Shown one piece after another: positions 1-64,000 of a stretch of 64,000 nucleotides of DNA. Source of the DNA: Halostella pelagica (GTDB lineage: Archaea; Halobacteriota; Halobacteria; Halobacteriales; Natronoarchaeaceae); the NCBI GenBank assembly GCA_005954745.1, contig CP040678.1, positions 1,488,001-1,552,000 on the forward strand. The letters are read 5' to 3'. The position numbers were made by a program, and so were the translations under genes. How positions within the stretch are numbered: the stretch's first letter is position 1; every line of letters begins with the position of its first letter. The notes below the pieces were generated by a model. That model saw nothing but the letters and a program-made list of their open reading frames with translations. It ran no database searches and was not told where the DNA came from.

Positions 1-1
1 G

Positions 2-400
2 ACGCTTCGACGGATCGTCAACGCGCTCGAAGCGGCAGAGGGCGGTATCGTCCGCGCCGAGGACCTGATGCACGAGACGGTGATACACGTCGCCCCCGAC
101 GACGAACTCCGAAAAGCCGTGGGGAAGATGGAAGACGAGGCGTACTCCCAACTCCCCGTTATTCAGGAAGGGATACCGGTCGGGAGCATCAGCCAGAGCG
201 ATCTAGTTCACGTCGACGAAGGCGCTCGCGGTGAACCGGTACGCGAGTTCATGAGCGAGAGCTTCCCGACCGTCTCGAAAAACGCGACGTTAGACGAGAT
301 CAGCAGTCTGCTCGACCACTACAAGGCGGTGATGGTAACCGAGGACGGTGAGACCGTCGGTATCGTCACCGAGGCAGATCTGGCGGCGCGACTCTCCTGA
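2..400 (+). CDS. HTH-CBS regulator, C-terminal part (5' end outside window)
   Basis: The reading frame is open from the window edge, so the gene starts upstream. The visible 132 residues open with TLRRIVNALE, which resembles the last helix of an XRE-type HTH domain, then two CBS motifs follow: one around the IHVAPDDEL/PVGSISQSDL segment and one around FPTVSKNATL/VGIVTEADL. A CBS pair usually binds an adenosyl ligand (AMP, ATP or SAM). XRE-HTH plus CBS proteins are common archaeal regulators, so this is probably a cytoplasmic ligand-sensing transcription factor. The HTH part is inferred from one helix only; the CBS pair is clear. Confidence 0.8.
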   Translation, partial: TLRRIVNALEAAEGGIVRAEDLMHETVIHVAPDDELRKAVGKMEDEAYSQLPVIQEGIPVGSISQSDLVHVDEGARGEPVREFMSESFPTVSKNATLDEISSLLDHYKAVMVTEDGETVGIVTEADLAARLS

Positions 401-510
401 GCGGTCTGTTTCCGACCCCGGCTACCTGAATCACACAGTACACGATAGGTTCGTGACACCATTGATCACGGCTAAGTGCTCTCCTGCGGACTAGCGTGAT
501 GGTGGGGAGA

Positions 511-1860
511 ATGAGTAACGAACGAAACAGAGACGACACGTGGAACGCAACGAGAGACCCGGGGACGATCCGCGAATGGGGTGAAGAACGCGGAATCAGA
601 CCGTACCGACGACGGGATGCCGAGGAACACGAGGTCGACTTCCACCGCCCGGAAGAAGCGTCTGACCGACACGAAGAGGTAGAGTGGAATCGCCTCGGAG
701 AGACCATGGAGGAACGTGACCTGGTCTTCCTCTACGGCGACAACTCGGACGAGTACGAACTGGTGTCCCACGACGACGCCATCGAGCGTGCGACAATGGA
801 GAGCGACGCGGTCGAGGAGGCGCTTCTCGAAGGCGAAACCGTCGAGACGGAGGTCGTCGAAACGAAGGTAGTCGAGACAGAAGTCGTCGAACACGAGACG
901 ATAGAAAGCGAAGTCGTTGACACCGAACTGCTCGGAAGCGAGGTGATCGAAAGCGAGGTCGTCGATCGGAACGTCATCGACACGAGGTTCACCTCCGACG
1001 AGATGGTCGACGACGACCGCGGGACCGACGAGATACCACCGGGGCGGCCGGAAGACCTGACGCTCGAAGCCGACATCGAGGAAGTGCGGACCGAGACGCG
1101 CGAGCAGTTCGAGCGCGTAATCGTTGAGAGCGAAGTCGTCGAGAGCGACACCGTCGAGAGCGACACCGTCGAGACCGACGCGGTGGAAACAACCGTCGAC
1201 GTGGAGGGCGTCGAACGACACCTGCTTCAAAGCGACGTCGTCGGCGCGGGGGAACTCGACGAGAACGCGGTCGACACCGAGGTTATCGAGAGCAGGATGA
1301 AAGAGGGGGATATCATCGAAACCGAGTTCGTCAAGCGCACGCTGGTTGAGGAGGAAATCGTCGACGAGTACCGGAACGTCTACGACCTCGAGGACAGTGA
1401 CCGACTCGCGAGCGACATCGTCGAGACGGAGTACCTGGAGTCGGCGGTCGTCGGGGAAGAAGCCGTGCCGGCCGGCGAGTTCGAAGAAATGCGCGCCGAG
1501 CCGACTGTCGAGGCCACCGCGGGGACCGCCGGACGGACGAGTTCCGGTGGGGCGGCCGCTTCCAGTCCGGACGAGGAGTACGCCGAAGGCGAAGCCGTCG
1601 GGACCGGGAACGAACCCGGCGGCAGCACCGTCCAACTGACCGACGACGACATCGGCAAGACCGTCGTGGACGAACACGGTACCGACGTCGGCGTCGTCTC
1701 GGACGTCGAGGCCAGTAGAATACACGTAAACCCCGAATCGGGGATCGCAGAACGGATCAAGTCGAGTCTCGGTTGGGGAGACGCCGACGAAACCTACGCT
1801 ATCGGCACCGACCAGATCGACCGTATCGACGACGACGAGGTCACCCTCAGGAGCATCTAG
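511..1860 (+). CDS. Acidic pentad-repeat protein with C-terminal PRC-barrel-like domain
   Basis: This 449-residue protein has three parts. The N-terminal 100 residues are charged. Residues about 105-330 are a run of five-residue units with consensus V-E-S/T-E-V (for example VETEV VETKV VETEV, IESEV VDTEL LGSEV IESEV). The last 70 residues (IGKTVVDEHGTDVGVV onward) resemble a PRC-barrel. The five-residue period with alternating V/I and E/S/T recalls pentapeptide-repeat beta-helices, but every second residue is acidic. The units are near-identical at DNA level too (15-bp tandem units near 838-960 and 1126-1190). No signal peptide or membrane segment is seen. An alternative ATG lies at 499. Function is unknown; a surface or nucleoid scaffold is possible but is a guess. 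Confidence 0.8.
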   Translation: MSNERNRDDTWNATRDPGTIREWGEERGIRPYRRRDAEEHEVDFHRPEEASDRHEEVEWNRLGETMEERDLVFLYGDNSDEYELVSHDDAIERATMESDAVEEALLEGETVETEVVETKVVETEVVEHETIESEVVDTELLGSEVIESEVVDRNVIDTRFTSDEMVDDDRGTDEIPPGRPEDLTLEADIEEVRTETREQFERVIVESEVVESDTVESDTVETDAVETTVDVEGVERHLLQSDVVGAGELDENAVDTEVIESRMKEGDIIETEFVKRTLVEEEIVDEYRNVYDLEDSDRLASDIVETEYLESAVVGEEAVPAGEFEEMRAEPTVEATAGTAGRTSSGGAAASSPDEEYAEGEAVGTGNEPGGSTVQLTDDDIGKTVVDEHGTDVGVVSDVEASRIHVNPESGIAERIKSSLGWGDADETYAIGTDQIDRIDDDEVTLRSI

Positions 1861-1875
1861 TCGAAACGCCAGAGA

Positions 1876-2847
1876 CTACAGCGTCAGGCCGCGGATCGAG
1901 ACGCCGTCGCCTTCTTTTACCGTACCGATGACCTGTCCGTCGGTCGCGTCCGCGAGCGGGTCCGCACTGTCCGCCGGGACGGCGACGACGAACCCGGTCC
2001 CCATGTTGAACGTGCGGTGCATCTCCTCGTCGCTGACATCGCCTTCGGACTGGACGAACTCGAACACGGACTGTGCCGGAAGCGGGTCCGTGATCTCATA
2101 GCGGTTCTCGCCCATACGTTCGAGGTTGGTCCACCCGCCGCCGGTGACGTGGGCCGCGGCGCGGACACCGTGGTCACGCAGGTCGTCGAGCAGGTATGTG
2201 TAGATCCGCGTCGGTTCCAGCAGTTCTTCGCCGATGGAGCGGTCGGAGTTCGGCGGGAACGGGTCGGTGTACTCGTGATTCCGGGTGACGGCTTCGCGGG
2301 CGAGTGTCAGCCCGTTCGAATGGATGCCGCTGGACGGGAATCCGACGAGGCGGTCGCCGGGGTCGGCCTCGCCGTCGAAGATTGCGTCTTTCGGCGCGAG
2401 GCCCGCGCAGGTCCCGGCCAGATCGAGTCCTTTGATCACGTCCGGCATCACCGCCGTCTCGCCGCCGAGCAGTGCGATCCCGGCGTCGTCGGTGCCTGCG
2501 GCGAGGCCCTCGCCGATCTGTTCCGTGAACTCGTCGTTCGGTTCGTCGATGGCGATGTAGTCGACGAACGCGACCGGGTCGACGCCGGCCGCCACCAGGT
2601 CGTTGGCGTTCATCGCGATGCAGTCGATACCGATCGTCGAGTAGTCTTCGAGCGCCTCCGCGACGAGCAGTTTCGTCCCGACGCCGTCAGTCGCGAGCGC
2701 CAGGTAGCGGTCGCCGATGTCGAGCAGTCCGGCGTACCCGTCGACGTCGCCGAACGCCGACAGCAGCGCCGCCGTCGCCGCCTCGCTCTCCTCGATATCG
2801 ACGCCCGTGTCGGCGTAGGTCAACTCCTCGGAGTTCTCCTCGCTCAT
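1876..2847 (-). CDS. purM: Phosphoribosylformylglycinamidine cyclo-ligase (AIR synthetase)
   Basis: A 323-residue enzyme of purine synthesis that closes the imidazole ring of FGAM to AIR using ATP. Recognisable features are the N-terminal YADTGVDIE segment, LALATDGVGTK, the GIDCIAMNANDLVAAGVDP motif, LLGGETAVMP, and HVTGGGWTNLERM near the C terminus, all typical of PurM. Length is normal. The frame stays open far upstream of 2847, but the conserved N terminus and the MSEENSEE start at 2847 fix the beginning. It stands alone between the repeat protein and the divergent surface-protein gene. Confidence 0.95.
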   Translation of the reverse strand: MSEENSEELTYADTGVDIEESEAATAALLSAFGDVDGYAGLLDIGDRYLALATDGVGTKLLVAEALEDYSTIGIDCIAMNANDLVAAGVDPVAFVDYIAIDEPNDEFTEQIGEGLAAGTDDAGIALLGGETAVMPDVIKGLDLAGTCAGLAPKDAIFDGEADPGDRLVGFPSSGIHSNGLTLAREAVTRNHEYTDPFPPNSDRSIGEELLEPTRIYTYLLDDLRDHGVRAAAHVTGGGWTNLERMGENRYEITDPLPAQSVFEFVQSEGDVSDEEMHRTFNMGTGFVVAVPADSADPLADATDGQVIGTVKEGDGVSIRGLTL

Positions 2848-2971
2848 AGGCGATATCGCTCCCGGCGCGAGCAAAAGGTCATCGGTCCCGCTCAGGCCGG
2901 TCCGGACGACGGATCCCGAACGAATTCTAGACGCAGTTTGTACCGACACCGAACCGAGTTTGAAAAATCGG

Positions 2972-2978
2972 TTTATCC
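2972..2978 (+). promoter_or_regulatory. TATA box for the 3004 gene
   Basis: TTTATCC after an A-rich GAAAAAT stretch, 26-32 bases before the ATG at 3004. This spacing fits a leaderless haloarchaeal promoter. Confidence 0.5.
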
Positions 2979-3003
2979 CAATCCTCTCTGCATACAGACG
3001 GAG

Positions 3004-3444
3004 ATGAACCGACGACACTTCGGACGGACGCTCGTGGTAGCGCTTATCGGACTCACACTGGTCTCTCTGCCGGTCGCAGGACTCACAGCGGTCGACGACT
3101 CGCCGCCAGACAGTTCGAACACTGCCCCGTTGACGACGACCGCCACGATGGACGACGGGATGGAAGAGAACGAGAGCGACGACGGGATGGACGATGACAT
3201 GAACGACAGCGACGGCATAGACGACGGCGACGGTATGGAAACGACCGAAGAGATGAACGATGGTGACGGCATGAACGGCAGCGACGATATGGAAACGACC
3301 GAAGGAATGAATGATAATAACGACATGGACGACGGCAACGATATGGACGAAGAGGAAAGCGATGGCGGGTCGCTCGACGGCTTCGGAATCGTCGCAGTCG
3401 TCCTGGCCGCCGTCGCCATCCTGGGGTACACTCGACTCCGATGA
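3004..3444 (+). CDS. Secreted Met/Asp-rich surface protein with C-terminal anchor
   Basis: A 146-residue protein. Residues about 7-30 form a signal peptide (TLVVALIGLTLVSLPVAGL). The middle, residues about 49-118, is almost only D, G, M, N, E, S and T in DDGM, NDGDGM and METTE blocks. The end is a short hydrophobic helix (GFGIVAVVLAAVAILGY) closed by TRLR. That layout matches archaeosortase-type PGF-CTERM proteins in outline, though the PGF triplet itself is replaced by DGF. The gene overlaps the molybdopterin oxidoreductase by ATGA, so the two are probably translated together. The D-x-N/D-x-D-G spacing could bind Ca2+ and the methionines could bind Cu+; both are inference. Confidence 0.75.
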   Translation: MNRRHFGRTLVVALIGLTLVSLPVAGLTAVDDSPPDSSNTAPLTTTATMDDGMEENESDDGMDDDMNDSDGIDDGDGMETTEEMNDGDGMNGSDDMETTEGMNDNNDMDDGNDMDEEESDGGSLDGFGIVAVVLAAVAILGYTRLR

Positions 3445-4910
3445 TCGATACACTCCGTGACTATCGGTCGGCGTTCGCCCTCGCGGGAGCGGGCGGTCTC
3501 GCATCCGTCGCTGGGTCGTACGCCGCAACCGGGTTCACCCCTCAGTTCGTCGGGGCGGCGACCGAGGAGGTCCTCCGGGACCTCTCGCCCGACGTGCTTG
3601 TTGCGTTTGCCATCGAGCAACTGGGCGACCTCGGCCACCAGTTGTTGCTTGTCGGCGCTATCGCGACCGCTATCGGCCTGTTCGCGCTCGCCGGATTCGC
3701 GGGGATCGTTGCGGCCGACCGGACCGGCCACGCGCTCCCAGGTGTCGCGGTCGGCGGCGGGATCGCGCTTGCACTGTCGTTTACCGTGGGGTCGCCGGTA
3801 CTCTCCGCGGCAGCCACAGCCCTGCCCGCAGCCGCGGTCCCGGTTGCCAGGCGGGTCAGCGACGGACCGGCCGAGACTTCCGAGCGCCGCCGCGCCGTCC
3901 TCGGTTCAGTCGGATCGCTGCTCGGCCTTGCGGCGGCCGGGACCGTCATCGGGACGCAACGGGACACCGGGATCGAAACGGAACCGCTCGACGAGCAAGC
4001 GGAGACGGAAGCGCTACTGGACACCGCAGAAGAGCGCTCGCTCGACGTAGCCGGAATCGAGGGGCTCGTCAGCGACGAGTTCTACGAGGTCGATTACAGT
4101 AGCTTCGACCCAACCGTCGATCAAGACGACTGGGAACTGGCGGTGACGGGTGAGGTCGACGAGCCGTTCACCCTCGACTTCGACGACCTGCGGGAGAGAG
4201 AGTCAGAACACCGATTCGTCACGCTTCGCTGCGTCGGCGAAAACCTGAACGGGAAGAAAATGGACAACGCGCTCTGGACCGGAACGCCGGTCGCGCCGCT
4301 CATCGAGCGGGCCGGTCCCCAGGGCGGATGCGAATGCGTCAGGCTCCACGCCGCGGACGACTACTATCAGGTGTTCCCGCTGTCGGCCCTCCAGCGTGGG
4401 TTCCTGGCGTACGGAATGAACGGGACCGAACTCCCCAAAGGCCACGGCCATCCCGTCCGGACGTTGATACCCGGCCACTGGGGAGAGATCAACGTCAAGT
4501 GGGTCACCGAAATAGAGGTGCTCGACCAGGAGGCGGAAGGCTACTGGGAGGAACGCGGCTGGCACGGTACGGGCCCGGTCGAAACGGTCGCGAAACTCTA
4601 CGACGAGGGCGTCGAACACAAAGACGACGGAAACGTCCGACTCGCCGGCCACGCCTACGCGGGGACGCGCGGAGTCCAGATAGTCGAGGTGTCGACCGAC
4701 GGCGGCGACACGTGGGCCGAGGCGACCCTGTCGGAACCGCTCCCGGGAGACGACGTGTGGCGACAGTGGAGTCACGAGTTCACGCCGTCGGGCACACACG
4801 AAGTGGTCGTTCGCGCCGTCGACGGCAACGGCGACGTGCAACCGGGGGAGCGGTCCGACTCGTATCCGAGCGGTCCCACCGGCTGGGTCTCCAGAACCGT
4901 TGAGGGGTAA
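3441..4910 (+). CDS. Membrane-anchored sulfite-oxidase-like molybdopterin oxidoreductase
   Basis: A 489-residue protein. Residues about 1-135 hold three likely membrane helices. Next comes a Tat-like ERRRAVLGSVGSLLGLAAAG segment at about 148-168. Residues about 215-370 are the oxidoreductase molybdopterin-binding domain, with the LRCVGE cysteine (Cys264) in the position of the Mo ligand of sulfite oxidases. The end (GTRGVQIVEVSTDGGDTW onward) is the Mo-co dimerisation domain. The catalytic domain is expected outside the membrane. The substrate is not evident: sulfite is possible, but reductases such as MsrP belong to the same superfamily. Coupling to the Met-rich protein by ATGA suggests a shared job. 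Confidence 0.88.
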   Translation: MIDTLRDYRSAFALAGAGGLASVAGSYAATGFTPQFVGAATEEVLRDLSPDVLVAFAIEQLGDLGHQLLLVGAIATAIGLFALAGFAGIVAADRTGHALPGVAVGGGIALALSFTVGSPVLSAAATALPAAAVPVARRVSDGPAETSERRRAVLGSVGSLLGLAAAGTVIGTQRDTGIETEPLDEQAETEALLDTAEERSLDVAGIEGLVSDEFYEVDYSSFDPTVDQDDWELAVTGEVDEPFTLDFDDLRERESEHRFVTLRCVGENLNGKKMDNALWTGTPVAPLIERAGPQGGCECVRLHAADDYYQVFPLSALQRGFLAYGMNGTELPKGHGHPVRTLIPGHWGEINVKWVTEIEVLDQEAEGYWEERGWHGTGPVETVAKLYDEGVEHKDDGNVRLAGHAYAGTRGVQIVEVSTDGGDTWAEATLSEPLPGDDVWRQWSHEFTPSGTHEVVVRAVDGNGDVQPGERSDSYPSGPTGWVSRTVEG

Positions 4911-4918
4911 CGGTGAAA

Positions 4919-4926
4919 CTATATAA
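4919..4926 (+). promoter_or_regulatory. TATA box for the HTH gene at 4953
   Basis: CTATATAA lies 27-34 bases before the ATG at 4953, directly after the upstream gene stops. It suggests a separate near-leaderless transcript for the HTH/membrane pair. Confidence 0.55.
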
Positions 4927-4952
4927 TCCGGGACAGACCGACACGTACGGAG

Positions 4953-5228
4953 ATGGAACAGGCGCTCTGGTATCTATTCGCCGGTACGCGGGGCGGCGAA
5001 ACGCGGGCGCGGATCGTCCGCACGCTATCGGAGCGTCCACGCAACGCGAATCAGATCGCGGAGGCGATCGAGATGGATTACAACACTGTTCGTCACCACC
5101 TAGATATGCTCACTGAACACGACGTCCTCGAGAGCGGCGAGAACGAGTACGGCAAGCTGTACTTTCTCACAGACCGCTTCGAGCAACACCGCGAGGAGTT
5201 CGAGACCATCCTCGACGAAGTGGAGTAA
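4953..5228 (+). CDS. Small winged-helix transcription regulator (ArsR-like)
   Basis: A 91-residue protein built around one winged-helix domain: TRARIVRTLSERPRNANQIAEAI forms the first helices, DYNTVRHHLDMLTEHDVLE the recognition helix, and NEYGKLYFLTDRF the wing. No sensor domain is present. It ends two bases before a three-helix membrane protein. Small HTH plus membrane-protein pairs are common in haloarchaea, where the membrane partner may control the regulator, but no target is evident here. It has its own TATA box. Confidence 0.85.
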   Translation: MEQALWYLFAGTRGGETRARIVRTLSERPRNANQIAEAIEMDYNTVRHHLDMLTEHDVLESGENEYGKLYFLTDRFEQHREEFETILDEVE

Positions 5229-5230
5229 CC

Positions 5231-5527
5231 ATGGCGATGGGCACCGAAATCATGGTTGCGAGCGCCCTCTCGGGGGTCAACATCCTCCTGCTAGCGGGTC
5301 TGACCGCCGTCTGGGTGCGGAATTATCGGACCTTCCGGACGCCGCTCATCCTGGGGCTGATCGCCTTCGGGAGCGTGATGCTGCTCGAAAACGCTACCGC
5401 GATCTACTTCTTCTTCAGCACGAAGATGCTGTACTCCGGTGACCCCGGCGTACAGACGGCTGTCGCAGTCCTCCGCGGGATGCAGTTCGTCGCGCTCGTC
5501 TTCCTGGCGTGGGTGACGGCGAAGTGA
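5231..5527 (+). CDS. Three-helix membrane protein paired with the HTH regulator
   Basis: A 98-residue hydrophobic protein with three predicted membrane helices (about residues 8-27, 37-58 and 76-95). No catalytic motif is visible. It starts two bases after the HTH gene ends, so the two are almost surely cotranscribed. Function is unknown; a role as membrane partner or sensor for the regulator is inferred from the pairing alone. Confidence 0.75.
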   Translation: MAMGTEIMVASALSGVNILLLAGLTAVWVRNYRTFRTPLILGLIAFGSVMLLENATAIYFFFSTKMLYSGDPGVQTAVAVLRGMQFVALVFLAWVTAK

Positions 5528-5568
5528 CGACCGACCGGCGTCGCGGGCGGTCCGACTTCCCGCGGTAG

Positions 5569-6174
5569 TCAGTATCCGGGCGTTCCGAGGAACATCCACA
5601 CCACGAACGCCGCGGCCGGAACGAACACGGCGAGATACACCGCTTTGTTCCACTTCCAGACCGTCTTCCCGTCGAGCGGGCCGTACGGGATCATGTTGAA
5701 CGCCGCGAGGAAGCCGTTGATTCCGACACCGAGACTGCCGACCGAGTAGCCGCTGACGTCCGGACCAGCGCCGGTGAGCGCGAGCGCGCCGAACGGAACC
5801 ATCAGCAGGATGTTCGTTACCGGACCGGCGAGCGATATGAGGCCGTTCTCTCGGCGCGTGATCCGACCGCGGTGGTGGACGGCACCCGGAGCCGCGAATA
5901 TAAAGCCGGCAAGGGCGCTCATGATGGCGATAAAGAGCATCCCGTAGTCGGCCCGGAACTCCGCAACCTGGCCGAATCGGACTGCGACGAACTTGTGAGC
6001 GAGTTCGTGGAGGAGGAACGCAACCCCGACAGTCAGCATGCTCACGGGGAGAAACGAGAGGATAGCGTCCGGATCCATGGCGCGCGCAGCAGGGACGAAA
6101 AAAAGCGTGAACGCGAGGCCGAGCGCCAGCCACGCCGCTACCAGATCGACGACCTCGCGGCCGGAGAAACGCAT
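5569..6174 (-). CDS. Site-2-protease-like membrane metallopeptidase (M50)
   Basis: A 201-residue integral membrane protein. FLLHELAHKF holds the HExxH zinc motif (about residue 52) inside a membrane helix, and FNMIPYGPLDGKTVWKWN is the second M50 motif carrying the third zinc ligand. It lacks the PDZ or CBS domains of larger homologues, so it is a minimal archaeal form. Its ATG overlaps the stop of the TraB-family gene (TGATG), which implies translational coupling. Substrates are unknown; M50 enzymes cut within membranes to release regulators. Confidence 0.88.
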   Translation of the reverse strand: MRFSGREVVDLVAAWLALGLAFTLFFVPAARAMDPDAILSFLPVSMLTVGVAFLLHELAHKFVAVRFGQVAEFRADYGMLFIAIMSALAGFIFAAPGAVHHRGRITRRENGLISLAGPVTNILLMVPFGALALTGAGPDVSGYSVGSLGVGINGFLAAFNMIPYGPLDGKTVWKWNKAVYLAVFVPAAAFVVWMFLGTPGY

Positions 6175-7493
6175 CAGGTGACCAGCTCCCAGATCAGTTC
6201 CGCGCTGTTTTCCGCGCCGGCGATCAGTTGGTCGAGGACGCCGCTGACGCCACCTATCTCGGGGGCGAGCCACGGCAAGACGGTGAACGGAAAGAGGAAA
6301 CTGGCGATCATGCTGCCGATGTTCGTCAGCGCGACGACCATGATGAGTCGGAACAGCGGCACGTCGAACATCTGTCCGATGAGGTCGCGGATCGGCGTCT
6401 CCTCGTCGCTCATGATCTCGTTCAGCTTGCCGATATCGCCGATATCGACGGAGCGGTGCCGGAGCTCCATGTAGCCGGCGAACCACCCCGGAGCGAGCAA
6501 CGGATTGACGCTGGTGAGCCACGCGACTGCGCCGCCGACTCCTGCGCTCGTCCAGCGCGCGCCGGCTATCTTCGCCAGCGAGAACGCGAGAACACCGTTG
6601 AACAGGAACCACGCTCCGAACAGTTTCAGGAGGAACGTGTCGTTGACGCCCGCCATGATGAGCAGGAAGAAGAACACGAGAAAGCCGACGGTAAAGAGGT
6701 ATCCGAGCAGCTTAACCGGCGAGAACCAGCGTTTGGAGTGGGTCCCGACGAGCGATTCCATCGGCGGTAGCGTCTCGGGGTTTTCGAGGTAGCCTTCGAT
6801 CCCTTCGCGGTGGCCGGCACCGACGGTGGCGACGACGTGATACCCCTGCTCCCGTAGCGCAAGCAGTTTGTGGGCGATGAAGGCGTCCCGTTCGTCGATG
6901 AGCGCCTCGGCTCCGCCGGGGCTGAACCGCCGGAACTCCTCTATCATCGCCGTGACGACGTCCGCGTCCGTGATGTCCTCCATATCGAACTCCTCTTGCG
7001 GTTCGCCGCCGAATCCGAACAGCCCGAGAAAGAGGCTCCCGACCATCTTCACTTTCTCGATGAACGTCATCCTCGCCCAGAACCGCTGGATCGTCACCTG
7101 GATGTTTCGGTCGACCAGGGCGACGCCGATACCGAGTTCCTCGGCGGTGTCGATAGCGGCTTTCATGTCCGCACCCGGCTGGATGTCGAACCGTTCTCCG
7201 AGTCGCGCCTGAACGTACGAGAGCATCCAGTAGGCGAGAAACTGAAACACCGTGTTGCCGCGCAAGAGGTCGCGGGCTTCTAGGTCCTGGCCCGCTTCGC
7301 CCTGCATCTGTTGGTATCTGCCCTCGTCTAATTCCACCGCAACGATGTCGGGACGCTCTTCCTCGATAGTCCGTTCGACTTCCTCTACGCTGTCGGCGGA
7401 GACGTGAGCCGTTCCGACGACCTGCACCCTGCCCTCGCCGGAGGGCGGGTGCGACGCCTGGGGAGGCGTCGCCGACTCCGCTTCGTCACTCAT
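6174..7493 (-). CDS. TraB/PrgY family membrane protein
   Basis: A 439-residue protein. The N-terminal half is the TraB domain: VQVVGTAHVSADSVEEV with the conserved GTAHVS, PDIVAVELDEGRYQ, RFDIQPGADMKAAIDTA, and VGAGHREGI at its end. The C-terminal half (after about residue 250) has four to five membrane helices. The family is related to TIKI/GumN proteins, which act as peptidases in some animals; in Enterococcus PrgY reduces pheromone activity. The archaeal role is unknown. Start 7493 gives MSDEAE; an in-frame ATG 6 bases upstream is possible. It is coupled to the M50 peptidase gene downstream. Confidence 0.9.
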   Translation of the reverse strand: MSDEAESATPPQASHPPSGEGRVQVVGTAHVSADSVEEVERTIEEERPDIVAVELDEGRYQQMQGEAGQDLEARDLLRGNTVFQFLAYWMLSYVQARLGERFDIQPGADMKAAIDTAEELGIGVALVDRNIQVTIQRFWARMTFIEKVKMVGSLFLGLFGFGGEPQEEFDMEDITDADVVTAMIEEFRRFSPGGAEALIDERDAFIAHKLLALREQGYHVVATVGAGHREGIEGYLENPETLPPMESLVGTHSKRWFSPVKLLGYLFTVGFLVFFFLLIMAGVNDTFLLKLFGAWFLFNGVLAFSLAKIAGARWTSAGVGGAVAWLTSVNPLLAPGWFAGYMELRHRSVDIGDIGKLNEIMSDEETPIRDLIGQMFDVPLFRLIMVVALTNIGSMIASFLFPFTVLPWLAPEIGGVSGVLDQLIAGAENSAELIWELVT

Positions 7494-7617
7494 GCACATC
7501 GATATACTGCCGCGGCTTTTACCACTGTCGGAGAGTCGTGACGGCGAGAACGGCTTTCGGCGGCCGGCACTCGTTCGATCCGACAGTATCTTTCCCGGGC
7601 CGTGACAACTCCCGAAC

Positions 7618-8058
7618 ATGCCGAGTCTGATGGACACGTACATCGAGAACCGCGAAATGGTGCAGCCGAACCACGCCAACAGCCTCGACACCGTCCACGG
7701 TGGCAACGTCATGAAGTGGATGGACGAGATCGGCGCGATGTCAGCGATGCGCTTCGCCGGCGAGGCGTGTGTCACCGCCCGCGTGAACGAGATGAACTTC
7801 CGCCAGCCGATATACGTCGGAGACACTGCCGTCATCGAGTCCTACGTCTACGACACGGGCGAAACTAGCGTCAGCGTTAGACTCCGAGCGTTCCGCGAGA
7901 ACCCGCGGACCGGCGAGCGCGAACCAACGACCGGATCGTACTTCGTCTACGTCGCTATCGACGACGAGCACGACCCCGTTCCGGTCCCCGAGCTCACGGT
8001 CGATAGCGAAGAAGGGAAGCGACGGCGAAACGCGGCGCTCTCTACGAACGATCGCTAA
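7618..8058 (+). CDS. Acyl-CoA thioesterase (hotdog fold, YciA/BACH type)
   Basis: A 146-residue single hotdog-fold protein. The helix segment NSLDTVHGGNVMKWMDEIG and the following ACVTARVNEMNFRQPIYVGD strand match the acyl-CoA thioesterase family, where the Asp/Glu at the helix end helps hydrolyse the thioester. It would release free fatty or branched acyl groups from CoA in the cytoplasm. Length is normal for a single-domain member. It is monocistronic here. Confidence 0.9.
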   Translation: MPSLMDTYIENREMVQPNHANSLDTVHGGNVMKWMDEIGAMSAMRFAGEACVTARVNEMNFRQPIYVGDTAVIESYVYDTGETSVSVRLRAFRENPRTGEREPTTGSYFVYVAIDDEHDPVPVPELTVDSEEGKRRRNAALSTNDR

Positions 8059-8131
8059 GCGTTCGGTCCGCGGTCGCCGGGGGAGGTGACTGAACGACAC
8101 TACTATTCCTCGCGCCGGCGTAGGGGACTGT

Positions 8132-8590
8132 ATGACTCTCGATGTCGACGCGCCCGACCCGCCCGAACTACAGGAGACGGACCCGGAAGAGTACGACGAC
8201 GTCGAGGTGACGGGGAACGCGAACTACCGCCGTCAGGACCTCGAACAGTTCCTGAAAGACGGCGCGTGGGCGGACGCCTTCGACGAGTGGCGAGGGAACA
8301 CGGACATGGACGAAGCGGAGTTCGAAATCGCGAGGGACCTCGGTCTGTTCCGGGAGTTCGACTTTTTCTGGGACGACTTTGCCGACAGAGTCGGCTATCA
8401 CGCGCCCGGCATTCCCGAGGACTGGCGCGAACGCGACTATCATCCGGACCTCGACTCCTGGGGAACGGTCTCCGCTATCAACGCTGGACTGACCGAACTC
8501 GGTCAGGTCGTCAGCGAGGTACTGAAGCAAGACTTCGTAGACTGGGAAGCGGAATACGACGCACCGGACGACCTTCCGGATTTCGACTAA
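8132..8590 (+). CDS. Acidic haloarchaeal protein of unknown function
   Basis: A 152-residue soluble, very acidic protein, pI clearly low. It contains two similar stretches rich in aromatic residues (FREFDFFWDDFADRVGYH and DWEAEYDAPDDLPDFD). No membrane helix, cysteine pair or known motif is recognised. The region after NANYRRQDLEQFL looks helical. Codon use matches its neighbours, which supports a real gene. I assign no function. Confidence 0.7.
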   Translation: MTLDVDAPDPPELQETDPEEYDDVEVTGNANYRRQDLEQFLKDGAWADAFDEWRGNTDMDEAEFEIARDLGLFREFDFFWDDFADRVGYHAPGIPEDWRERDYHPDLDSWGTVSAINAGLTELGQVVSEVLKQDFVDWEAEYDAPDDLPDFD

Positions 8591-8668
8591 GGCGTCCGAG
8601 AAGCAGAGCGGGTCGCGACCGGACGAGCTAACCAAACGGAGACGACTGGGTCACGGTCGTTTTACCTG

Positions 8669-9256
8669 TCAAGCATTCTGCTCAGCCGTGAGCGTTCCGA
8701 ACGTAACCGAAACCTTCCGCTTCTCGCCCGATGACGGTGACCGTATTTCGACGGTCCACTGTCCCGGTTCTGATGAATCCACCGTCCAGGTTCTGATGCC
8801 GATGGCCTCTTTCGTCGAATCACCCGGATCCACGGACCGGTGGACAGTCTCGTCCGGACCGATAAGCTCGACCGTGTGCCCGGTACTGAAATGGACGTGA
8901 ATCGAGAGCGAATCGGCGCTCGTACTGACGCCGGCGTAAAACGTTGCGACGGTTCCGGGATCGAGCATCGTCGACTGGGTTCCGGTGTCGGTCTCGACCC
9001 GTTTCTCGTCGTTTCGGTCTCCCTCTAACCCCCCTTGCGAGTGCAACCGTCGGACGGTGTTTTCCCGGTCGTGGACAGCCGTTTCCCGGTTGCTGGCACA
9101 CTCCGGACACTCGGTGAGCGCCGTGGCAAAGGCGTGCCACGTCCCCTCCCCCTCGAAAACCTCCGGCAGTGAGCCGTCGTCGACCCCACTACGAGAGTGA
9201 GTGGGGTGCCTCTGAGTCCCGTTCTGTCGTGTCTCGTAGTGATGTCGTTTCGACAT
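8669..9256 (-). CDS. Hypothetical protein with zinc-like CPEC and beta-sandwich C terminus
   Basis: A 195-residue protein. The N-terminal part is basic and histidine-rich (MSKRHHYETRQNGTQRH), unusual for this acidic proteome. One CPEC pair sits at about residue 49. The C-terminal 100 residues (HVHFSTGHTVELIGPDE ... GQWTVEIRSP) alternate like a beta sandwich and resemble pre-peptidase or pilin-like domains. No signal peptide is seen. The start at 9256 is the first good ATG. Function is unknown. Confidence 0.6.
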   Translation of the reverse strand: MSKRHHYETRQNGTQRHPTHSRSGVDDGSLPEVFEGEGTWHAFATALTECPECASNRETAVHDRENTVRRLHSQGGLEGDRNDEKRVETDTGTQSTMLDPGTVATFYAGVSTSADSLSIHVHFSTGHTVELIGPDETVHRSVDPGDSTKEAIGIRTWTVDSSEPGQWTVEIRSPSSGEKRKVSVTFGTLTAEQNA

Positions 9257-9373
9257 GGTGTTTTCTCCGTCGTCCGTGATGGGTGACCCCCGTCCCCCAC
9301 GTCCCCTGCGTGATCGAACGCCCCGGTATCGCCCCAAGTTGCCCCGATAACACCATAGTTGGGGGTACAAAAG

Positions 9374-9390
9374 GGGTTTGTGACAAACCC
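9374..9390. promoter_or_regulatory. Palindrome in divergent intergenic region
   Basis: GGGTTTGT and ACAAACCC face each other around one central base. It lies between the divergent 9256 and 9466 genes, so it may be an operator for either. Confidence 0.35.
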
Positions 9391-9430
9391 GTCCAAACGT
9401 ACCCGATTCACCAGCGATCCGACAGCCAGC

Positions 9431-9450
9431 GAAAAACGTAACGGTTTTTC
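9431..9450. promoter_or_regulatory. Inverted repeat just upstream of the GNAT gene
   Basis: GAAAAAC (9431-9437) and GTTTTTC (9444-9450) form a 7-bp dyad that ends 15 bases before the ATG at 9466. In a leaderless promoter this overlaps the initiation region, so it could be a repressor site. Confidence 0.35.
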
Positions 9451-9465
9451 CAACGAAACTCCCGC

Positions 9466-9972
9466 ATGGAGATCCGCCCAGCCACTGAATCGGACGTATC
9501 GACCGTCAAGGGGATCGCTGAACGGTCGTGGGAGCAGGATTACCCCGAGTTCGTCAGCCGGGAAACTATCGACGACACGGTCGAAGACTGGTATGCCGAG
9601 GGGAAACTGAGAGACGTGGTCGACGCTGACGACGCCGAAATATTCGTCGCTGACGACGGCGGCGCTATCGTCGGGTTCGCCCATGTTGTCTGGGACGTAT
9701 CCGAGGGGGACATCCTCCGTTTGTACGTTGCGCCGGATTACCGCCGGCAGGGAGTCGGCACGCATCTCCTCACATCAGTTCGTGACGAACTGTTTGGAAG
9801 GGGCGTCGAACGCATCCGGGCGATGGTACTCGCGGAGAACGAACTCGGGAACGCGTTCTACGAAGAACACGGCTTCGAGCGATCGGACGAGAACGAGACG
9901 CAGGTCGGGGACGAACGGCACCCGGAGACCGTGTACTCTCTCCAGCGGGTGAAGACCGGGACGAGTCAGTAA
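9466..9972 (+). CDS. GNAT family N-acetyltransferase
   Basis: A 168-residue single GNAT domain. DGGAIVGFAHVVWD is strand 4, LRLYVAPDYRRQGVGTHLL is motif A with the acetyl-CoA pyrophosphate loop (RRQGVG), and LAENELGNAFYEEHGFE is motif B. It would transfer an acetyl group from acetyl-CoA to an amine; the substrate (protein N terminus, antibiotic or small molecule) cannot be told. It is convergent with the small zinc protein at 10107-10250. Confidence 0.9.
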   Translation: MEIRPATESDVSTVKGIAERSWEQDYPEFVSRETIDDTVEDWYAEGKLRDVVDADDAEIFVADDGGAIVGFAHVVWDVSEGDILRLYVAPDYRRQGVGTHLLTSVRDELFGRGVERIRAMVLAENELGNAFYEEHGFERSDENETQVGDERHPETVYSLQRVKTGTSQ

Positions 9973-10010
9973 CACATCGGATACATGTCATTTCGCCGCT
10001 GTCTCGAAGA

Positions 10011-10106
10011 GGGGATCCGTCACTACTGCCCGTAACAGTGGTCGGAGGGCCACTGATTGTCCCACTTCGAACGGCGTTCGTTTCCGGCTTCGACGACAGT
10101 CCCTTG
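10011..10106. repeat. Short inverted-end element after the zinc-protein stop (copy A4, weakest)
   Basis: The right end reads, on the minus strand, AAGGGACTGTCGT starting one base after the stop of the 10107-10250 gene. The left end is GGGGATCCGTCACTACTG. Both ends resemble the family at 36.6, 46.6 and 59.8 kb (AGGGACTGTCGT and TAGGGATC...ACTGTG), but the inside has diverged. Confidence 0.4.
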
Positions 10107-10250
10107 TCAGGTGTACTCACCGGGAGATTCTTCGAACTCGTCGCGGTGCTCCTCGGAACAGAAGTGGAACTGTTCGCTCTGGTACTCCGTTACGATCTGG
10201 TTCTCCTCGCCCTGGTATATCTCCTCGCCGCAAACAGGACATTTCTCCAT
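10107..10250 (-). CDS. Small TRASH/YHS-like zinc protein
   Basis: A 47-residue protein: MEKCPVCGEEI, then QFHFCSEEHRDEFEESP. The C-x2-C plus C-x3-H spacing is a treble-clef finger of the TRASH/YHS kind. Such proteins bind metals and often serve in metal sensing or delivery. An in-frame ATG at 10277 would add nine residues. It converges on the GNAT gene. A real gene is likely because the cysteine motif and acidic composition are intact. Confidence 0.75.
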   Translation of the reverse strand: MEKCPVCGEEIYQGEENQIVTEYQSEQFHFCSEEHRDEFEESPGEYT

Positions 10251-10389
10251 ACGGGATCTCTCTACGTCGAGCGGCATAAGCCGCCGCCCCAAAGACGAGC
10301 GGCGGGGGAGGTAGAGCATGCTGTGACGGTCCCGACGACGCCCCGAGCGGCCGCAGAGGTTAGGTACTTTGGGGCAATAAACCGGTCGA

Positions 10390-11058
10390 ATGCCAACTAT
10401 CGCGGAGTTCAGCCACCCGTCGACGGAGTTCGTTCTCGGACGGGCACTGCAGGAGGACCCGGAGGTAACCGTCGAGGTAGAACGTATCGTCGCTGATACC
10501 ACGAACCGCGTCACCCCGTTCTTCTGGGCACGGGGCGACGGTATCGACGAGTTCCACGACGCGCTACGAACCGATCCGAGCGTCAAGGACGTGCGCCGAC
10601 TCGACGACAGTTCCGAAGGGCGGTTCTACCGCGCGGAGTGGGACGAGAACGCGGAACCGCTCGTGTACGCCCTCGATGACGTAGGCGCGACGATACTGGA
10701 CGCAGTGGGAGACAACGGGAAGTGGCACGTCCGGATCCTGTTTCCCGACGACGAATCGCTCGCCGAGTTCCACGACCTGTGTGCAGCGTACGACCTCTCG
10801 TTCGAACTGGTTCGCCTGTACAAGGCGGATACGACGAGCGATCCAGCGGTACAACATCTCACGGACGAACAGCGCGAAGTGCTCGAACTCGCCTACGATC
10901 AGGGGTATTTCTCAGTCCCCCGTGAAACGTCGATGGAGGAACTCGCGAACGAACTGGATATTTCTACGAACGCTATCTCGAAGCGCCTGCGGCGCGCGCA
11001 CGAGACAGTGCTCGAAGAAACGTTCGAAGGCGTCAGGGGGACGGCGACCGACACTTAA
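10390..11058 (+). CDS. HTH-10 (bacterio-opsin activator-like) regulator
   Basis: A 222-residue transcription factor. The N-terminal 150 residues are the Bat-associated sensory/GAF-like region seen in haloarchaeal regulators. The C-terminal 55 residues are the HTH-10 domain: LTDEQREVLELAYDQGYFSVPRETSMEELANEL, then DISTNAISKRLRRAHETVLEE as the recognition helix. The pattern is diagnostic of the large haloarchaeal Bat family. No target can be named. Next genes on the same strand are another HTH and a cupin. Confidence 0.92.
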   Translation: MPTIAEFSHPSTEFVLGRALQEDPEVTVEVERIVADTTNRVTPFFWARGDGIDEFHDALRTDPSVKDVRRLDDSSEGRFYRAEWDENAEPLVYALDDVGATILDAVGDNGKWHVRILFPDDESLAEFHDLCAAYDLSFELVRLYKADTTSDPAVQHLTDEQREVLELAYDQGYFSVPRETSMEELANELDISTNAISKRLRRAHETVLEETFEGVRGTATDT

Positions 11059-11114
11059 ACCGGTTCGATATCGAACCCGTCGATGCTTTCGGGTCCGCCG
11101 CGTGAGTGATACTG

Positions 11115-11456
11115 ATGGCTACCAACCGATCGCAATCGCTCGCCGACCCTGTGCAAACGGTGTTCGAGGCACTGTCAAATAGCCGCCGGCAGCGGATCCT
11201 CTCCTATCTCGCCGAGAGGAGCGACAGTGCGTCGCTCGACGGACTTGCGGGACATCTCGCAACAGAAACCGGGGCAGATCCCGCTGAGATACGGATCTCA
11301 CTCGTCCACTCGGACCTCCCGAAATTAGAGGAGATGGAAATGCTGACTTACGACCACGAGACGGAGACGGTACGGCGATGCATGTTAGCGGAACAGGCCA
11401 TCACTGCCCTCGAAACCACTCGGACGGTGTTAGCCGTTGACAGCACGGCGGAATGA
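11115..11456 (+). CDS. Haloarchaeal winged-helix protein (DUF7344-like)
   Basis: A 113-residue protein of one winged-helix domain: VQTVFEALSNSRRQRILSYLAE, SLDGLAGHLATET, IRISLVHSDLPKLEEMEMLTYD. The motif SNSRRQRIL is typical of a haloarchaea-specific HTH group. A GTG at 11106 in frame could add three residues; the ATG at 11115 is preferred. The regulator has no sensor domain. Targets are unknown. Confidence 0.85.
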   Translation: MATNRSQSLADPVQTVFEALSNSRRQRILSYLAERSDSASLDGLAGHLATETGADPAEIRISLVHSDLPKLEEMEMLTYDHETETVRRCMLAEQAITALETTRTVLAVDSTAE

Positions 11457-11534
11457 TCGGTGTTCTCCGGGACGATGTGTCTCCGATGTAAGTGAGCGTG
11501 TCGGTTTTTGCGTCTGCGAACCGAACTAGCGGCC

Positions 11535-11888
11535 ATGTACTCCCGAACGACAGTCGATGAACTCGACGAACGGGATATCGAGGGGATCGAACCCGGTCTG
11601 AAAGCAGTCGGATACGAACTCCGGCCTGAGGAGATGCGGCCGAGCGTCTGGTCGTTCGACGAGGGGGAGTCGAACAACCGACACAGGCACGATGCTCAGG
11701 AAGAACTGTATTTCGTCGTCGACGGGCGATTCGAGATGGACGTCGGAGACGAAACGTTCGAGGTCGGTGCCGGCGAGTTCGTGGTAGTCGACCCCGACGC
11801 GTGGCGGCAGTTGACAGCGCTGACAGAGAGTACGCTGTTCGTCGTGGGCGCGCCGAACGTCGAGGGCGACGCCGTGACCGAGGAGTGA
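11535..11888 (+). CDS. Cupin-domain protein
   Basis: A 117-residue single cupin. NNRHRHDAQEELYFVVDGRFEMDVG holds the first cupin motif with H-x-H...E ligands, and VGAGEFVVVDPDAWRQL the second, where the usual final His is replaced by a Trp/Arg region. The metal site may therefore have three rather than four ligands. The enzymatic role is unclear. A second, unrelated cupin lies at 46116. Confidence 0.88.
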   Translation: MYSRTTVDELDERDIEGIEPGLKAVGYELRPEEMRPSVWSFDEGESNNRHRHDAQEELYFVVDGRFEMDVGDETFEVGAGEFVVVDPDAWRQLTALTESTLFVVGAPNVEGDAVTEE

Positions 11889-12076
11889 GAGCGGGTCGGA
11901 CGACGCTACCCGGCAAATGCGTTCAGGTCACGCGTCCGGGTATCCGGAGTGTACGGGCGGGGCCGACGGTCGGACGCACATACCGGAAATGTTAGACGAA
12001 AGGCCGTCGACCAGCCCGGTGTTTGAACGTCCGAAAACCGAGAGGAAGGTGAACTCGACGCCCGCAGATGGCACTG

Positions 12077-12083
12077 TTATATA
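12077..12083 (+). promoter_or_regulatory. TATA box for the HEWD protein gene
   Basis: TTATATA lies 23-29 bases before the ATG at 12106, the spacing of a leaderless promoter. This decides the start in favour of 12106 (or 12100) over longer forms. Confidence 0.55.
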
Positions 12084-12105
12084 CCTCGACAACGTTGGGA
12101 TGGGT

Positions 12106-12288
12106 ATGGGTACAGGACTCCAGACCCCGTCGTTTCGGGAGTGCGAGCGGTGCGGTCGAAGCGAACACTGGGACGAGGACGACGAAACCTGGCGGATCCG
12201 CGAGGAAGACGACGAACGCCAGGTCGGAAATCCCCACTGCATCCACGAGTGGAACATCACCGGATCGTTCAGTCCGTTCAAGAATTAG
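12106..12288 (+). CDS. HEWD family small zinc-finger protein
   Basis: A 60-residue haloarchaea-specific protein. RECERCGRSEHWDEDDETWR carries a C-x2-C pair and GNPHCIHEWNITG carries C-x2-H and the HEW signature that names the family. The four ligands suggest one zinc site. Function is unknown. The longer frame from 11917 lacks homologous character and was not used. A second ATG at 12100 is equally possible. Confidence 0.82.
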   Translation: MGTGLQTPSFRECERCGRSEHWDEDDETWRIREEDDERQVGNPHCIHEWNITGSFSPFKN

Positions 12289-12577
12289 CCGGACGGCGGC
12301 CAGCGAGACCGTAAAGTACCGGTTGGAAACGACCGCAAAGTGTCGGTGTGAACGAACATAAGTTATTGATGACGGACGCGCGTACGTACACGATGAACGC
12401 ATCTAAGCGCGAAGAGTAATCTGATACGGGTTCGACACGACTGAGACGAGTTCAACACGGCGTATTTCTGATACAGATTCCACACAGTGCAGATACTCTA
12501 CAGAACTGACTGCGGTTTGACCTGCCGAACGCCTTGCAGTGATCGCTTCTTTGTCCGTGGCTACCGTAGCGCTCGCT
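12289..12577 (+). other. Gap before cutA with a possible short transcript
   Basis: After the tandem dyads and TATA-like site there is a 16-codon ORF (12369-12419, MTDARTYTMNASKREE) whose inner ATG at 12393 falls where transcription should start. No other gene is seen before cutA. It may be a leader peptide, a small RNA or chance. Confidence 0.3.
12307..12347. promoter_or_regulatory. Two tandem ACCG-N8-CGGT dyads
   Basis: GACCGTAAAGTACCGGT (12307-12323) and GACCGCAAAGTGTCGGT (12331-12347) are direct repeats starting 24 bp apart, each with an ACCG...CGGT dyad. They end 10 bases before a TATA-like ATAAGTTATT (12359-12368). The arrangement suggests two dimers of one regulator side by side on a promoter. 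Confidence 0.45.
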
Positions 12578-12883
12578 ATGCCGACGGTTTACATCACCGC
12601 GCCGCGGGACGACGCAGCAGAGATCGCAACGACGCTCGTCGAGGACCGACTTGCGGCTTGCGTCAACCGGGTCGACTGCGCGTCGACGTACCGATGGGAG
12701 GAAGAGACCCACGAGGATGCGGAGGCTATCCTGCTGGCGAAGACTTCCGCAGATCGGTACGACGACCTGGTCGACCGCGTCGAGGCGATCCATCCTCACG
12801 ACGTTCCCTGTATCGAACGGTTCTCCGAGGAAGACGTGCTTTCGACCTTCGCCGAGTGGCGAAACGACGCGGTGAGCGAGTAA
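12578..12883 (+). CDS. cutA: CutA1 divalent-cation tolerance protein
   Basis: A 101-residue CutA1 homologue: MPTVYITAPRDDAAEIATTLVEDRLAACVNRVD is the first beta-alpha unit with the ACVN motif, YRWEEETHEDAEAILLAKT the second, and PHDVPCI the conserved hinge. CutA1 is a very stable trimer that binds copper in bacteria, with a debated role in metal tolerance. Length is typical. It precedes the L11 gene but probably has its own transcript. Confidence 0.94.
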   Translation: MPTVYITAPRDDAAEIATTLVEDRLAACVNRVDCASTYRWEEETHEDAEAILLAKTSADRYDDLVDRVEAIHPHDVPCIERFSEEDVLSTFAEWRNDAVSE

Positions 12884-12972
12884 CCATCCGCCGTGACGGG
12901 TCCAGCGACCGGATCCGCCCCCGGTCACTGCGAAAAGCAACCCTTAAACCTCGCGCGGAGGTTCTTTCCCGT

Positions 12973-13461
12973 ATGGCTGGTACCATCGAAGTGCTCGTTC
13001 CGGGTGGCCAGGCCGATCCTGGCCCGCCGCTCGGTCCCGAGCTCGGACCGACGCCTGTCGACGTACAGGCTGTCGTTGGCGAGATAAACGATCAGACCGA
13101 AGCGTTCGACGGGACGGAAGTCCCCGTCACCGTCGAGTATGACGACGACGGCTCCTTCGAGATCGAAGTCGGCGTTCCGCCGACGGCCGAACTGATCAAG
13201 GACGAGGCCGGGTTCGACACGGGTAGCGGCGAACCGCAGGAGAACTTCGTCGCCGACCTTTCGGTCGACCAGGTCAAGCAGATCGCGGAACAGAAACACC
13301 CCGACCTGCTCTCGTACGACCTGAAAAACGCCGCGAAGGAGGTCGTCGGCACCTGTACCTCGCTCGGCGTCACCATCGAAGGCGAGAATCCGCGCGAGTT
13401 CAAACAGCGGATCGCCGACGGCGAGTACGACGACCAGTTCGCGGACGCCGCCGAAGCGTAA
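12973..13461 (+). CDS. rpl11: Ribosomal protein L11 (uL11)
   Basis: A 162-residue L11. The N-terminal domain shows VPGGQADPGPPLGPELGPTP, and the C-terminal RNA-binding domain shows DLKNAAKEVVGTCTSLGVTIEG. It binds the GTPase centre of 23S rRNA at the stalk base. In haloarchaea L11 is made from its own transcript upstream of L1-L10-L12, as here, where a minus-strand gene separates them. A CCTTAAAC element 25-32 bases before the ATG is a likely TATA box. Confidence 0.97.
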   Translation: MAGTIEVLVPGGQADPGPPLGPELGPTPVDVQAVVGEINDQTEAFDGTEVPVTVEYDDDGSFEIEVGVPPTAELIKDEAGFDTGSGEPQENFVADLSVDQVKQIAEQKHPDLLSYDLKNAAKEVVGTCTSLGVTIEGENPREFKQRIADGEYDDQFADAAEA

Positions 13462-13491
13462 CGGCGGTCGACAGGCGGTTCGGTTCTTCTG

Positions 13492-14277
13492 TTACCCCCA
13501 GACCAGCAGCGCCGCGTACGCTGTGGCCCCGACCAGAAAGTAACCGAACTGGCTCTCCCGCTCGGACGGGAGTTCCTCCTTGATCACGTTCAGAATCACG
13601 CCCCCGCTGACGAATGCGAACGCCCCCATCACTACGGCGTGATGAACGTGGACGACCATCGACAGCGTCCACCCGCCGACAACAGTGGCGGCCAGTATCC
13701 ACCGACCCAGACGGTCGTACGCGTCGCTGTGGTGGCGGCGGAGACTGTCGTCGTTGACGACGAAGTGAAATCCCATCGCCACCGCGAACAGGACGGCGTT
13801 GTCGCCGCCCGTCGCGCGTCCAGCGAGCAAGTAACCGACGAGAGCGTTCAGTAGGCCGTACGAGAGCATGTGTGCCCAGAAAACGGGGGTGCCCCACTCG
13901 CTCACCTCGCCTTCCCGAATCCCGCTCGATTCGTCGGGAGCGGGTTCACCGTCGTCGTCGACTTCCCCGTCGAAACCCCGTACACGCACTGCCCACCGTT
14001 CGAGCCCGTGAAACAGTGTGAACCCGACTAGCGCCATGAGGTACGCGTGATGGGCCAAGTAGTCGACGAGCGTGTGTTCGGCCTCCGCGATGATGACCTG
14101 CCCCGCCCCGAGTTCCGGAAGGACGTGAACGAACACGTACGCGACAGAAACGCCGCCGCCGAACGAGAGCCAACCGTCGCGCGGAACAACCGCTGAGAAC
14201 CGGACATATCCCGCGCCGGCGTGGACGGCGGCCAGAGCCAGTGCGAGCCCCGCCGTCAGCAAGAAGTGACTCGACAC
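13492..14277 (-). CDS. ZIP-like multi-pass membrane protein
   Basis: A 261-residue protein with about eight membrane helices. SVAYVFVHVLPELG and the late HHAVVMGAFAFVSGGVILNVIKEELPSE resemble the metal-site helices and C terminus of ZIP transporters, and several helices carry histidines (HHAYL, HGLE, MGFHFVVND, HVHH). A role in divalent metal transport is plausible but the conserved HNxxD/HExPH motifs are not exact. It lies between L11 and L1 and is transcribed against them. Confidence 0.7.
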   Translation of the reverse strand: MSSHFLLTAGLALALAAVHAGAGYVRFSAVVPRDGWLSFGGGVSVAYVFVHVLPELGAGQVIIAEAEHTLVDYLAHHAYLMALVGFTLFHGLERWAVRVRGFDGEVDDDGEPAPDESSGIREGEVSEWGTPVFWAHMLSYGLLNALVGYLLAGRATGGDNAVLFAVAMGFHFVVNDDSLRRHHSDAYDRLGRWILAATVVGGWTLSMVVHVHHAVVMGAFAFVSGGVILNVIKEELPSERESQFGYFLVGATAYAALLVWG

Positions 14278-14405
14278 GCCGGACGTACGTCCGCAAGCGA
14301 AAAGGGCTGCGGGGTCAGGTGGGTTCGTACAGAGTCGGCGGAAAACGGTGACAACCGACCGTTCGGAAGCCGGTAGCGCTGGAACCCTTCAGCCGCTTCG
14401 ACGGG

Positions 14406-14411
14406 TTTAAG
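14406..14411 (+). promoter_or_regulatory. TATA box of the L1-L10-L12 operon
   Basis: TTTAAG about 25 bases before the leader hairpin at 14431. It predicts a transcript start near 14430 and a 5' leader of about 65-70 nt. Confidence 0.5.
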
Positions 14412-14430
14412 TTCGAGATGGGCCACTGTT

Positions 14431-14465
14431 CGGGTGAGACAGGCATCGCCTGTTTCACTGACCCG
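14431..14465 (+). promoter_or_regulatory. L1 mRNA leader hairpin (likely L1 autoregulation site)
   Basis: CGGGT (14431-14435) pairs with ACCCG (14461-14465); above an asymmetric internal region CAGGC pairs with GCCTG around an ATC loop. It mimics the split helix of the L1 site in 23S rRNA. Archaeal L1 is known to repress its own operon by binding such a structure. A strong Shine-Dalgarno GGAGGTGA follows at 14487-14494. Confidence 0.65.
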
Positions 14466-14497
14466 TAGGAGCGTTACGCGTACTACGGAGGTGAACG

Positions 14498-15136
14498 ATG
14501 GCAGATCAGGATATAGAGCAAGCAGTGTCCAGCGCACTCGAGGACTCACCCGAGCGGAACTTCCGTGAGACGGTGGACCTCGCGATCAACCTGCGCGACT
14601 TAGACCTTAACGAACCGTCGAACCGTGTAGACGAAAGTATCGTTCTCCCGGCCGGAACCGGCCAGGAAACGAAGATCGTCGTGTTCGCGGAGGGCGAAAC
14701 CGCCCTCCGCGCCGAGGACGCCGCCGACGACGTTCTCGACGGCGACGAACTGGCCGACCTTGGCGACGACGACGACGCGGCCAAGGACCTGGCGGAAGAG
14801 ACCGACTTCTTCATCGCCGAGGAGAGCCTGATGCAGGACATCGGTCGATACCTCGGTACTATCCTCGGCCCGCGAGGGAAGATGCCGACGCCGCTGTCCC
14901 CCGACGACGACGTCGTCGAGACGGTCAACCGCATGAAAAACACCGTTCAGCTACGCAGCGGCGACCGCCGGACGTTCCACACCCGCGTCGGTGCGGAGGA
15001 CATGTCCGCGGAGGAGATAGCAGACAACATCGACGTTATCCTCCGCCGTCTGCACGCGGACCTGGAGAAGGGCCCGCTCAACATCGACACGGTGTACGTC
15101 AAAACTACCATGGGCCCGGCAGAGGAGGTGGCCTGA
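14498..15136 (+). CDS. rpl1: Ribosomal protein L1 (uL1)
   Basis: A 212-residue L1. Typical segments are [19 protein letters not shown] at the N terminus, [14 protein letters not shown] in the RNA-binding loop and [20 protein letters not shown] near the end. It forms the mobile stalk at the E site and, in archaea, represses its own mRNA. First gene of L1-L10-L12, with a good Shine-Dalgarno and a folded leader. One base separates it from L10. Confidence 0.97.
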
Positions 15137-15137
15137 T

Positions 15138-16196
15138 ATGAGCGCCCAGGCGGAGCGCAAGACTGAGAACTTGCCCGAGTGGAAGCGAGAGGAGGTCGAC
15201 GACCTCGTTTCGCTCATCGAGAGCTACCAGAGCGTCGGCGTCGTCAACATCGCCGGCATTCCGTCGCGACAGCTTCAGGACATGCGCCGTGGCCTGCACG
15301 GTACTGCGGAGCTTCGCGTCAGCCGGAACACGCTTCTCCAGCGTGCGCTGGACGAAGTCGGCGGCGGACTCGAAGACCTAACCGACCAGATCAAAGGTCA
15401 GGTCGGTCTCATCGGAACGAACGACAATCCGTTCGGCCTGTACCAGGAGCTCGAAGCGTCGAAGACGCCGGCTCCAATCGGTGCAGGCGAAGTCGCGCCC
15501 AACGACATCGTCATCCCCGAGGGTGACACGGGCGTCGACCCGGGCCCGTTCGTCGGCGAACTCCAGAACGTCGGCGCCTCGGCCCGGATTCAGGAAGGTT
15601 CGATTCAGGTTACGGAGGACAGTACCGTCCTCGAAGCCGGCGAAGAAGTCTCGGCCGACCTGTCGAACGTCCTGAACGAACTCGGCATCGAGCCGAAGGA
15701 AGTGGGTCTCGACCTGCGCGCCGTCGTCTCCGAGGGCGTCATGTTCGACCCAGAAGACCTGGACATCGACGTCGAGCAGTACCGGAGCGACGTTTCGACG
15801 GCGGCGGCCCGCGCACGGAACCTGGCTGTCAACTCCAAGTTCCCGACCGCACAGACCGCGCCGACGCTCGTCGCGAAGGCCACGGGCGAGGCCAAGAGCC
15901 TCGGCCTGCAGGCCTCCATCGAGAGCCCCGACCTCGCCGACGATCTCGTGAGCAAGGCGGACGCGCAGGTCCGCGTGCTCGCGGCACAGATCGACGACGA
16001 AGAGGCACTCCCCGAGGACCTGCAAGGCGTCGAAGCGCCCTCGGCGGGCGCTGAAGCGGAATCCGAGGAAGCATCGACTGACGACCAAGACGAGGCCGAA
16101 CCCGATACGGAGGAGTCCGAAGAAGCCGACGAGGCTGACGACCACGATGACGACGAAGACTCCGCCGCGGAAGGACTCGGCGACATGTTCGGATAA
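15138..16196 (+). CDS. rpl10: Ribosomal protein L10 (uL10, P0 stalk base)
   Basis: A 352-residue archaeal P0-type protein. The N-terminal L10 domain shows [23 protein letters not shown] and [14 protein letters not shown] helical spine then holds L12 dimers. The end is a long acidic tail closing in GLGDMFG, the same terminal motif as L12, which recruits translation GTPases. It anchors the stalk and lies one base after L1. Confidence 0.97.
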
Positions 16197-16201
16197 CAAC
16201 A

Positions 16202-16561
16202 ATGGAATACGTTTACGCAGCACTCATCCTGAACGAGACTGGCGAAGAGCTCAACGAAGACAACCTGACCGGCGTCCTCGAGGCCGCCGGCGCTGATGTG
16301 CAGGAATCCCGCGTCAAGGCTCTCGTGGCCGCGCTGGAGGACGTCGACATCGACGAGGCCGTCGCGGAGGCCGCTGCAGTGCCCGCCGGCGGAGCCGCTG
16401 CCGGTGGCGCTGCCGCCGAAGGCGGTGCCGAGGAGGCCGACGAAGCAGAGGAAACCGAGGAAGCCGACGAGGAACTGCCGGATACGCAGGACGACGACGA
16501 GGACGAAGGCGACGGCGACGACGAGGCCAGCGGCGAGGGTCTCGGCGAACTCTTCGGTTAA
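16202..16561 (+). CDS. rpl12: Ribosomal protein L12 (P1 family)
   Basis: A 119-residue archaeal L12. [22 protein letters not shown] starts the helical dimerisation domain. A short Ala/Gly hinge follows ([11 protein letters not shown]), then a highly acidic tail ending GEGLGELFG, which contacts elongation factors. Last gene of the operon, five bases after L10. The spacer downstream contains CTTTTATTGG, a modest T-rich end signal. Confidence 0.97.
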
Positions 16562-16727
16562 ATCCGGATTCACAGCCTTCGAACTTTTATTGGCGCTACT
16601 TCGATAGCGACGGGTGTCACCGTCACATCGACTTTGTGTGTCGCAGTTGAGATCGATGCCCGATACGCGGAGCCGAGAGCACAGTGAACCGAGAGTTCAT
16701 ACGTGAAGCCGCGGCCAGCCAGTAGCG

Positions 16728-17969
16728 ATGGAAGAGTTCGGGATCAGGGTATTCACAGCGCCTGAGCGAACCGTGGCCGTGCTCGCGTTCGTTCTCGGCG
16801 GCGTCGCGCTCGGCACCGTAAGCGGACTGACGCCGGGGCTGCACGCGAACAACTTCGCGCTCGTGCTGGCAGCGGCCGCCAGCGAGATCCCGGGGCCGCC
16901 GCTCCTGTTAGGCGTGGCGATGCTCGCCGCTGGCGTGGTTCACACGTTTCTCGACGCGGTTCCGGCGCTTGCGCTCGGCGTCCCCGACGCGGCGATGGCG
17001 GCGACGGCACTTCCCGGTCATAGACTGGTCATCGCCGGTCGGGGGCGTGAAGCAGTCAGGCTCTCGGCGCTTGGGAGCGGTCTGGCCGTCGCCGTAGCGC
17101 TTCCGATGGCAATTCCCGTGACTGAGGCCATGACGGCGGTCTATCCGACGCTTCGTGCGCACATGCCGCTCGTACTCGGTGCTGTCGTCGTCCTGTTGGT
17201 CGCCACCGAACGAACAGCACGCGGGGCCGCGGTCGGACTCGCATCGTTCGCAGCGGCCGCGGCACTCGGCTGGGCTACACTCGACCTCTCTCCTGCGGCC
17301 CCGCTCGCGGCCGGCGGCATGCTGACCCCGCTGTTCGCCGGCCTGTTCGGCGCGCCCGTGTTGATCGATGCGCTCGGCGGCGCGGGGGTGCCGGAACAGG
17401 CGGACGCAGCAGTGACATCGACCCGACGGGCCGTCTTCGCCATGGCCGCTGCGGGAGCGCTCGCTGGGGCGGTCGTCGGCTACCTTCCCGGTATCTCCAG
17501 CGCAATCGCGGCAGTGGCCGTGCTGACGCTGACGCCCGGTTCGGCCGGCGACAGGGGGTACGTCGTGGCAACGAGCGGGGTGAACACGGCGAACACCCTG
17601 TTTGCTCTCTTCGCCCTCGTCGCGATCCGCCAGCCGCGAACCGGCGTTCTTGTGGCGTTCGACGAGGTCGCCGCCCCGCTAAACCTCCCGCTACTGGTCG
17701 GCACCGCGATACTCGCGAGCGCCGCGGGATTCTGTCTGGTGCTCACAGTGGGGGACCGCTACCTCCGGGTTGTCGGGCGAACCGATTACCGTCGCCTCTC
17801 TATGGGGATACTGACCCTACTCGTCGGCCTCTCTTGGCTGTTCGCTGGTTTCACTGGCGTCGCCGTCTTCGTCGTCAGCGCGGCACTCGGTCTGGTACCA
17901 GTTCGGCTCGGTGCGCGCCGAGTCCATCTGATGGGCGTGCTCATCGGCCCGCTGGCGCTCGGCGTGTAA
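16728..17969 (+). CDS. TctA-like (DUF112/COG1784) membrane protein
   Basis: A 413-residue protein with about ten membrane helices. LGTVSGLTPGLHANNFALVLA near the N terminus and GAVVGYLPGISSAIAAVAVL in the middle are the two repeated G-x-x-P-G motifs of the TctA permease fold. Bacterial TctA works with TctB and a binding protein to import tricarboxylates, but neither partner is here, as is usual for the archaeal COG1784 group. Substrate is unknown. Confidence 0.88.
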   Translation: MEEFGIRVFTAPERTVAVLAFVLGGVALGTVSGLTPGLHANNFALVLAAAASEIPGPPLLLGVAMLAAGVVHTFLDAVPALALGVPDAAMAATALPGHRLVIAGRGREAVRLSALGSGLAVAVALPMAIPVTEAMTAVYPTLRAHMPLVLGAVVVLLVATERTARGAAVGLASFAAAAALGWATLDLSPAAPLAAGGMLTPLFAGLFGAPVLIDALGGAGVPEQADAAVTSTRRAVFAMAAAGALAGAVVGYLPGISSAIAAVAVLTLTPGSAGDRGYVVATSGVNTANTLFALFALVAIRQPRTGVLVAFDEVAAPLNLPLLVGTAILASAAGFCLVLTVGDRYLRVVGRTDYRRLSMGILTLLVGLSWLFAGFTGVAVFVVSAALGLVPVRLGARRVHLMGVLIGPLALGV

Positions 17970-18013
17970 CAGGACTACCTTGTCACCGACTAGCGGTTAG
18001 GATTAGTCGCGGC

Positions 18014-18292
18014 GTGGTGATCAAACGCATCCCGGATATCGAGATCCCTGAGTTCGATTACGAGGAAGACGACGGAGCCATGAACGTCACGTACACCGCG
18101 GAGAACACGTCCGACACCGAGCTATCAGATACGATTAGCGTCCGAGTATAGGCGGGCAACGACAACTATCAGCGCCAGAGTGACGTGGGGATACAGCCGG
18201 GAGAGACCGTCGAGAAGGCGGAATCGTTCGATGTCTCCGTGGAGGAGTTCCCTGGTGACGGCAGTATCGGCTTCGATCGGGGCGACACGTAA
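18014..18292 (+). pseudogene. Broken Ig-like/extracellular domain gene with in-frame stop
   Basis: A coherent protein reads from GTG at 18014 to a TAA at 18290, but a TAG at 18149-18151 splits it. Before the stop: [20 protein letters not shown]. After it: [20 protein letters not shown]. Together these read like one CARDB-type beta-sandwich with N-T-S-D and PGET features. No signal peptide or anchor remains, so the 5' end is also lost. It is a decaying fragment of a secreted protein gene. Confidence 0.6.
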
Positions 18293-18353
18293 CGCCGCTG
18301 TCCCCGCCGAGGAAAAAACAACGGTTAAAAGTGGGCAGACGGTACTGAGGTGT

Positions 18354-18533
18354 ATGAGCGAATCGGATCAGAAACGAGCGCAGAAGTGTGTCTCCTGCGG
18401 GATCAACATCTCCGGGACGACCGCAGCCGCGTTCAAGTGCCCCGACTGCGGGTACCAGATTTACCGCTGCTCCAAGTGTCGCAAGCAGAGCAACCTTTAC
18501 GAGTGCCCCGACTGTGGGTTCACGGGTCCGTAA
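18354..18533 (+). CDS. Small double zinc-ribbon protein (HVO_2753 type)
   Basis: A 59-residue protein with four C-x2-C pairs: CVSCGI, CPDCGY, CSKCRK and CPDCGF. Two zinc sites are expected. Its place directly before EF-1 beta (two bases apart) is widely kept in archaea, which suggests a link to translation. In Haloferax the homologue is reported to affect biofilm and swarming; that link is from the literature, not this sequence. GGTTAAAAG 25-33 bases before the ATG is a likely TATA box. Confidence 0.9.
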
Positions 18534-18535
18534 GT

Positions 18536-18802
18536 ATGGGTAAGGTAGCCGCCAAGATCAAAGTCATGCCGCAGAGCCCGGACGTCGACCTGGACGAGCT
18601 CCAGGAGCGTCTGGAAAACTCCCTTCCCGAGGGAGCCAAGATAAACGGGGTCGAACGCGACGAAGTCGCGTTCGGTCTGGTAGCGCTGTACCCGACCATC
18701 ATCGTCCCTGACGATGCGGGCGGAACCGAGGCCGTCGAAGAGGCGTTCAGCAACGTCGACGACGTCGAGAGCGTCGGCGTCGAGAACGTCGGTCGCATAT
18801 AA
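18536..18802 (+). CDS. aef1b: Elongation factor 1-beta
   Basis: An 88-residue archaeal EF-1 beta: [27 protein letters not shown] at the start, then [17 protein letters not shown] and [22 protein letters not shown]. It exchanges GDP for GTP on EF-1 alpha. Only the catalytic domain is present, as in all archaea. It is coupled to the zinc-ribbon gene upstream. Confidence 0.96.
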
Positions 18803-19158
18803 GGAAATCCCTCGTTCGGGCCTTACGGGCTCTTCCCGCGGGACGACAGCCCACTCGAACGGTCAGGGACGGCGAAGCCGTCCACTATTCACTTCCCGCT
18901 TCACTGTCTACCGGAGCGGCTTCGCCGCTCCGAGCCATCACTCACTCCGCTCGTGAGGACACGCTCCGAGTACCTACCCGTCCCCGTGACTCACCCGCGC
19001 TTGCGAACCTGCGAGCGCGTGCTCGTTCGGCCAACCGACTAGCCGACGGTTTATCACCGAAACCGGGGCCAGACCCACCGTGACCTGACGAACCGGCGCG
19101 AGGGCGGACGAGGCGGGTGTACGGCGGACCCCTCGCGATATCGGTGGCCGTCTGTTCG
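18803..19158. other. Gene-free gap with two perfect hairpins
   Basis: No ORF with good composition is seen. Two hairpins stand out: GGACGGC/GCCGTCC (18867-18883, loop GAA) and CGGAGCGGC/GCCGCTCCG (18912-18932, loop TTC). They lie after EF-1 beta and before the convergent PLP enzyme. They may end transcripts or be intergenic repeats; no T-run follows. Confidence 0.45.
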
Positions 19159-20325
19159 CTATTCTAGAGCGGCGTCGATCGCCTGCTGCAGGTCCGCCTT
19201 CAGGTCGTCGACGTGTTCGATGCCGACGCTGGCGCGGATGAGGCCGTCGGTGAGCCCCGCGGCGATGCGTTCCTCACGGGGGATGGAGGCATGGGTCATC
19301 GTTGCGGGCTGTTCGATGAGGCTCTCGACGCCGCCGAGACTCTCAGCGAGGGTGAACACCTCGGTGTTCGAGACGAACTCCGCGGCTTCGTCGAGGCTGG
19401 CATGGAGTTCGAACGAGAGCATCCCACCGAAGTCGTCCATCTGTTCGGCGGCGATATCGTGTCCGGGATGAGATTCCAGGCCGGGGTAGTACACCGTGTC
19501 GACATCGGGGTGGTCGTCGAGCCACTGCGCGAGTTCTCGTGCGTTCTCACAGTGGCGGTCCATCCGAACGGGGAGCGTCTTGGTACCGCGGAGAACCAGG
19601 AAACACTCCTGCGGACCGGGCGTCGCCCCGACGCTGTTCTGGTAGAAGCCGAAGCGTTCGTCGAGTTCCTCGTCGTTCGTTATCAGCGCGCCGCCGACTA
19701 CGTCGGAGTGACCGCCGAGATACTTCGTGAGCGAGTGAGAGACGATGTCCGCGCCGAGGTCGAGCGGCCGCTGGAGATACGGCGTGGCGAACGTGTTGTC
19801 GATAGCACAGAGCGCGTCGCGGTCGTGGGCTATCTCGGCTGCGCCCTCGATGTCGACGATGGACATCAGCGGATTCGTCGGCGTTTCCAGCCACAGCAGT
19901 TCCGTGTCCTCGCGGAAGGCGTCCTCGATGGCGTCGAGGTCAGTCATGTCCACGTAGGAGAACTCGATATCGTACTGGGAGTACACCTGGTCGAAGATGC
20001 GCCTGGTCCCGCCGTAGATGTCCTCGCCGCTAACGACGTGATCGCCGGATTCGAGGAGGTTGAGAACGGTGTTGATCGAGCCCATCCCGGATGAGAAACA
20101 CCGGCCGTACTCCCCGTTTTCCAGGCTGGCGAGGTTCGCTTCGAGGTCAGTTCTGGTGGGATTGCCGGTGCGCGAGTACTCGTACCCGCGGTGGTCGCCC
20201 GGAGCGTCCTGCTCGTAGGTCGAGTTAGCGTGGATAGGAGTCATCAGTGCGCCCGTCTCTTCGTCGGGTTCCTGTCCGGCGTGGATCGAACGCGTCTCGA
20301 TTCGGTGGTCGTTGTCCTCGGCCAT
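19159..20325 (-). CDS. Cystathionine gamma-synthase/lyase family PLP enzyme
   Basis: A 388-residue Cys/Met-metabolism PLP enzyme. [18 protein letters not shown] starts it, [13 protein letters not shown] and [11 protein letters not shown] bind the cofactor phosphate, [18 protein letters not shown] holds the ring-binding Asp, and [17 protein letters not shown] contains the PLP lysine. It may make cystathionine or homocysteine, or degrade cystathionine; the family cannot be split by eye. The split methionine synthase 4 kb away fits a role in methionine synthesis. Confidence 0.93.
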
Positions 20326-20432
20326 AGGGTGTGTCTCGCCGCGACGGCGGATAGTATTATCTCTCTCGGGCGACCCTCTCGCGCGGACCGTGTGAGACTA
20401 TCCGAAACCCCGTCGTCGGACGGGAACGCACC

Positions 20433-20440
20433 TTTTATAA
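20433..20440 (+). promoter_or_regulatory. TATA box of the L21e operon
   Basis: TTTTATAA, 30-37 bases before the L21e ATG, which predicts a start near 20460-20465 with a very short leader. Confidence 0.5.
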
Positions 20441-20469
20441 CCGTCACCAGCCAAACAACGTCCACGACT

Positions 20470-20760
20470 ATGCCGAACTCCGACGGACCTCGCAAGAAAA
20501 CACGGAAGAAGCTCTCGAACAGTCCGCGCGAGCGCGGAACGTCTCCGCCGCAACGCGCGATCCAGGAATTCGAAACGGGCCAGAAGGTCCACCTGAAGAT
20601 CGACCCGAGCGTGACGGACGGTCGTTTCCATCCCCGGTTCGACGGGCTGACCGGCGAAGTCGCCGGCAAGCAGGGCGACTGCTTCAAGGTCGCAGTAAAC
20701 GACGGTGGCAAGGAGAAGACGCTGATCGTTGGCGCTCCGCACCTGACTGCCCAGCAGTAA
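20470..20760 (+). CDS. rpl21e: Ribosomal protein L21e
   Basis: A 96-residue protein of the archaeal/eukaryal L21e family. [24 protein letters not shown] is the basic N-terminal extension, then [17 protein letters not shown] and [19 protein letters not shown] form the SH3-like barrel. First gene of L21e-RpoF-DUF655-KsgA, an order widely kept in archaea. Four bases separate it from rpoF. Confidence 0.96.
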
Positions 20761-20764
20761 CACG

Positions 20765-21121
20765 ATGACGATATTCAAAGAGAAGTTAGACGAAGAACAC
20801 CTCACTATCTCCGAGGCGAAAGAATTGCTCTCGGAGGTTGAGGCGGACCACGCCGCCGACGAGGACCGCGAGATGCGGTACGAACTCGCTCGAGCCATCG
20901 AGCACGTCAACCGGTTCGCTCTCCTCACGCCGGAGGAATCGCGCGAACTGGTCGAGGAGCTGCTCGAACTGGAGAAAGTCGACGAGGCGACTGCCTACAA
21001 GGTCGCCGACCTCTTACCGCAAGACCGCGATGAACTCCGCGCCGTGTTCGCCCAGCAGCGGTACTCGCTCTCCGGCGACGAACTCGACGATATACTCAAC
21101 GTCGTTGCGAAGTACGTCTAA
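20765..21121 (+). CDS. rpoF: RNA polymerase subunit F (Rpb4)
   Basis: A 118-residue Rpb4 homologue of HRDC-like fold: MTIFKEKLDEEHLTISEAKELL, TRANSlation-neutral helices, and VADLLPQDRDELRAVFAQQRYSL. With RpoE it forms the stalk that guides nascent RNA and helps open promoters. Immediately downstream of L21e, as in other archaea. The acidic helix-rich composition is normal for haloarchaea. Confidence 0.95.
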   Translation: MTIFKEKLDEEHLTISEAKELLSEVEADHAADEDREMRYELARAIEHVNRFALLTPEESRELVEELLELEKVDEATAYKVADLLPQDRDELRAVFAQQRYSLSGDELDDILNVVAKYV

Positions 21122-21186
21122 CTCGGCTCGGGACTTTCTCGGCAGGCGACTGTTTAAGTGGCCAGTCGCCGTATCACCACGTCAGA

Positions 21187-21777
21187 ATGACCGACTCCGA
21201 CAGCGACGGGCCGGGGCTACGCCACGCGGTATTGCTCGATTACATGCCGCACGGCCGTGCCGACGACGATCGTCCGCAGTACCAGAAGTCACCGGTGGCC
21301 TACGCCGTCGGCGAGGTGGACTTTCTCCTGTACGAGATCGCGTTCGACGAGGACGCAGATGCCGGTATCGGCGATCGGATCGTAGTGGAACCACAGGACG
21401 AAAACGGGTCGATAAAACGCCTCCGCACCGTCGACTACGACGACCTTTCGGGCGGGGCCCAGTCCGAACTCGAATACGCGATCGAGGATATCGTTACGGA
21501 GAACGAACAGCGGTTCGTCGATTTCTACAACGAGGCGCAACCGATCACGCTTCGGTTGCACCAGCTAAACCTGCTTCCCGGAATCGGGAAGAAACTCCGG
21601 AACAACGTCCTCGACAAGCGAAAACGGGGGAAGTTCGAGAGCTTCGACGACCTGGAAGACCGGATCGCCGGGCTTCACGACCCGAAAGGAGTACTCGTCG
21701 AGCGAATTATCGAGGAGATCCGCGACGAGGACCTGAAATACCGCGCGTTCGTCGGCCGAGAAACGGGTGCAGAGTAG
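21187..21777 (+). CDS. DUF655 RNA-binding protein
   Basis: A 196-residue protein. The N-terminal part (HAVLLDYMPHGRADDDRP, then FLLYEIAFDEDADAGIGDRIVVEP) is an OB-like fold. LHQLNLLPGIGKKLRNNVLDKRKRGKFESFDDLEDRI is a helix-hairpin-helix, which points to nucleic-acid binding. The gene sits between rpoF and ksgA in most archaea, so a role in rRNA or tRNA processing is likely but unproven. GTTTAAGT near 21153 is a possible own TATA box. Confidence 0.88.
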   Translation: MTDSDSDGPGLRHAVLLDYMPHGRADDDRPQYQKSPVAYAVGEVDFLLYEIAFDEDADAGIGDRIVVEPQDENGSIKRLRTVDYDDLSGGAQSELEYAIEDIVTENEQRFVDFYNEAQPITLRLHQLNLLPGIGKKLRNNVLDKRKRGKFESFDDLEDRIAGLHDPKGVLVERIIEEIRDEDLKYRAFVGRETGAE

Positions 21778-21852
21778 CCGAGGAACGCGGCGTGCCGGCC
21801 CGCACAGGCCGGAGGGTTTTAAACCGTCCGTTGCCTACCGCCGGGTAATCGA

Positions 21853-22680
21853 ATGAGAGATCCGGACGGACTTCTTGCTCGGGCCGACGTACGTGGAAAC
21901 CCCGATCGGGACCAGCATTTCCTGATCGACGACCGCGTGCTGAATCGTCTCCCGTCGTACGTGCCCGAGGCGGACGCGGATTCGGGTCACATTCTGGAGA
22001 TCGGCGCGGGGACAGGCGCATTGACCGACCGTCTGCTGGCGACCGGAGACCGCGTGACTGCCGTCGAGCGGGACCCGGAACTCGTCGCGTTCCTGCGCGA
22101 TGAGTTCGACGAGGAGATCGAAGCCGGTCGGCTGACGGTGGTTGAGGGCGACGCGCTCGACGTTTCGCTGCCCGAGTTCACCGTCTCGGTTTCGAATCTC
22201 CCCTACGGCGCGTCCAGTCAGATCGCGTTCCGGTTGCTACCGCTGGGCAAACCGCTGGTACTGATGTTCCAGAAGGAATTCGCGGAACGGATGGCCGCGG
22301 AACCGGGCAGCGACGACTACGGCCGCCTCTCGGTGACCGCACAGCACTACGCCGACGTGGAAGTCGTCGAACCCGTTCCGAAGGAAGCGTTCTCGCCGCC
22401 GCCGTCGGTCGAGAGCGCGGTCGTGCGAACCAGACCGAGGGACCCGGAGTACGACGTCGACGACGAGGACTTTTTCCTCCGCTTCGTGAAGGCGGTGTTC
22501 ACCCAGCGGCGCAAGACGATGCGAAACGCCGTCAGGAACACGGCACACATCTCCGGACTCGATGACCCGGACGCTGTCGTCGACGCGGCGGACGAGGAAC
22601 TGATGAGCATGCGCGCGGGCAACGTAACGCCCGCTGAGTTCGCGGCGCTGGCGACGCTTGCTGACGACGTCGGGAGGTAA
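21853..22680 (+). CDS. ksgA: 16S rRNA dimethyladenosine transferase
   Basis: A 275-residue KsgA/Dim1 protein that dimethylates two adenines at the 3' end of 16S rRNA. DQHFLIDDRVLNRL precedes the SAM site LEIGAGTGALTDRLL; VVEGDALDVSLPEF and the catalytic NLPYGASSQIAF follow. The C-terminal PPSVESAVVRTRPR region binds rRNA. It also checks small-subunit assembly. Five bases precede the MscS gene. Confidence 0.96.
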   Translation: MRDPDGLLARADVRGNPDRDQHFLIDDRVLNRLPSYVPEADADSGHILEIGAGTGALTDRLLATGDRVTAVERDPELVAFLRDEFDEEIEAGRLTVVEGDALDVSLPEFTVSVSNLPYGASSQIAFRLLPLGKPLVLMFQKEFAERMAAEPGSDDYGRLSVTAQHYADVEVVEPVPKEAFSPPPSVESAVVRTRPRDPEYDVDDEDFFLRFVKAVFTQRRKTMRNAVRNTAHISGLDDPDAVVDAADEELMSMRAGNVTPAEFAALATLADDVGR

Positions 22681-22685
22681 CAGTG

Positions 22686-23843
22686 ATGGGTTCGCTCGCC
22701 GAGTCGGTCAACGAACTGGCGACCGTGTTCGAATCCGTCGAGGCGCGGATCACGGTCACCGTCCTCTGTCTGGTCGCCGTTTTCACCATCGCACGCCTGA
22801 TGCGGTCCGCCCAGACGAAACTGAGTCAGTACATCAAGCCGATATACGCGGACATACTGACGACGGTCGCGTTCGTCGTCGGATTCGTCGGTGCCGCCAT
22901 GGTGAGCGTCGGCGTCTGGGAACAGGCGCAGTTGGCGAGCGAGGCGATCGACCTGCTCAATCTCGGGAACGAGGCGATCCCGAACGTCGCGTTCACGCTC
23001 GTCGTGTTCGCCGGCACGCACGTGTTGATCCGGTTCACGAAGCGCATGCTGTCGGAACTGCAAGAGTCCAGCCACGCCGTCTCGGGACATCAGCGCGAGG
23101 TCACTCTGCGTCTGACGCAGGTCATCCTCTGGTCGCTCGCGATCATCGTCGCCCTCGGCGTGTGGGACTTCGACCTCTCCGGCCTGCTCGTCGGGGCCGG
23201 CTTCCTCGGCATCATCGTCGGTATGGCGGCCCGCCAGACGCTCGGTGCGATGCTCGCCGGATTCGTCCTCATGTTCGCCCGGCCGTTCGAGATCGGCGAC
23301 TGGGTGGAGATAGGGGAGGAGGAGGGGATAGTCACCGACATCACGATCGTAAACACTCGGATCCAGACGTTCGATGGCGAGTACGTGATGATCCCGAACG
23401 ACGTGGTCTCCGGTAACACGATAATCAATCGGACGCGGAAGGGACGGCTCCGGATCGAGGTCGAAGTCGGTGTGGACTACAGTTCCGACGTCGAACGAGC
23501 GGCGAAAGTGGCGAAGGCGTCGATGAGCAACGTAGACGACATTCTCACCGTCCCGACACCACAGGTCATCACGAAGCGATTCGACGATTCCGCAGTGGTT
23601 CTCGGCCTCCGGTTCTGGATCGACAAGCCGAGTTCGCGCCGCAGGTGGCGCGCCACGACGGCCGTCATCCAGGAGGTGAAGTCGGCGTTCGATGAGGAGG
23701 GGATCAAGATCCCGTTCCCGCAGCGCGAACTGATGGGTCGAGAGGAGACGGGAGGCTTTCAGTTCGGGGAAGCCAGCGAAGTCGCCGAAACCAGCGAGAC
23801 TGGCGGGATACCCCCGACTACCCCAGACGGTGGGGACGAATGA
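22686..23843 (+). CDS. mscS: Small-conductance mechanosensitive channel (MscS)
   Basis: A 385-residue MscS family protein. Four to five membrane helices precede the pore helix GLLVGAGFLGIIVGMAARQTLGAMLAGFVLMFARPFEIGDWVE, whose Gly/Ala ladder and RPFEIGDWV are diagnostic (shown here as the span about residues 168-210). The cytoplasmic beta domain follows (GIVTDITIVNTRIQTFDGEY). It opens under membrane tension to release solutes during osmotic downshock, which matters for a halophile. ATGA overlap with the HemK2 gene. Confidence 0.94.
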   Translation: MGSLAESVNELATVFESVEARITVTVLCLVAVFTIARLMRSAQTKLSQYIKPIYADILTTVAFVVGFVGAAMVSVGVWEQAQLASEAIDLLNLGNEAIPNVAFTLVVFAGTHVLIRFTKRMLSELQESSHAVSGHQREVTLRLTQVILWSLAIIVALGVWDFDLSGLLVGAGFLGIIVGMAARQTLGAMLAGFVLMFARPFEIGDWVEIGEEEGIVTDITIVNTRIQTFDGEYVMIPNDVVSGNTIINRTRKGRLRIEVEVGVDYSSDVERAAKVAKASMSNVDDILTVPTPQVITKRFDDSAVVLGLRFWIDKPSSRRRWRATTAVIQEVKSAFDEEGIKIPFPQRELMGREETGGFQFGEASEVAETSETGGIPPTTPDGGDE

Positions 23844-24460
23844 CTGATCTCGCCGACCGCCGCGGCATCGAGACCGAGGTGTACCAGCCCGCAGAGGACT
23901 CGCACCTGCTCGCGACGGCAGCGGTCGAAACCGTCGGCGACGGCGACCGCGTACTGGACGTCGGAACCGGATCGGGCTACGTCGCCGGCAGCGTCGCCGA
24001 GGAGACCGGAGCCGAGGTTGTCGCGTCAGATCTGAACCCCCACGCCTGTCAACAGGCGCGAGAGCGAGCGGCGGCGGCCGGCGTCGATATCTCGGTCGTG
24101 CGAGGCGATCTCGTCGGGCCGTTTCGCGACGGCGCGTTCGACGCCATCCTGTTCAATCCGCCCTACCTGCCGGCCTCCGAGGAGGCTGAACGGGACGACT
24201 GGATGGAGGTGGCGCTGTCGGGTGGCGAATCCGGGCGCGCGGTCGTGGACCCGTTTCTCGACGCCGTCGGGCGCGTCCTCGCGCCGGGCGGCGTCGTCTG
24301 TCTGCTGGTCAGCACGCTCACGGGCTTCGACGAGGTGATCGCGCGGGCCGACGATCAGGGGTTCTCGGCCGAGACCGTCGTCGAGGAGTCGTACCCGTTC
24401 GAGACGCTGTCGGTCCTCGCGCTCCGGCGGGAGAGCGAAAGCGAGACCACCACCGTGTGA
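23840..24460 (+). CDS. HemK2-type protein methyltransferase
   Basis: A 206-residue class I SAM methyltransferase. YQPAEDSHLLATAA, LDVGTGSGYVAGSVAEE (SAM loop) and LFNPPYLPASEEAE with the NPPY catalytic motif are typical of HemK2/Mtq2, which methylates the GGQ glutamine of aRF1. Archaeal HemK2 works with a Trm112-like partner, not found here. Last gene of the operon; the start overlaps mscS by ATGA. Confidence 0.9.
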   Translation: MTDLADRRGIETEVYQPAEDSHLLATAAVETVGDGDRVLDVGTGSGYVAGSVAEETGAEVVASDLNPHACQQARERAAAAGVDISVVRGDLVGPFRDGAFDAILFNPPYLPASEEAERDDWMEVALSGGESGRAVVDPFLDAVGRVLAPGGVVCLLVSTLTGFDEVIARADDQGFSAETVVEESYPFETLSVLALRRESESETTTV

Positions 24461-24498
24461 ACCGCCACCATAACTAGGACGCATTTACTTGAATGGGA

Positions 24499-24507
24499 AA
24501 TATTAAA
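24499..24507 (+). promoter_or_regulatory. TATA box for the split metE operon
   Basis: AATATTAAA in an unusually AT-rich patch, 29-37 bases before the ATG at 24536. Fits a near-leaderless transcript. Confidence 0.5.
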
Positions 24508-24535
24508 CAGCGTCATTTCGTATGCACGTGTACCA

Positions 24536-25531
24536 ATGACGGAACTCGTAGCCACGTCCCCGGGGCTGTTCCCGCTCCCGGATTGGGCGAAAGACAGGCT
24601 CTCCGACCTGAAAGGCCACCAAAAACACGACCTCATCAGCGGCGACGAGGGCGGTGAGATCGCCGAGACGTACGAACGCGCACGCACGGAGGTCGTCGAC
24701 CTCCAGAACGAGATCGGCCTCGACCTCGTGAGCGAGGGGCAACTTCGCTGGGACGACATGCTCGCGCACCCGCTCGCGGTCCACGACAGCGTGGAGACCC
24801 GCGGTATCGTCCGCTACTACGACAACAATAACTTCTACCGCGACCCGGTCGTCACCGACGACCTGACGTTCGACGGCGACATCGCCGCGGAGCTCGACGC
24901 GGCCGCCGAGGAGACCGACTCGCTGCAGGCCGTGCTTCCGGGACCGTACTCGCTGGCTGACCTCGCGACGGACGAACACTACGGCGATGAAGCGGAGTTC
25001 CTCGACGCAGTCACCGACTTCCTCGTGGGTGAGGCCGAGGCGTTTCCGGACGTCGAGACGCTGTTCCTGCTGGAGCCGTCGCTCGTCGAAAACCCGCCCA
25101 AGGACGGGGTCGACGAGCACGCCAGCGAGGCCATCGACGCCGTCGCCAACGCCGTCGACGCGGACGTCGTCGCACACCCCTACTGGGGCGCGCTGGACGA
25201 GAAGGTGTACGCGCACCTCCTCGACGCCGACGTGGACGCCGTCGGCTTCGATTTCGTGGCGAACCAGGACGAGAACCTCTACAACATCAACGAGTACGGC
25301 GCGACCGACGACGTGGCGCTCGGCCTCGTCAACGGCCAGAACACGCTGATGGAGGACGCCGACGCCGTCCGCGAACGCGTCGAGTGGGTGCAAGAGCAGA
25401 CCCCTGCCGCGGATTTCGAGAAAGCGTACCTGACGGCGAACACCGAGCTGTTCTATCTGCCGTACTCCGAGTTCGAGCAGAAACTGCGAGCGCTCGCCGA
25501 AGCCGCTTCCGCCCAGGAGGTGAAAGCATGA
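24536..25531 (+). CDS. Methionine synthase, N-terminal-like half (MetE-like, no zinc ligands)
   Basis: A 331-residue TIM-barrel protein of the cobalamin-independent methionine synthase fold. It opens with TSPGLFPLPDWAKDRLSDLKGHQK. The zinc positions are lost: the H-x-C site reads AHPYWG and the last-cysteine region reads ELFYLPYSEFEQKL. This matches the non-catalytic N-terminal barrel of bacterial MetE, split off as a separate protein. It is followed at once by a 21-codon ORF and the zinc-carrying half, so the two probably form one enzyme. Confidence 0.88.
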   Translation: MTELVATSPGLFPLPDWAKDRLSDLKGHQKHDLISGDEGGEIAETYERARTEVVDLQNEIGLDLVSEGQLRWDDMLAHPLAVHDSVETRGIVRYYDNNNFYRDPVVTDDLTFDGDIAAELDAAAEETDSLQAVLPGPYSLADLATDEHYGDEAEFLDAVTDFLVGEAEAFPDVETLFLLEPSLVENPPKDGVDEHASEAIDAVANAVDADVVAHPYWGALDEKVYAHLLDADVDAVGFDFVANQDENLYNINEYGATDDVALGLVNGQNTLMEDADAVRERVEWVQEQTPAADFEKAYLTANTELFYLPYSEFEQKLRALAEAASAQEVKA

Positions 25532-25593
25532 CTTCCGAAGCACCGATGGCGCTTCGACGTCATGCTCACACATCAGAGAGGTGTTTCGCATGA
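25528..25593 (+). CDS. 21-codon bridge ORF between the MetE halves
   Basis: MTSEAPMALRRHAHTSERCFA. Its ATG overlaps the stop of the first MetE half (ATGA at 25528-25531) and its TGA overlaps the ATG of the second half (ATGA at 25590-25593). A perfect AGGAGGTGA stands just before it (25515-25523). It may only relay ribosomes, or the His/Arg/Cys-rich peptide may act. Peptide function is unknown. Confidence 0.45.
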   Translation: MTSEAPMALRRHAHTSERCFA

Positions 25594-26660
25594 CCAACGA
25601 GAACAGAGACCAGTTCCGACCCGACGATCACCCGAACGACAACTTCATCCTGACGACCGTTGTCGGCAGCTACCCCAAGCCCAAGTGGCTCGACCGCGCC
25701 CGCGACCTGTACGACGACGAGGACGCCGACTTCGACGAGGACGCGTGGGAGGAGGCGAAAGACGACGGCTCCCGGCTCATCACGAAGGAACACGAGCGCG
25801 CCGGACTCGATGTCGTCGTCGACGGCGAGATGCGCCGCAACGAGATGGTCGAGTTCTTCGCCGACCGCATCGAGGGCTACGAGTTCAAAGGCCCCGTCAA
25901 GGTGTGGGGCCACAACACGTTCGATAAGCCGAGCGTCGTCGACGACGTGGAGTACGACGAGTCGTGGCTGGTCGACGAGTACGAGTTCACCGCAAACGTC
26001 GCGGAGAAGCCGGTGAAGGTGCCGATCACCGGTCCGTACACGCTCGCATCGTGGTGTTTCAACGAGGCGTACGAGGACGACGCCGCGCTGGCGAACGACC
26101 TGGCTGACCTGGTCAACGAGGAGATAGAGAAACTCGTCGACGCCGGCGCTCGCTACATCCAGATAGACGAGCCGGCGCTCGCGACGACGCCGGACGACCA
26201 CGCCATCGTCGGCGACTGTCTGGAACGCATCGTCGACGACATCCCGGAGGACGTCCGCATCGGACTGCACGTCTGTTACGGCGACTACTTCCGCATCTAC
26301 CCCGAGATCCTGGAGTTCCCCGTCGACGAGTTCGACCTCGAACTCGCGAACGGCGACTACGAGCAACTCGACGTGTTCACCGATCCCGAGTTCACGGCCG
26401 ACCTCGCGCTGGGCGTCACCGACGTTCACGTCGCCGAGGTCGAGTCCGTCGAGGAGATCAAGGAAAACATCAAGAAGGGTCTGGAGGTCGTCCCGCCGGA
26501 ACGGCTCGTCGTCAGCCCGGACTGCGGCCTGAAACTGCTCCCCCGAGAGGTCGCCTACGAGAAGATGGAGAAGATGGTCGAGGCGGCCCGCGAGGTCGAG
26601 GCCGAACTCGACGCGGGCGAGATCGATGTCGGTCGCGGCGCGGTTAGCGCGGACGACTGA
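25590..26660 (+). CDS. metE: Methionine synthase catalytic half (MetE C-terminal type)
   Basis: A 356-residue TIM barrel that makes methionine from homocysteine. TTVVGSYPKPKWL is the start typical of MetE C-terminal domains. Zinc ligands are visible: GLHVCYGDYF (H-x-C), a Glu in LELANGDYEQ region, and VSPDCGLKLLP with the last Cys. GARYIQIDEPAL lines the homocysteine site. The methyl donor is not evident. Start 25590 overlaps the mini-ORF; GTG at 25581 is an alternative. Confidence 0.92.
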   Translation: MTNENRDQFRPDDHPNDNFILTTVVGSYPKPKWLDRARDLYDDEDADFDEDAWEEAKDDGSRLITKEHERAGLDVVVDGEMRRNEMVEFFADRIEGYEFKGPVKVWGHNTFDKPSVVDDVEYDESWLVDEYEFTANVAEKPVKVPITGPYTLASWCFNEAYEDDAALANDLADLVNEEIEKLVDAGARYIQIDEPALATTPDDHAIVGDCLERIVDDIPEDVRIGLHVCYGDYFRIYPEILEFPVDEFDLELANGDYEQLDVFTDPEFTADLALGVTDVHVAEVESVEEIKENIKKGLEVVPPERLVVSPDCGLKLLPREVAYEKMEKMVEAAREVEAELDAGEIDVGRGAVSADD

Positions 26661-26742
26661 GCGGACAGTCGCAGGCAGTTGGGCGGTCGACTCGCCGACC
26701 TCTTTTCACGCACTTTTCTGCAGATAGCGTCGACGACCCCGT

Positions 26743-27084
26743 TCAGACGATCCCTCGAACCAGCGACCCGAGCACACCGCCGACCAGCGGGATCGCGATG
26801 CTCACGTACAGCAGTTGGCCGGTGTCGAGATAGCCTCCCAGCGTGCCGTGGGAGGCCAGCAAGGCGACGAACGCCAGCCACGCGAGGACACCGAAGGCGA
26901 GGCCCGCGGCGAGCGCGCGGGGGAGGGTCCGCGACGCGAGGCCGACTAACGCCCCGCCAACGACGAAGCCGACCCAGTGGATCTGTGCGACGGCGAGCCC
27001 CAGAACCACGCCGAGTGCGAGCGCAGCCGCGCGCTTCCGCGGATCGCTTCGGACCGCAGTCAGCCGGTCGGCGACTGCGCTCAT
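26743..27084 (-). CDS. Four-helix membrane protein
   Basis: A 113-residue hydrophobic protein with four membrane helices (about residues 17-34, 36-56, 59-77 and 85-111), small-residue rich (Gly, Ala, Val). There are no charged catalytic motifs. It overlaps the penicillin acylase gene by ATGA, so it is translated with it. Function is unknown. Confidence 0.7.
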   Translation of the reverse strand: MSAVADRLTAVRSDPRKRAAALALGVVLGLAVAQIHWVGFVVGGALVGLASRTLPRALAAGLAFGVLAWLAFVALLASHGTLGGYLDTGQLLYVSIAIPLVGGVLGSLVRGIV

Positions 27085-29462
27085 CCGTCCCCCTCCTCGA
27101 AGGTGACGGCGAGGTCGCCGTCGACGGAAAGCGTCATTCGGCGGTACTCGCCTTTCGCCCACGCCTGTAACTGGTCGTCGTAGTGGTCCGAGAGGGGGTC
27201 TCCCGAGTTGCCGCCCGGCAGGATGCAGCGCGAGTCGCCGTCCATCGGACAGATCATCCGCCAGCTACTGCCGACCGCTGACTCGGCCCGGAAGTTGTTC
27301 ACCGTCTGCCGGGAGCCGGCAGTGGTGTACTCGGGGTAATTCAGGAACTCGCGGTCGAACGGGTGGGTGACTGCGCCGGTGTGGTTCACGTCGCCGTAGG
27401 TGGCGTCTGAGTCGGTGTTCTGGACGACGGCGGCGAGTGCATCCGCCATCGCGGCCGTCCGTCCCTCGTCGCCGAACCAGGGGTTCTCGTCCGGCAGCGA
27501 GGCGACCACCCAGTCCCGCGGGTAGTACTCCTCGCCCAGGTCGGCGGCGTCGAGGACGGGGCCGACTGCCCGCTCGCGGAAGCGGTCGAACCACCGGGAG
27601 AAGAGCAACGCGGCACGCGAGTCGGGAGTCATCCGGTAGTCCCAGGAAAGAAGCGCTGTGACGGCGTCCGACAGGCCGTCCCGCTCGGAAGCGGCCCGGG
27701 CCAGTTCCGGCAACAGGTCCGCCGCGCGGCCGTCGCGGGCGTCTCTCTGGAGGTCGGCCATGAAGTCGGTCGTAACGGGGGAGTCGGACGCCGCGCGCCG
27801 GTCCAGTCGGTCGTATATCCGCCGGCCCCGGTAGGGGCTGGCGTACTCGACCCCGAGGTAGTGTTCGGGATCGTCGACGACGCGCTGGTTCGCCGTGGCG
27901 ACGTAGTCCGGGTCGACGGCCGCGGGCTTTTCCTCGAACGGAACGAAGCCGTCCCACGACGACTCGCCGAACGGTTCGAACCCCGCCCACTCGCCCTCGC
28001 CGGCGGAGCCGTCGAATATCCGGTCGCCGCGGACGACCTCGCCGTCGGTCCGCCGGATGGGGAGCTTCCCGGTCACCTGATACAGCGTCCGGCCGTCGCG
28101 GTCGGCGTACACGAGGTTCTGTGTCGGCAGGTCGAACTGGCGGGTCGCCTCGCGCACGTCGTCGACACCCTCGCTGTGACTGTACTCGTGGATGGCGAGC
28201 GTGGTACGCGTGGCCGTGTGGCCGGTCCAGGCGACGCCGACCCGGTGGCCCTCGCGCTCGATGACGGGACCGTGGACGCTCTTTTTGACCGTCACCTCGC
28301 GGTTCTCGCCGTCCGCGACCTCGATTTCACGCGGTTCGGTCTCGAACTTGCGCTCCTCGCCGCGGTAGCGATACGTCTCGCCGTCCGTCTCGTACTCGTA
28401 GAAGTCGACCACGTCAGCGCCGACGTTCGTGAACCCCCACGCGCCGGCCTCGTTCTCGCCGATGACGACGAACGGGACGCCAGGGAACGTTACGCCGCGG
28501 ACGTCGACGCCGTCACCGCGGAGGTGCATCTCGTGCCACACAGGCGGTGCCATCAGCGAGAGGTGGGGGTCGTTGGCGACGATCGGCGCGCCGCTTTCGG
28601 TGTATTCGCCGGAGACGACCCAGCTGTTCGATCCGATCCCCGGCGGCGACTCGAACTGACCGAGCCAGTCGACGAGGTCGGGACCGACCGCGCCACGGGG
28701 TGACGCCGCGTCGTCCGTCTGACCGTCGTAGAACCCGCCGGGGGGTGGCCCTCCGAAGCGCTCGGCGCTGTCCCGGAGGATCGGTACGTCGTGGTCGAGG
28801 CGCGCCGGGTACAGCGTCTCGGCCGCCTCCGCGCCGAGTTCGCTCGCCGCGGTCGCCACCCGAAGCGTGCGAAAGCTCCCCGTCAACGTCCACGAGATCT
28901 GTTTCTCCATCAGCATCGAATCCGCCGGGGACCAGTCATCAGGTTCGTAGCCGAGCAGGCCGAACTCCATCGGGAGCGGTTCGTTCTCGACGTACGCGTT
29001 CACGCCGTCGGCGTACGCCTCGACGACGGGTCCGGTGTCGGTGTCGCGCACGAGGTCCCACGTCGCCTCCGCGGCCCCCGCGAAATCCATCTTCGTGTTG
29101 AACTCGTCGGAGTCGACCGCCGCCTCGCCGACGACGGCCGACACCTCTCCCCGCATGACGCGGCGCTGGAGATCCATCTGGAACAGCCGGTCGGCCGCCG
29201 CGGCGTAGCCCGCCGCGAAGTACAGCGCGCGCTCGTCGTCGGCGGTGACGTGTGGGACGCCCCGGTCGTCGTAACGGAGTTCCGCCGGACCGTGGGGGCT
29301 CTCGACGGTGCCGTTCAGGTCGTCAGTCGCCTGCCGCCACGCCGCCCCCGAAAACGGCGCGAAGCGTTCGAGATATCCTCTGACCGGCGACAGCGAGCCG
29401 GCTGCCACTCCGCCCCCGAGTATCGCACTGAGCAGCGCTCGCCGCGTTCGGTCGGTGTCCAT
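27081..29462 (-). CDS. Penicillin acylase family N-terminal-nucleophile hydrolase
   Basis: A 793-residue exported enzyme. The N terminus TRRALLSAILGGGVAAGS is a Tat-type signal. ELRYDDRGVPHVTADDERALYFAAGY starts the alpha chain, and GIGSNSWVVSGE marks the cleavage site, where the Ser of SNSW becomes the free N-terminal nucleophile of the beta chain. APIVANDPHLSLMAPPVWHEMHL and FPGVPFVVIGENE follow. Family members cleave amides such as acyl-homoserine lactones or beta-lactams; the substrate here is unknown. A perfect palindrome lies on its promoter. Confidence 0.92.
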   Translation of the reverse strand: MDTDRTRRALLSAILGGGVAAGSLSPVRGYLERFAPFSGAAWRQATDDLNGTVESPHGPAELRYDDRGVPHVTADDERALYFAAGYAAAADRLFQMDLQRRVMRGEVSAVVGEAAVDSDEFNTKMDFAGAAEATWDLVRDTDTGPVVEAYADGVNAYVENEPLPMEFGLLGYEPDDWSPADSMLMEKQISWTLTGSFRTLRVATAASELGAEAAETLYPARLDHDVPILRDSAERFGGPPPGGFYDGQTDDAASPRGAVGPDLVDWLGQFESPPGIGSNSWVVSGEYTESGAPIVANDPHLSLMAPPVWHEMHLRGDGVDVRGVTFPGVPFVVIGENEAGAWGFTNVGADVVDFYEYETDGETYRYRGEERKFETEPREIEVADGENREVTVKKSVHGPVIEREGHRVGVAWTGHTATRTTLAIHEYSHSEGVDDVREATRQFDLPTQNLVYADRDGRTLYQVTGKLPIRRTDGEVVRGDRIFDGSAGEGEWAGFEPFGESSWDGFVPFEEKPAAVDPDYVATANQRVVDDPEHYLGVEYASPYRGRRIYDRLDRRAASDSPVTTDFMADLQRDARDGRAADLLPELARAASERDGLSDAVTALLSWDYRMTPDSRAALLFSRWFDRFRERAVGPVLDAADLGEEYYPRDWVVASLPDENPWFGDEGRTAAMADALAAVVQNTDSDATYGDVNHTGAVTHPFDREFLNYPEYTTAGSRQTVNNFRAESAVGSSWRMICPMDGDSRCILPGGNSGDPLSDHYDDQLQAWAKGEYRRMTLSVDGDLAVTFEEGDG

Positions 29463-29480
29463 ACACTCACATGTGAGTGT
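29463..29480. promoter_or_regulatory. Perfect 18-bp palindrome on the acylase promoter
   Basis: ACACTCACATGTGAGTGT begins one base before the acylase start codon and ends six bases short of its TATA box. Any protein bound here would block transcription start, so a repressor operator is likely. Confidence 0.6.
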
Positions 29481-29485
29481 GGAGT

Positions 29486-29492
29486 CATAAAT
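29486..29492 (-). promoter_or_regulatory. TATA box for the penicillin acylase
   Basis: On the minus strand ATTTATG, 24-30 bases before the ATG at 29462: a leaderless promoter. Confidence 0.5.
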
Positions 29493-29509
29493 CCGCGGCG
29501 TCAACCGGG

Positions 29510-29872
29510 TTACGCCGGCGCGAGCAGGTACGCGACGAGAGCGACCGGACCGACATAAAGGACCGCAAGAAACGCGAGCCGTGCGCTCGAACGCCACGCG
29601 GCGACCGCGAGGTGGACGGCCGGCACGCCCAGCGCGACCGCCACGACGGCGGAGGCGTCCGCGAGTACGTGAGTGTCCGGCGTCGCCTCGACGACGGCGT
29701 ACGCCGTGGCGAACGAGAGGACGGCACCGAGGGCGTAGTCTGCTGTCGAGTCTCGGTCGGCGAGCGCGGCGAGGAACCCGACGGCGATGGACGCGCCGAA
29801 CGTGACGCCGAGCAGGGCGCTCGGAACCGGATCTCCGTGACCGGCGTGGAGGGGAGCAAACGGGACGGTCAT
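29510..29872 (-). CDS. Small four-helix membrane protein
   Basis: A 120-residue hydrophobic protein with four predicted membrane helices and little loop sequence. No known motif. It lies upstream of the acylase gene on the same strand, but the palindromic promoter between them suggests separate control. Function is unknown. Confidence 0.65.
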   Translation of the reverse strand: MTVPFAPLHAGHGDPVPSALLGVTFGASIAVGFLAALADRDSTADYALGAVLSFATAYAVVEATPDTHVLADASAVVAVALGVPAVHLAVAAWRSSARLAFLAVLYVGPVALVAYLLAPA

Positions 29873-30001
29873 CGAGTGACCGGAGGGACGCCGCGGTGGT
29901 AAAGCGCTCGAAGACGAGTCGGCGGGACTGCCGCGGTCGGCGGCTTTCCTTGCGACGACGGCGTCGTACTTTGAAGGCCGTCACCGTCGTACTGTCGGCC
30001 C

Positions 30002-30046
30002 ATGAAGGCGGTGCGAACCGGGGCGGCGAGGGATCGATACCCATGA
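30002..30046 (+). other. Possible 14-codon leader ORF of the DUF2391 operon
   Basis: ATG to TGA reads MKAVRTGAARDRYP; its TGA overlaps the ATG of the next gene (ATGA at 30043-30046). A TACTTTGAA element about 33 bases upstream could be its TATA box. It may be a leader peptide that couples translation. Confidence 0.35.
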
Positions 30047-30891
30047 CAGCGGGCGGGGGCGTCCTCCGCAACCAGATCCGAGGGGTAACCGGCGCGCTGG
30101 TCGTCTCGGGGGTGACGATACTGCTCACCGTCGAGATGTGGTGGCTCGCCAGGCAGCGACCGGCGTCGAACATGATCGCTTACGCCGTCATCGGTCTCGG
30201 CGTCGTGCTGTTCATCACGCGGAGCAGCGGGTTCCGCGTCGAGGAGGAGGACGAGAACAATCCGGAGTACGATCCCGTCCGCCTGACAGTCAACTTCGCG
30301 GAACTCGTGTTGCAGAGCGTGGTCGCCGCTGTGGTCGTCCTGTTCGTCTACGGCGTCATCGACGCGTCGTCGTCGCTGCACGTGGTCGCACGGACGGCGC
30401 TGTTGCAGGTCGTTCCGCTCGGCTTCGGGGCCGCGCTGGCGAACCGACTCCTCCACGAGGCCGAGGACGGGGACGACGACAGCGCCGAGGAGCGGACGCT
30501 CCACGAGAACGTCGCCGTCTTCGCCGCCGGCGCTATCTTCTTCTCCCTGCCGCTGGGCGCGAGCATCGAGATGAACATCCTCGCGGCGAACGCCGATTGG
30601 CCGCGAATGGCGGCCATCATCGCGTTGTCCCTGCTCATCACCTACCTGATCCTGTACGAACTGGAGTTCCGAGGCCAGTCACGGCGTCGGTCCGAGGAGC
30701 GAGAGCGCCGCGAGATGATCATTCAGGCCGGCCAGACCTGCATCGTCTACGCCGTCGGCGTCGGCGTCTCCGCGCTGTTGCTCTGGGGGTTCGGCTACCT
30801 CACGTTCACGCTCGCCGTGAACGTCCAGAAGGTCGTCGTCCTCTCCTTCCCCACGACCGTCGGCGGCGCGGCCGCCAGGGTGATACTGTGA
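30043..30891 (+). CDS. DUF2391/TIGR02587 membrane protein
   Basis: A 282-residue membrane protein with seven to eight helices. RNQIRGVTGALVVSGVTILLTVEMWWLA starts the conserved domain; an acidic loop (EEEDENNPEYDP) and a charged cytoplasmic loop (RRRSEERERREM) separate helix groups. It is the first member of a conserved two-gene set (TIGR02587/TIGR02588). No biochemical role is established for this family as far as I know. GTGA overlap with the next gene. Confidence 0.85.
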   Translation: MTAGGGVLRNQIRGVTGALVVSGVTILLTVEMWWLARQRPASNMIAYAVIGLGVVLFITRSSGFRVEEEDENNPEYDPVRLTVNFAELVLQSVVAAVVVLFVYGVIDASSSLHVVARTALLQVVPLGFGAALANRLLHEAEDGDDDSAEERTLHENVAVFAAGAIFFSLPLGASIEMNILAANADWPRMAAIIALSLLITYLILYELEFRGQSRRRSEERERREMIIQAGQTCIVYAVGVGVSALLLWGFGYLTFTLAVNVQKVVVLSFPTTVGGAAARVIL

Positions 30892-31256
30892 GTTCCTTCT
30901 CCGGCGACGACAAGCCGTCGACCGTCGAGTGGGCGGTGATGGGCGTCAGCGTCGCGGTGACGCTGTTCCTGTTCGCCTACGTCGCGTGGCACGCCGTGGT
31001 GACGCCGACCGACGCGACGCCGGAAGCGACGGTGGAGGGGACCGAGATGCTGACGGACGGTCGCGTCGCCGTGACGGTGGCGGTGCGGAACCCGTCGAGC
31101 GAGGGCCTGAAGTCGGTCACCGTCTCGGCCGACTGCTCGAACGAGTCGATCAGGTTCACGCACGTCCCGATCGACGACCGACAGCGCGGCACGGTGGTCT
31201 GTCCGGCCGGGACGGAAGACCCGACGGCGACGGTCCGGGACTGGGTCGAGGCGTAG
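30888..31256 (+). CDS. TIGR02588-like membrane-anchored protein
   Basis: A 122-residue protein with one membrane helix (WAVMGVSVAVTLFLFAYVAWHAVV) and an exported immunoglobulin-like part (RVAVTVAVRNPSSEGLKSVTVSADC). Two cysteines (VSADCSN and TVVCPAG) could form a disulfide. It starts with GTG overlapping the stop of the DUF2391 gene. The pair is conserved and probably forms a complex; function unknown. Confidence 0.82.
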   Translation: MSSFSGDDKPSTVEWAVMGVSVAVTLFLFAYVAWHAVVTPTDATPEATVEGTEMLTDGRVAVTVAVRNPSSEGLKSVTVSADCSNESIRFTHVPIDDRQRGTVVCPAGTEDPTATVRDWVEA

Positions 31257-31324
31257 GCGTGCGGCGGGGCGGCGCTCGGGGCCGTCGCTACCGGGCGAGA
31301 GAAAACGGAGAGAATCGGGGTCGG

Positions 31325-31789
31325 TTACTCGTACAGCCAGCCTTCGTCGATGCGCTCGTAATCGACCAGTTCTTCGTCGTCGAAGTAGAGGCCGATCTCG
31401 CGCTCGTTCGCGCCGGGGTCCTCGTGGTCCGCGGCGTGGACGACGTTGCGACCCAGGTCGAGGGCGTAGTCGCCGCGGATAGTTCCGGGCGCGGCCTCGG
31501 CGGGGTCGGTGTCACCGATGATCTGTCGGACCTGTCGGGTCGCGTCCTGCCCTTCCCACACCATGGGGACGACGGGGCCGGACGTGATGAAGTCCGTCAG
31601 GTCGTCGAAAAAGGGCTTGTCGGTGTGTTCCGCGTAGTGGTCCTCGGCCTGCTCCTGACTCATCTGGATGAACTTCGCGCCGACCAGCTTCAGGCCGCGC
31701 TCCTCCAGACGGGAGACGATTTCGCCCACGAGTCCGCGCTGGACCGCGTCGGGCTTGGCCATTACGAAGGTACGCTCGCGTTCGCTCAT
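31325..31789 (-). CDS. ndk: Nucleoside diphosphate kinase
   Basis: A 154-residue NDK that moves the gamma phosphate of ATP to NDPs through a phospho-histidine. [21 protein letters not shown] starts it, [27 protein letters not shown] is the active-site span with the Kpn loop, and [16 protein letters not shown] holds the catalytic His (VHAAD). Length is normal. It overlaps L24e by ATGA and ends the L7Ae-S28e-L24e-Ndk operon. Confidence 0.97.
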
Positions 31790-32178
31790 TCTTCGGTCTC
31801 CTCGGATTCAGCTTCCTCAGCTTCCTCGGCTTCTTCGGTCCCTTCGGACTCCTCTTCGGCTTCCTCGGCCTCGTCGGACTCCTCAGGTTCGGCGGTCTCG
31901 TCGACCGCCTCGGTTTCGTCAGCCGACTCGTCGACGACCTGGTCCTCGCTGCTCTCGTCAGCGGCGGGCGCCTGCTCGGCCTGGGACGCGCGTCGCGCGG
32001 CCTGGCTGCGAGCCTCAGCCGTCCACTCGGTGTCGCGCGGTTCGCGGCCGAGGTCGGCGTTTTTCTCGCACTTGCTGGAGCAGTAGTGGATGGTCGTACC
32101 GTCGGTCTGGACGAACATCGTTCCCGTGCCGGGCTCGATGTCCGCTCCGCAGTAGTCGCATTCTCTAGTCTGCGGCAT
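31786..32178 (-). CDS. rpl24e: Ribosomal protein L24e with long acidic tail
   Basis: A 130-residue protein. The first 60 residues are normal L24e: [20 protein letters not shown] and [22 protein letters not shown], with C-x2-C...C-x3-C zinc ligands. The last 70 residues are an added tail of E, D, A and S ([16 protein letters not shown]). The usual family length is about 55-65. It overlaps ndk by ATGA. Confidence 0.95.
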
Positions 32179-32180
32179 CG

Positions 32181-32411
32181 TTACTGCCCCCCGATCGAGT
32201 CGGCCTCGCGGGCTGTTTCGCGGAGCTGGAGAACGTCGCCCTCGCGGACGGGGCCGAGGCAGTTCCGGGTGATGATTCGGCCCTGGTTCTCGCCTTCCCG
32301 GATACGGCATTTGACCTGCATGGCCTCGCCGTGCATTCCGGTCTTGCCCACGATCTCGATAACCTCTGCGGGCGTGGACGTGGATCCGTCTTCTGTCTCT
32401 TCAGCACTCAT
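32181..32411 (-). CDS. rps28e: Ribosomal protein S28e
   Basis: A 76-residue S28e of the S1-like OB fold: [24 protein letters not shown] and [27 protein letters not shown], both diagnostic. It sits in the conserved order L7Ae-S28e-L24e-Ndk. Two bases separate it from L24e. Confidence 0.97.
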
Positions 32412-32422
32412 TGGTTATCGCC

Positions 32423-32785
32423 TCAGCGAAGGTCCTCGACTTTGTCGGAGATGTCCTCGACATCGTCGTCCGCCTCGCCGGCGTCGACGATCGCGGCGGC
32501 GGCGCTGCCGACTTCGAGGCCGGCGGCGTGGCCGACGTCGTCCTGATTGTCGATCAGGACGAAGGAGATGCCTTTCTCGTCCGCGAGCTCCGGAAGGTGC
32601 ATGACGATCTCCTCCGGCTGGACGTCTTCGGCGACGTAGACGAGCTCGGCGTTGCCTCGCTCGACCGCCTTCGTTGTTTCGTTCGTTCCTTTCTTCACCG
32701 AACCTGTGTCTCGGGCGACCTCTAGAGCCTCGATGGCGTCGTCCTGGAGGTCAGCCGGGACGTCGAAATCTGCGTATACTGGCAT
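32423..32785 (-). CDS. rpl7ae: Ribosomal protein L7Ae (kink-turn binding)
   Basis: A 120-residue L7Ae. [35 protein letters not shown] is the K-turn binding face, [22 protein letters not shown] the second. Besides 23S rRNA it binds box C/D and H/ACA guide RNAs and RNase P. The GGAGGTGA Shine-Dalgarno lies just before the ATG. The upstream leader of about 150 nt is strongly folded. Confidence 0.97.
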
Positions 32786-32864
32786 TGTTAGTCACCTCCT
32801 GCGCGTGGGCTCGCGCTCCCCTGCCGTCGCCGACCCGCGTCGGCATGTCGGAAACCGCTGGGGA

Positions 32865-32901
32865 GATTCCCGACGGCCGTCGGAACCCGACGGCGAGAAT
32901 C
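32865..32901 (-). promoter_or_regulatory. Folded leader hairpin upstream of L7Ae
   Basis: GATTC/GAATC (outer 5-bp stem) encloses CCGTCGG/CCGACGG (7-bp stem, GTT loop on the minus strand). It lies 80-116 bases before the L7Ae start. A folded L7Ae leader invites autoregulation, but no K-turn consensus could be confirmed. Confidence 0.35.
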
Positions 32902-33084
32902 CTATGTGGCTAGGAGCATCATCAACCCCGCGCAGGCTGTAAAAGCGAATAGCGCACCACCCCATAAAAGCGCTTTCAAACGACCGGGGGCGTGTGAGTT
33001 GTCGACACGAACGCCAAATAACCTGATCGTTGCACTGTGACCGCAAGCGGAAAACCCCTTAGGCCCGGATGTGAACGGTCGAGT

Positions 33085-35436
33085 ATGAACGCGGTTTCGC
33101 TCTCCCGGTCGCTCCGCTCGGAGGCTCGCCACGCCGACGAGCGGCGGCTACTGGTCGTGACCGGCGGGCGGGACGCCTGCTACGCCACGATCGAACGTGT
33201 GCTCGACGACCTGGACATTCCGATAGCGGCGACGACACTGGTCGGGCCGGACGACCGGTTGCAGTGCGAACACCTGCAGCCGAACCGTGCGGGAGACCTG
33301 CTCGGACAGACCCGGGAGGCAGTCGCCGTCGACGTTCACGAGGAGCTCCGCCCCAACGTCGTGGGTCGGGTCGTCGGCGCTGTCGACGGCGGCGGCCTGT
33401 TCGTCCTGCTCGCCCCGCCGCTCTCAGAGTGGCCAGAGATCCGGGACAGGTTCGACGAGAGTCTCGCCGTCCCGCCGTTCGACGTAGACGACGTGACCGG
33501 CTACTTCCGACGGCGGTTCGTTCGAACGCTGCGCGAACACCCCGGGATCGCTATCTACGACGCAGACGCCGGGAGCGTCGAACGCGACGGTCTGACCCGT
33601 CCCGCGCCGCGGCTGCCTGCGGACCCCGTCGCCGTGCCGGACGACCGTCAGTTTCCGCAGGCGGCGTACGAAGCCTGCCTGACGGCGGACCAGGCCGAAG
33701 CGGTTCACGACTTCGAGCGACTACGGGACTCGAATCAGGCGGTCGTCGCCGAGGCGGACCGCGGCCGCGGGAAATCAAGCGCCGCGGGGCTGGCGGCCGG
33801 GGCGCTGGCGCTCGAAGGGGACGACGTTCTGATAACCGCCCGGCAGTACCGGAGCGCCCGCGAGGCGTTCCTGCGGGCGCGGGAGTTGCTCGACGCTAAC
33901 GGCGCGTTGCTCGATGGCGAGGGCGGAGGGGCCGCAGGCGGGGACAATCCCCAGCGGCTTCGCGTCGCTGACGGCGGTGTCGTCCGCTTCGCCCGGGCCG
34001 TCGACGCAGCCGAACTTCCCGGGGACCCGGACGTGGTGTTCGTCGACGAGGCGGCAGCGCTGCCGGTCCGACTCCTCGAAGCCTTCCTCGACGCCGACCG
34101 CGTTGCCTTCACGACCACGGTTCACGGCTACGAGGGGGCCGGACGGGGATTCTCGGTCCGCTTTCGCGACCACCTCGCTGAAAGCGACCACGCGGTAACG
34201 GACGTGCGACTCGACGACCCGATCCGGTACGCGGGCGGCGACCCCGTCGAGGTCTGGGCGTTTCGGGCGCTCATGCTCGACGCCCGGCCTCCCGTCGACG
34301 AAGTGATCGCGGACGCGACGCCGGACACGGTGACGTACCGGGCGGTCGACACCGAGGAACTGCTGGCTGACGAGCATCTGCTCCGTGAGGTGTTCGGCCT
34401 GCTCGTTCTGGCGCACTACCGGACCGAACCGAACGACCTCGCGCGGTTGCTTGACGCCCCGAACCTCTCGGTGCGGGCGCTCCGTCACGACGGCCACGTC
34501 GTCAGCGTCGCGCTGCTCGCCCGCGAGGGCGACCTACCACCGGGACTCCGACGCGAGATGTACGACGGCGCGCGCGTCAAGGGAAACATGGTGCCGGACA
34601 TACTCACCAGCCAACTCCGCGACGAGGAAGCCGGGGACTCCGTCGGTCTCCGGGTAGTGCGGATAGCGACCCACCACGCCGTTCGGTCCCGAGAGTTGGG
34701 CTCGCACCTGCTCGATGCGGTCCGCGGAGAGTTCGACGGAGTCGACTATCTGAGCGTCGGCTACGGCGCGACCCCGGGACTCGTCGACTTCTGGCGCGAG
34801 AACGGGTTCTGCGCAGTCCATCTCTCGACGACCCGAAACGACGAAAGCGGCGAGTACTCCGCGGTGATGCTCGATCCCCGCTCCGCCGCTGGACGTGAGC
34901 TGTATGACCGACACGGGGAGTGGTTCGCCGGCCGTATCGCCGGCGTCCTCTCGGACGCGCTTACCGACGCGGATCCCGACGTGGTGCGGGCGGTCCTGCG
35001 GACTGTCGACGTGACGCCGCCGCTTTCCCTGTCGCCGTACGAGTGGCGGGTCGTCGTCAGCGCAGCCTTCGGTCCCGGCCTGTTCAGCGTCTCGCCCGCG
35101 CCGTTTCGTCGCCTCGCTGTGCGACACCTCGTGGAGCGCTCGGCCGACCTCTCCGCCCGCGAGGAGCGCCTGCTCGTCGCTCGCGTGCTTCAGGCGCGCG
35201 ACGGGTCGGCCGTCGCGGACTCGCTGGGTTATCCGTCCGAGCGCCAGTGCATGCGCGCTCTCGGCGACGCCTACGAACTGCTCGTGGCGGCCTACGGCGA
35301 CGAGGCGGCGCTCGCCGAACGCGATCGCTTCGCCGGGGCGAGAGACGGCGGAGCGGAGGACTGCGACAGTGCGGAAGACGGCAACAGTGCGGAGGACAGC
35401 GACGGAGCGGGGGACGAGGGCCGAACGGAGGATTGA
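33085..35436 (+). CDS. tmcA: tRNA(Met) cytidine acetyltransferase TmcA
   Basis: A 783-residue protein that makes ac4C on RNA with acetyl-CoA and ATP. The N-terminal TmcA domain (residues about 1-190) precedes an RNA helicase-like domain with Walker A ADRGRGKSSAAGLAAG at about 222 and VVFVDEAAALPVRLLEAF as Walker B. A GNAT domain (VVRIATHHAVRSRELGSHLLDAV, with a changed A-motif) and a C-terminal tRNA-binding part follow. The end is a low-complexity tail (SAEDGNSAEDSD). Archaeal TmcA modifies many RNAs. Confidence 0.93.
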   Translation: MNAVSLSRSLRSEARHADERRLLVVTGGRDACYATIERVLDDLDIPIAATTLVGPDDRLQCEHLQPNRAGDLLGQTREAVAVDVHEELRPNVVGRVVGAVDGGGLFVLLAPPLSEWPEIRDRFDESLAVPPFDVDDVTGYFRRRFVRTLREHPGIAIYDADAGSVERDGLTRPAPRLPADPVAVPDDRQFPQAAYEACLTADQAEAVHDFERLRDSNQAVVAEADRGRGKSSAAGLAAGALALEGDDVLITARQYRSAREAFLRARELLDANGALLDGEGGGAAGGDNPQRLRVADGGVVRFARAVDAAELPGDPDVVFVDEAAALPVRLLEAFLDADRVAFTTTVHGYEGAGRGFSVRFRDHLAESDHAVTDVRLDDPIRYAGGDPVEVWAFRALMLDARPPVDEVIADATPDTVTYRAVDTEELLADEHLLREVFGLLVLAHYRTEPNDLARLLDAPNLSVRALRHDGHVVSVALLAREGDLPPGLRREMYDGARVKGNMVPDILTSQLRDEEAGDSVGLRVVRIATHHAVRSRELGSHLLDAVRGEFDGVDYLSVGYGATPGLVDFWRENGFCAVHLSTTRNDESGEYSAVMLDPRSAAGRELYDRHGEWFAGRIAGVLSDALTDADPDVVRAVLRTVDVTPPLSLSPYEWRVVVSAAFGPGLFSVSPAPFRRLAVRHLVERSADLSAREERLLVARVLQARDGSAVADSLGYPSERQCMRALGDAYELLVAAYGDEAALAERDRFAGARDGGAEDCDSAEDGNSAEDSDGAGDEGRTED

Positions 35437-35606
35437 AAGCGCTGAGGATGCCGGCGGGACGGAGGATCGAAACGGCGCGGAGGCGAGGGTGGGGGCGGCA
35501 CTAAGAACGCGGACGAACCGGGAGAGAGGAGACGGCGGGCTGAACCGGCGCGGACTACGGCCGGGACGCCGGCAGACAGAAGTCGGACCGCCGCAAACGA
35601 GCGAGT

Positions 35607-35762
35607 ATGGGTACGTGCACCGAATCGGACTGCGACCGCAAGGCCGCCGTGCGTCTCTACGTCCCCTGGGACGAGGACCGGAACGTCTGTGCGTCCCACG
35701 CCCGGGTACTCGTTCAGCGGGACGGCGTCGTCGCGATGGCGCTGGACGACGCGGAACTGTAA
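35607..35762 (+). CDS. 51-residue zinc micro-protein
   Basis: MGTCTESDCDRKAAVRLYVP then RNVCASHARVL: C-x4-C at the start and C-x2-H later give a likely single zinc site of treble-clef type. The rest is a short beta/helix. The cysteine spacing and acidic composition support a real gene. It lies between TmcA and the convergent HTH-GNAT gene. Function unknown. Confidence 0.7.
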   Translation: MGTCTESDCDRKAAVRLYVPWDEDRNVCASHARVLVQRDGVVAMALDDAEL

Positions 35763-35775
35763 CCGTGGCGCGGGG

Positions 35776-36507
35776 CTACAGTCGACGCGCCAGCATCACT
35801 TCGTCGACGTGCCGGCCGTCGACCTTGTAGTGGTCTTCGCGGACGGCCTCGGTTTCCCACTCGTTCGATTCGAGGAAGTCGACCGCGGTTTGGTTCGTCG
35901 CCGGGATGCTGTTGTAGATCTTCTCGTAGCCGTTTTCGTCCGCCCAGTCGACGCCCCGGTCCAGCAGGCGGTTTCCGATGCCACGGCCGCGGTACTCGTC
36001 CAGAACGCCAACGGTCAACTCCGCGGTGTGGGCGAGTTTCCCGACTTCCGGCACGTCGAGATGGACCCAGCCGACGACGTCGTCGTTGACGGTAGCCACG
36101 AAGAAGATACGCGACTCCAGTTCGTTGTGTCGCAGAAGCACCTCCTCGTGGTCGATGACGTCGGCGACGGTTTCGGCCTCGATGTACGTGCCCTCCTCCG
36201 CGACGTCCCGGATTGCACCGACGAGGCCGGTCAGGTCCTCCTGTCGTGCCTGCCTGATGGTGCAGTCGACGCCGTCGGCCCGGAACTCCTCCTCGTCGGC
36301 GTCCTCGAACGCGATCCGAAGTTCGCCGTCGACCTCCTCGACGACGCCGTCGCGTTTGAGGATGGCGACGTGGTGGCCGAACCCGCGCGGGTCGATATCG
36401 AGCGCCTTGCGGAGTCGCTTGGGGTCGATAGACCCGTGTCGCTCGACGTGGTCGTAGATCCTGCTCCGGTCCTCGTGGCCGAATTCGAACTCGCCAGTCA
36501 ACTCCAT
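35776..36507 (-). CDS. HTH-GNAT fusion acetyltransferase
   Basis: A 243-residue protein. Residues 1-85 are a winged helix (FGHEDRSRIYDHVERHGSIDPKRLRKALD, then FGHHVAILKRDGVVEEVDGEL). Residues 90-240 are GNAT, with LTVGVLDEYRGRGIGNRLLDRG as the acetyl-CoA motif. Haloarchaea often join HTH and GNAT, perhaps for self-controlled acetylation. Start 36507 (MELTGEFEFG) is preferred by family resemblance; upstream ATGs at 36522 and 36546 are possible. Confidence 0.88.
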   Translation of the reverse strand: MELTGEFEFGHEDRSRIYDHVERHGSIDPKRLRKALDIDPRGFGHHVAILKRDGVVEEVDGELRIAFEDADEEEFRADGVDCTIRQARQEDLTGLVGAIRDVAEEGTYIEAETVADVIDHEEVLLRHNELESRIFFVATVNDDVVGWVHLDVPEVGKLAHTAELTVGVLDEYRGRGIGNRLLDRGVDWADENGYEKIYNSIPATNQTAVDFLESNEWETEAVREDHYKVDGRHVDEVMLARRL

Positions 36508-36643
36508 GACTATCGATAGCATACGCCATTCCTTAGTTGTTATCACGAGGGGGAGTTCCGACCGGTCGCACGCGTTCGAGCGACGAACGAACCGATATCT
36601 CAGCCGGATAACAGGCAGCCAGCCGCCGACTGGCGGGCCTCTG

Positions 36644-36720
36644 ACGGACTGTCGTAAGCCTATCTCCGGACAGCGACGAAACGAATAGGCGCGTACCGGT
36701 ACACAGTTACGACAGTCCGT
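36644..36720. repeat. 77-bp inverted-end element (copy A1)
   Basis: Perfect 14-bp ends: ACGGACTGTCGTAA (36644-36657) and its complement (36707-36720). The right end touches the stop of the 36722-37084 gene. It shares CGGTACACAGT (36697-36707) with copy A2 and its complement with A3. Confidence 0.7.
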
Positions 36721-36721
36721 A

Positions 36722-37084
36722 TCAGTCCGGCACGCCCGTCAGGACGTGCGCCACGTCGACCACGTTGTGCGTGTCGATGAGCGCCTCGGCGGCCGTCCGA
36801 ACGGTAACGTCGGCCTCTATCTCGACACCGTAGCAGGCGGCATACAGTTCGAGCCACTCGTTCATCGTCCGCTGGAGGCTGGCGAACTCGTCGCTGTCGA
36901 ATCGGACGGCCCGACCGCCGGTCCGGCATTCTAGATACAGCGCAACGGTCGGCCCGAACCCCTCCCGCAAGTAGGTCAGCGCTCGCTCCTCGTCGGGCGG
37001 GTTCGCCGGCGGGTCGAACGCCGCGCGGGCCCGGTCGGCCCGGTCGGACAGGTCGCGGATCCGGTCGCCGACGCTTTCGGTCAT
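36722..37084 (-). CDS. Uncharacterised protein of the Fix operon
   Basis: A 120-residue acidic protein, mostly helical, with LTYLREGFGPTVALYLECRTGGRAVRF and MNEWLELYAACYGVEIEADVTVRTAAEALIDTHN (spans about residues 45-110). No cofactor motif is clear. It overlaps FixC by ATGA and so belongs to the electron-transfer operon; it may be an assembly or partner protein. It has two unpaired-looking cysteines. I assign no function. Confidence 0.72.
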   Translation of the reverse strand: MTESVGDRIRDLSDRADRARAAFDPPANPPDEERALTYLREGFGPTVALYLECRTGGRAVRFDSDEFASLQRTMNEWLELYAACYGVEIEADVTVRTAAEALIDTHNVVDVAHVLTGVPD

Positions 37085-38739
37085 CCCTCGCGGAACTCGA
37101 CGCCTTTGCCGCCCTGTGGATGTTCCCAGTCCGTGTCGGCGACGATGGCGCAGGTGCCACACTCCACGCACGGCTGAGTGTCGAGACTCACCGCCGTCTT
37201 CTCGTCCCCGTTCGTCTTGACGGTCTCCTCCCGGTAACAGCCGCCGCCGAAGTCCTTCGCGCTCACGGGACAGGCCGACACCGCCGCGCCGCTCGCCTCC
37301 GCGGAGTTATCGAGTAGTTCGATGTGGGGGTTTCCGACGTCCGTATTGTACGTCAGGTCGCCGATGCGGTCCGCCAGGTCCGGCGTCTCTATCGTCCGCT
37401 CGGCGGTGACTCGGGTGCCCAGTTCCTCAGCGATGACCGTCGGCATGGTCACGTACGGCGTCCGCGTGTCGGGTGCCAGCATCGAGAGGAACGGCGACGA
37501 GTAGAGGTTTTCGAGGCGGTCACCCAGCACTCGGACGCCGAATCGACCGACCGCGGAGCGCAACACGCCGTCGGCGATGCTCGTGGCGAGATCGTTCTCT
37601 CCGACTGCGCTCGCCAACTCGTACCGGGTCGGGCGTAGCTTGTCCATCACGCCCTCCCGGTCGAGTTTCGTAGCGTAGCGCTCCCCGGCCAGGTCGGTGT
37701 CCCCACGCGAGCGCGCTTCGACGTACGCCTCGGCGGCGAGCGCACCCGCAGTCACCGCGTGGTTCATCCCCTTGATGATCGGTCCCTGTGCCTGCATCTG
37801 GCCGCCCGCGTCGCCGACCAGAACGAGGCGGTCCTTGTGGGGTGACTCGTGGGCGACCTTCTTCGAGTCCGGCACCAGTTTCGCCGAGTACTCCAGTTCC
37901 TCGTAGTCCTCGCCGATCCAGTCGTCCAGCAGAGGGTGCGTGAGCAGGCTGTCGAGCAGTTCGTGCGGTTCGGCCTCCTCAGCGACGAGACTGTCGAGGT
38001 GGAACACCGTTCCGACGGAGAGCGTGTCCTCGTTGGTGTAGACGAACCCGCCGCCGCGAACGCCCTCGAACAGGTCCCCCGAGAAGAGGTGTGCCGCGCC
38101 CTCGTCCGGGCCGAGGTCGAACCGCTCGTCGACGTCCGGCACGTCGACAACGGCCTTGACGCCCTGGAACCACTCGTCCGGTTCCTCCCAACTCATCAGA
38201 CCGGCGTCCCGTGCGAGTTCGGAGTTGACACCGTCCGCGGCGACGATCAGATCCGCGCGGATCGGGTCGAGTTCGTCGCAGGTGACGCCGACTATCTCCC
38301 CATTCTCCCGGAGGAGGCCGTTCACGTGGACTTCCGTCAGCAGACCGCCGCCGGTTTCGCGGGTCTTCTCGTGGACGCGGTCCGCGAGCCACGAGTCCAT
38401 CTTCCGGCGGAGGACGGCGTCGGACCACTCGGTGTCGTGCTCGTGGAGGTCGGTGATGTCGAACGTCTTCACCTTCTCTCCCGCGACGTTGTGGATGTAG
38501 TAGTCCGTGACAGGGCGCTCGGCCGCCTGCTCTCGGAACCCGGGGAACAGGTCGTCTATTGTGTACGGCGCGGACTCCTCGGCGTATATGAGGCCCCCGC
38601 TGACGTTTTTCGACCCGGCGTCGACGCCGCGTTCGAGCACTAGCGTCTCGACATCGTGTTTCGCGAGCGTCGCCGCCGCCGCGGCCCCGCCCGGCCCCGC
38701 ACCGACAACGACCGCTTCGTAATGTTCGTGATCAGTCAT
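37081..38739 (-). CDS. fixC: ETF-quinone oxidoreductase FixC with fused FixX-like tail
   Basis: A 552-residue flavoprotein. AVVVGAGPGGAAAAATLAKH is the FAD Rossmann motif; ERGVDAGSKNVSGGLIY follows, and RLVLVGDAGGQMQAQGPIIKGMNHAV is the second FAD motif. The last 100 residues carry ACPVSAKDF and PCVECGTCAI followed by HPQGGKGV, as in FixX ferredoxins, so FixX is fused. It passes electrons from EtfAB to the quinone pool at the membrane. It overlaps EtfA by 8 bases. Confidence 0.94.
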   Translation of the reverse strand: MTDHEHYEAVVVGAGPGGAAAAATLAKHDVETLVLERGVDAGSKNVSGGLIYAEESAPYTIDDLFPGFREQAAERPVTDYYIHNVAGEKVKTFDITDLHEHDTEWSDAVLRRKMDSWLADRVHEKTRETGGGLLTEVHVNGLLRENGEIVGVTCDELDPIRADLIVAADGVNSELARDAGLMSWEEPDEWFQGVKAVVDVPDVDERFDLGPDEGAAHLFSGDLFEGVRGGGFVYTNEDTLSVGTVFHLDSLVAEEAEPHELLDSLLTHPLLDDWIGEDYEELEYSAKLVPDSKKVAHESPHKDRLVLVGDAGGQMQAQGPIIKGMNHAVTAGALAAEAYVEARSRGDTDLAGERYATKLDREGVMDKLRPTRYELASAVGENDLATSIADGVLRSAVGRFGVRVLGDRLENLYSSPFLSMLAPDTRTPYVTMPTVIAEELGTRVTAERTIETPDLADRIGDLTYNTDVGNPHIELLDNSAEASGAAVSACPVSAKDFGGGCYREETVKTNGDEKTAVSLDTQPCVECGTCAIVADTDWEHPQGGKGVEFREG

Positions 38740-40429
38740 CGTTTTTACCTCCAGTACCGTCAGCAACCGCCTTCGCGAACTCGCCGCGTTCGACAGCCTC
38801 GGTCAGTCGGGGCAACACCTCGAACAGGTCGCCCTCGATGAAGTAGTCCGAGAAGTTGCGGATGTCCGCGTCGGTGTCCGTGTTTATCGTAACGATCGTG
38901 TCGGACTCGTCCATCCCGACCTTGTGCTGGACCGCGCCGGAGATGCCGGCGGCGATGTACACGTCGGGTTCGACGACCTGTCCGGTCTCGCCGATCTGGC
39001 GCTCCTCGGCGCTGTACTGTTCGACGTGACCCTCGAACTCGTACGACGAGGTGACGATCCCTCGCGTGATACCGAGGTCAGCGTCGTCGAACGCGTCGAC
39101 GAGGTCGAGACCGAGTTCCATGCCGCGCGTGGGGTCGTCACCGATACCGCGACCCAGCGCCACGATGACATCGTGGCCGGTTAGGTCGACGCCCTCGTCC
39201 AACTGGTCGTATTCTGTTACGTCGACGCGGAACCACTCGTCGTCCAGTTCCATCTCGTGTTCGACTATCTCCCCCTCGCGGTCGTGGTCCGGTTCCGGGA
39301 GGTCGAAGCTTCCCGGGATCACGGACGCTCCCTGCGGGTGGAAATCTCGGTTCGGCTTGTCGATACAGAGGATAGTCGAGTACTCGAAGCCGGAGAAGTC
39401 CGGGCGCTTCATGTGTAACACCCGTTCGAACTCCTTCTTGTCGCTGGTACCGCCGGTTTTCGCCGGGTTGGAGATCATCTCGTTTTCGATGTACAGTCCC
39501 GAGCAGTCGCTCGCGAGGCCGGAGTCGAGTTCCCCCTGAACCAGTGCAGACAGGTCCCGACCGTTGTTCGTCGCCGGGAAAATCGTGTATCGGGGTTCAT
39601 GGTACTCCTTCCAGTCGACGTCTTCGCGACCCTCCGCGGCCAGCGGCCCGCCGGCGCGGGCCATGTCGCACATGATCTCCGTGTAGGGTTTGTGCCGGAA
39701 CCGTTCGAGTCGGTCGTCCTCGTGATAGACGACCATATCCGCGCCGTAGGCGATGACGTCTTCGACGTGCTTGCTCGCGTCGGCCCCGACGAGGACGGCG
39801 ATCACCTTCTCGTCCTCGCCGGAAGACGTACCGTCTTCCGAGCCACCGTACTCGTCGTTGTAGTCGTCCATCAGGGTGCGAGCCTTCCCCAGCATCTCCT
39901 TCGAGACGTCTATCAGTTCGCCCGCCTGCGTCTCGCAGTACACCCACATGTCGCGGTAGTCGCCGCCGACCGTTCCCTCGACCCACTGCTTGTCGTTCGT
40001 CGGGTGGTCGAGTTCCGGGTACTTCTCCTCAGGGGGTTTGAACACCGCCGGTTCGCCGTCCTCTTCCTCGCTCCCTTCGACGGAGTCGATGCGGTTTTCT
40101 ATCTGTGAGATGGCCGACGAGCGCTCTTTCCCCTCCGTCTCGCGTTCGAGGATATCGCGCAACACGTCGGCGTCGTCGACGTCCCGCACCATGTTGGCGA
40201 TGTCGGCGACCGTCATTTCGGAGAGGTCGACCGTCTCGGGGTCTATCTCCCCGTCCTCGTCGTCTTCGACCTTCTCGATGCGGTCCTCGATGAGGGTCTT
40301 GACCGGCGCGCGGTCCTCGCCCTCCGCTTCGAGTTCGAGCATCTCCCGGAGTTCGTCCGGGTCGTCGACGTCTTTGATCTCCGGTCCGATTTCGGCTATC
40401 TCGTGTTCGGTAGGATCGAATTCAACCAT
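38732..40429 (-). CDS. etfA: Electron transfer flavoprotein alpha (EtfA/FixB) with N-terminal repeats
   Basis: A 565-residue protein, much longer than the usual 310-340. Residues about 1-120 hold two copies of a 50-residue helical unit (VDDPDELREMLELEAEGEDR / VDDADVLRDILERETEGKER). The rest is EtfA: HDVIVALGRGIGDD and GETGQVVEPDVYIAAGISGAVQHKVGM are the FAD-binding part. The N-terminal repeat may bind the partner or enzyme. Works with EtfB and FixC. Confidence 0.93.
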   Translation of the reverse strand: MVEFDPTEHEIAEIGPEIKDVDDPDELREMLELEAEGEDRAPVKTLIEDRIEKVEDDEDGEIDPETVDLSEMTVADIANMVRDVDDADVLRDILERETEGKERSSAISQIENRIDSVEGSEEEDGEPAVFKPPEEKYPELDHPTNDKQWVEGTVGGDYRDMWVYCETQAGELIDVSKEMLGKARTLMDDYNDEYGGSEDGTSSGEDEKVIAVLVGADASKHVEDVIAYGADMVVYHEDDRLERFRHKPYTEIMCDMARAGGPLAAEGREDVDWKEYHEPRYTIFPATNNGRDLSALVQGELDSGLASDCSGLYIENEMISNPAKTGGTSDKKEFERVLHMKRPDFSGFEYSTILCIDKPNRDFHPQGASVIPGSFDLPEPDHDREGEIVEHEMELDDEWFRVDVTEYDQLDEGVDLTGHDVIVALGRGIGDDPTRGMELGLDLVDAFDDADLGITRGIVTSSYEFEGHVEQYSAEERQIGETGQVVEPDVYIAAGISGAVQHKVGMDESDTIVTINTDTDADIRNFSDYFIEGDLFEVLPRLTEAVERGEFAKAVADGTGGKNDD

Positions 40430-40431
40430 CG

Positions 40432-41286
40432 TCAGTCTCCTGTGGCGTAGGGCGCGAGTTCGTCGACTACCTGTTCCATGCCCTCCGAGTCGTCGGCGTC
40501 GACCATCGTCGCGTCACGTTCGGAGGGCGCTTTGGGGATGGGGTCGACGCCCGACACGATAGTCGGTGATCCGTCGAGTCCGATGTAGTCCGGGTCGAGA
40601 TTGAGGTCCTCGTGGTCCCACACCGTGACGTGGTCCTCGTACTCCGCTGCGCGCTCTTTGGTCTCCTCGCGCAGGTCCTTGTGTTTCAGTCGGTGGTTCG
40701 CCTTCCGATAACTGGGTTCGTACTCCGGGTCCGCAACGATAAACGCCGGCATCGGCGCTTCGACCGTCTCTATTTCGGAGATGTCGCCTTCGACGAGGCG
40801 TTTGGCTCGTACCGTTCTCTCCTCTTCGTCCACGTCGAGCGAGATGACGTGCGTGATGACGGGCCAGTCGAGACACCAGCAGGTCTGGGGGCCGGTGTGG
40901 CCGGTCTCCCCGTCAGCGGTCTTGAATCCCGCGAACACGAGGTCCGGTCGGTCGTCGAGTTTCTGCAGGCCCGTGGCGACGGTCATCGCCGTTGCCCACG
41001 TGTCCGCCGCACCCATCTCGCGGTCTGAGAGCAGATAGAGGTCGTCTGCGTAGACGTCGCGCATTCCCTCCTGCAGGACCTCCTTGTAGCCCGGCGGCCC
41101 CATGCTCATCAGCGAGACGTGGCCGCCGTTGCGAACCTTCGTCTGAAACGCGGCGCGAAGGGCGTGTTTGTCGTTCGGGTTCATCACCGTCGGCGTCTTG
41201 CCGCGTTCGAGGTGGCCGTCCTCGTCGAACGACACCTGCCCCTCGCGGAAATCCGGAACTCCCTTCGTCAGTACTACCGTGTGCAT
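40432..41286 (-). CDS. etfB: Electron transfer flavoprotein beta (EtfB/FixA)
   Basis: A 284-residue EtfB. HTVVLTKGVPDFREGQVSF begins it, VMNPNDKHALRAAFQTKV and MGPPGYKEVLQEGMRDVYADDLYLLSD are typical, and DLVFAGFKTADGETGHTGPQTCWCLDWPVIT forms the nucleotide site (span about residues 105-140). It binds AMP or a second FAD in bifurcating ETFs. It lies 2 bases before etfA and 90 bases after fixX. Confidence 0.93.
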   Translation of the reverse strand: MHTVVLTKGVPDFREGQVSFDEDGHLERGKTPTVMNPNDKHALRAAFQTKVRNGGHVSLMSMGPPGYKEVLQEGMRDVYADDLYLLSDREMGAADTWATAMTVATGLQKLDDRPDLVFAGFKTADGETGHTGPQTCWCLDWPVITHVISLDVDEEERTVRAKRLVEGDISEIETVEAPMPAFIVADPEYEPSYRKANHRLKHKDLREETKERAAEYEDHVTVWDHEDLNLDPDYIGLDGSPTIVSGVDPIPKAPSERDATMVDADDSEGMEQVVDELAPYATGD

Positions 41287-41375
41287 GACTATCGTTCCCC
41301 TCGTGTGACTATCTCACCCGGGGCTCCGTAATAGTCTTTTGTGATTATTCGTCGGGGAAAGGACACGTAGCGGCG

Positions 41376-41711
<336 letters not shown>

Positions 41712-41732
41712 CTACCCTCACCTTCACTACAG

Positions 41733-41740
41733 GGATAACC
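41733..41740 (-). promoter_or_regulatory. TATA box of the Fix operon
   Basis: On the minus strand GGTTATCC, 28-35 bases before the fixX ATG at 41705. Fits a leaderless start. Confidence 0.45.
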
Positions 41741-41837
41741 GTGAAAAGATTTGCTACGAACCCGTCAGGGGACGGTCGGCGGCGAGCAGGAACGACCGGA
41801 ACGAAGCGCTTTCGGCCCGCGCTGCCGAACGGACGGT

Positions 41838-42314
41838 ATGGTCGAACTCGTCGCGGTGCTTGCCGTCGCGTTGCTCGTTCTGGGCGTCGTCGGGAGCGTC
41901 GTACCGTTGGTTCCCGGTGCCGTCCTCTCGCTGTCCGGCGTGTACGTCTACTGGTGGGCGACCGGTGATCCGGGTACCCTGGCGCTCGCGGCGTTCACGC
42001 TCATCGGGTTTCTGGTTATGATCGTCGACTACTTCGCCGGGACGATCTCGGCGAAAGCAGGCGGCGCGTCGTGGCTGGCGACGGCGCTCGCAAGCGTCGT
42101 CGGAGTCGGTACGCTTTTTTTCACCGGGCCGCTCGGCGCGCTCGTCGGCGTCGCGGTGACGGTGTTTCTCGTCGAGGCCTACCGCGGTAAGAGCCGGTCA
42201 GCGGGCGCGAAGGCGGCGCTGTACGCTACCGTCGGCATGCTCGGGTCAACGTTCATGCAGGTCGTGCTTACGACCGCGATGCTTCTCTCGTTCGTCCTAG
42301 TCGTGGTGATCTGA
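41838..42314 (+). CDS. DUF456 membrane protein
   Basis: A 158-residue protein with four to five helices. LVLGVVGSVVPLVPGAVLSLSGVYVYWWATG and IVDYFAGTISAKAGGASWLATALAS are the two glycine-rich halves typical of DUF456 (residues about 12-40 and 63-90). The function of the family is unknown. It is divergent from the Fix operon. Confidence 0.88.
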   Translation: MVELVAVLAVALLVLGVVGSVVPLVPGAVLSLSGVYVYWWATGDPGTLALAAFTLIGFLVMIVDYFAGTISAKAGGASWLATALASVVGVGTLFFTGPLGALVGVAVTVFLVEAYRGKSRSAGAKAALYATVGMLGSTFMQVVLTTAMLLSFVLVVVI

Positions 42315-42421
42315 GGGTCTTTCGGCGGGGTGACGGTCGATTCCGCGACAAGTCTGATGGTTGTTTTCCGAAAGAGAACGGGGACACAAACGTTATTTCG
42401 TTCCGGTGTAGAGCGGTCCGT

Positions 42422-42763
42422 ATGGAACGATCAGCGCGGTACGTTCTTGCGCTCGTTGTCGCCGCCGCGGTGACCGGCGGCCTCTACCTCGTCGCGTCGC
42501 CGGACGACCGGTCGACGCCCGTCCTCGTGGGCGTCGCCCCCACTTATGCCGTCGCGACGGCCGTCGTACTCCGCCACCCGGACACGTGGCGTGCGAGCGG
42601 GAACGTGTGGTCCGGCCTGTTCGTTGGCGCGACGACGTTCGGCGCGTTAATGCTGTTGAACGGCGTCGAACCGACGCCGAACCTCCCCGTCGCGGCGCTC
42701 GGATTCGGCCTTGCGTGGACCGGTTTCGCGACCGGGATCGCGTTCGAGCGAGAGGGCGACTGA
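42422..42763 (+). CDS. Small four-helix membrane protein
   Basis: A 113-residue hydrophobic protein with four membrane helices and few polar residues apart from the ends. No motif is recognised. It converges with the GluRS gene. Function unknown. Confidence 0.68.
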   Translation: MERSARYVLALVVAAAVTGGLYLVASPDDRSTPVLVGVAPTYAVATAVVLRHPDTWRASGNVWSGLFVGATTFGALMLLNGVEPTPNLPVAALGFGLAWTGFATGIAFEREGD

Positions 42764-42817
42764 GCGAGAGACCGCCAGCCGACCGGCACGTGGCAACGAC
42801 CTTCTACCGCGAGCGGC

Positions 42818-44611
42818 CTACTCGTGGGCGAAGTAGGTCACGGACTCGTCGTCACCGTGTCCGTCGACCCGCGCGAACCCGACGCGCACGAACTGCACCA
42901 TCTCGTCGGCGTCAGTGCCGGCGAACGCCGGTTCCGCGTAGCCCGTCACGTCGCCCTCCGGCGTCCGGAGACGCACGGAGACGGTCTCCTCGCCGGCTGG
43001 CACCCAGTGAACCACGTCGGCCTCGCCCTCTCGGACGACTTCGATGTCGTCGTCCGTGTAGCGGAGTTCGCTGCCGTCGTACTCCACGGGGCCGTACCCC
43101 TTGAGCCAGAGTTTTTCCCCCGCTTCGGGCAGGTCTGCCGACTCGATCACCACGGCGTCGTCGACGGGGAGCGACCGCCGACCGCGGTCCTCGTGTTCGG
43201 GATGGACCGGCGGCGTCCCCTCGCCAGGTGCGTCGCCGGCGAGAGGGAGTTCGACCGTTCCGAAGTCGCCGTTATCCCCGGATTCGCGAACGAAGAAGTA
43301 GCGGTTTGCATCGTCGTCGATCAGGTCGCGGTTGTGCGAGTACACCGCGCTCATCGCCAGGTCGACGTCGCTCGTAGAGGTGCCGAGTTCGACCATCGCA
43401 TCGGTGATGGCCTCCCCGCGGATCCCGCGGCGTCGGAAGGCCGCGACGGTGGGGGCTCGCGGGTCGTCCCAGCCGTCGAGTTCACCCTCGTCGATGAGCT
43501 GTTTGATAGTCGAGGTGGACATCTTCACGTCGAAGGCGTCGATCTGCACGTGGCCCCAGTGGAGCACCTCGGGGTACTCCCAGCCGAAGTAGTCGTAGAC
43601 GAACCGCTGGCGCTTCGCGGAGTCCTGCAGGTCGATCCCCCTGATTATGTGCGTGACGTCGAGGAGGTGGTCGTCGACGCCGCTCTGGAAGTCGAGCATC
43701 GGCCAGCACCGGTACTCGGACGCCTCCTCACGCGGATGGGGCGTGTCGATCATGCGGAACGCGACCCAGTCACGGAGCGCCGGGTTCTTGTGCTCGATGT
43801 CGGTCCGGACCCGCAGCACCATCTCGCCGCTGTCGTACTCGCCGTCGACCATCGCCTCGAACTCCGACAGCGTCGTCTCGGCGTCCTTGTCGCGGTGGGG
43901 GCACGCCTCGCCGCTGTTTTTCATGTCGGAGAAATCGCCCTGCGGGCACGAACAGGTGTACGCGCCGCCTTTCTCGATCAGGTCGCGGGCGTGGTCGTAG
44001 TAGGTCTCCATCCGGTCGCTGGCGCGGTAGACGGCGTCCGGGTCGAAGCCGAGATACTCGATGTCCTCGATGATCTGGTCGTAGGCGTCGAGGTCGGGCC
44101 GCTTCGTCTCGGGGTCGGTGTCGTCGAACCGGACGCAGAACCAGCCGTCGTACATCTCCTTGTACGTCCCGATGACGGCGGGCATCCGCGCGTGGCCGAT
44201 GTGCCACGGGCCGTTGGGGTTCGGCGCGACGCGCATCCGGATCTCGTCGTATTCGTCGCCGTCCTGACGAGCCAGCGAGTCAGCGCTCGTGGAGCTTGGC
44301 TCCACGACGTTCGGCAGGTCCGGTAGAGCCTGATCGTCGCCCTCGTCCTCAGCCAGGATCTCCTCCAGTTCGTCCGGCGCGAGTTCCTCCAGGCGTTCGA
44401 CTCGCTCCTCGTGGGAGAGGTTGTTGACCTCCGCGATGACGCCGCCCGCGACGCCGGGAACCTCGTCGCCGTGCTCCCGGAACTCCGGGTTCTCGCCCAT
44501 CAGCGGCCCCATGATCGCGCCGACGTCGGCGTCGCTCTCGTGTTTCACTGCGTTGAGCAACGCGTGTTTCTCGGCGGCCGTCTCTATGCTCTCTCGGAGT
44601 TCCTGATCCAT
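42818..44611 (-). CDS. gltX: Glutamyl-tRNA synthetase (archaeal type)
   Basis: A 597-residue class I synthetase. The N-terminal 110 residues are the archaeal extension. RVAPNPNGPWHIGHARMPAV holds the HIGH motif and DAFDVKMSTSTIKQLI holds KMSKS (as KMSTS). The C-terminal beta-barrel region (RSLPVDDAVVIESADLPEAGE) reads the anticodon. Archaeal GluRS also charges tRNA-Gln with Glu, later amidated by GatDE. Length is slightly above usual. Confidence 0.95.
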   Translation of the reverse strand: MDQELRESIETAAEKHALLNAVKHESDADVGAIMGPLMGENPEFREHGDEVPGVAGGVIAEVNNLSHEERVERLEELAPDELEEILAEDEGDDQALPDLPNVVEPSSTSADSLARQDGDEYDEIRMRVAPNPNGPWHIGHARMPAVIGTYKEMYDGWFCVRFDDTDPETKRPDLDAYDQIIEDIEYLGFDPDAVYRASDRMETYYDHARDLIEKGGAYTCSCPQGDFSDMKNSGEACPHRDKDAETTLSEFEAMVDGEYDSGEMVLRVRTDIEHKNPALRDWVAFRMIDTPHPREEASEYRCWPMLDFQSGVDDHLLDVTHIIRGIDLQDSAKRQRFVYDYFGWEYPEVLHWGHVQIDAFDVKMSTSTIKQLIDEGELDGWDDPRAPTVAAFRRRGIRGEAITDAMVELGTSTSDVDLAMSAVYSHNRDLIDDDANRYFFVRESGDNGDFGTVELPLAGDAPGEGTPPVHPEHEDRGRRSLPVDDAVVIESADLPEAGEKLWLKGYGPVEYDGSELRYTDDDIEVVREGEADVVHWVPAGEETVSVRLRTPEGDVTGYAEPAFAGTDADEMVQFVRVGFARVDGHGDDESVTYFAHE

Positions 44612-44719
44612 TACGTCGGGCTACCGGGGCCGGAGACAAAATCCCCGCGGATCCGTTTTCCCCCCGTTCTCGGGCCATTCCCCGCGGCTTTCTTGTGGAC
44701 AGACCGGCAAGATACGGCA

Positions 44720-46030
44720 ATGGCAAGTACGGGAAGCGGTCTGGACCGAAACCGGATCGCGTGGTGGGCGGTCGCCGCCGTTCTGTTCGCCGCCCTGGGG
44801 ACGGTGGTGTACACCTACATCGGAACGTTCGTCCTCGGGCTGTTCGTCTACTACGCGACACGGCGTATCCACCGGCGGATGCGCGACCGAATCAGCCCGC
44901 CGAGCCTCGCCGCCATCGTCTCCCTGCTGACGATATCCGCCCCCGTCCTCCTCTTGTTCGGCTACACCGTCGTCATCGGCGCACAGGAACTCGCCGCGGT
45001 CGCACCGAACGCGTCGGCGTACACCGCCGCGCTCGACCCGTACATGGACATCGAGTGGATACAGGACCCCCGGAAGGGGCTCAGCCTGCTAACGGAAAAC
45101 CCACAACTCCTCCAGGAGTTCGGGTCAGCCGAGGGGATCCGCGATGCCGTAAACGCCGTCACGACCTACCTCGGCGTCATCGTCAACGCCCTCCTGCACC
45201 TCTTTGTCGCCCTCGCCATCGGGTTCTACCTCCTGCGCGACGACCGCCGGTTCTCCCGGTGGTTCCGCTCGGAGTTCGCCGGAGAGGGGTCTGCGACCGC
45301 CGCGTATCTCACCGCCGTCGATCGCAACCTCGACTCGATCTACTTCGGAAACATCCTCTTTGCCGCCGCAAACGCAGTCGTCGGAACCGTCGTGTACAAC
45401 GCACTCAGCCTGTTCGCTCCGCCGGAACTCGGCGTTCCCGTACCGACGCTACTGGGCCTGCTCACCGGGGCCGGGAGCCTCGTCCCCGTCGTCGGGATGA
45501 AGATCGTCTGGGTCCCCGCGGCGCTGTATCTCATCGTCGTCGCCGCCGTTACCGACCCGTCGTTGCTGTGGTTCGGTCTGCTCTTTGCCGGCGTCGTGTT
45601 CCTGTTCGTCGACACGGTTCCCGAGGTACTCCTGCGGCCGTACATCTCCGGTCGAGACCTGCACGTCGGCCTGGTCCTCTTCGCCTACATCTTCGGGCCG
45701 CTCCTGTTCGGATGGTACGGCCTCTTCCTCGGCCCGCTGATCATCGTTCTGGTCGTCGAGTTCGTCCGCATCATCCTCCCAGAACTCGTCCGCGGCGAAC
45801 CGCTGACGCCGACGACGTCCGCTCCGCCCCCGGCGGAACTCGACCCGCCTGAAAGCAACGCGGGCGACACCGCCGACGCGGACGACGACGTACTCCCACC
45901 GGAGTCGGAGGAAGGAGCGACCGCCGGCGCGGACGAGTCGGCGGCGGGAACGGTAGACGGCGCGTCGACGGACGACCCGGAAGAGTCGTCGACGGACGAC
46001 CCCCGTTCGGACGAGTCGCCCACTGACTGA
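44720..46030 (+). CDS. AI-2E/PerM family membrane protein
   Basis: A 436-residue protein with about eight helices. LFVYYATRRIHRRMRDR, ALAIGFYLLRDDRRFSRWF and LRPYISGRDLHVGLVLFAYIFGPLLFGWYGLFLGPLI (residues about 305-345) are typical of the AI-2E exporter family (formerly DUF20). The last 90 residues are an acidic cytoplasmic tail. Some members export autoinducer-2 or act as Na+/H+ antiporters; archaeal role unknown. Confidence 0.9.
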   Translation: MASTGSGLDRNRIAWWAVAAVLFAALGTVVYTYIGTFVLGLFVYYATRRIHRRMRDRISPPSLAAIVSLLTISAPVLLLFGYTVVIGAQELAAVAPNASAYTAALDPYMDIEWIQDPRKGLSLLTENPQLLQEFGSAEGIRDAVNAVTTYLGVIVNALLHLFVALAIGFYLLRDDRRFSRWFRSEFAGEGSATAAYLTAVDRNLDSIYFGNILFAAANAVVGTVVYNALSLFAPPELGVPVPTLLGLLTGAGSLVPVVGMKIVWVPAALYLIVVAAVTDPSLLWFGLLFAGVVFLFVDTVPEVLLRPYISGRDLHVGLVLFAYIFGPLLFGWYGLFLGPLIIVLVVEFVRIILPELVRGEPLTPTTSAPPPAELDPPESNAGDTADADDDVLPPESEEGATAGADESAAGTVDGASTDDPEESSTDDPRSDESPTD

Positions 46031-46115
46031 CCAACGGACGCAGCATCCGCCGCGACGGCCGAACGGCCCTGTGCAGGGCGGCCGGTTTTTTGTCCACCGA
46101 GACCGTCGCCCGCGC

Positions 46116-46607
46116 ATGGGCAGAGTCAACGCCGACGAGATGGAGTGGACGACTCTGGAGGAAGGCGAGACGTTCTTCAAGCGCAAACAGCTGGGCGACG
46201 CCGCAGGCGGCGAGCGGATCGGCTGTAGCCTGTACGAGATACCCGCCGGGCGACGGTCCTGGCCGTACCACTATCACACCGGAAACGAAGAGGCGATATT
46301 CGTCCTCGACGGTCGCGGGACGCTCAGACTCGACGGCGAGTCGATGCCGCTGGTACCGGGCGATTACGTGGCGCTCCCGGGGAACGAGCGCGGCGCGCAC
46401 CGCGTCGTAAACGATTCCGATGGAGCGCTCAGATATCTGATGCCCTCGACGATGGACGAACCGGACGTGACGGTGTATCCCGACACGGGGAAGATCGGTG
46501 TGTTCGTCGGTGCGGCACCCGGCGGCAGGGGCGAACGGAGCCTCCAGGGCTACTACCAAACCGACGACACCGTCGACTACTGGACGAACGACGGGTCGAC
46601 GGACTGA
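46116..46607 (+). CDS. Cupin-domain protein
   Basis: A 163-residue single cupin. RRSWPYHYHTGNEEAIFVLDGRG carries the H-x-H...E metal ligands and MPLVPGDYVALPGNERGAHRVVND the second motif with its His, so the four-ligand site is intact. The end MPSTMDEPDVTVYPDTGKIGVF is a common extension in this subgroup. It may bind sugars or act on a small molecule; no context. It converges with idsA. Confidence 0.9.
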   Translation: MGRVNADEMEWTTLEEGETFFKRKQLGDAAGGERIGCSLYEIPAGRRSWPYHYHTGNEEAIFVLDGRGTLRLDGESMPLVPGDYVALPGNERGAHRVVNDSDGALRYLMPSTMDEPDVTVYPDTGKIGVFVGAAPGGRGERSLQGYYQTDDTVDYWTNDGSTD

Positions 46608-46648
46608 CCGCTGTCGAAGAGCGAACTCGGAGAGAAGGGACCGGTCAC

Positions 46649-46726
46649 AGGGACTGTTGTCATGCAGTTCGGCAGGTCGCCGACGCGGGGTCGGCGACCA
46701 TCGGTACACAGTGACACTGATCCCTA
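46649..46726. repeat. 78-bp inverted-end element with 10-bp hairpin (copy A2)
   Basis: On the minus strand it begins TAGGGATC directly after the idsA stop and ends in CAGTCCCT. GGTCGCCGAC/GTCGGCGACC (46675-46699) is a perfect 10-bp hairpin inside. Over the first 50 bases its minus strand matches copy A3 at 41 positions without gaps. Confidence 0.7.
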
Positions 46727-47776
46727 TCAGTGTCCCCGTTCGATGAGGTAGTCCGCTATCTGCTCCAGCAGCCGCCGGGCGTCGTTTTCGGGCAGGACCT
46801 CCAGCCGGTCTTTCCCCGTCTCGACGAGTTCCTGTGCCGTCTCTTTGGCGTAGTCGATGCTACCGGCCGCTTCGAGCGCCTCGACGGCCTCGTCGATCTC
46901 CGCTTCGGTGACGGCGTCGACATCGTCGGTCCCGACCAACGAGTCGACGTCGACGCCCTGTTTGCGGGCGTGCAGGGTGATCAGTGTCTGCTTGTTCTCG
47001 ACGAGGTCGCTCCCGCGCTGTTTGCCGAGCTGTTCGCTCGGGACCGTCAGGTCGAGAACGTCATCCTGGATCTGGAACGCCCGGCCGACGTCTAAGCCGT
47101 AGCCGTACAGGGCGTCGACGGTTTCCTCGTCGGCACCCAGCAGGATCGCCGGAAGCGCGGCGCTTGCGGCGTACAGCACGGCCGTCTTCTGTTCGACCAT
47201 CCGGAGATACTCCTCCGGAAGCACGTCCGTCCGAGTCTCGAACTCGACGTCCAGCGACTGCCCTTCGCAGATCTGCGTACAGGTGTTCGCCAGCACGTCG
47301 AGCGCCTCCACCGACCGCTCCGCCGGCGCACCGGTCTCCAGCATGATCTCGAACGCCTTCGAGTACAGCGTGTCGCCGGCGAGGATCGCCGTTTCGAGGT
47401 CGTACTCTCGGTGAACTGCGGGGACGCCGCGGCGCAGGTCGTCGTCGTCCATGATGTCGTCGTGGATCAGCGTAAACGACTGGATCACTTCCACGCTGAC
47501 CGCGGCGGACATGATGTCTATCTCCTCGCCCGAGAGGTCGGGGAACGACCGGTAATCCGCCGTCTGGTGTGCCTCCTCCGCAAGCGACTCGGCGACTGCG
47601 AGCAGGACCGTCGGCCGGAGGCGCTTCCCGCCGGCATCGAGGAGATACCGAGAGGCTTCGTACAGACGTTCCGGTTCCGCTATCGGCAGCGACTCCGAGA
47701 TGGCTTCGTTGACCGTTTCGCGCCGCTCGGCGACCGCCGACAGCACCGTCTCTTCGCGCGCCTCGGGACTCGTCAT
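46727..47776 (-). CDS. idsA: Geranylgeranyl/farnesyl diphosphate synthase
   Basis: A 349-residue trans-prenyl synthase. LDAGGKRLRPTVLLAVAESL starts the fold, LIHDDIMDDDDLRRG is the first Asp-rich motif, and FQIQDDVLDLTVPSEQLGKQRGSDL the second. It condenses IPP with allylic diphosphates to C15-C25 chains for archaeal ether lipids. The residues ahead of the first motif that set chain length cannot be read reliably. Four bases after the RNase J stop, same operon as mvk-ipk. Confidence 0.95.
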   Translation of the reverse strand: MTSPEAREETVLSAVAERRETVNEAISESLPIAEPERLYEASRYLLDAGGKRLRPTVLLAVAESLAEEAHQTADYRSFPDLSGEEIDIMSAAVSVEVIQSFTLIHDDIMDDDDLRRGVPAVHREYDLETAILAGDTLYSKAFEIMLETGAPAERSVEALDVLANTCTQICEGQSLDVEFETRTDVLPEEYLRMVEQKTAVLYAASAALPAILLGADEETVDALYGYGLDVGRAFQIQDDVLDLTVPSEQLGKQRGSDLVENKQTLITLHARKQGVDVDSLVGTDDVDAVTEAEIDEAVEALEAAGSIDYAKETAQELVETGKDRLEVLPENDARRLLEQIADYLIERGH

Positions 47777-47779
47777 TAC

Positions 47780-49126
47780 TTATTCGACCAGTTGGATCAG
47801 ATTGCCGTTTCGAGTGACGTGCAGGTCGCGGCCCATCTTGTACCCCTCGCTCTCGCAGAGGTTGACGTACGACGAGTAGCCGCTCATGTCCTGGTGCGCC
47901 GGGATGACGTTCTGGGGCTGGAGTGCGTCCAGCATCTCGTAGTGGCCCTCCTGGTTCAGGTGGCCGGAGACGTGGATGTCGTCGTAGATGCGCGCGCCCT
48001 GCATGCGAAGGAGACGCTCGGACTGGTAGCGCTGGCCCTCGTTCGTCGGCTCCGGGATGACCCGTGCCGAGAAGACGACTTTGTCGCCGTCTTCCAGTTC
48101 GTACGGCGTCTCGCCGCGGCCCATACGCGTGAGCATCGCGCGGGGTTCGCCCTGGTGTCCCGTCACGACGGGGAGGTAATCCTCCTTGCCCTCCTTCATG
48201 ATCCGCTTGAACGTGCGGTCGACTGACTTGCGGTGGCCGAACATCCCCAGGTCCTCGGGGAAGTCGACGAAGTCGAGTCGCTCGGCCGTACCGGAGTACT
48301 TCTCCATCGAGCGGCCCAGAAGCACCGGCTGACGGCCGATGTCCTTGGCGAACTCGACGAGACTGCGGACGCGCGCGATGTGACTGGAGAACGTCGTCGC
48401 GACGATACCGCCGTCGTAGTCCTCCATCGAGTACAGCGCGTCCTTCAGGTGACGCCGCGCGACGGATTCGCTCGGCGTCCGGCCTTTCTTGTTGGCGTTG
48501 GTACAGTCCTCGATGTAACAGAGGACGCCCTCGCCCTCGCGGCCGATCTCTCGGAACCGCTTCATGTCGATGGGGTCGCCGATGACCGGCGTGTGGTCCA
48601 TCCGCTTGTCGAGGCCGTACACGATAGCGCCCTCGGGCGTGTGCAGAACCGGGTTGATCGCGTCGATGATCGAGTGAGTGACGTTGACGAACTCGAGTTC
48701 GTTCCGCTCACCGATAGACATCATCTCGCCCGCTTCCATCTTCACGAGGTTGTTCTCGACGCCGAACTTCTGCTCGCTCTCTATCTGCTGTTTCACCAGT
48801 TCGATAGTAAAGGGCGTCGCGACGATAGGCGCGTTGTAGCGGTGGGCGAGTTTGCTGATCGCACCGATGTGGTCGAGGTGACCGTGGGTCGGCACGATGG
48901 CTTTCACGTCGCCTTCGAGTTCGCTCATCACCCGGTCGTCGGGGATAGCGCCCATGTCGATCAGGTCGAGGCTGTGCATCTTCTCGGTCTCGACGTTGTC
49001 GTGGATGAGAACCTGCGAGAGGTTCAGACCCATGTCGAAGATGACAACGTCGTCACCCGCGCGAACGGCCGTCATCTGCCGGCCGACTTCTTCGTAACCG
49101 CCGATGGTTGCAATTTCGATTTCCAT
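47780..49126 (-). CDS. rnj: Archaeal RNase J
   Basis: A 448-residue metallo-beta-lactamase ribonuclease. [16 protein letters not shown] holds HxHx[18 protein letters not shown] and [15 protein letters not shown] bind the metals, and [26 protein letters not shown] is motif of the beta-CASP part (residues about 385-420). It is a 5'-3' exonuclease in mRNA decay. Start 49126 ([10 protein letters not shown]) matches family length; the frame upstream is not conserved. Confidence 0.94.
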
Positions 49127-49510
49127 TGTTTGATCCGAGCATCGAAAGCCACGGTGGGTGGCGATGTCGCTCACTGAAACCCCCGCGGGGTGTGGATACG
49201 TCGACCCCGGCGTCTTACAGCACGTCGGCCACGCACCCGCTATGCACGACGGTCTGTACAGTCGTGCACTTGCCCGCGGGTTTCCGTTACTCGTTCCTAC
49301 ACACCCTGCTCTTAAAAACTGCGTGGGTTAGGCGATGGATGTACGTTTCCACCATCGTACGACCTGACGTTCCCGAATACGGTCGTTTCGAATTCGTGAT
49401 AGAGCAATATGCGCTCGCACAACGTTCTACGAGGAAAACGACATGGAGACGTGGGACACGTACTGAAACGCAAACGCTGAGCCGGTCTCGGGGGGTCTTT
49501 CGGCCCTATC
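49127..49510. other. Gap upstream of RNase J with a leader hairpin
   Basis: No gene is seen. A TTTTTAAG-like TATA element on the minus strand (near 49311-49318) predicts a leader of about 165 nt for RNase J. It contains TGCACGAC/GTCGTGCA (49243-49268), an 8-bp stem with a 10-nt loop. The rest holds nothing clear. Confidence 0.4.
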
Positions 49511-50251
49511 TCACCGCGACTCGATCGTCGTCCCCGGCCGCTCGCCGGCGAGGAACGCGTCCAGGCCGTCGAGGTCGAACACCGAGGCCGGGCGGTCCAG
49601 CGCAAGCAACTCCCGTACTTTCCCCGCCATGCCGCCGCTGACGTCCGTCGCGTCACTTCCCCCGAGAGCGTCTGCCACGTCGCCGAACGCGTCGATACGA
49701 GGGATCACGTCGCCGTCGGCGTCGAGAACGCCCGGCACCGTCGAACAGACGCCGATGCGGTCCGCGCCAATCGCTTTTCCGACGTGCGTGACTATCTCGT
49801 CGCCGGAAAGCACTGTGACGCCTTTCCCCTCGTGGGCGACCACGTCGCCGTGAAGCACCGGAACGAACCCCTCTCCGAGCATCGTCGAGACCTGGTCGGT
49901 CGGGAGCGATAGCCGCGCCGCGTCAGCACGGGCCGCCGCGGAAAGAGGGTGAACGGGGAGCGCGGGAACGTCCCGTTCGCGCAGGCGCTCGACGACGAAC
50001 CGGTTCAACGTCGTCATCGCGCCGTGGATGGCGAGCGCCCCGTCCGCGTCCTGCGTTCCATCGGTCGTCGAAACACCGTGTTCGTCGGCGTGAGGGTGGC
50101 CGAAGCTGCCGCCGCCGTGAACGACGACGAGGTCGTCGGTCGACGCGTCGGCGATGTGGTCGGCCGCGCGGTCGAGCGCCCGTCCGTCAAGCGTCTCGTC
50201 GCGCTCTTTGTCCGTGATGACGCTTCCACCGAGTTTGACGACGGTGGTCAC
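49511..50251 (-). CDS. ipk: Isopentenyl phosphate kinase
   Basis: A 246-residue amino-acid-kinase fold enzyme. TVVKLGGSVITDKERDE and VVVHGGGSFGHPHADEHG (with the catalytic His) are diagnostic; SGGMAGKVRELLAL is the C-terminal Lys/Gly motif. It phosphorylates isopentenyl phosphate to IPP, the last step of the archaeal mevalonate branch. It starts with GTG that overlaps the mevalonate kinase stop (GTGA). Confidence 0.95.
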   Translation of the reverse strand: MTTVVKLGGSVITDKERDETLDGRALDRAADHIADASTDDLVVVHGGGSFGHPHADEHGVSTTDGTQDADGALAIHGAMTTLNRFVVERLRERDVPALPVHPLSAAARADAARLSLPTDQVSTMLGEGFVPVLHGDVVAHEGKGVTVLSGDEIVTHVGKAIGADRIGVCSTVPGVLDADGDVIPRIDAFGDVADALGGSDATDVSGGMAGKVRELLALDRPASVFDLDGLDAFLAGERPGTTIESR

Positions 50252-51276
50252 GACGACTCCACCCGGACTCCGTCCGTTGCTAGTTCCGCGCGGAACGCCG
50301 TCTCGCATCCGGGCGTGAACTCGAGTGCGGTTTCGGTCTCGTCCGTCTCGTCCAGCGCGACGATGCAACCGCCGCCGCCCGCGCCGGTGAGTTTCGCGCC
50401 GCGAGCGCCGGCGTCGCGGGCCGCCCACACCATCGAATCCAGTGACCGCGAGGAGACGCCGAGCGCCTCCAGCAGACCGTGGTTGAAGTCCATCAGGTCG
50501 CCGAGTTCGTCGATCCGGTCGCTCTCTGGGTCCTCGGCGGCGTCCGCGAGTACCTGTTCGCCCCGCCGGACGATGTCGCCGATGGCCTCGACCGTATCCG
50601 CCGCGAACCCGTACTCGTCGCGGAGTTCTCGGACGCCCGCGACGAGTTTCCCGGTGTCGCCCGCGCCGCCGTCGAAGCCGATGACGAACGGGAGATCCGG
50701 CGCGCCGATCCCGCGGCAGTCGTCGCCCTCGACGCGGACGGCACCGCCCGTCGCCGAGCAGAACGTGTCCGCGCGGGAGGCCTGCCCCTTCTGTACGTCG
50801 TACTCCGCGCGGAACGCGCGGTCGGCGATCGTTTCGGACGACAGTTCGACGCCGAGTTCACGCGTGGCGGCGTCGATACCCGCTACCGTCACGGCGGCCG
50901 ACGACCCCAGTCCGGCCCCGAGCGGTATGTCGCTCGCTATCGAAACGTCGAACCCCACCGCAGGCGCGTCCTCACCGCGCTGTTCGGCGACGGCGTCGCG
51001 GGCCTGATCGACGGCGGCGTCGACGTACCCCATCGCCGCCTCGACCAGTGACTCCGAGACGTCGATGTCCGGGTGCCCGTCGGCGTCGCCGCTGTACTCG
51101 ACGGTGAACCCGTCGAGCGAGAGGTCCTCCGCGTGGACCCGTAGTTTGCTGTCGGACCGCTGCTCGACGGTGACCCGTGCGCGCCGCTCGATGGCGCACG
51201 GGACCGCCGGTTCGCCGTAGACGACCGCGTGCTCCCCGAACAGATACACCTTGCCGGGAGCGCTCGACGTGACCAT
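50248..51276 (-). CDS. mvk: Mevalonate kinase
   Basis: A 342-residue GHMP kinase. SSAPGKVYLFGEHAVVYGEP starts it, DIPLGAGLGSSAAVTVAGI is the ATP loop, and KLTGAGGGGCIVAL is motif 3. It makes mevalonate 5-phosphate, two steps before IPK. It is first of mvk-ipk, which lead to RNase J and idsA. Confidence 0.96.
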   Translation of the reverse strand: MVTSSAPGKVYLFGEHAVVYGEPAVPCAIERRARVTVEQRSDSKLRVHAEDLSLDGFTVEYSGDADGHPDIDVSESLVEAAMGYVDAAVDQARDAVAEQRGEDAPAVGFDVSIASDIPLGAGLGSSAAVTVAGIDAATRELGVELSSETIADRAFRAEYDVQKGQASRADTFCSATGGAVRVEGDDCRGIGAPDLPFVIGFDGGAGDTGKLVAGVRELRDEYGFAADTVEAIGDIVRRGEQVLADAAEDPESDRIDELGDLMDFNHGLLEALGVSSRSLDSMVWAARDAGARGAKLTGAGGGGCIVALDETDETETALEFTPGCETAFRAELATDGVRVESS

Positions 51277-51337
51277 ACCGGCCCCTGCGCGCCGAGGTGG
51301 TTAGGAGTTTTCGGACCGTCGCTCGCTCTCACTCCGG

Positions 51338-52675
51338 TTACGACCGCTCCTCGACGCGCATCGTCATCGTCTGTTTCGGATGGACCGTCAGCGACGGGAG
51401 CAGTTCCAGCGGCGTCTCTCCGACGAAGTCGAGACGGTAGTCGCCGGCGACGGTCGCCACTATCAGTTTCGCCTCCAGCAGCGCCAGGTGCTTACCGATG
51501 CAGTGACGCGGTCCCCCGCCGAACGGGAAGTACGCAAACCGCGGACGCTCATTCGCGCGCTCCGGCCGCCAGCGTTCCGGGTCGAACGTCTCGGGGTCGT
51601 CCCAGAACCGCTCTGAGCGGTGCACGCCCCACTGCGGAAGCATCAGAGACGTTCCGGCGTCGACGTCGTAGCCCGCGAGCGTCACGTCGTCAGTCGGTTC
51701 GCGGAAGATGGTGTACACGGGCGGGTAGAGCCGCATCGCTTCCTGTATCACCCAGTCGACGTACTCGAACTCGCGGACGTGTTCCATCCCGGGCCGGTCG
51801 TCGCCAACCACGGCGTCGACTTCCTTGTGGACGCGACGCTCCGCCTCGGGATGCTCCGACAGCAGGAACCAGGTGTACGTCAGCGTCAGCGCCGTCGTGT
51901 CGTGGCCCGCAAGCAGCATCGTCATCATCTCGTCGCGCAACTGGTCCGGGGACTGCGCGCCCTCGTCTCGGGCGCGCATGAGAACCGAGAGGAAGTCCGT
52001 CGGGCCGTCCTCGCCGCCCGTCGTTCCCTCTCGTACAGCGATGATCTCGTCTAACACGTCGTCGAGCGTGGAGACGGCCCGCTCGAACTCCGCGTCGCCC
52101 GGCATCGGTGCCCACTCGGGCGCTGCGAACCGGATCGGATCCGGTTCGAATCGGGCACCCAGCGGCTCAAGTTGCTCCTGTATCGTCCGAACGCGACTGT
52201 CGGGCAACTCGACGCCCATCATCAGATCGAGAATGACGTCCAGCGTCACGCGCGTCATCGCGTCTTCGACATCTATCGTCTCGCCGGCGGTCCAAGAACC
52301 CACGCGGTCCGCGGCGTGGCCGGTGATCCGGTCTGCCATCCCGGCGAGTCGAGCCATCGAGAACGACGGCTGAGCCAGGTCGCGCTGACGTTCCCACGTC
52401 TCACCCTCGGAAAGCAACAGACCGTCTCCGAGCAGGTCACCCAGCGCGTCTCCCTGGAAGTCGGGTTTGCGGAACCGGTCGGCCTCCGAGACCAGCACGC
52501 GTTCGATGGCAGTCGGCGAACAGAGCACGTACGTGTCCATCGGCCCCATATCGAACCGCGATACGTCGCCGTAAGCCTCCTCCAGCGACTCGATGAATCG
52601 GAACGGGTTCCGCGAGTATCTTCGACTGTCGCCGAACAACGGTTCCCCGCTCGGTCCAGGGGGTGTTTCGGACAT
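51338..52675 (-). CDS. Cytochrome P450
   Basis: A 445-residue soluble P450. AGHDTTALTLTYTWFLL is the oxygen-binding I helix, EAMRLYPPVYTIFREP holds ExxR, and FGGGPRHCIGKHLAL binds the heme through Cys. It hydroxylates an unknown substrate and needs ferredoxin or another reductase, none adjacent. P450s are patchy in haloarchaea, and this one stands between the mevalonate and enolase operons, so transfer is possible. Confidence 0.93.
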   Translation of the reverse strand: MSETPPGPSGEPLFGDSRRYSRNPFRFIESLEEAYGDVSRFDMGPMDTYVLCSPTAIERVLVSEADRFRKPDFQGDALGDLLGDGLLLSEGETWERQRDLAQPSFSMARLAGMADRITGHAADRVGSWTAGETIDVEDAMTRVTLDVILDLMMGVELPDSRVRTIQEQLEPLGARFEPDPIRFAAPEWAPMPGDAEFERAVSTLDDVLDEIIAVREGTTGGEDGPTDFLSVLMRARDEGAQSPDQLRDEMMTMLLAGHDTTALTLTYTWFLLSEHPEAERRVHKEVDAVVGDDRPGMEHVREFEYVDWVIQEAMRLYPPVYTIFREPTDDVTLAGYDVDAGTSLMLPQWGVHRSERFWDDPETFDPERWRPERANERPRFAYFPFGGGPRHCIGKHLALLEAKLIVATVAGDYRLDFVGETPLELLPSLTVHPKQTMTMRVEERS

Positions 52676-52762
52676 CGTCCAGGCTAGGGACCGAAACCGC
52701 TTGAAGCTGGGGGCGTGCCCCTCGGCCACCGTTATACCCGTCTCGACGTCGTACAGCGAGCG

Positions 52763-53248
52763 ATGGACGCGGACACAAGCACCGGACGCCATCTCGGCGC
52801 GCAGTTGATGACTGTCGGAGGAGCCCTGTTCGTCGGATACGGGATATATTCGCTTCTCCGGACCGTTCTCGGCATCCGGTACGAGGTCGGTGTGGAATCG
52901 CTCGCCGAATCGACAGCGCCGGATCCGGCGCTGTTCGACTATCTCGACCACCTCCACGTCGCGTTCAGCGGCTTCATGATCGCCACCGGTATCGCAGTCG
53001 TCAGCCTCGCGTGGTACGGCGTCCGGCGGGGCTACCCATGGACGTGGTCGGCTGCGGTCCTGACCGCGACGGTCGCACTGGTGACGGCGATTCCCGTCCA
53101 CTTCGGCGCGGCGTTCGACTACGACCACCTGGTCCATCTCGGACCGCTCTACCTCGCAGCGGTCGCGTTCGCCGCCGGAGCCGCCGTCTCGGGCCGCGCT
53201 CTGCACTGGCAGGCGCGCACGCCGGAGGACGACAACGTCGAAACGTAG
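52763..53248 (+). CDS. Four-helix membrane protein divergent from P450
   Basis: A 161-residue protein with four helices (about residues 13-33, 58-80, 86-107 and 113-141) and loops rich in His and Asp (DYLDHLHVAF, FDYDHLVHL). No family is recognised. Only 87 bases separate it from the P450 start, so the two may share control. Confidence 0.68.
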   Translation: MDADTSTGRHLGAQLMTVGGALFVGYGIYSLLRTVLGIRYEVGVESLAESTAPDPALFDYLDHLHVAFSGFMIATGIAVVSLAWYGVRRGYPWTWSAAVLTATVALVTAIPVHFGAAFDYDHLVHLGPLYLAAVAFAAGAAVSGRALHWQARTPEDDNVET

Positions 53249-53343
53249 CTGACAGGCCGCCGTCAGACGAGCTACCGGCCGCCTCCGTCACAGCGCCGCC
53301 GCTTGCGAACGGACGTGATACCGAAAACAGTTCGAATCGACGT

Positions 53344-54117
53344 TTAAATCCCGCTCTCGAAGTCGTCGAGCGAGTAGGCGGGTTCGGCACCGCGGCGGTC
53401 CAGCGTCTCGTTGGCGAGGAGCCAGTAGACGACCGAAAGCGCCTTTCGACCCTTGTTGTTCGTCGGGACTGCGAGGTCGACGTTGCCGAGGCCGTTGTTG
53501 GAGTCACACATCGCGATGACCGGGATGCCGACCGTGATAGCCTCCTTGACGGCCTGGGCGTCGCCGATGGGGTCGGTGACGACCAGTACGTCCGGCTCGA
53601 TGTACCCCTCGTACTTGGGGTTGGTCAGCGTGCCCGGGATGAATCGACCGGTGCGGGCGCGAGCGCCCACCGCGTCGGCGAACTTCTCGGCCGGGAAGCG
53701 ACCGTACTGGCGCGACGACGTGATGAGTATCTGCTCCGGGTCGTAGTTCGCCAGGAAGTTCGCGGCGGTCCGGATCCGGCTGTCCGTCTTCGAGACGTCC
53801 AGCACGTACAGACCGTCGGTACGGACTCGGTGGATGTACCGGCTCATGTCCTTGGTCTTCTGCTGGGTCCCGATGTGGACCCCCGCGCCGAGGTAGTCCT
53901 CGACGGGGATGAGGAGGTCGGCCTCCTCGTCGGACATGACGTCCTCGTCTAGCTGTGGTTCGTCCTCGGTCGCCGCTTCGGCGTCCTCGGGGGTCGCTTC
54001 CTCCGCGGGCTCCGCGTCCTCGGTCTGAGCCGCCGGACCGGCACCCTCTGCCGGTTCGGGGTCGACCTCTTCTTCGGCCGCGTCGAGCCCTTCCTGTTCT
54101 GCGTCGTTCTCTGTCAT
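53344..54117 (-). CDS. rps2: Ribosomal protein S2 with acidic N-terminal extension
   Basis: A 257-residue S2. The first 50 residues are an acidic, low-complexity tail ([34 protein letters not shown], about residues 15-50). The body shows [44 protein letters not shown]-type segments and [24 protein letters not shown]. It overlaps enolase by ATGA and ends the operon. Confidence 0.96.
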
Positions 54118-55319
54118 AGTGCGTCGTCCGCGATGCGGATGAGTTCGTTGAGTTTGGCGGTTCGCTCGCCGCCGACCGTCCCCGTCTTGATGAACGGGGC
54201 GTCGGTCGCGACGGCGAGGTGTGCGATGGTCGCGTCCTCCGTCTCGCCACTGCGGTGGGAGACAACGGCGTCGTAGCCGTGTTCCTCGGCCAGTTCGATG
54301 GCGTCGAAGGCGTCGGTCAGCGTGCCGATCTGGTTGGGCTTGATCAGGATGCTGTTGCCAGCGCCCTGATCGATGCCCGTCTGCAGGCGGTCCGTGTTCG
54401 TGACGAACAGGTCGTCGCCGCAGACGAGCGTCCGGTCGCCGACCCGGTCCGTCAGGTCGGCGAACGCCTCGTAATCGTCCTCGTCGAGCGGGTCCTCTAC
54501 GTAGACGAGGTCGTACTCCGAGACGAGGTCGGCGATGTAGTCGATCTGTTCGTCCGTGTCACGGACGCGGTCGCCGTACACGTAGCCGCCGGCGTCAGCG
54601 TCGTACAGTTCGGCACCGGCCACGTCGAGGCCGAATCCGATCTCGAAGCCGAACTCGCCGCTGACGGTGTCGACCGCCTCGGCCATGATATCGAACGCCT
54701 CGGCGTCGTCGATAGAGGGCGCCCACGCGCCCTCGTCTCCTTTGCCCGAGGGGACGCCGCGCTCTTCGAGGATGTCGGCGACCTCCTGGTGGACGGCAGC
54801 GTTGGCGAAGACGGCGTCGGAGACGCTCGGCGCGCCGACCGGCGCGGCGAGGAACTCCTGGATGTGGGTTGCGTCCGCGGCGTGTTCGCCGCCGCCGATG
54901 ACGTTGCCAAGCGGCGTCGGGAAGTTCTCTCCGCGGAACGTGCCGCCGAGATGCTGGTACGTCGGCGCGCCGATCACGTCGGCACCGGCTTTCGCCGCAG
55001 CCATGCTGATGGCGACGGCGCTGTTCGCACCGATCTCCGAGAAGTCGTCGGTGCCGTCCGCGCCGCGCAAGGCGTTGTCCACGTCTCGCTGATTGCCCGC
55101 GTACACCTGCCCTTCGAGACGAGGCACGGCGAGTTCTCGGGCCTTCGCGATCGCCTCGTTCGGGGGAAGCTCGATAGCCTCGTACTCGCCCGTGCTCGCG
55201 CCGCTCGGGGCCGCCGCCCGGCCGAAGCCGCCGCTCTCGGTGAGGACGTCCGCCTCGACGGTCGGGTTCCCCCTGGAATCGAGCACGCGACGCAGTCGCA
55301 CGGTAGTTATCAACGTCAC
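54114..55319 (-). CDS. eno: Enolase
   Basis: A 401-residue enolase, GTG start overlapping the RpoK stop. [19 protein letters not shown] starts it; [17 protein letters not shown] and [17 protein letters not shown] give metal ligand and catalytic Lys; [20 protein letters not shown] is the C-terminal motif. It makes phosphoenolpyruvate. A glycolytic gene within a ribosomal operon is usual for haloarchaea. Confidence 0.97.
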
Positions 55320-55498
55320 GTCGAATCCCTCGTGACTGTAAACGGCAACACGCCTGCGTCGTACTCCTCCGCGGCGATCAGGATCGGCTCGGTCTGGTCG
55401 GTGTCGATGAGCACCGGTGCGCCGTACGACACCTGCAGCGCTCTCGCGCCCAGGATCCGCGCTTTCTCGTATCGGGTGAAGCGTTCTGATCGCGACAT
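55316..55498 (-). CDS. rpoK: RNA polymerase subunit K (Rpb6)
   Basis: A 60-residue Rpo[27 protein letters not shown] and [13 protein letters not shown]. It helps assemble the polymerase core. It overlaps the enolase GTG and directly abuts RpoN. Confidence 0.95.
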
Positions 55499-55692
55499 TA
55501 CTGATAGGGGGAGACGATGTCGACGAGGTCCTTGTGAGACACGATCATCCGCCGACAGCAGTGGCGCTCGACGCCGAGGTCGTCGAGGACCGCTTCGGGG
55601 TCCTCGTCTCCCTCTCGTGCGCGTGCCTTGAACTCTTCCCAGTGTTCACCTACGACGTTGCCGCACGTGAAACACCGGACAGGTACCATCAT
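55498..55692 (-). CDS. rpoN: RNA polymerase subunit N (Rpb10)
   Basis: A 64-residue Rpo[23 protein letters not shown] with C-x2-C, and [18 protein letters not shown] with the CC pair, forming a zinc bundle. It stabilises the polymerase D/L platform. An ATG one codon later (55689) is possible. Confidence 0.95.
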
Positions 55693-55695
55693 GGG

Positions 55696-56091
55696 TTAGC
55701 GGTAGGACTTCTGGTAGCGGGCCCGCGCCCCGGGGCCGCCCCACTTCTTGGGTTCGGACTGCCGGACGTCGTTGACCAGCAGGGAACGGTCGAACTCCAT
55801 GAACGAGTCGCGGAGTTCGGCGTCGCCCAAGTGCTGGACGATGCCGCGGGCGATGGCGGTTCGGACCGCGTCCGCCTGCCCGCTGATACCGCCGCCCTCG
55901 ACGCTGATGTCGACGTCCACCTGCTCGCGCTCCTCACCGGCGATGCGGAACGGCTCCAGCATCTTCAGGCGCGCGAGTTCCGGTTCGACCAGCTCGACTG
56001 GCTGGGAGTTGATGCGGACCTTGCCGTCGCCGTCGCGAACGGTCGCGCGGGCGATGGCGGTCTTTTTCTTGCCGCTCGTGTTGGTTACCAT
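55696..56091 (-). CDS. rps9: Ribosomal protein S9 (uS9)
   Basis: A 131-residue S9. [21 protein letters not shown] starts it, [24 protein letters not shown] follows, and the [14 protein letters not shown] tail reaches the P-site tRNA. It overlaps L13 by 7 bases. Confidence 0.97.
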
Positions 56092-56522
56092 GTGACGTTA
56101 GCACCCAGTTCGTTGCTGACCTCGCCCAGATGGACGAAGCGGATGTTCGACAGGCGATCCAGCGACGTTCCGTCGAGGATCTCCCCGTCGCGGTCGTGGG
56201 GGTTGCCCACGTAGACGCGGACGTTCTCGAACGCCTCGCGGCCGCGTTTCTTCTTGTAGGGGAGCATCCCGCGGATCGACCGCTTGAGGATCTCGTCCGG
56301 CCGCTTCGGGTAGTACGGTCCGCTGTCGGAGCCGAGTTCCCGGCGCTTCCGGTACTTGCTCATGATGTCGTCCTCGTCGCCAGTGATGACCGCGTCCTCC
56401 GCGTTGATCACGGCCACGCGCTCACCGTTCAGTGCTTTCTCCGCCACCTGACTTGCGACGCGGCCGAGGATGCAGTCGCGCGCATCTACGGCGACGTCCG
56501 CTTCGAACTCTGCGATACTCAT
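56085..56522 (-). CDS. rpl13: Ribosomal protein L13 (uL13)
   Basis: A 145-residue L13: [46 protein letters not shown] and [13 protein letters not shown]. An early assembly protein of the large subunit. It overlaps L18e by ATGA and S9 by 7 bases. Confidence 0.97.
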
Positions 56523-56869
56523 CGGATCACCCGCACGTTGCTACCTTCGGGGTTCTGTTCGATTGCCTGTGCCAGATCTATCGTCTCGCCGACCTTCTCG
56601 ATCTTCGTTTCGGCCGTCGACGAGAAGTCGACGGCGGCGACGGTGACGTTCTTCTGTATTGCACCGCTCCCGAGAACCTTGCCCGGCACGATGACCGTCT
56701 CGTCTTCCCGGGCGTACCGTTCGATTCGGCCCAGGTTGACTTCGGCGTGCGTGCTGCGTGGTTTCTCGAGGCGGGCCGCCACGTCCTTCCAGACGTTGGC
56801 GTCAGAATCCCGCGCCACCGATTTCAGCTCGGCGACAAGACTGCTCAGCCTCGGATTTGTCTTACTCAT
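56519..56869 (-). CDS. rpl18e: Ribosomal protein L18e
   Basis: A 116-residue L18e (once HL29): [45 protein letters not shown], and [18 protein letters not shown]. It lies directly after tRNA-Leu, as in Haloarcula marismortui. Confidence 0.96.
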
Positions 56870-56893
56870 AACGTATCCTCATTGAAGAAGTGA

Positions 56894-56978
56894 TGCAGGG
56901 AGCAGGATTTGAACCTGCGGACTCCTACGAGACAGCGCCCTGAACGCTGCGCCGTTGGCCTGACTTGGCTATCCCTGC
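56894..56978 (-). tRNA. tRNA-Leu (anticodon CAG)
   Basis: An 85-nt type II tRNA. The acceptor stem GCAGGGA pairs with TCCCTGC, the anticodon loop is TTCAGGG (anticodon CAG) on a CAGCG/CGCTG stem, a long variable arm follows, and the T arm is GCAGG-TTCAAAT-CCTGC. CCA is not encoded. It sits between RpoD and L18e and is probably cut from their transcript. Confidence 0.93.
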
Positions 56979-57017
56979 ACGTCGTGCCCTCGTAGGCATT
57001 GGTTCCTTGTTCGGTGC

Positions 57018-57103
57018 CCTTCAAACCAGTTTCGGTTGCCGATTCGTATCGGGTCCCGCGGCTCCCGCCGGAGCGGGCGGCCGTCAGGGAACCGGTTTGA
57101 AGG
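57018..57103. promoter_or_regulatory. Inverted repeat between RpoD and tRNA-Leu
   Basis: CCTTCAAACC (57018-57027) and GGTTTGAAGG (57094-57103) are perfect 10-bp arms, with a GC-rich inner hairpin (GCTCCCGCC/GGAGCGGGC region). It may guide processing or promoter activity between RpoD and tRNA-Leu. Confidence 0.45.
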
Positions 57104-57114
57104 ATCATCTGTGC

Positions 57115-57894
57115 TTATAGTTGGACTGCTTCGCGTAGTTCCGTCGCACGGTCTTCAAGCGACCCGACCGCGCGGGACACGAGTTCCTCGACCGTGAGCG
57201 ACCCGTCCGTTTCGACGTCGAACACGAACGCGTTCGACACGTCGTTGACCTCCACCTCCTTGCCGGGGTACCGGTTCGTGAGGTCGTTGTCGAACTCCTC
57301 GGTCGGGACGAGGTCGCCGTTCACGGCGTTGCCCTCCGCGTGCTCCGCGGCGCGTTCCTCGATGACGCCGCGCAGGATGTTGGGCTCTTGCTCCTCGAAC
57401 TCGGCCGCGTCGCCGACCACGTCGACGTACTGGAGGTGGCGGTAACCGACCGCGACGCCGCCCTGATGTTTGGCGTGGCTCTTGCCACTGTCGAGTACGG
57501 CCTCGGCCTCCAGTTCGAGACGCTGGTCGTCCTTGAGGTCGATGATCGGAATGTTGTCGTCGGCCGGTTCGACGACGCTGTCACCGCTGACGAGGTCGCC
57601 GGAGTACGCCGTGCTCGGCCCCTTGACGTCGATACTCAAAGTGACGACGTCACCCTCCTCGAACTCGCCTTCGGGAGTGGTCAACGGCACCATCCCGAGA
57701 CGGTGTGCGATCTGCTCGTCGAACATGACCGACGAGTTCTCGATCACGCGGACGCTGTCGACGGAGAGCGTGGGCACGTCGGCGATCATCGCCCGGCGGA
57801 TGCCGTTGGCGAACGCCGGCGTCACGCCGCGGACGAGGAACCGGGCGGATCGGTCCCCGCGTTCGATGAACTCAACGTCGTACTCTTCTGCCAT
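57115..57894 (-). CDS. rpoD: RNA polymerase subunit D (Rpb3)
   Basis: A 259-residue Rpo[30 protein letters not shown] starts the dimerisation domain with [19 protein letters not shown] and [15 protein letters not shown] follow. The insert region (residues about 150-200) has no cysteines, so no Fe-S cluster, unlike some archaea. Next in operon after S11. Confidence 0.96.
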
Positions 57895-57897
57895 GGG

Positions 57898-58290
57898 TTA
57901 GAATCCGCCCTTCCCTTTGGGAGCGCGCGACCCGTCGTGCGGGATCGGCGTGACGTCTTCGATCCGACCGATCTCCAGACCGGCGCGGGCCAGGGCTCGG
58001 ATAGTCGCCTGTGCGCCCGGGCCGGGACTCTTCTGGAGGTTGCCGCCGGGACCGCGGACGCGAACGTGGACGCCCTCGACGCCGGCCGCCAGTACGTCCT
58101 CGGCGACCGTTTCGGCCATCTGCATGGCCGCGTACGGCGACGCCTCGTCGCGGTTCTGCTTGACGACCGCGCCGCCGGACGAATCGGCTATCGTCTCGGC
58201 GCCGGTGAGGTCGGTGACGGTGATGATCGTGTTGTTGAACGATGCGTGCACGTGGGCGATGCCCCACTTGCTGTCTTCTGATTCGCTCAT
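57898..58290 (-). CDS. rps11: Ribosomal protein S11 (uS11)
   Basis: A 130-residue S11: [66 protein letters not shown] and the tail [17 protein letters not shown]. It forms the platform near the E site. Three bases before RpoD. Confidence 0.97.
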
Positions 58291-58291
58291 G

Positions 58292-58816
58292 TTATTGTTC
58301 CTCCGCGCGTTCGGGGTGGAGATCGTCCGCGAGCGGGCTCGTGTCGTCGAAGTCGATGTACTCCGCTTCGTCGACGTCGACCTTGTACGACGGTCGCGTG
58401 ACGCGGCTCTCGCCGACCACGACGTGTCCGTGAACGATGAACTGCCGGGCCTGCTCCGGCGTGTTCGCGAGTCCCTTGCGGTAGGCGACCGTCTGGAGGC
58501 GACGTTCGAGAACGTCGTTGATCTCGAGGGACAGGATGTCGTCGAGACCGTCCTCCTCGTCGAGGACGCCGATCCGCTTCAGGCGGGCGAGGAACTCGTC
58601 GCCGCGCTTTGCGGCGGCCTCGGCGTCGCCCTGCGCGCGACCGAGCAGCGCACGCGCCTCGCGGCGGTACGAGCGCAGTTCGGACTGAGCGCGCCAGAGT
58701 TCTTCCTTGTTTTTCAGGCCGTAGCGGCCGACGAGGTCGTGTTCGCCGGCGATCCGCTCGCCCTGCCAGGGGTGGTTCGGGGTCTCGTAAGCCTTCGTTT
58801 TGCTTCCGAGCGGCAT
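58292..58816 (-). CDS. rps4: Ribosomal protein S4 (uS4)
   Basis: A 174-residue S4. [20 protein letters not shown] starts it, [20 protein letters not shown] and the S4 RNA-binding domain [30 protein letters not shown] follow (residues about 105-140). A primary 16S binding protein. Lies between S11 and S13. Confidence 0.97.
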
Positions 58817-58819
58817 CGG

Positions 58820-59356
58820 TTAGAGCCCCCCCTCGTCCTCGTCTTCCTCTCCGGCGGCCTCTTCCGCGGCTTCCTCGCGGATCTCCTCGACGTTGACGCC
58901 GATAGTCCCCTCGGTACGGCCGGTGGACTTCGTGCGCTGGCCGCGGACCTTCTGGCCGCGGTTGTGGCGGACGCCACGGTAGGAACTGATCATCTTCATG
59001 CGGTTGATGTCCTGCCGTCGCGTCATCGAGAGGTCGTTGCCGGTCTCGTGTGTGGTCTCGCCGCTGAAGAAGTCGTTGCGGCGGTTGGTGAGCCACTCCG
59101 GGACCGTGTCCGCGTAGTTCTCGACCTCGTCGGTCACGCGTTCGATCTCGTCGTCTTCGAGTCGGCCGAACGTCGCCTTCCGGTCTACGTTCGCCTCGTC
59201 GGCGATGATGCGGGCTGTTCGTCGCCCGATGCCGTTCATCTCGATGAGTGATCGCTCTACGGCCTTCGTCCCATCGAGGTCCGTTTGCCCGATGCGGACG
59301 AAGTAGCGAAGATCCTCATCGTCTTCGGGTTCGTCCTGTGGTTCTTCTGCACTCAT
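58820..59356 (-). CDS. rps13: Ribosomal protein S13 (uS13)
   Basis: A 178-residue S13. DLRYFVRIGQTDLDGTKAVE starts it, LIEMNGIGRRTARIIADEANVD holds the helix-hairpin-helix, and SYRGVRHNRGQKVRGQRTKSTGRT binds the tRNA side. The acidic tail EEAAEEAAGEEDEDEGGL is a haloarchaeal feature. First protein gene of the operon. Confidence 0.97.
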   Translation of the reverse strand: MSAEEPQDEPEDDEDLRYFVRIGQTDLDGTKAVERSLIEMNGIGRRTARIIADEANVDRKATFGRLEDDEIERVTDEVENYADTVPEWLTNRRNDFFSGETTHETGNDLSMTRRQDINRMKMISSYRGVRHNRGQKVRGQRTKSTGRTEGTIGVNVEEIREEAAEEAAGEEDEDEGGL

Positions 59357-59453
59357 AGCTGATCTGTTGTCTGGGTCGAAGCGTCGAAAACGCTTCGATG
59401 ATTTCGTCGGGGCTGAAACCCCTCGCGAACCGGAAGTTCCGGTTCCAGTACGA

Positions 59454-59538
59454 CGTCGTGGCGGGGATTTGAACCCCGGAGGCTTGACGCCACAGAGTTA
59501 GCAACCCTGCGCCTTGGGCCAGGCTAGGCTACCACGAC
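59454..59538 (-). tRNA. tRNA-Ser (anticodon GCT)
   Basis: An 85-nt type II tRNA. GTCGTGG pairs with CCACGAC, discriminator G (serine identity), anticodon loop TTGCTAA (anticodon GCT) on a CAGGG/CTCTG stem, long variable arm, T arm CGGGG-TTCAAAT-CCCCG. CCA is not encoded. It leads the S13 operon, 97 bases before S13. Confidence 0.93.
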
Positions 59539-59889
59539 TCGCTGTTCTATCTCCGCCCTCTCGGACTCGGGGCCCGATACCCCTACATCGTATTGCGTTC
59601 AATTCTACTCCCTCTCGGGTACTTAAGCGTCACGAAAGTATCGGGAACCGTGACGGTGCGACAAACCGGTGCCGGTCGCGCAGCGAACGGTCCAGCGAGC
59701 CGTCAGACGCTCGCTACTCCCTCGAATGACCCGGACAGTCTCTCGTGTGGAAGCGTAGCTCCGCTCGCAGTTGCGACAGGGTGTGCTCGTTCGGCACCCC
59801 GAAACGCGACCTTCGTAGGGATCGTTGGAACTGTGTACCGGTGTTCGCCGTCCCCGCGTCGACAAGCTACTGTATCTCGACAGTCCCTC
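59539..59889. other. Gap upstream of the tRNA-Ser/S13 operon
   Basis: No gene is seen. It holds a minus-strand TATA element CTTAAGT (59621-59627), predicting transcription from near 59598 into tRNA-Ser, and the A3 repeat at its right end. The rest shows no clear signal. Confidence 0.5.
59816..59889. repeat. 74-bp inverted-end element (copy A3)
   Basis: It begins TAGGGATC (59816-59823), carries ACTGTGTACCG (59830-59840), and ends CGACAGTCCCTCT abutting the moaA stop. It matches copy A2 (opposite strand) at 41 of the first 50 positions, and it lies the other way round relative to its gene. Confidence 0.7.
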
Positions 59890-60924
59890 TCAGGCCCCGA
59901 TGTACTCCTCGTTGATCTCCCACTCGCCGTCGTCGTTTTTGATCATGTACTCGCCGTAGTACGGCACGCGGTTGTCGACGGTTTCGCGGAACGTCTCGCG
60001 GATCTCGGGTTTTTCCATCTCGCCCATCGAGCGCAGGTCGTCGTTGCGGTTGAGACACCCTTTGAGATATCCTTCGTGCGTGACGCGCACGCGGTGACAG
60101 TTCGCGCAGAAGTCAGCGTTTTCGACGGGGTCGACGATCTCGACCATACCGCGTCCCGCGTTGGGGTCGTCTCTGGTCGCGTGATCGCCGTTTTCTGACG
60201 TGTCGGCGGGGTCCGACCCGTCTTCGCCGCCGATCCAGTAACGCCGTCTGCCGTGCATCTCGCGGCGCTCGATCTCGTCGGCCTGTTCCTCTAGCCAGCC
60301 GTGGACGCGTTCGATGTCGATGTTCCACTCGGGGCGGCCGGTGAGTTCGGGCATGTACTCGATTAACTGCAACTGGAGACCGTCGTTCTCGGCGACGTGG
60401 TCGACCATCTCGGGCACGTAGCCCGCGGTGTGTTCGAACACGACCATGTTGAGTTTGACGGGGTCGAGACCGGCGTCGAGGGCCGCCTCGACGCCTTCAA
60501 GCACCTGTTCGTACGCGCCGCTTTTGGTCACCTCGGCGAAGTCGTCGGGGTCGAGCGCGTCCTGCGAGACGTTGACGCGTTCGAGGCCGGCGTCGACGAG
60601 GTCCGGCGCTCGGCCGGGGAGGAAGGTGCCGTTGGTCGTCATCGACACCTCCATCTCGTCGGGGGTCCGGCGGATGATCTCTTCGAGGTCCTGGCGAAGC
60701 ATCGGTTCGCCGCCCGTAAACTTCACTGAGTCGACGTCGAACTCGGCGGCAACCTCCAGAAAGCGGACGACTTCGTCGGCCGTCATCTCGTCGTCTTGCG
60801 GATCCATCGGACCGCGCGTATCGCCCAGACCCTCGTTGTGGCAGTAGACGCAGTCGAAGTTACACCGGTCGGTCAACGACACCCGCACACCCGACACCTC
60901 CCGACCGAACTCGTCCGCGAGCAT
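59890..60924 (-). CDS. moaA: GTP 3',8-cyclase MoaA
   Basis: A 344-residue radical-SAM enzyme of molybdopterin synthesis. [15 protein letters not shown] holds CX3CX2[17 protein letters not shown] binds [23 protein letters not shown] is the C-terminal Fe-S cluster. The C terminus is YIGA, not the usual GG. An insert of about 30 acidic residues lies before the last cluster. It would supply Moco for the 3441 oxidoreductase. Confidence 0.94.
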
Positions 60925-60947
60925 ACCATCACATCGTGACCGCTCGT

Positions 60948-60955
60948 TCTTAAAT
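60948..60955 (-). promoter_or_regulatory. TATA box of moaA
   Basis: On the minus strand ATTTAAGA, 24-31 bases before the ATG at 60924. Leaderless spacing. Confidence 0.5.
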
Positions 60956-61090
60956 CCGCTGTCGGGGACGGGCAGTTCGTAACCGGAATTAGTTACGGGA
61001 CGTGGAGGACGCCGGTCGAAGCGAAGCGCCAGCCACTGAAGCCGGAACTGACCGAGCGAAACGAACGCGGTTCAGAGACCACGACAGTGC

Positions 61091-61096
61091 TTATTA
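61091..61096 (+). promoter_or_regulatory. TATA box of the 61120 regulator
   Basis: TTATTA 24-29 bases before the ATG at 61120. It decides the start in favour of MSGPRD over the longer frame from 61087. Confidence 0.5.
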
Positions 61097-61119
61097 CCGG
61101 GGGCCGATCAGAGACAGAC

Positions 61120-62052
61120 ATGAGCGGACCCCGCGACCCGGACGACGACATCCCGCCCAGCGACGCCTTTCAGGTCCTCGGGAGCGAGACGCGGTTGCGC
61201 ATCCTGCGCGCGCTCGTAGACGACGGACGGCCGACGCGGCGCTCGTTCTCTGAACTGCACGAGGCCACCGACGAAGACACGTCTGCAGGGTTCGCGTACC
61301 ACCTCCGGCAGTTGACCGACCGGTACGTCCGCAACGTTGGCGACGAGTACGAACTCACCTACGCGGGGACCGCTATCGCCCGCACCGTCGCCGCGGGCAC
61401 GTACACGGAGAGTGTGAGTCGGGACTCCGTCGGGCTTTCCGACGCCTGTCCCCACTGCGGCGAGGCGGCGCTGGTCGTCCGCGTGGAGGACAACGTGACG
61501 ACTGTCGCCTGCGAGGCCTGTAACGGCCCGGTTCTGGAACTCCCGTTCCCGCCGAGCGGGCACGACACCCACGACGACGAGGACCTCCCGGCGGCGTTCG
61601 ACTCGCACCACCGCCACCGGATCGCCGGGTTCTCGACGGGGGTCTGCCCGGAGTGCGGCGGTGCCGTCGACGCGGACGCCGAACGCGCCGGCGACCCCGG
61701 ACCGGCGACGGTGACGTTCTCGTGCGTGGCCTGCGGCGCGCGCCTGCGCTGTCCGGTCACGCTCGCGACGCTCGACCACCCTGCTGTCGTGTCGTTCTAC
61801 CACGAACACGGCCACGACGTGCGCGACCGCCCGCTCTGGAACGTCGGCGACGAGTGGCGCGAGCGCGTTGTCTCCGAGGACCCCTGGTGCGTCCGCGTCA
61901 CTACCAGGCTAGAGGACGAGGAACTCGCGCTGTTCGTCGCCCGCGACGGAACGGTCGTGGAACACCGCCGCCGGACCGTCACGGAATCGGAGGCGGAGGG
62001 AGACGAAAGCGTCGACGGGGCGAGCGGCGGGAGCGAGAGCGCGTCGGCCTGA
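61120..62052 (+). CDS. HTH regulator with zinc-ribbon domains
   Basis: A 310-residue protein. Residues 15-90 are an ArsR-like winged helix (DAFQVLGSETRLRILRALVDDGR, FAYHLRQLTDRYVRN). Then zinc ribbons follow: ACPHCGEAALVV with CEACNGP, and VCPECGGAVD with CVACGARLRC. The C-terminal 80 residues are a mixed domain (PLWNVGDEWRERVVSEDPWCV). HTH plus zinc ribbons suggests a DNA-binding regulator. An inverted-repeat element starts just after its stop. Confidence 0.88.
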   Translation: MSGPRDPDDDIPPSDAFQVLGSETRLRILRALVDDGRPTRRSFSELHEATDEDTSAGFAYHLRQLTDRYVRNVGDEYELTYAGTAIARTVAAGTYTESVSRDSVGLSDACPHCGEAALVVRVEDNVTTVACEACNGPVLELPFPPSGHDTHDDEDLPAAFDSHHRHRIAGFSTGVCPECGGAVDADAERAGDPGPATVTFSCVACGARLRCPVTLATLDHPAVVSFYHEHGHDVRDRPLWNVGDEWRERVVSEDPWCVRVTTRLEDEELALFVARDGTVVEHRRRTVTESEAEGDESVDGASGGSESASA

Positions 62053-62053
62053 T

Positions 62054-62159
62054 ACTGTCGGCTGTAATTCGTCGAACAGTGGTTCGACAGCAAACAGTGT
62101 GTAAGCAAGTAACACGGCCATACTTGCCTCGCAGTCTTCACGTACTTACAGCCGACAGT
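62054..62159. repeat. 106-bp inverted-repeat element (copy B)
   Basis: Perfect 14-bp ends ACTGTCGGCTGTAA (62054-62067) and complement (62146-62159). An inner hairpin GTCGAAC-AGTG-GTTCGAC (about 62071-62088) follows the left end. It begins one base after the stop of the 61120 gene. It looks like a MITE; no target duplication is clear. Confidence 0.6.
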
Positions 62160-62181
62160 GTGAGTTCCCGACTCGGCCCGA

Positions 62182-62886
62182 TTAGCTGCCGACGGCGTCG
62201 CGTCGTTCGTCGAGGCTGAGGGCGTCGTACCCGTCCGCAGTCACCGTCGCGATGTCGAGGTTGACCGCCGACAGATCCGCTTCCGTACTCTCTCGAATAG
62301 CCCCGAGCGCCGTATCGACAGCCGCGCTCTCGTCGAGTTCGTCGGCGTACTCCGTTTCGAGGTGGTCGATCAGTGTGCCGTCGCCGCCGACCGCTGTGGC
62401 CCGCCACGCTGTCGGGGTCCCGGACGGGTCGACCTCGTACAACGCCGGGCCGTTCTCGTCGACGCCAGCGACCAGAAGCGCCGCACCGAACGGTCTCGCG
62501 CCGCCGGTCTGGGTCGTCTCCTGGACGGCGTCCGCGAGCGATTTGGCGAGCGCTTCGACGGCCATCGGTTCGCCGTATCGCAGTCGTTCGCGCTGGGCGG
62601 TAACGCGAGCCTGATCGACGAGGCGACGCGCGTCCGCGACGTGACCGGCAGTCGCGACTCCCACGTGGTCGTCGACGGCGTGCAGTTTTTCGATGCTATC
62701 CGGTTCCTGTAGCGGCGAGCGACGCGCGCCGTTCGCGGCGAGGACGACACCGTCGCCGTGCGTGACGCCGACGACGGGTTGACCTCGGGTGACGGCCTCG
62801 CGGGCGTACTCGACCTGGTAGAGGCGGCCGTCCGGCGAGAACACGGTCACGCCGCGGTCGTACGCGGTCTGTTCGTGTCCGTCCAT
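62182..62886 (-). CDS. psmA: 20S proteasome alpha subunit
   Basis: A 234-residue alpha subunit. AYDRGVTVFSPDGRLYQVEYAREAV is the alpha-family signature that gates the chamber. The usual KxxS active motif is absent, as in all alpha subunits. It has VVGVTHGDGVVLAANGARRSPL and RPFGAALLVAGVDENGPALY in the body. Its ATG directly abuts the stop of the beta gene. Confidence 0.94.
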   Translation of the reverse strand: MDGHEQTAYDRGVTVFSPDGRLYQVEYAREAVTRGQPVVGVTHGDGVVLAANGARRSPLQEPDSIEKLHAVDDHVGVATAGHVADARRLVDQARVTAQRERLRYGEPMAVEALAKSLADAVQETTQTGGARPFGAALLVAGVDENGPALYEVDPSGTPTAWRATAVGGDGTLIDHLETEYADELDESAAVDTALGAIRESTEADLSAVNLDIATVTADGYDALSLDERRDAVGS

Positions 62887-63525
62887 CTACGCCACCTCCG
62901 CCGGGTCGTCGTAGGTCGCAGTCGCGACGCCGTCGGCCGTGACGCGAGCGACGAGGACGCCGTTGCCGCTGGCCGTATCGCGCTCGCTGGCGGCGGCGAC
63001 GGCGTTCGCGGCGACCGCGACTGCCTCCGAAACCGAGGCGTCCGGATCGTACTGCCGTTCCAATACGCCGTACGCGAGTTGCATCCCGCTCCCGGTCGAC
63101 GCGTACGCGTCTTCCATCACGCCACCGCCGCCATCCAGGTCGTAGACGTGTGCGCCGTCGTCGTCCACACCGCCGAGGACCGGTGTAACCGGGCGGCCGC
63201 GGAGCGTGTCGCCCGTAACCCGCGCCAGCGCGTCCATCGACAGGGGGCGTCCGCGTCGCGTCTCGTACAGCGACGCCTCGGCGCGGAGCTGTCGGAGGAC
63301 AGCCTGCGCGTCCCCGACGGACCCGGAGATGGTCATCGCGGCCGTCGGATGTACCTGTTCGATCTTCGATACGTCCTTGTTCGCCACGAACCGCCCGCCG
63401 AGACTCGCGCGTCGGTCAGCCGCCAGTACGACGCCGTCAGTCGCGGTCAAGCCGACGGTAGTCGTCCCGGTCTTTGCGATCTGGTTCTTCTCACCTGCGT
63501 CGGGTCCGTGCGACTGTCTTGCCAT
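62887..63525 (-). CDS. psmB: 20S proteasome beta subunit (catalytic)
   Basis: A 212-residue beta subunit. A short 19-residue propeptide ends KTG, and the mature protein begins TTTVGLTATDGVVLAADRR with the nucleophile Thr; the catalytic Lys lies in VANKDVSKIEQV, and GSGMQLAYGVLERQYDP and SERDTASGNGV carry the Ser/Asp partners. Active. It is first in the operon, with no gap to psmA. Confidence 0.94.
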   Translation of the reverse strand: MARQSHGPDAGEKNQIAKTGTTTVGLTATDGVVLAADRRASLGGRFVANKDVSKIEQVHPTAAMTISGSVGDAQAVLRQLRAEASLYETRRGRPLSMDALARVTGDTLRGRPVTPVLGGVDDDGAHVYDLDGGGGVMEDAYASTGSGMQLAYGVLERQYDPDASVSEAVAVAANAVAAASERDTASGNGVLVARVTADGVATATYDDPAEVA

Positions 63526-63550
63526 ACAGACGTCTCGGGGCCGGGCGGGG

Positions 63551-63556
63551 ATATAT
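63551..63556 (-). promoter_or_regulatory. TATA box of the proteasome operon
   Basis: ATATAT 26-31 bases before the psmB ATG at 63525: leaderless promoter. Confidence 0.55.
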
Positions 63557-63560
63557 GTTA

Positions 63561-63578
63561 GCTAAAATATATTTTAGC
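63561..63578. promoter_or_regulatory. Perfect 18-bp AT-rich palindrome upstream of psmB
   Basis: GCTAAAATATATTTTAGC, directly upstream of the TATA box, where TFB binds. A regulator site is likely; a spare TATA core is possible. Confidence 0.55.
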
Positions 63579-63606
63579 CGGCGAACCGCTCGCCGACCGT
63601 CGGCGC

Positions 63607-63795
63607 TCACATCACGAGCGGGACGATCATCGCTAGCAGGAACGCCGCGACGACGAGTCCCACCAGTACGCCGGACCACCTCGGGCCGTTGTCGTCGTCA
63701 CCGGCCGTGCCCGACAGCCCGAGAACGTACAGCAGTCCCGCTATCGCCAACAGCACGGCGAGGACACCCATCGCCTCCCAGATCACGCTCACCAT
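63607..63795 (-). CDS. Small two-helix membrane protein
   Basis: A 62-residue protein: helix 1 about residues 5-29 (IWEAMGVLAVLLAIAGLLYV) and helix 2 about 42-62, split by an acidic loop GTAGDDDNGPRW. No family recognised. It lies between a membrane gene fragment and the proteasome operon. Function unknown. Confidence 0.65.
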   Translation of the reverse strand: MVSVIWEAMGVLAVLLAIAGLLYVLGLSGTAGDDDNGPRWSGVLVGLVVAAFLLAMIVPLVM

Positions 63796-63853
63796 CGGTC
63801 ACGTCACCCCCGTAGATCCGGTCGGAGACGCTCCGCCGGACGAGTGACGGCGG

Positions 63854-64000
63854 TCAGTCGTCACCGGCGTCACCTCCGTCCGTCGCGGTCGGGGGTTGGC
63901 GTCGCTCCTCGGCGATCTGGCGCTCGTACCGCCGGCGCATGACGTTTCCGTACATCGACAGTACGAGGCCGATGAACAGCACGAGAATGCCGATGTTGAT
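63854..64000 (-). CDS. Partial membrane protein (5' end outside window)
   Basis: The last 48 residues of a minus-strand gene: one membrane helix (INIGILVLFIGLVLSMYGN), then a basic stretch RRRYERQIAEERR and an acidic end DGGDAGDD. The helix-then-charged-tail layout suggests a small membrane protein. Family not recognised. Confidence 0.6.
   Translation of the reverse strand: MNIGILVLFIGLVLSMYGNVMRRRYERQIAEERRQPPTATDGGDAGDD

Follow-up and report, generated by a model that had tools for sequence, protein, structure and literature searches.

A haloarchaeal family of short hairpin elements flanked by direct TGA repeats and enriched at stop codons

Elements A1, A2 and A3 of the window (the whole stretch of 64,000 nucleotides analysed here) belong to a family of haloarchaeal hairpin elements with inverted ends, which are flanked by a direct repeat of TGA and enriched at stop codons. 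This direct repeat is a 3-bp target-site duplication. The family is probably a non-autonomous, MITE-like element of haloarchaea that targets C-TGA and whose insertions into stop codons are silent. The preliminary description of three elements was confirmed as real and proved understated, the direct 3-bp repeat that includes the stop codon having been overlooked there.

Elements of the window

The three elements were found where they had been described, with the exact cores listed in Table 1, and were the only members of the family in the window. Each abuts the stop of its gene: on the plus strand, a TCA directly follows every core and is the complement of the TGA that ends an ORF on the minus strand. 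The perfect 14-bp inverted ends of A1 and the perfect 10-bp internal hairpin of A2 were also recovered as described, and A3 is indeed inverted relative to its gene when compared with A2, its stop lying at the other end of the model. The direct 3-bp repeat around the core is exact in A2 (TCA/TCA) and decayed in A1 (TCT/TCA) and A3 (TCG/TCA).

A common core word, ACTGTGTACCG, had been announced for the three elements and was found in all of them, above chance in both window and genome. Allowing at most one mismatch, it displayed four matches in the window for 0.78 expected, and none of 100 shuffles reached four; genome-wide, it gave 16 exact matches versus none for the reversed-pattern control.

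Rfam models detected nothing but tRNAs between window positions 30000 and 64000. Two minus-strand tRNA genes are located near A3 (window 59454-59538 and 56894-56978). Two other stretches of the window are repeated elsewhere. The first (41386-41705, 320 bp) is 93% identical to a repeat in its own genome (C1:54841-55160) and 87-89% identical to sequences in all congeners. The second (47803-49127, 1.3 kb) shares 84% identity with positions 211898-213219 of the genome's own contig C2 and likely reflects a paralogous gene on a secondary replicon.

Table 1. Hairpin elements of the window, their target-site repeats, adjacent genes and inner boxes
Feature	Position in window	Strand	Remarks
A1 core, 79 bp	36643..36721	-	sequence read; perfect 14-bp inverted ends; R1 match G000:C1:1524639-1524725, 66.8 bits; fold z -4.8
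TGA stop of the 149-aa ORF, gene-side target-site repeat of A1	36722..36724	-	other copy decayed, TCT 36640-36642
Hypothetical 149-aa ORF	36722..37171	-	ends in the TGA flanking A1
Inner box of A1, ACTGTGTACCG	36697..36707	-	
Distal TCA/TGA copy of the A2 target-site duplication	46645..46647	.	
A2 core, 79 bp	46648..46726	-	sequence read; 10-bp inner hairpin; R1 match 81.7 bits; fold z -4.6
idsA stop TGA, gene-side copy of the A2 duplication	46727..46729	-	same TGA in congeners without A2
idsA-like prenyltransferase gene, 349 aa	46727..47776	-	ends in the A2 duplication
Inner box of A2, ACTGTGTACCG	46702..46712	-	
A3 core, 74 bp, decayed	59816..59889	+	sequence read; R1 match 75.2 bits; no significant fold
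moaA stop TGA, gene-side target repeat of A3	59890..59892	-	distal copy decayed to TCG, 59813-59815
moaA-like gene, 344 aa	59890..60924	-	ends in the TGA flanking A3
Inner box of A3, ACTGTGTACCG	59830..59840	+	

Structure of the elements

The family unit is 79-80 bp long and is composed of TASGGACTGYTGTA tips, two distinct inner boxes and a hairpin. The 87-bp consensus of the aligned copies, borders included, reads CTGATAGGGACTGTTGTAACTGTGTACCGGTATTCGCCGACCCCGTGTCGGCGAAxTACCGAACTGACTTACAACAGTCCCTATCAG. Together, TASGGACTGYTGTA and the adjacent inner box form imperfect terminal inverted repeats of ~26 bp. Box A, which is ACTGTTTACCG-like, lies at one end and box B, which is AGTCATTTCCG-like, at the other; the two boxes, placed between the tips and the middle, resemble each other without being complementary, with ACTGTGTACCG on one side and AGTCAGTTCGG, read inward, on the opposite side. 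The middle of the element forms a second hairpin inside the inverted-repeat tips.

A1, A2 and three intact relatives each fold over their whole length into a single long hairpin. Compared with shuffled sequences, A1 and A2 both folded far better (Table 1), while the decayed A3 did not (z +1.1). Among 44 diverse elements, 93.5% of cells were paired in the 14-bp tips and 90% in the two helices. The same alignment displayed 137 double-changed cells, whereas shuffles gave 51 and slid versions no more than 62, and nine of the 12 inner pairs included double changes. These double changes are compensatory, and the hairpin is therefore kept while its sequence turns over; the hairpin sequence differed between genera with pairing retained. 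Such upkeep would be expected if a hairpin or cruciform is required by the transposase or during replication, or else if an RNA hairpin matters, and the data fit either.

Copy number and target sites in the host genome

A blastn-type search with the consensus of the ACTGTGTACCG matches located at least ~41 distinct places. A first covariance model (R1), built from 31 copies, raised this to ~81 distinct places on three of the four contigs of the 3.94-Mb genome, with E-values down to 1e-30. Copies were found in both orientations, and the flanking genes that were checked were ordinary genes.

The 3-mers immediately outside the tips were identical as direct repeats in 34 of 81 copies and as inverted repeats in none, while control windows shifted by one to eight bases gave only zero to three direct matches. 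This ruled out that the outermost TGA is part of the inverted tip. All but one of the exact direct 3-mers (33/34) were TGA/TCA, one TCG pair being among the rare others. Whether the repeat read TGA or TCA was independent of the orientation of the asymmetric core, as a target-site duplication predicts. A C preceded the TGA at 29 of 33 sites in this genome and at 36 of 44 in a second one. TGA repeats were also encountered in other genera (40/51 and 33/42 copies).

Genes were called with a home-made codon-usage caller trained on genome DNA, except for the plasmid copies annotated by NCBI. In 44 of the 81 copies, the TGA of a called gene coincided exactly with one border repeat; the other 37 were not at a called stop. 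Stops carrying an element comprised 49 TGA, three TAA and two TAG, versus 128, 72 and 62 elsewhere. In element-free spacers, 25% of the TGA/TCA sites were stops when the spacer was convergent and 11% when it was tandem, the corresponding values for CTGA being 38% and 18%. Elements were located at stops in 19 of 29 cases in convergent spacers and in 21 of 41 in tandem spacers, an enrichment over nearby TGA (p = 6e-6 and 2e-10, respectively) as well as over CTGA (p = 0.002 and 1e-6). Divergent spacers contained only four of 74 elements although they represented 39 of 161 spacers. The stop bias is therefore due partly to target sequence and partly to promoter avoidance, and partly goes beyond both. 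The copies were thus neither few nor placed at random with respect to stops, and the earlier suggestion of a mobile MITE favouring gene ends, or tolerated there, was supported, with a gene's TGA lying at one exact base of the tip in the 44 copies mentioned above.

Orthologous sites in related genomes

A2 and A3 were absent from all four congeners in a 20-kb syntenic comparison. In the three congeners with readable sequence, which lack A2, idsA ends at the same TGA, and the end of moaA in readable congeners is displaced by at most one codon. A further gene carries an element at its TGA stop in genome G001 and displays the same TGA without element in the host genome. Mobility, as first proposed, is supported by this absence from orthologous sites, by the TGA target duplications and by lineage-specific near-identical copies.

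The same stop, that of a TYW1-like radical-SAM gene, is occupied by an element in two congeners (L127:1501-1584 and L095, about 2032-2114), within conserved flanks. Box order is reversed between these two elements and their cores share only about half of their positions, suggesting two independent insertions, although replacement or extreme divergence might also account for this pattern. Base-exact empty sites were recovered neither in the host genus nor in Halorhabdus comparisons because the spacers of congeners are too diverged, and no second plasmid with the same locus was found.

Distribution in other haloarchaea

The pattern TSATASGGACTGYTGTA, which combines target-site duplication and tip, matched 53 of 392 genomes, representing 23 of 95 genera of the order, while the control gave nothing. 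Bacterial records that surfaced in the search for named hosts were chance matches of a short pattern, and viral contigs yielded four chance matches and no full element. A second covariance model, built from the 44 diverse elements and used with a cut-off of E <= 1e-5, gave family members in 31 of the 98 genomes sampled from the order and in 17 of their 42 genera, several genomes carrying at least ~47 copies. Hosts included Natrialba taiwanensis, N. aegyptia, Halorientalis salina, Halorhabdus amylolytica, Natronorubrum, Natronococcus, Natronolimnohabitans, Halobiforma and Halapricum, as well as plasmids of Natrinema and Halomontanus.

About 60% of the copies in other genera were located at stops (31/51; 35/56). 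One high-copy genome, G388, displayed 133 exact tips; 59 of the 71 copies read there were at stops, as were 43 of the 49 with exact TGA repeats. Near-identical copies occurred in both G388 and Halorhabdus. In Halorhabdus amylolytica, five of six such copies were off stops, so the stop bias is not universal. For plasmid copies annotated by NCBI, the CDS end coincided with the border TGA in five of eight records, the genes concerned encoding a PHP-domain protein, a PhzF-family protein, a cation:proton antiporter, tpiA and an FAD-dependent oxidoreductase.

Two other repeats were encountered. A divergent subfamily copy with ends TACGGATTATTGT...ACAATAATCCGTA and flanking TCA repeats lies just upstream of the element at 951 of L198 (Halorhabdus amylolytica). 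A different repeat of ~85 bp (L441:1310-1394, Natrialba magadii pNMAG01) is present at ~18 places on two N. magadii plasmids; it forms a long palindrome with TATAGTA...TACTATA ends, its CTGCAAGTCAC box resembles the CTGTAAGTCAT box of the hairpin family, and it is perhaps a sister family.

Search for a transposase partner

Ends of the element type were found at none of the 30 DDE_Tnp_1 loci read in four genomes, a part of the matches there. Tip pairs 1-3 kb apart in G388 revealed no autonomous element among the matches listed; the candidate pairs at 1.3 and 2.5 kb each consisted of two separate small elements. One-ended matches in congeners, considered as another candidate partner, likewise proved to be small elements. 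Members of family IS5, in IS1031-like groups, generate 3-bp TNA duplications. Such a duplication would match TGA and TAA, which offers a lead only, the loci examined including no IS with the ends of the hairpin family.

Proposed insertion mechanism and alternative explanations

A transposase supplied in trans would act on the inverted ends and cut a C-TGA(G) target with a 3-bp stagger. An element landing in a stop codon would duplicate the TGA, so that the frame would end at the same codon and the insertion would be silent for the protein. Insertions within genes or near promoters would be purged; target sequence, regeneration of the stop and purifying selection would then jointly place most copies at gene ends. 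The additional, ~2- to 3-fold preference for stops over CTGA availability may stem from a more extended target context, or from some benefit or tolerance that is peculiar to gene ends.

A possible though rather doubtful alternative is that the transposition system is guided to stops as such by a gene-end signal, its insertions being silent by design; the machinery might recognise stops or transcript 3' ends, for example through a longer DNA context or through transcription or translation termination. Among G388 copies at most 6% away from their subfamily consensus, 19 of 23 were already at stops, and one G388 copy displayed a TAA/TAA duplication exactly at a TAA stop. The excess over CTGA sites of the same spacers points in the same direction: in G388, with the occupied site included in the pool, 59 of 67 copies were at stops versus 27% of TGA and 53% of CTGA sites (p = 6e-26 and 9e-10, respectively). 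If the machinery targets stops as such, the TYW1 stop in the two congeners would be one that was apparently hit twice independently. However, the target logo contained only C-TGA-(G) and ordinary codon bias, many TGA duplications were found at non-stop sites, and a CTGAG target by itself yields about half stops, although these numbers are small.

It is less likely still that the family is a domesticated 3'-end element, that is, an mRNA terminator or a stability or ribosome-stalling hairpin behind the stop, kept by positive selection. A stable hairpin starting directly after the stop, pairing conserved by compensation across genera and a stop excess above CTGA availability would all suit such a role, and REP hairpins located at most 15 nt from a stop in E. 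coli were reported to cause ribosome stalling and reduced expression (PMC12306157). Yet both orientations are represented among the copies, 37 of the 81 are off called stops, the fold of A3 is lost, the young Halorhabdus amylolytica copies are mostly off stops, and orthologous genes of congeners do without copies. Nor was a conserved T-run, the T-tract of intrinsic terminators, evident in or behind the aligned copies. The terminator or 3'-UTR element that the preliminary description had offered as its second option was consequently not supported. An effect of the copies on the expression of their host genes is nevertheless plausible by analogy, because E. coli REP hairpins near stops reduce expression.

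Integration through a site-specific recombinase whose crossover core is TGA, in place of a DDE transposase, is improbable. It would explain a border trinucleotide that is almost invariant, which is unusual for a duplication, but rare other trinucleotides exist (TAA, one TCG pair), conserved arms are lacking outside the TGA, and no such enzyme was identified. Even less credit can be given to an element carrying its own terminal TGAs and supplying a new stop instead of duplicating the resident one. Both borders are TGA in most copies, as such an element would require; these TGAs nonetheless form a direct repeat while the tips are inverted, they are oriented like the target and not like the element, and idsA as well as a second gene end at the same TGA with and without element, to which the TAA/TAA case must be added. 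Chance resemblance of unrelated hairpins, for which the much decayed A3 might plead, is practically excluded and was already refuted by the 16 exact matches versus none in the control and by the ~81 model matches.

If the MITE-like reading holds, a mobile element can reach more than 100 copies harmlessly by landing on a codon whose meaning is restored by its 3-bp duplication. A strong hairpin right behind the stops of many haloarchaeal genes is expected to have a bearing on annotation, operon structure and mRNA 3' ends. The family also makes it possible to test in culturable haloarchaea whether a transposon can sense the end of a gene, and it points to a transposase yet to be found.

Relationship to known elements

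The absence of a named family with this consensus, as first stated, fits the literature searches. Tip sequences gave only chance occurrences there, mostly in primers or unrelated sequences. A description of a stop-codon-targeting MITE was not found either; a name may exist, most of the subscription literature and ISfinder being outside the search.

REP/BIME elements, which are associated with RAYT transposases, are likewise small palindromes located after stops and enriched between convergent genes. However, REPs are units of 20-40 bp without target duplication, and identity with them is ruled out by the 80-bp unit and the 3-bp TGA duplication of the hairpin family. The GTAG/CGTC tags that mark large REP super-families (PMC3733652) were not seen in the hairpin family.

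The small mobile repeats (SMRs) of Haloquadratum walsbyi are 80-110 bp long with prominent inverted ends, many copies and no known transposon with matching ends (PMC3119063), and thus resemble the hairpin family in all of these respects. SMRs target other mobile elements, IS605-type elements or PATEs, and generate no target duplication (PMC3119063), whereas the hairpin family is located at gene ends and flanked by a duplicated TGA. The hairpin family therefore falls outside the SMRs of Haloquadratum, which lack such a duplication.

The family displayed the terminal inverted repeats, the target-site duplication and the many dispersed, short and non-coding copies that define MITEs. It is best read as MITE-like, all tested features matching save that a partner transposon was not found and an exact empty site was not recovered. 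MITE families of Haloquadratum and QMITE2 of Coxiella are similarly short and non-coding, with inverted ends, a direct target duplication and many dispersed copies in spacers, and QMITE2 is found mainly in 3' untranslated regions (PMC10969869). In contrast to these, the duplication of the hairpin family is an almost fixed TGA that coincides to the base with stop codons, and its inner hairpin sequence is swapped between genera while pairing is kept.
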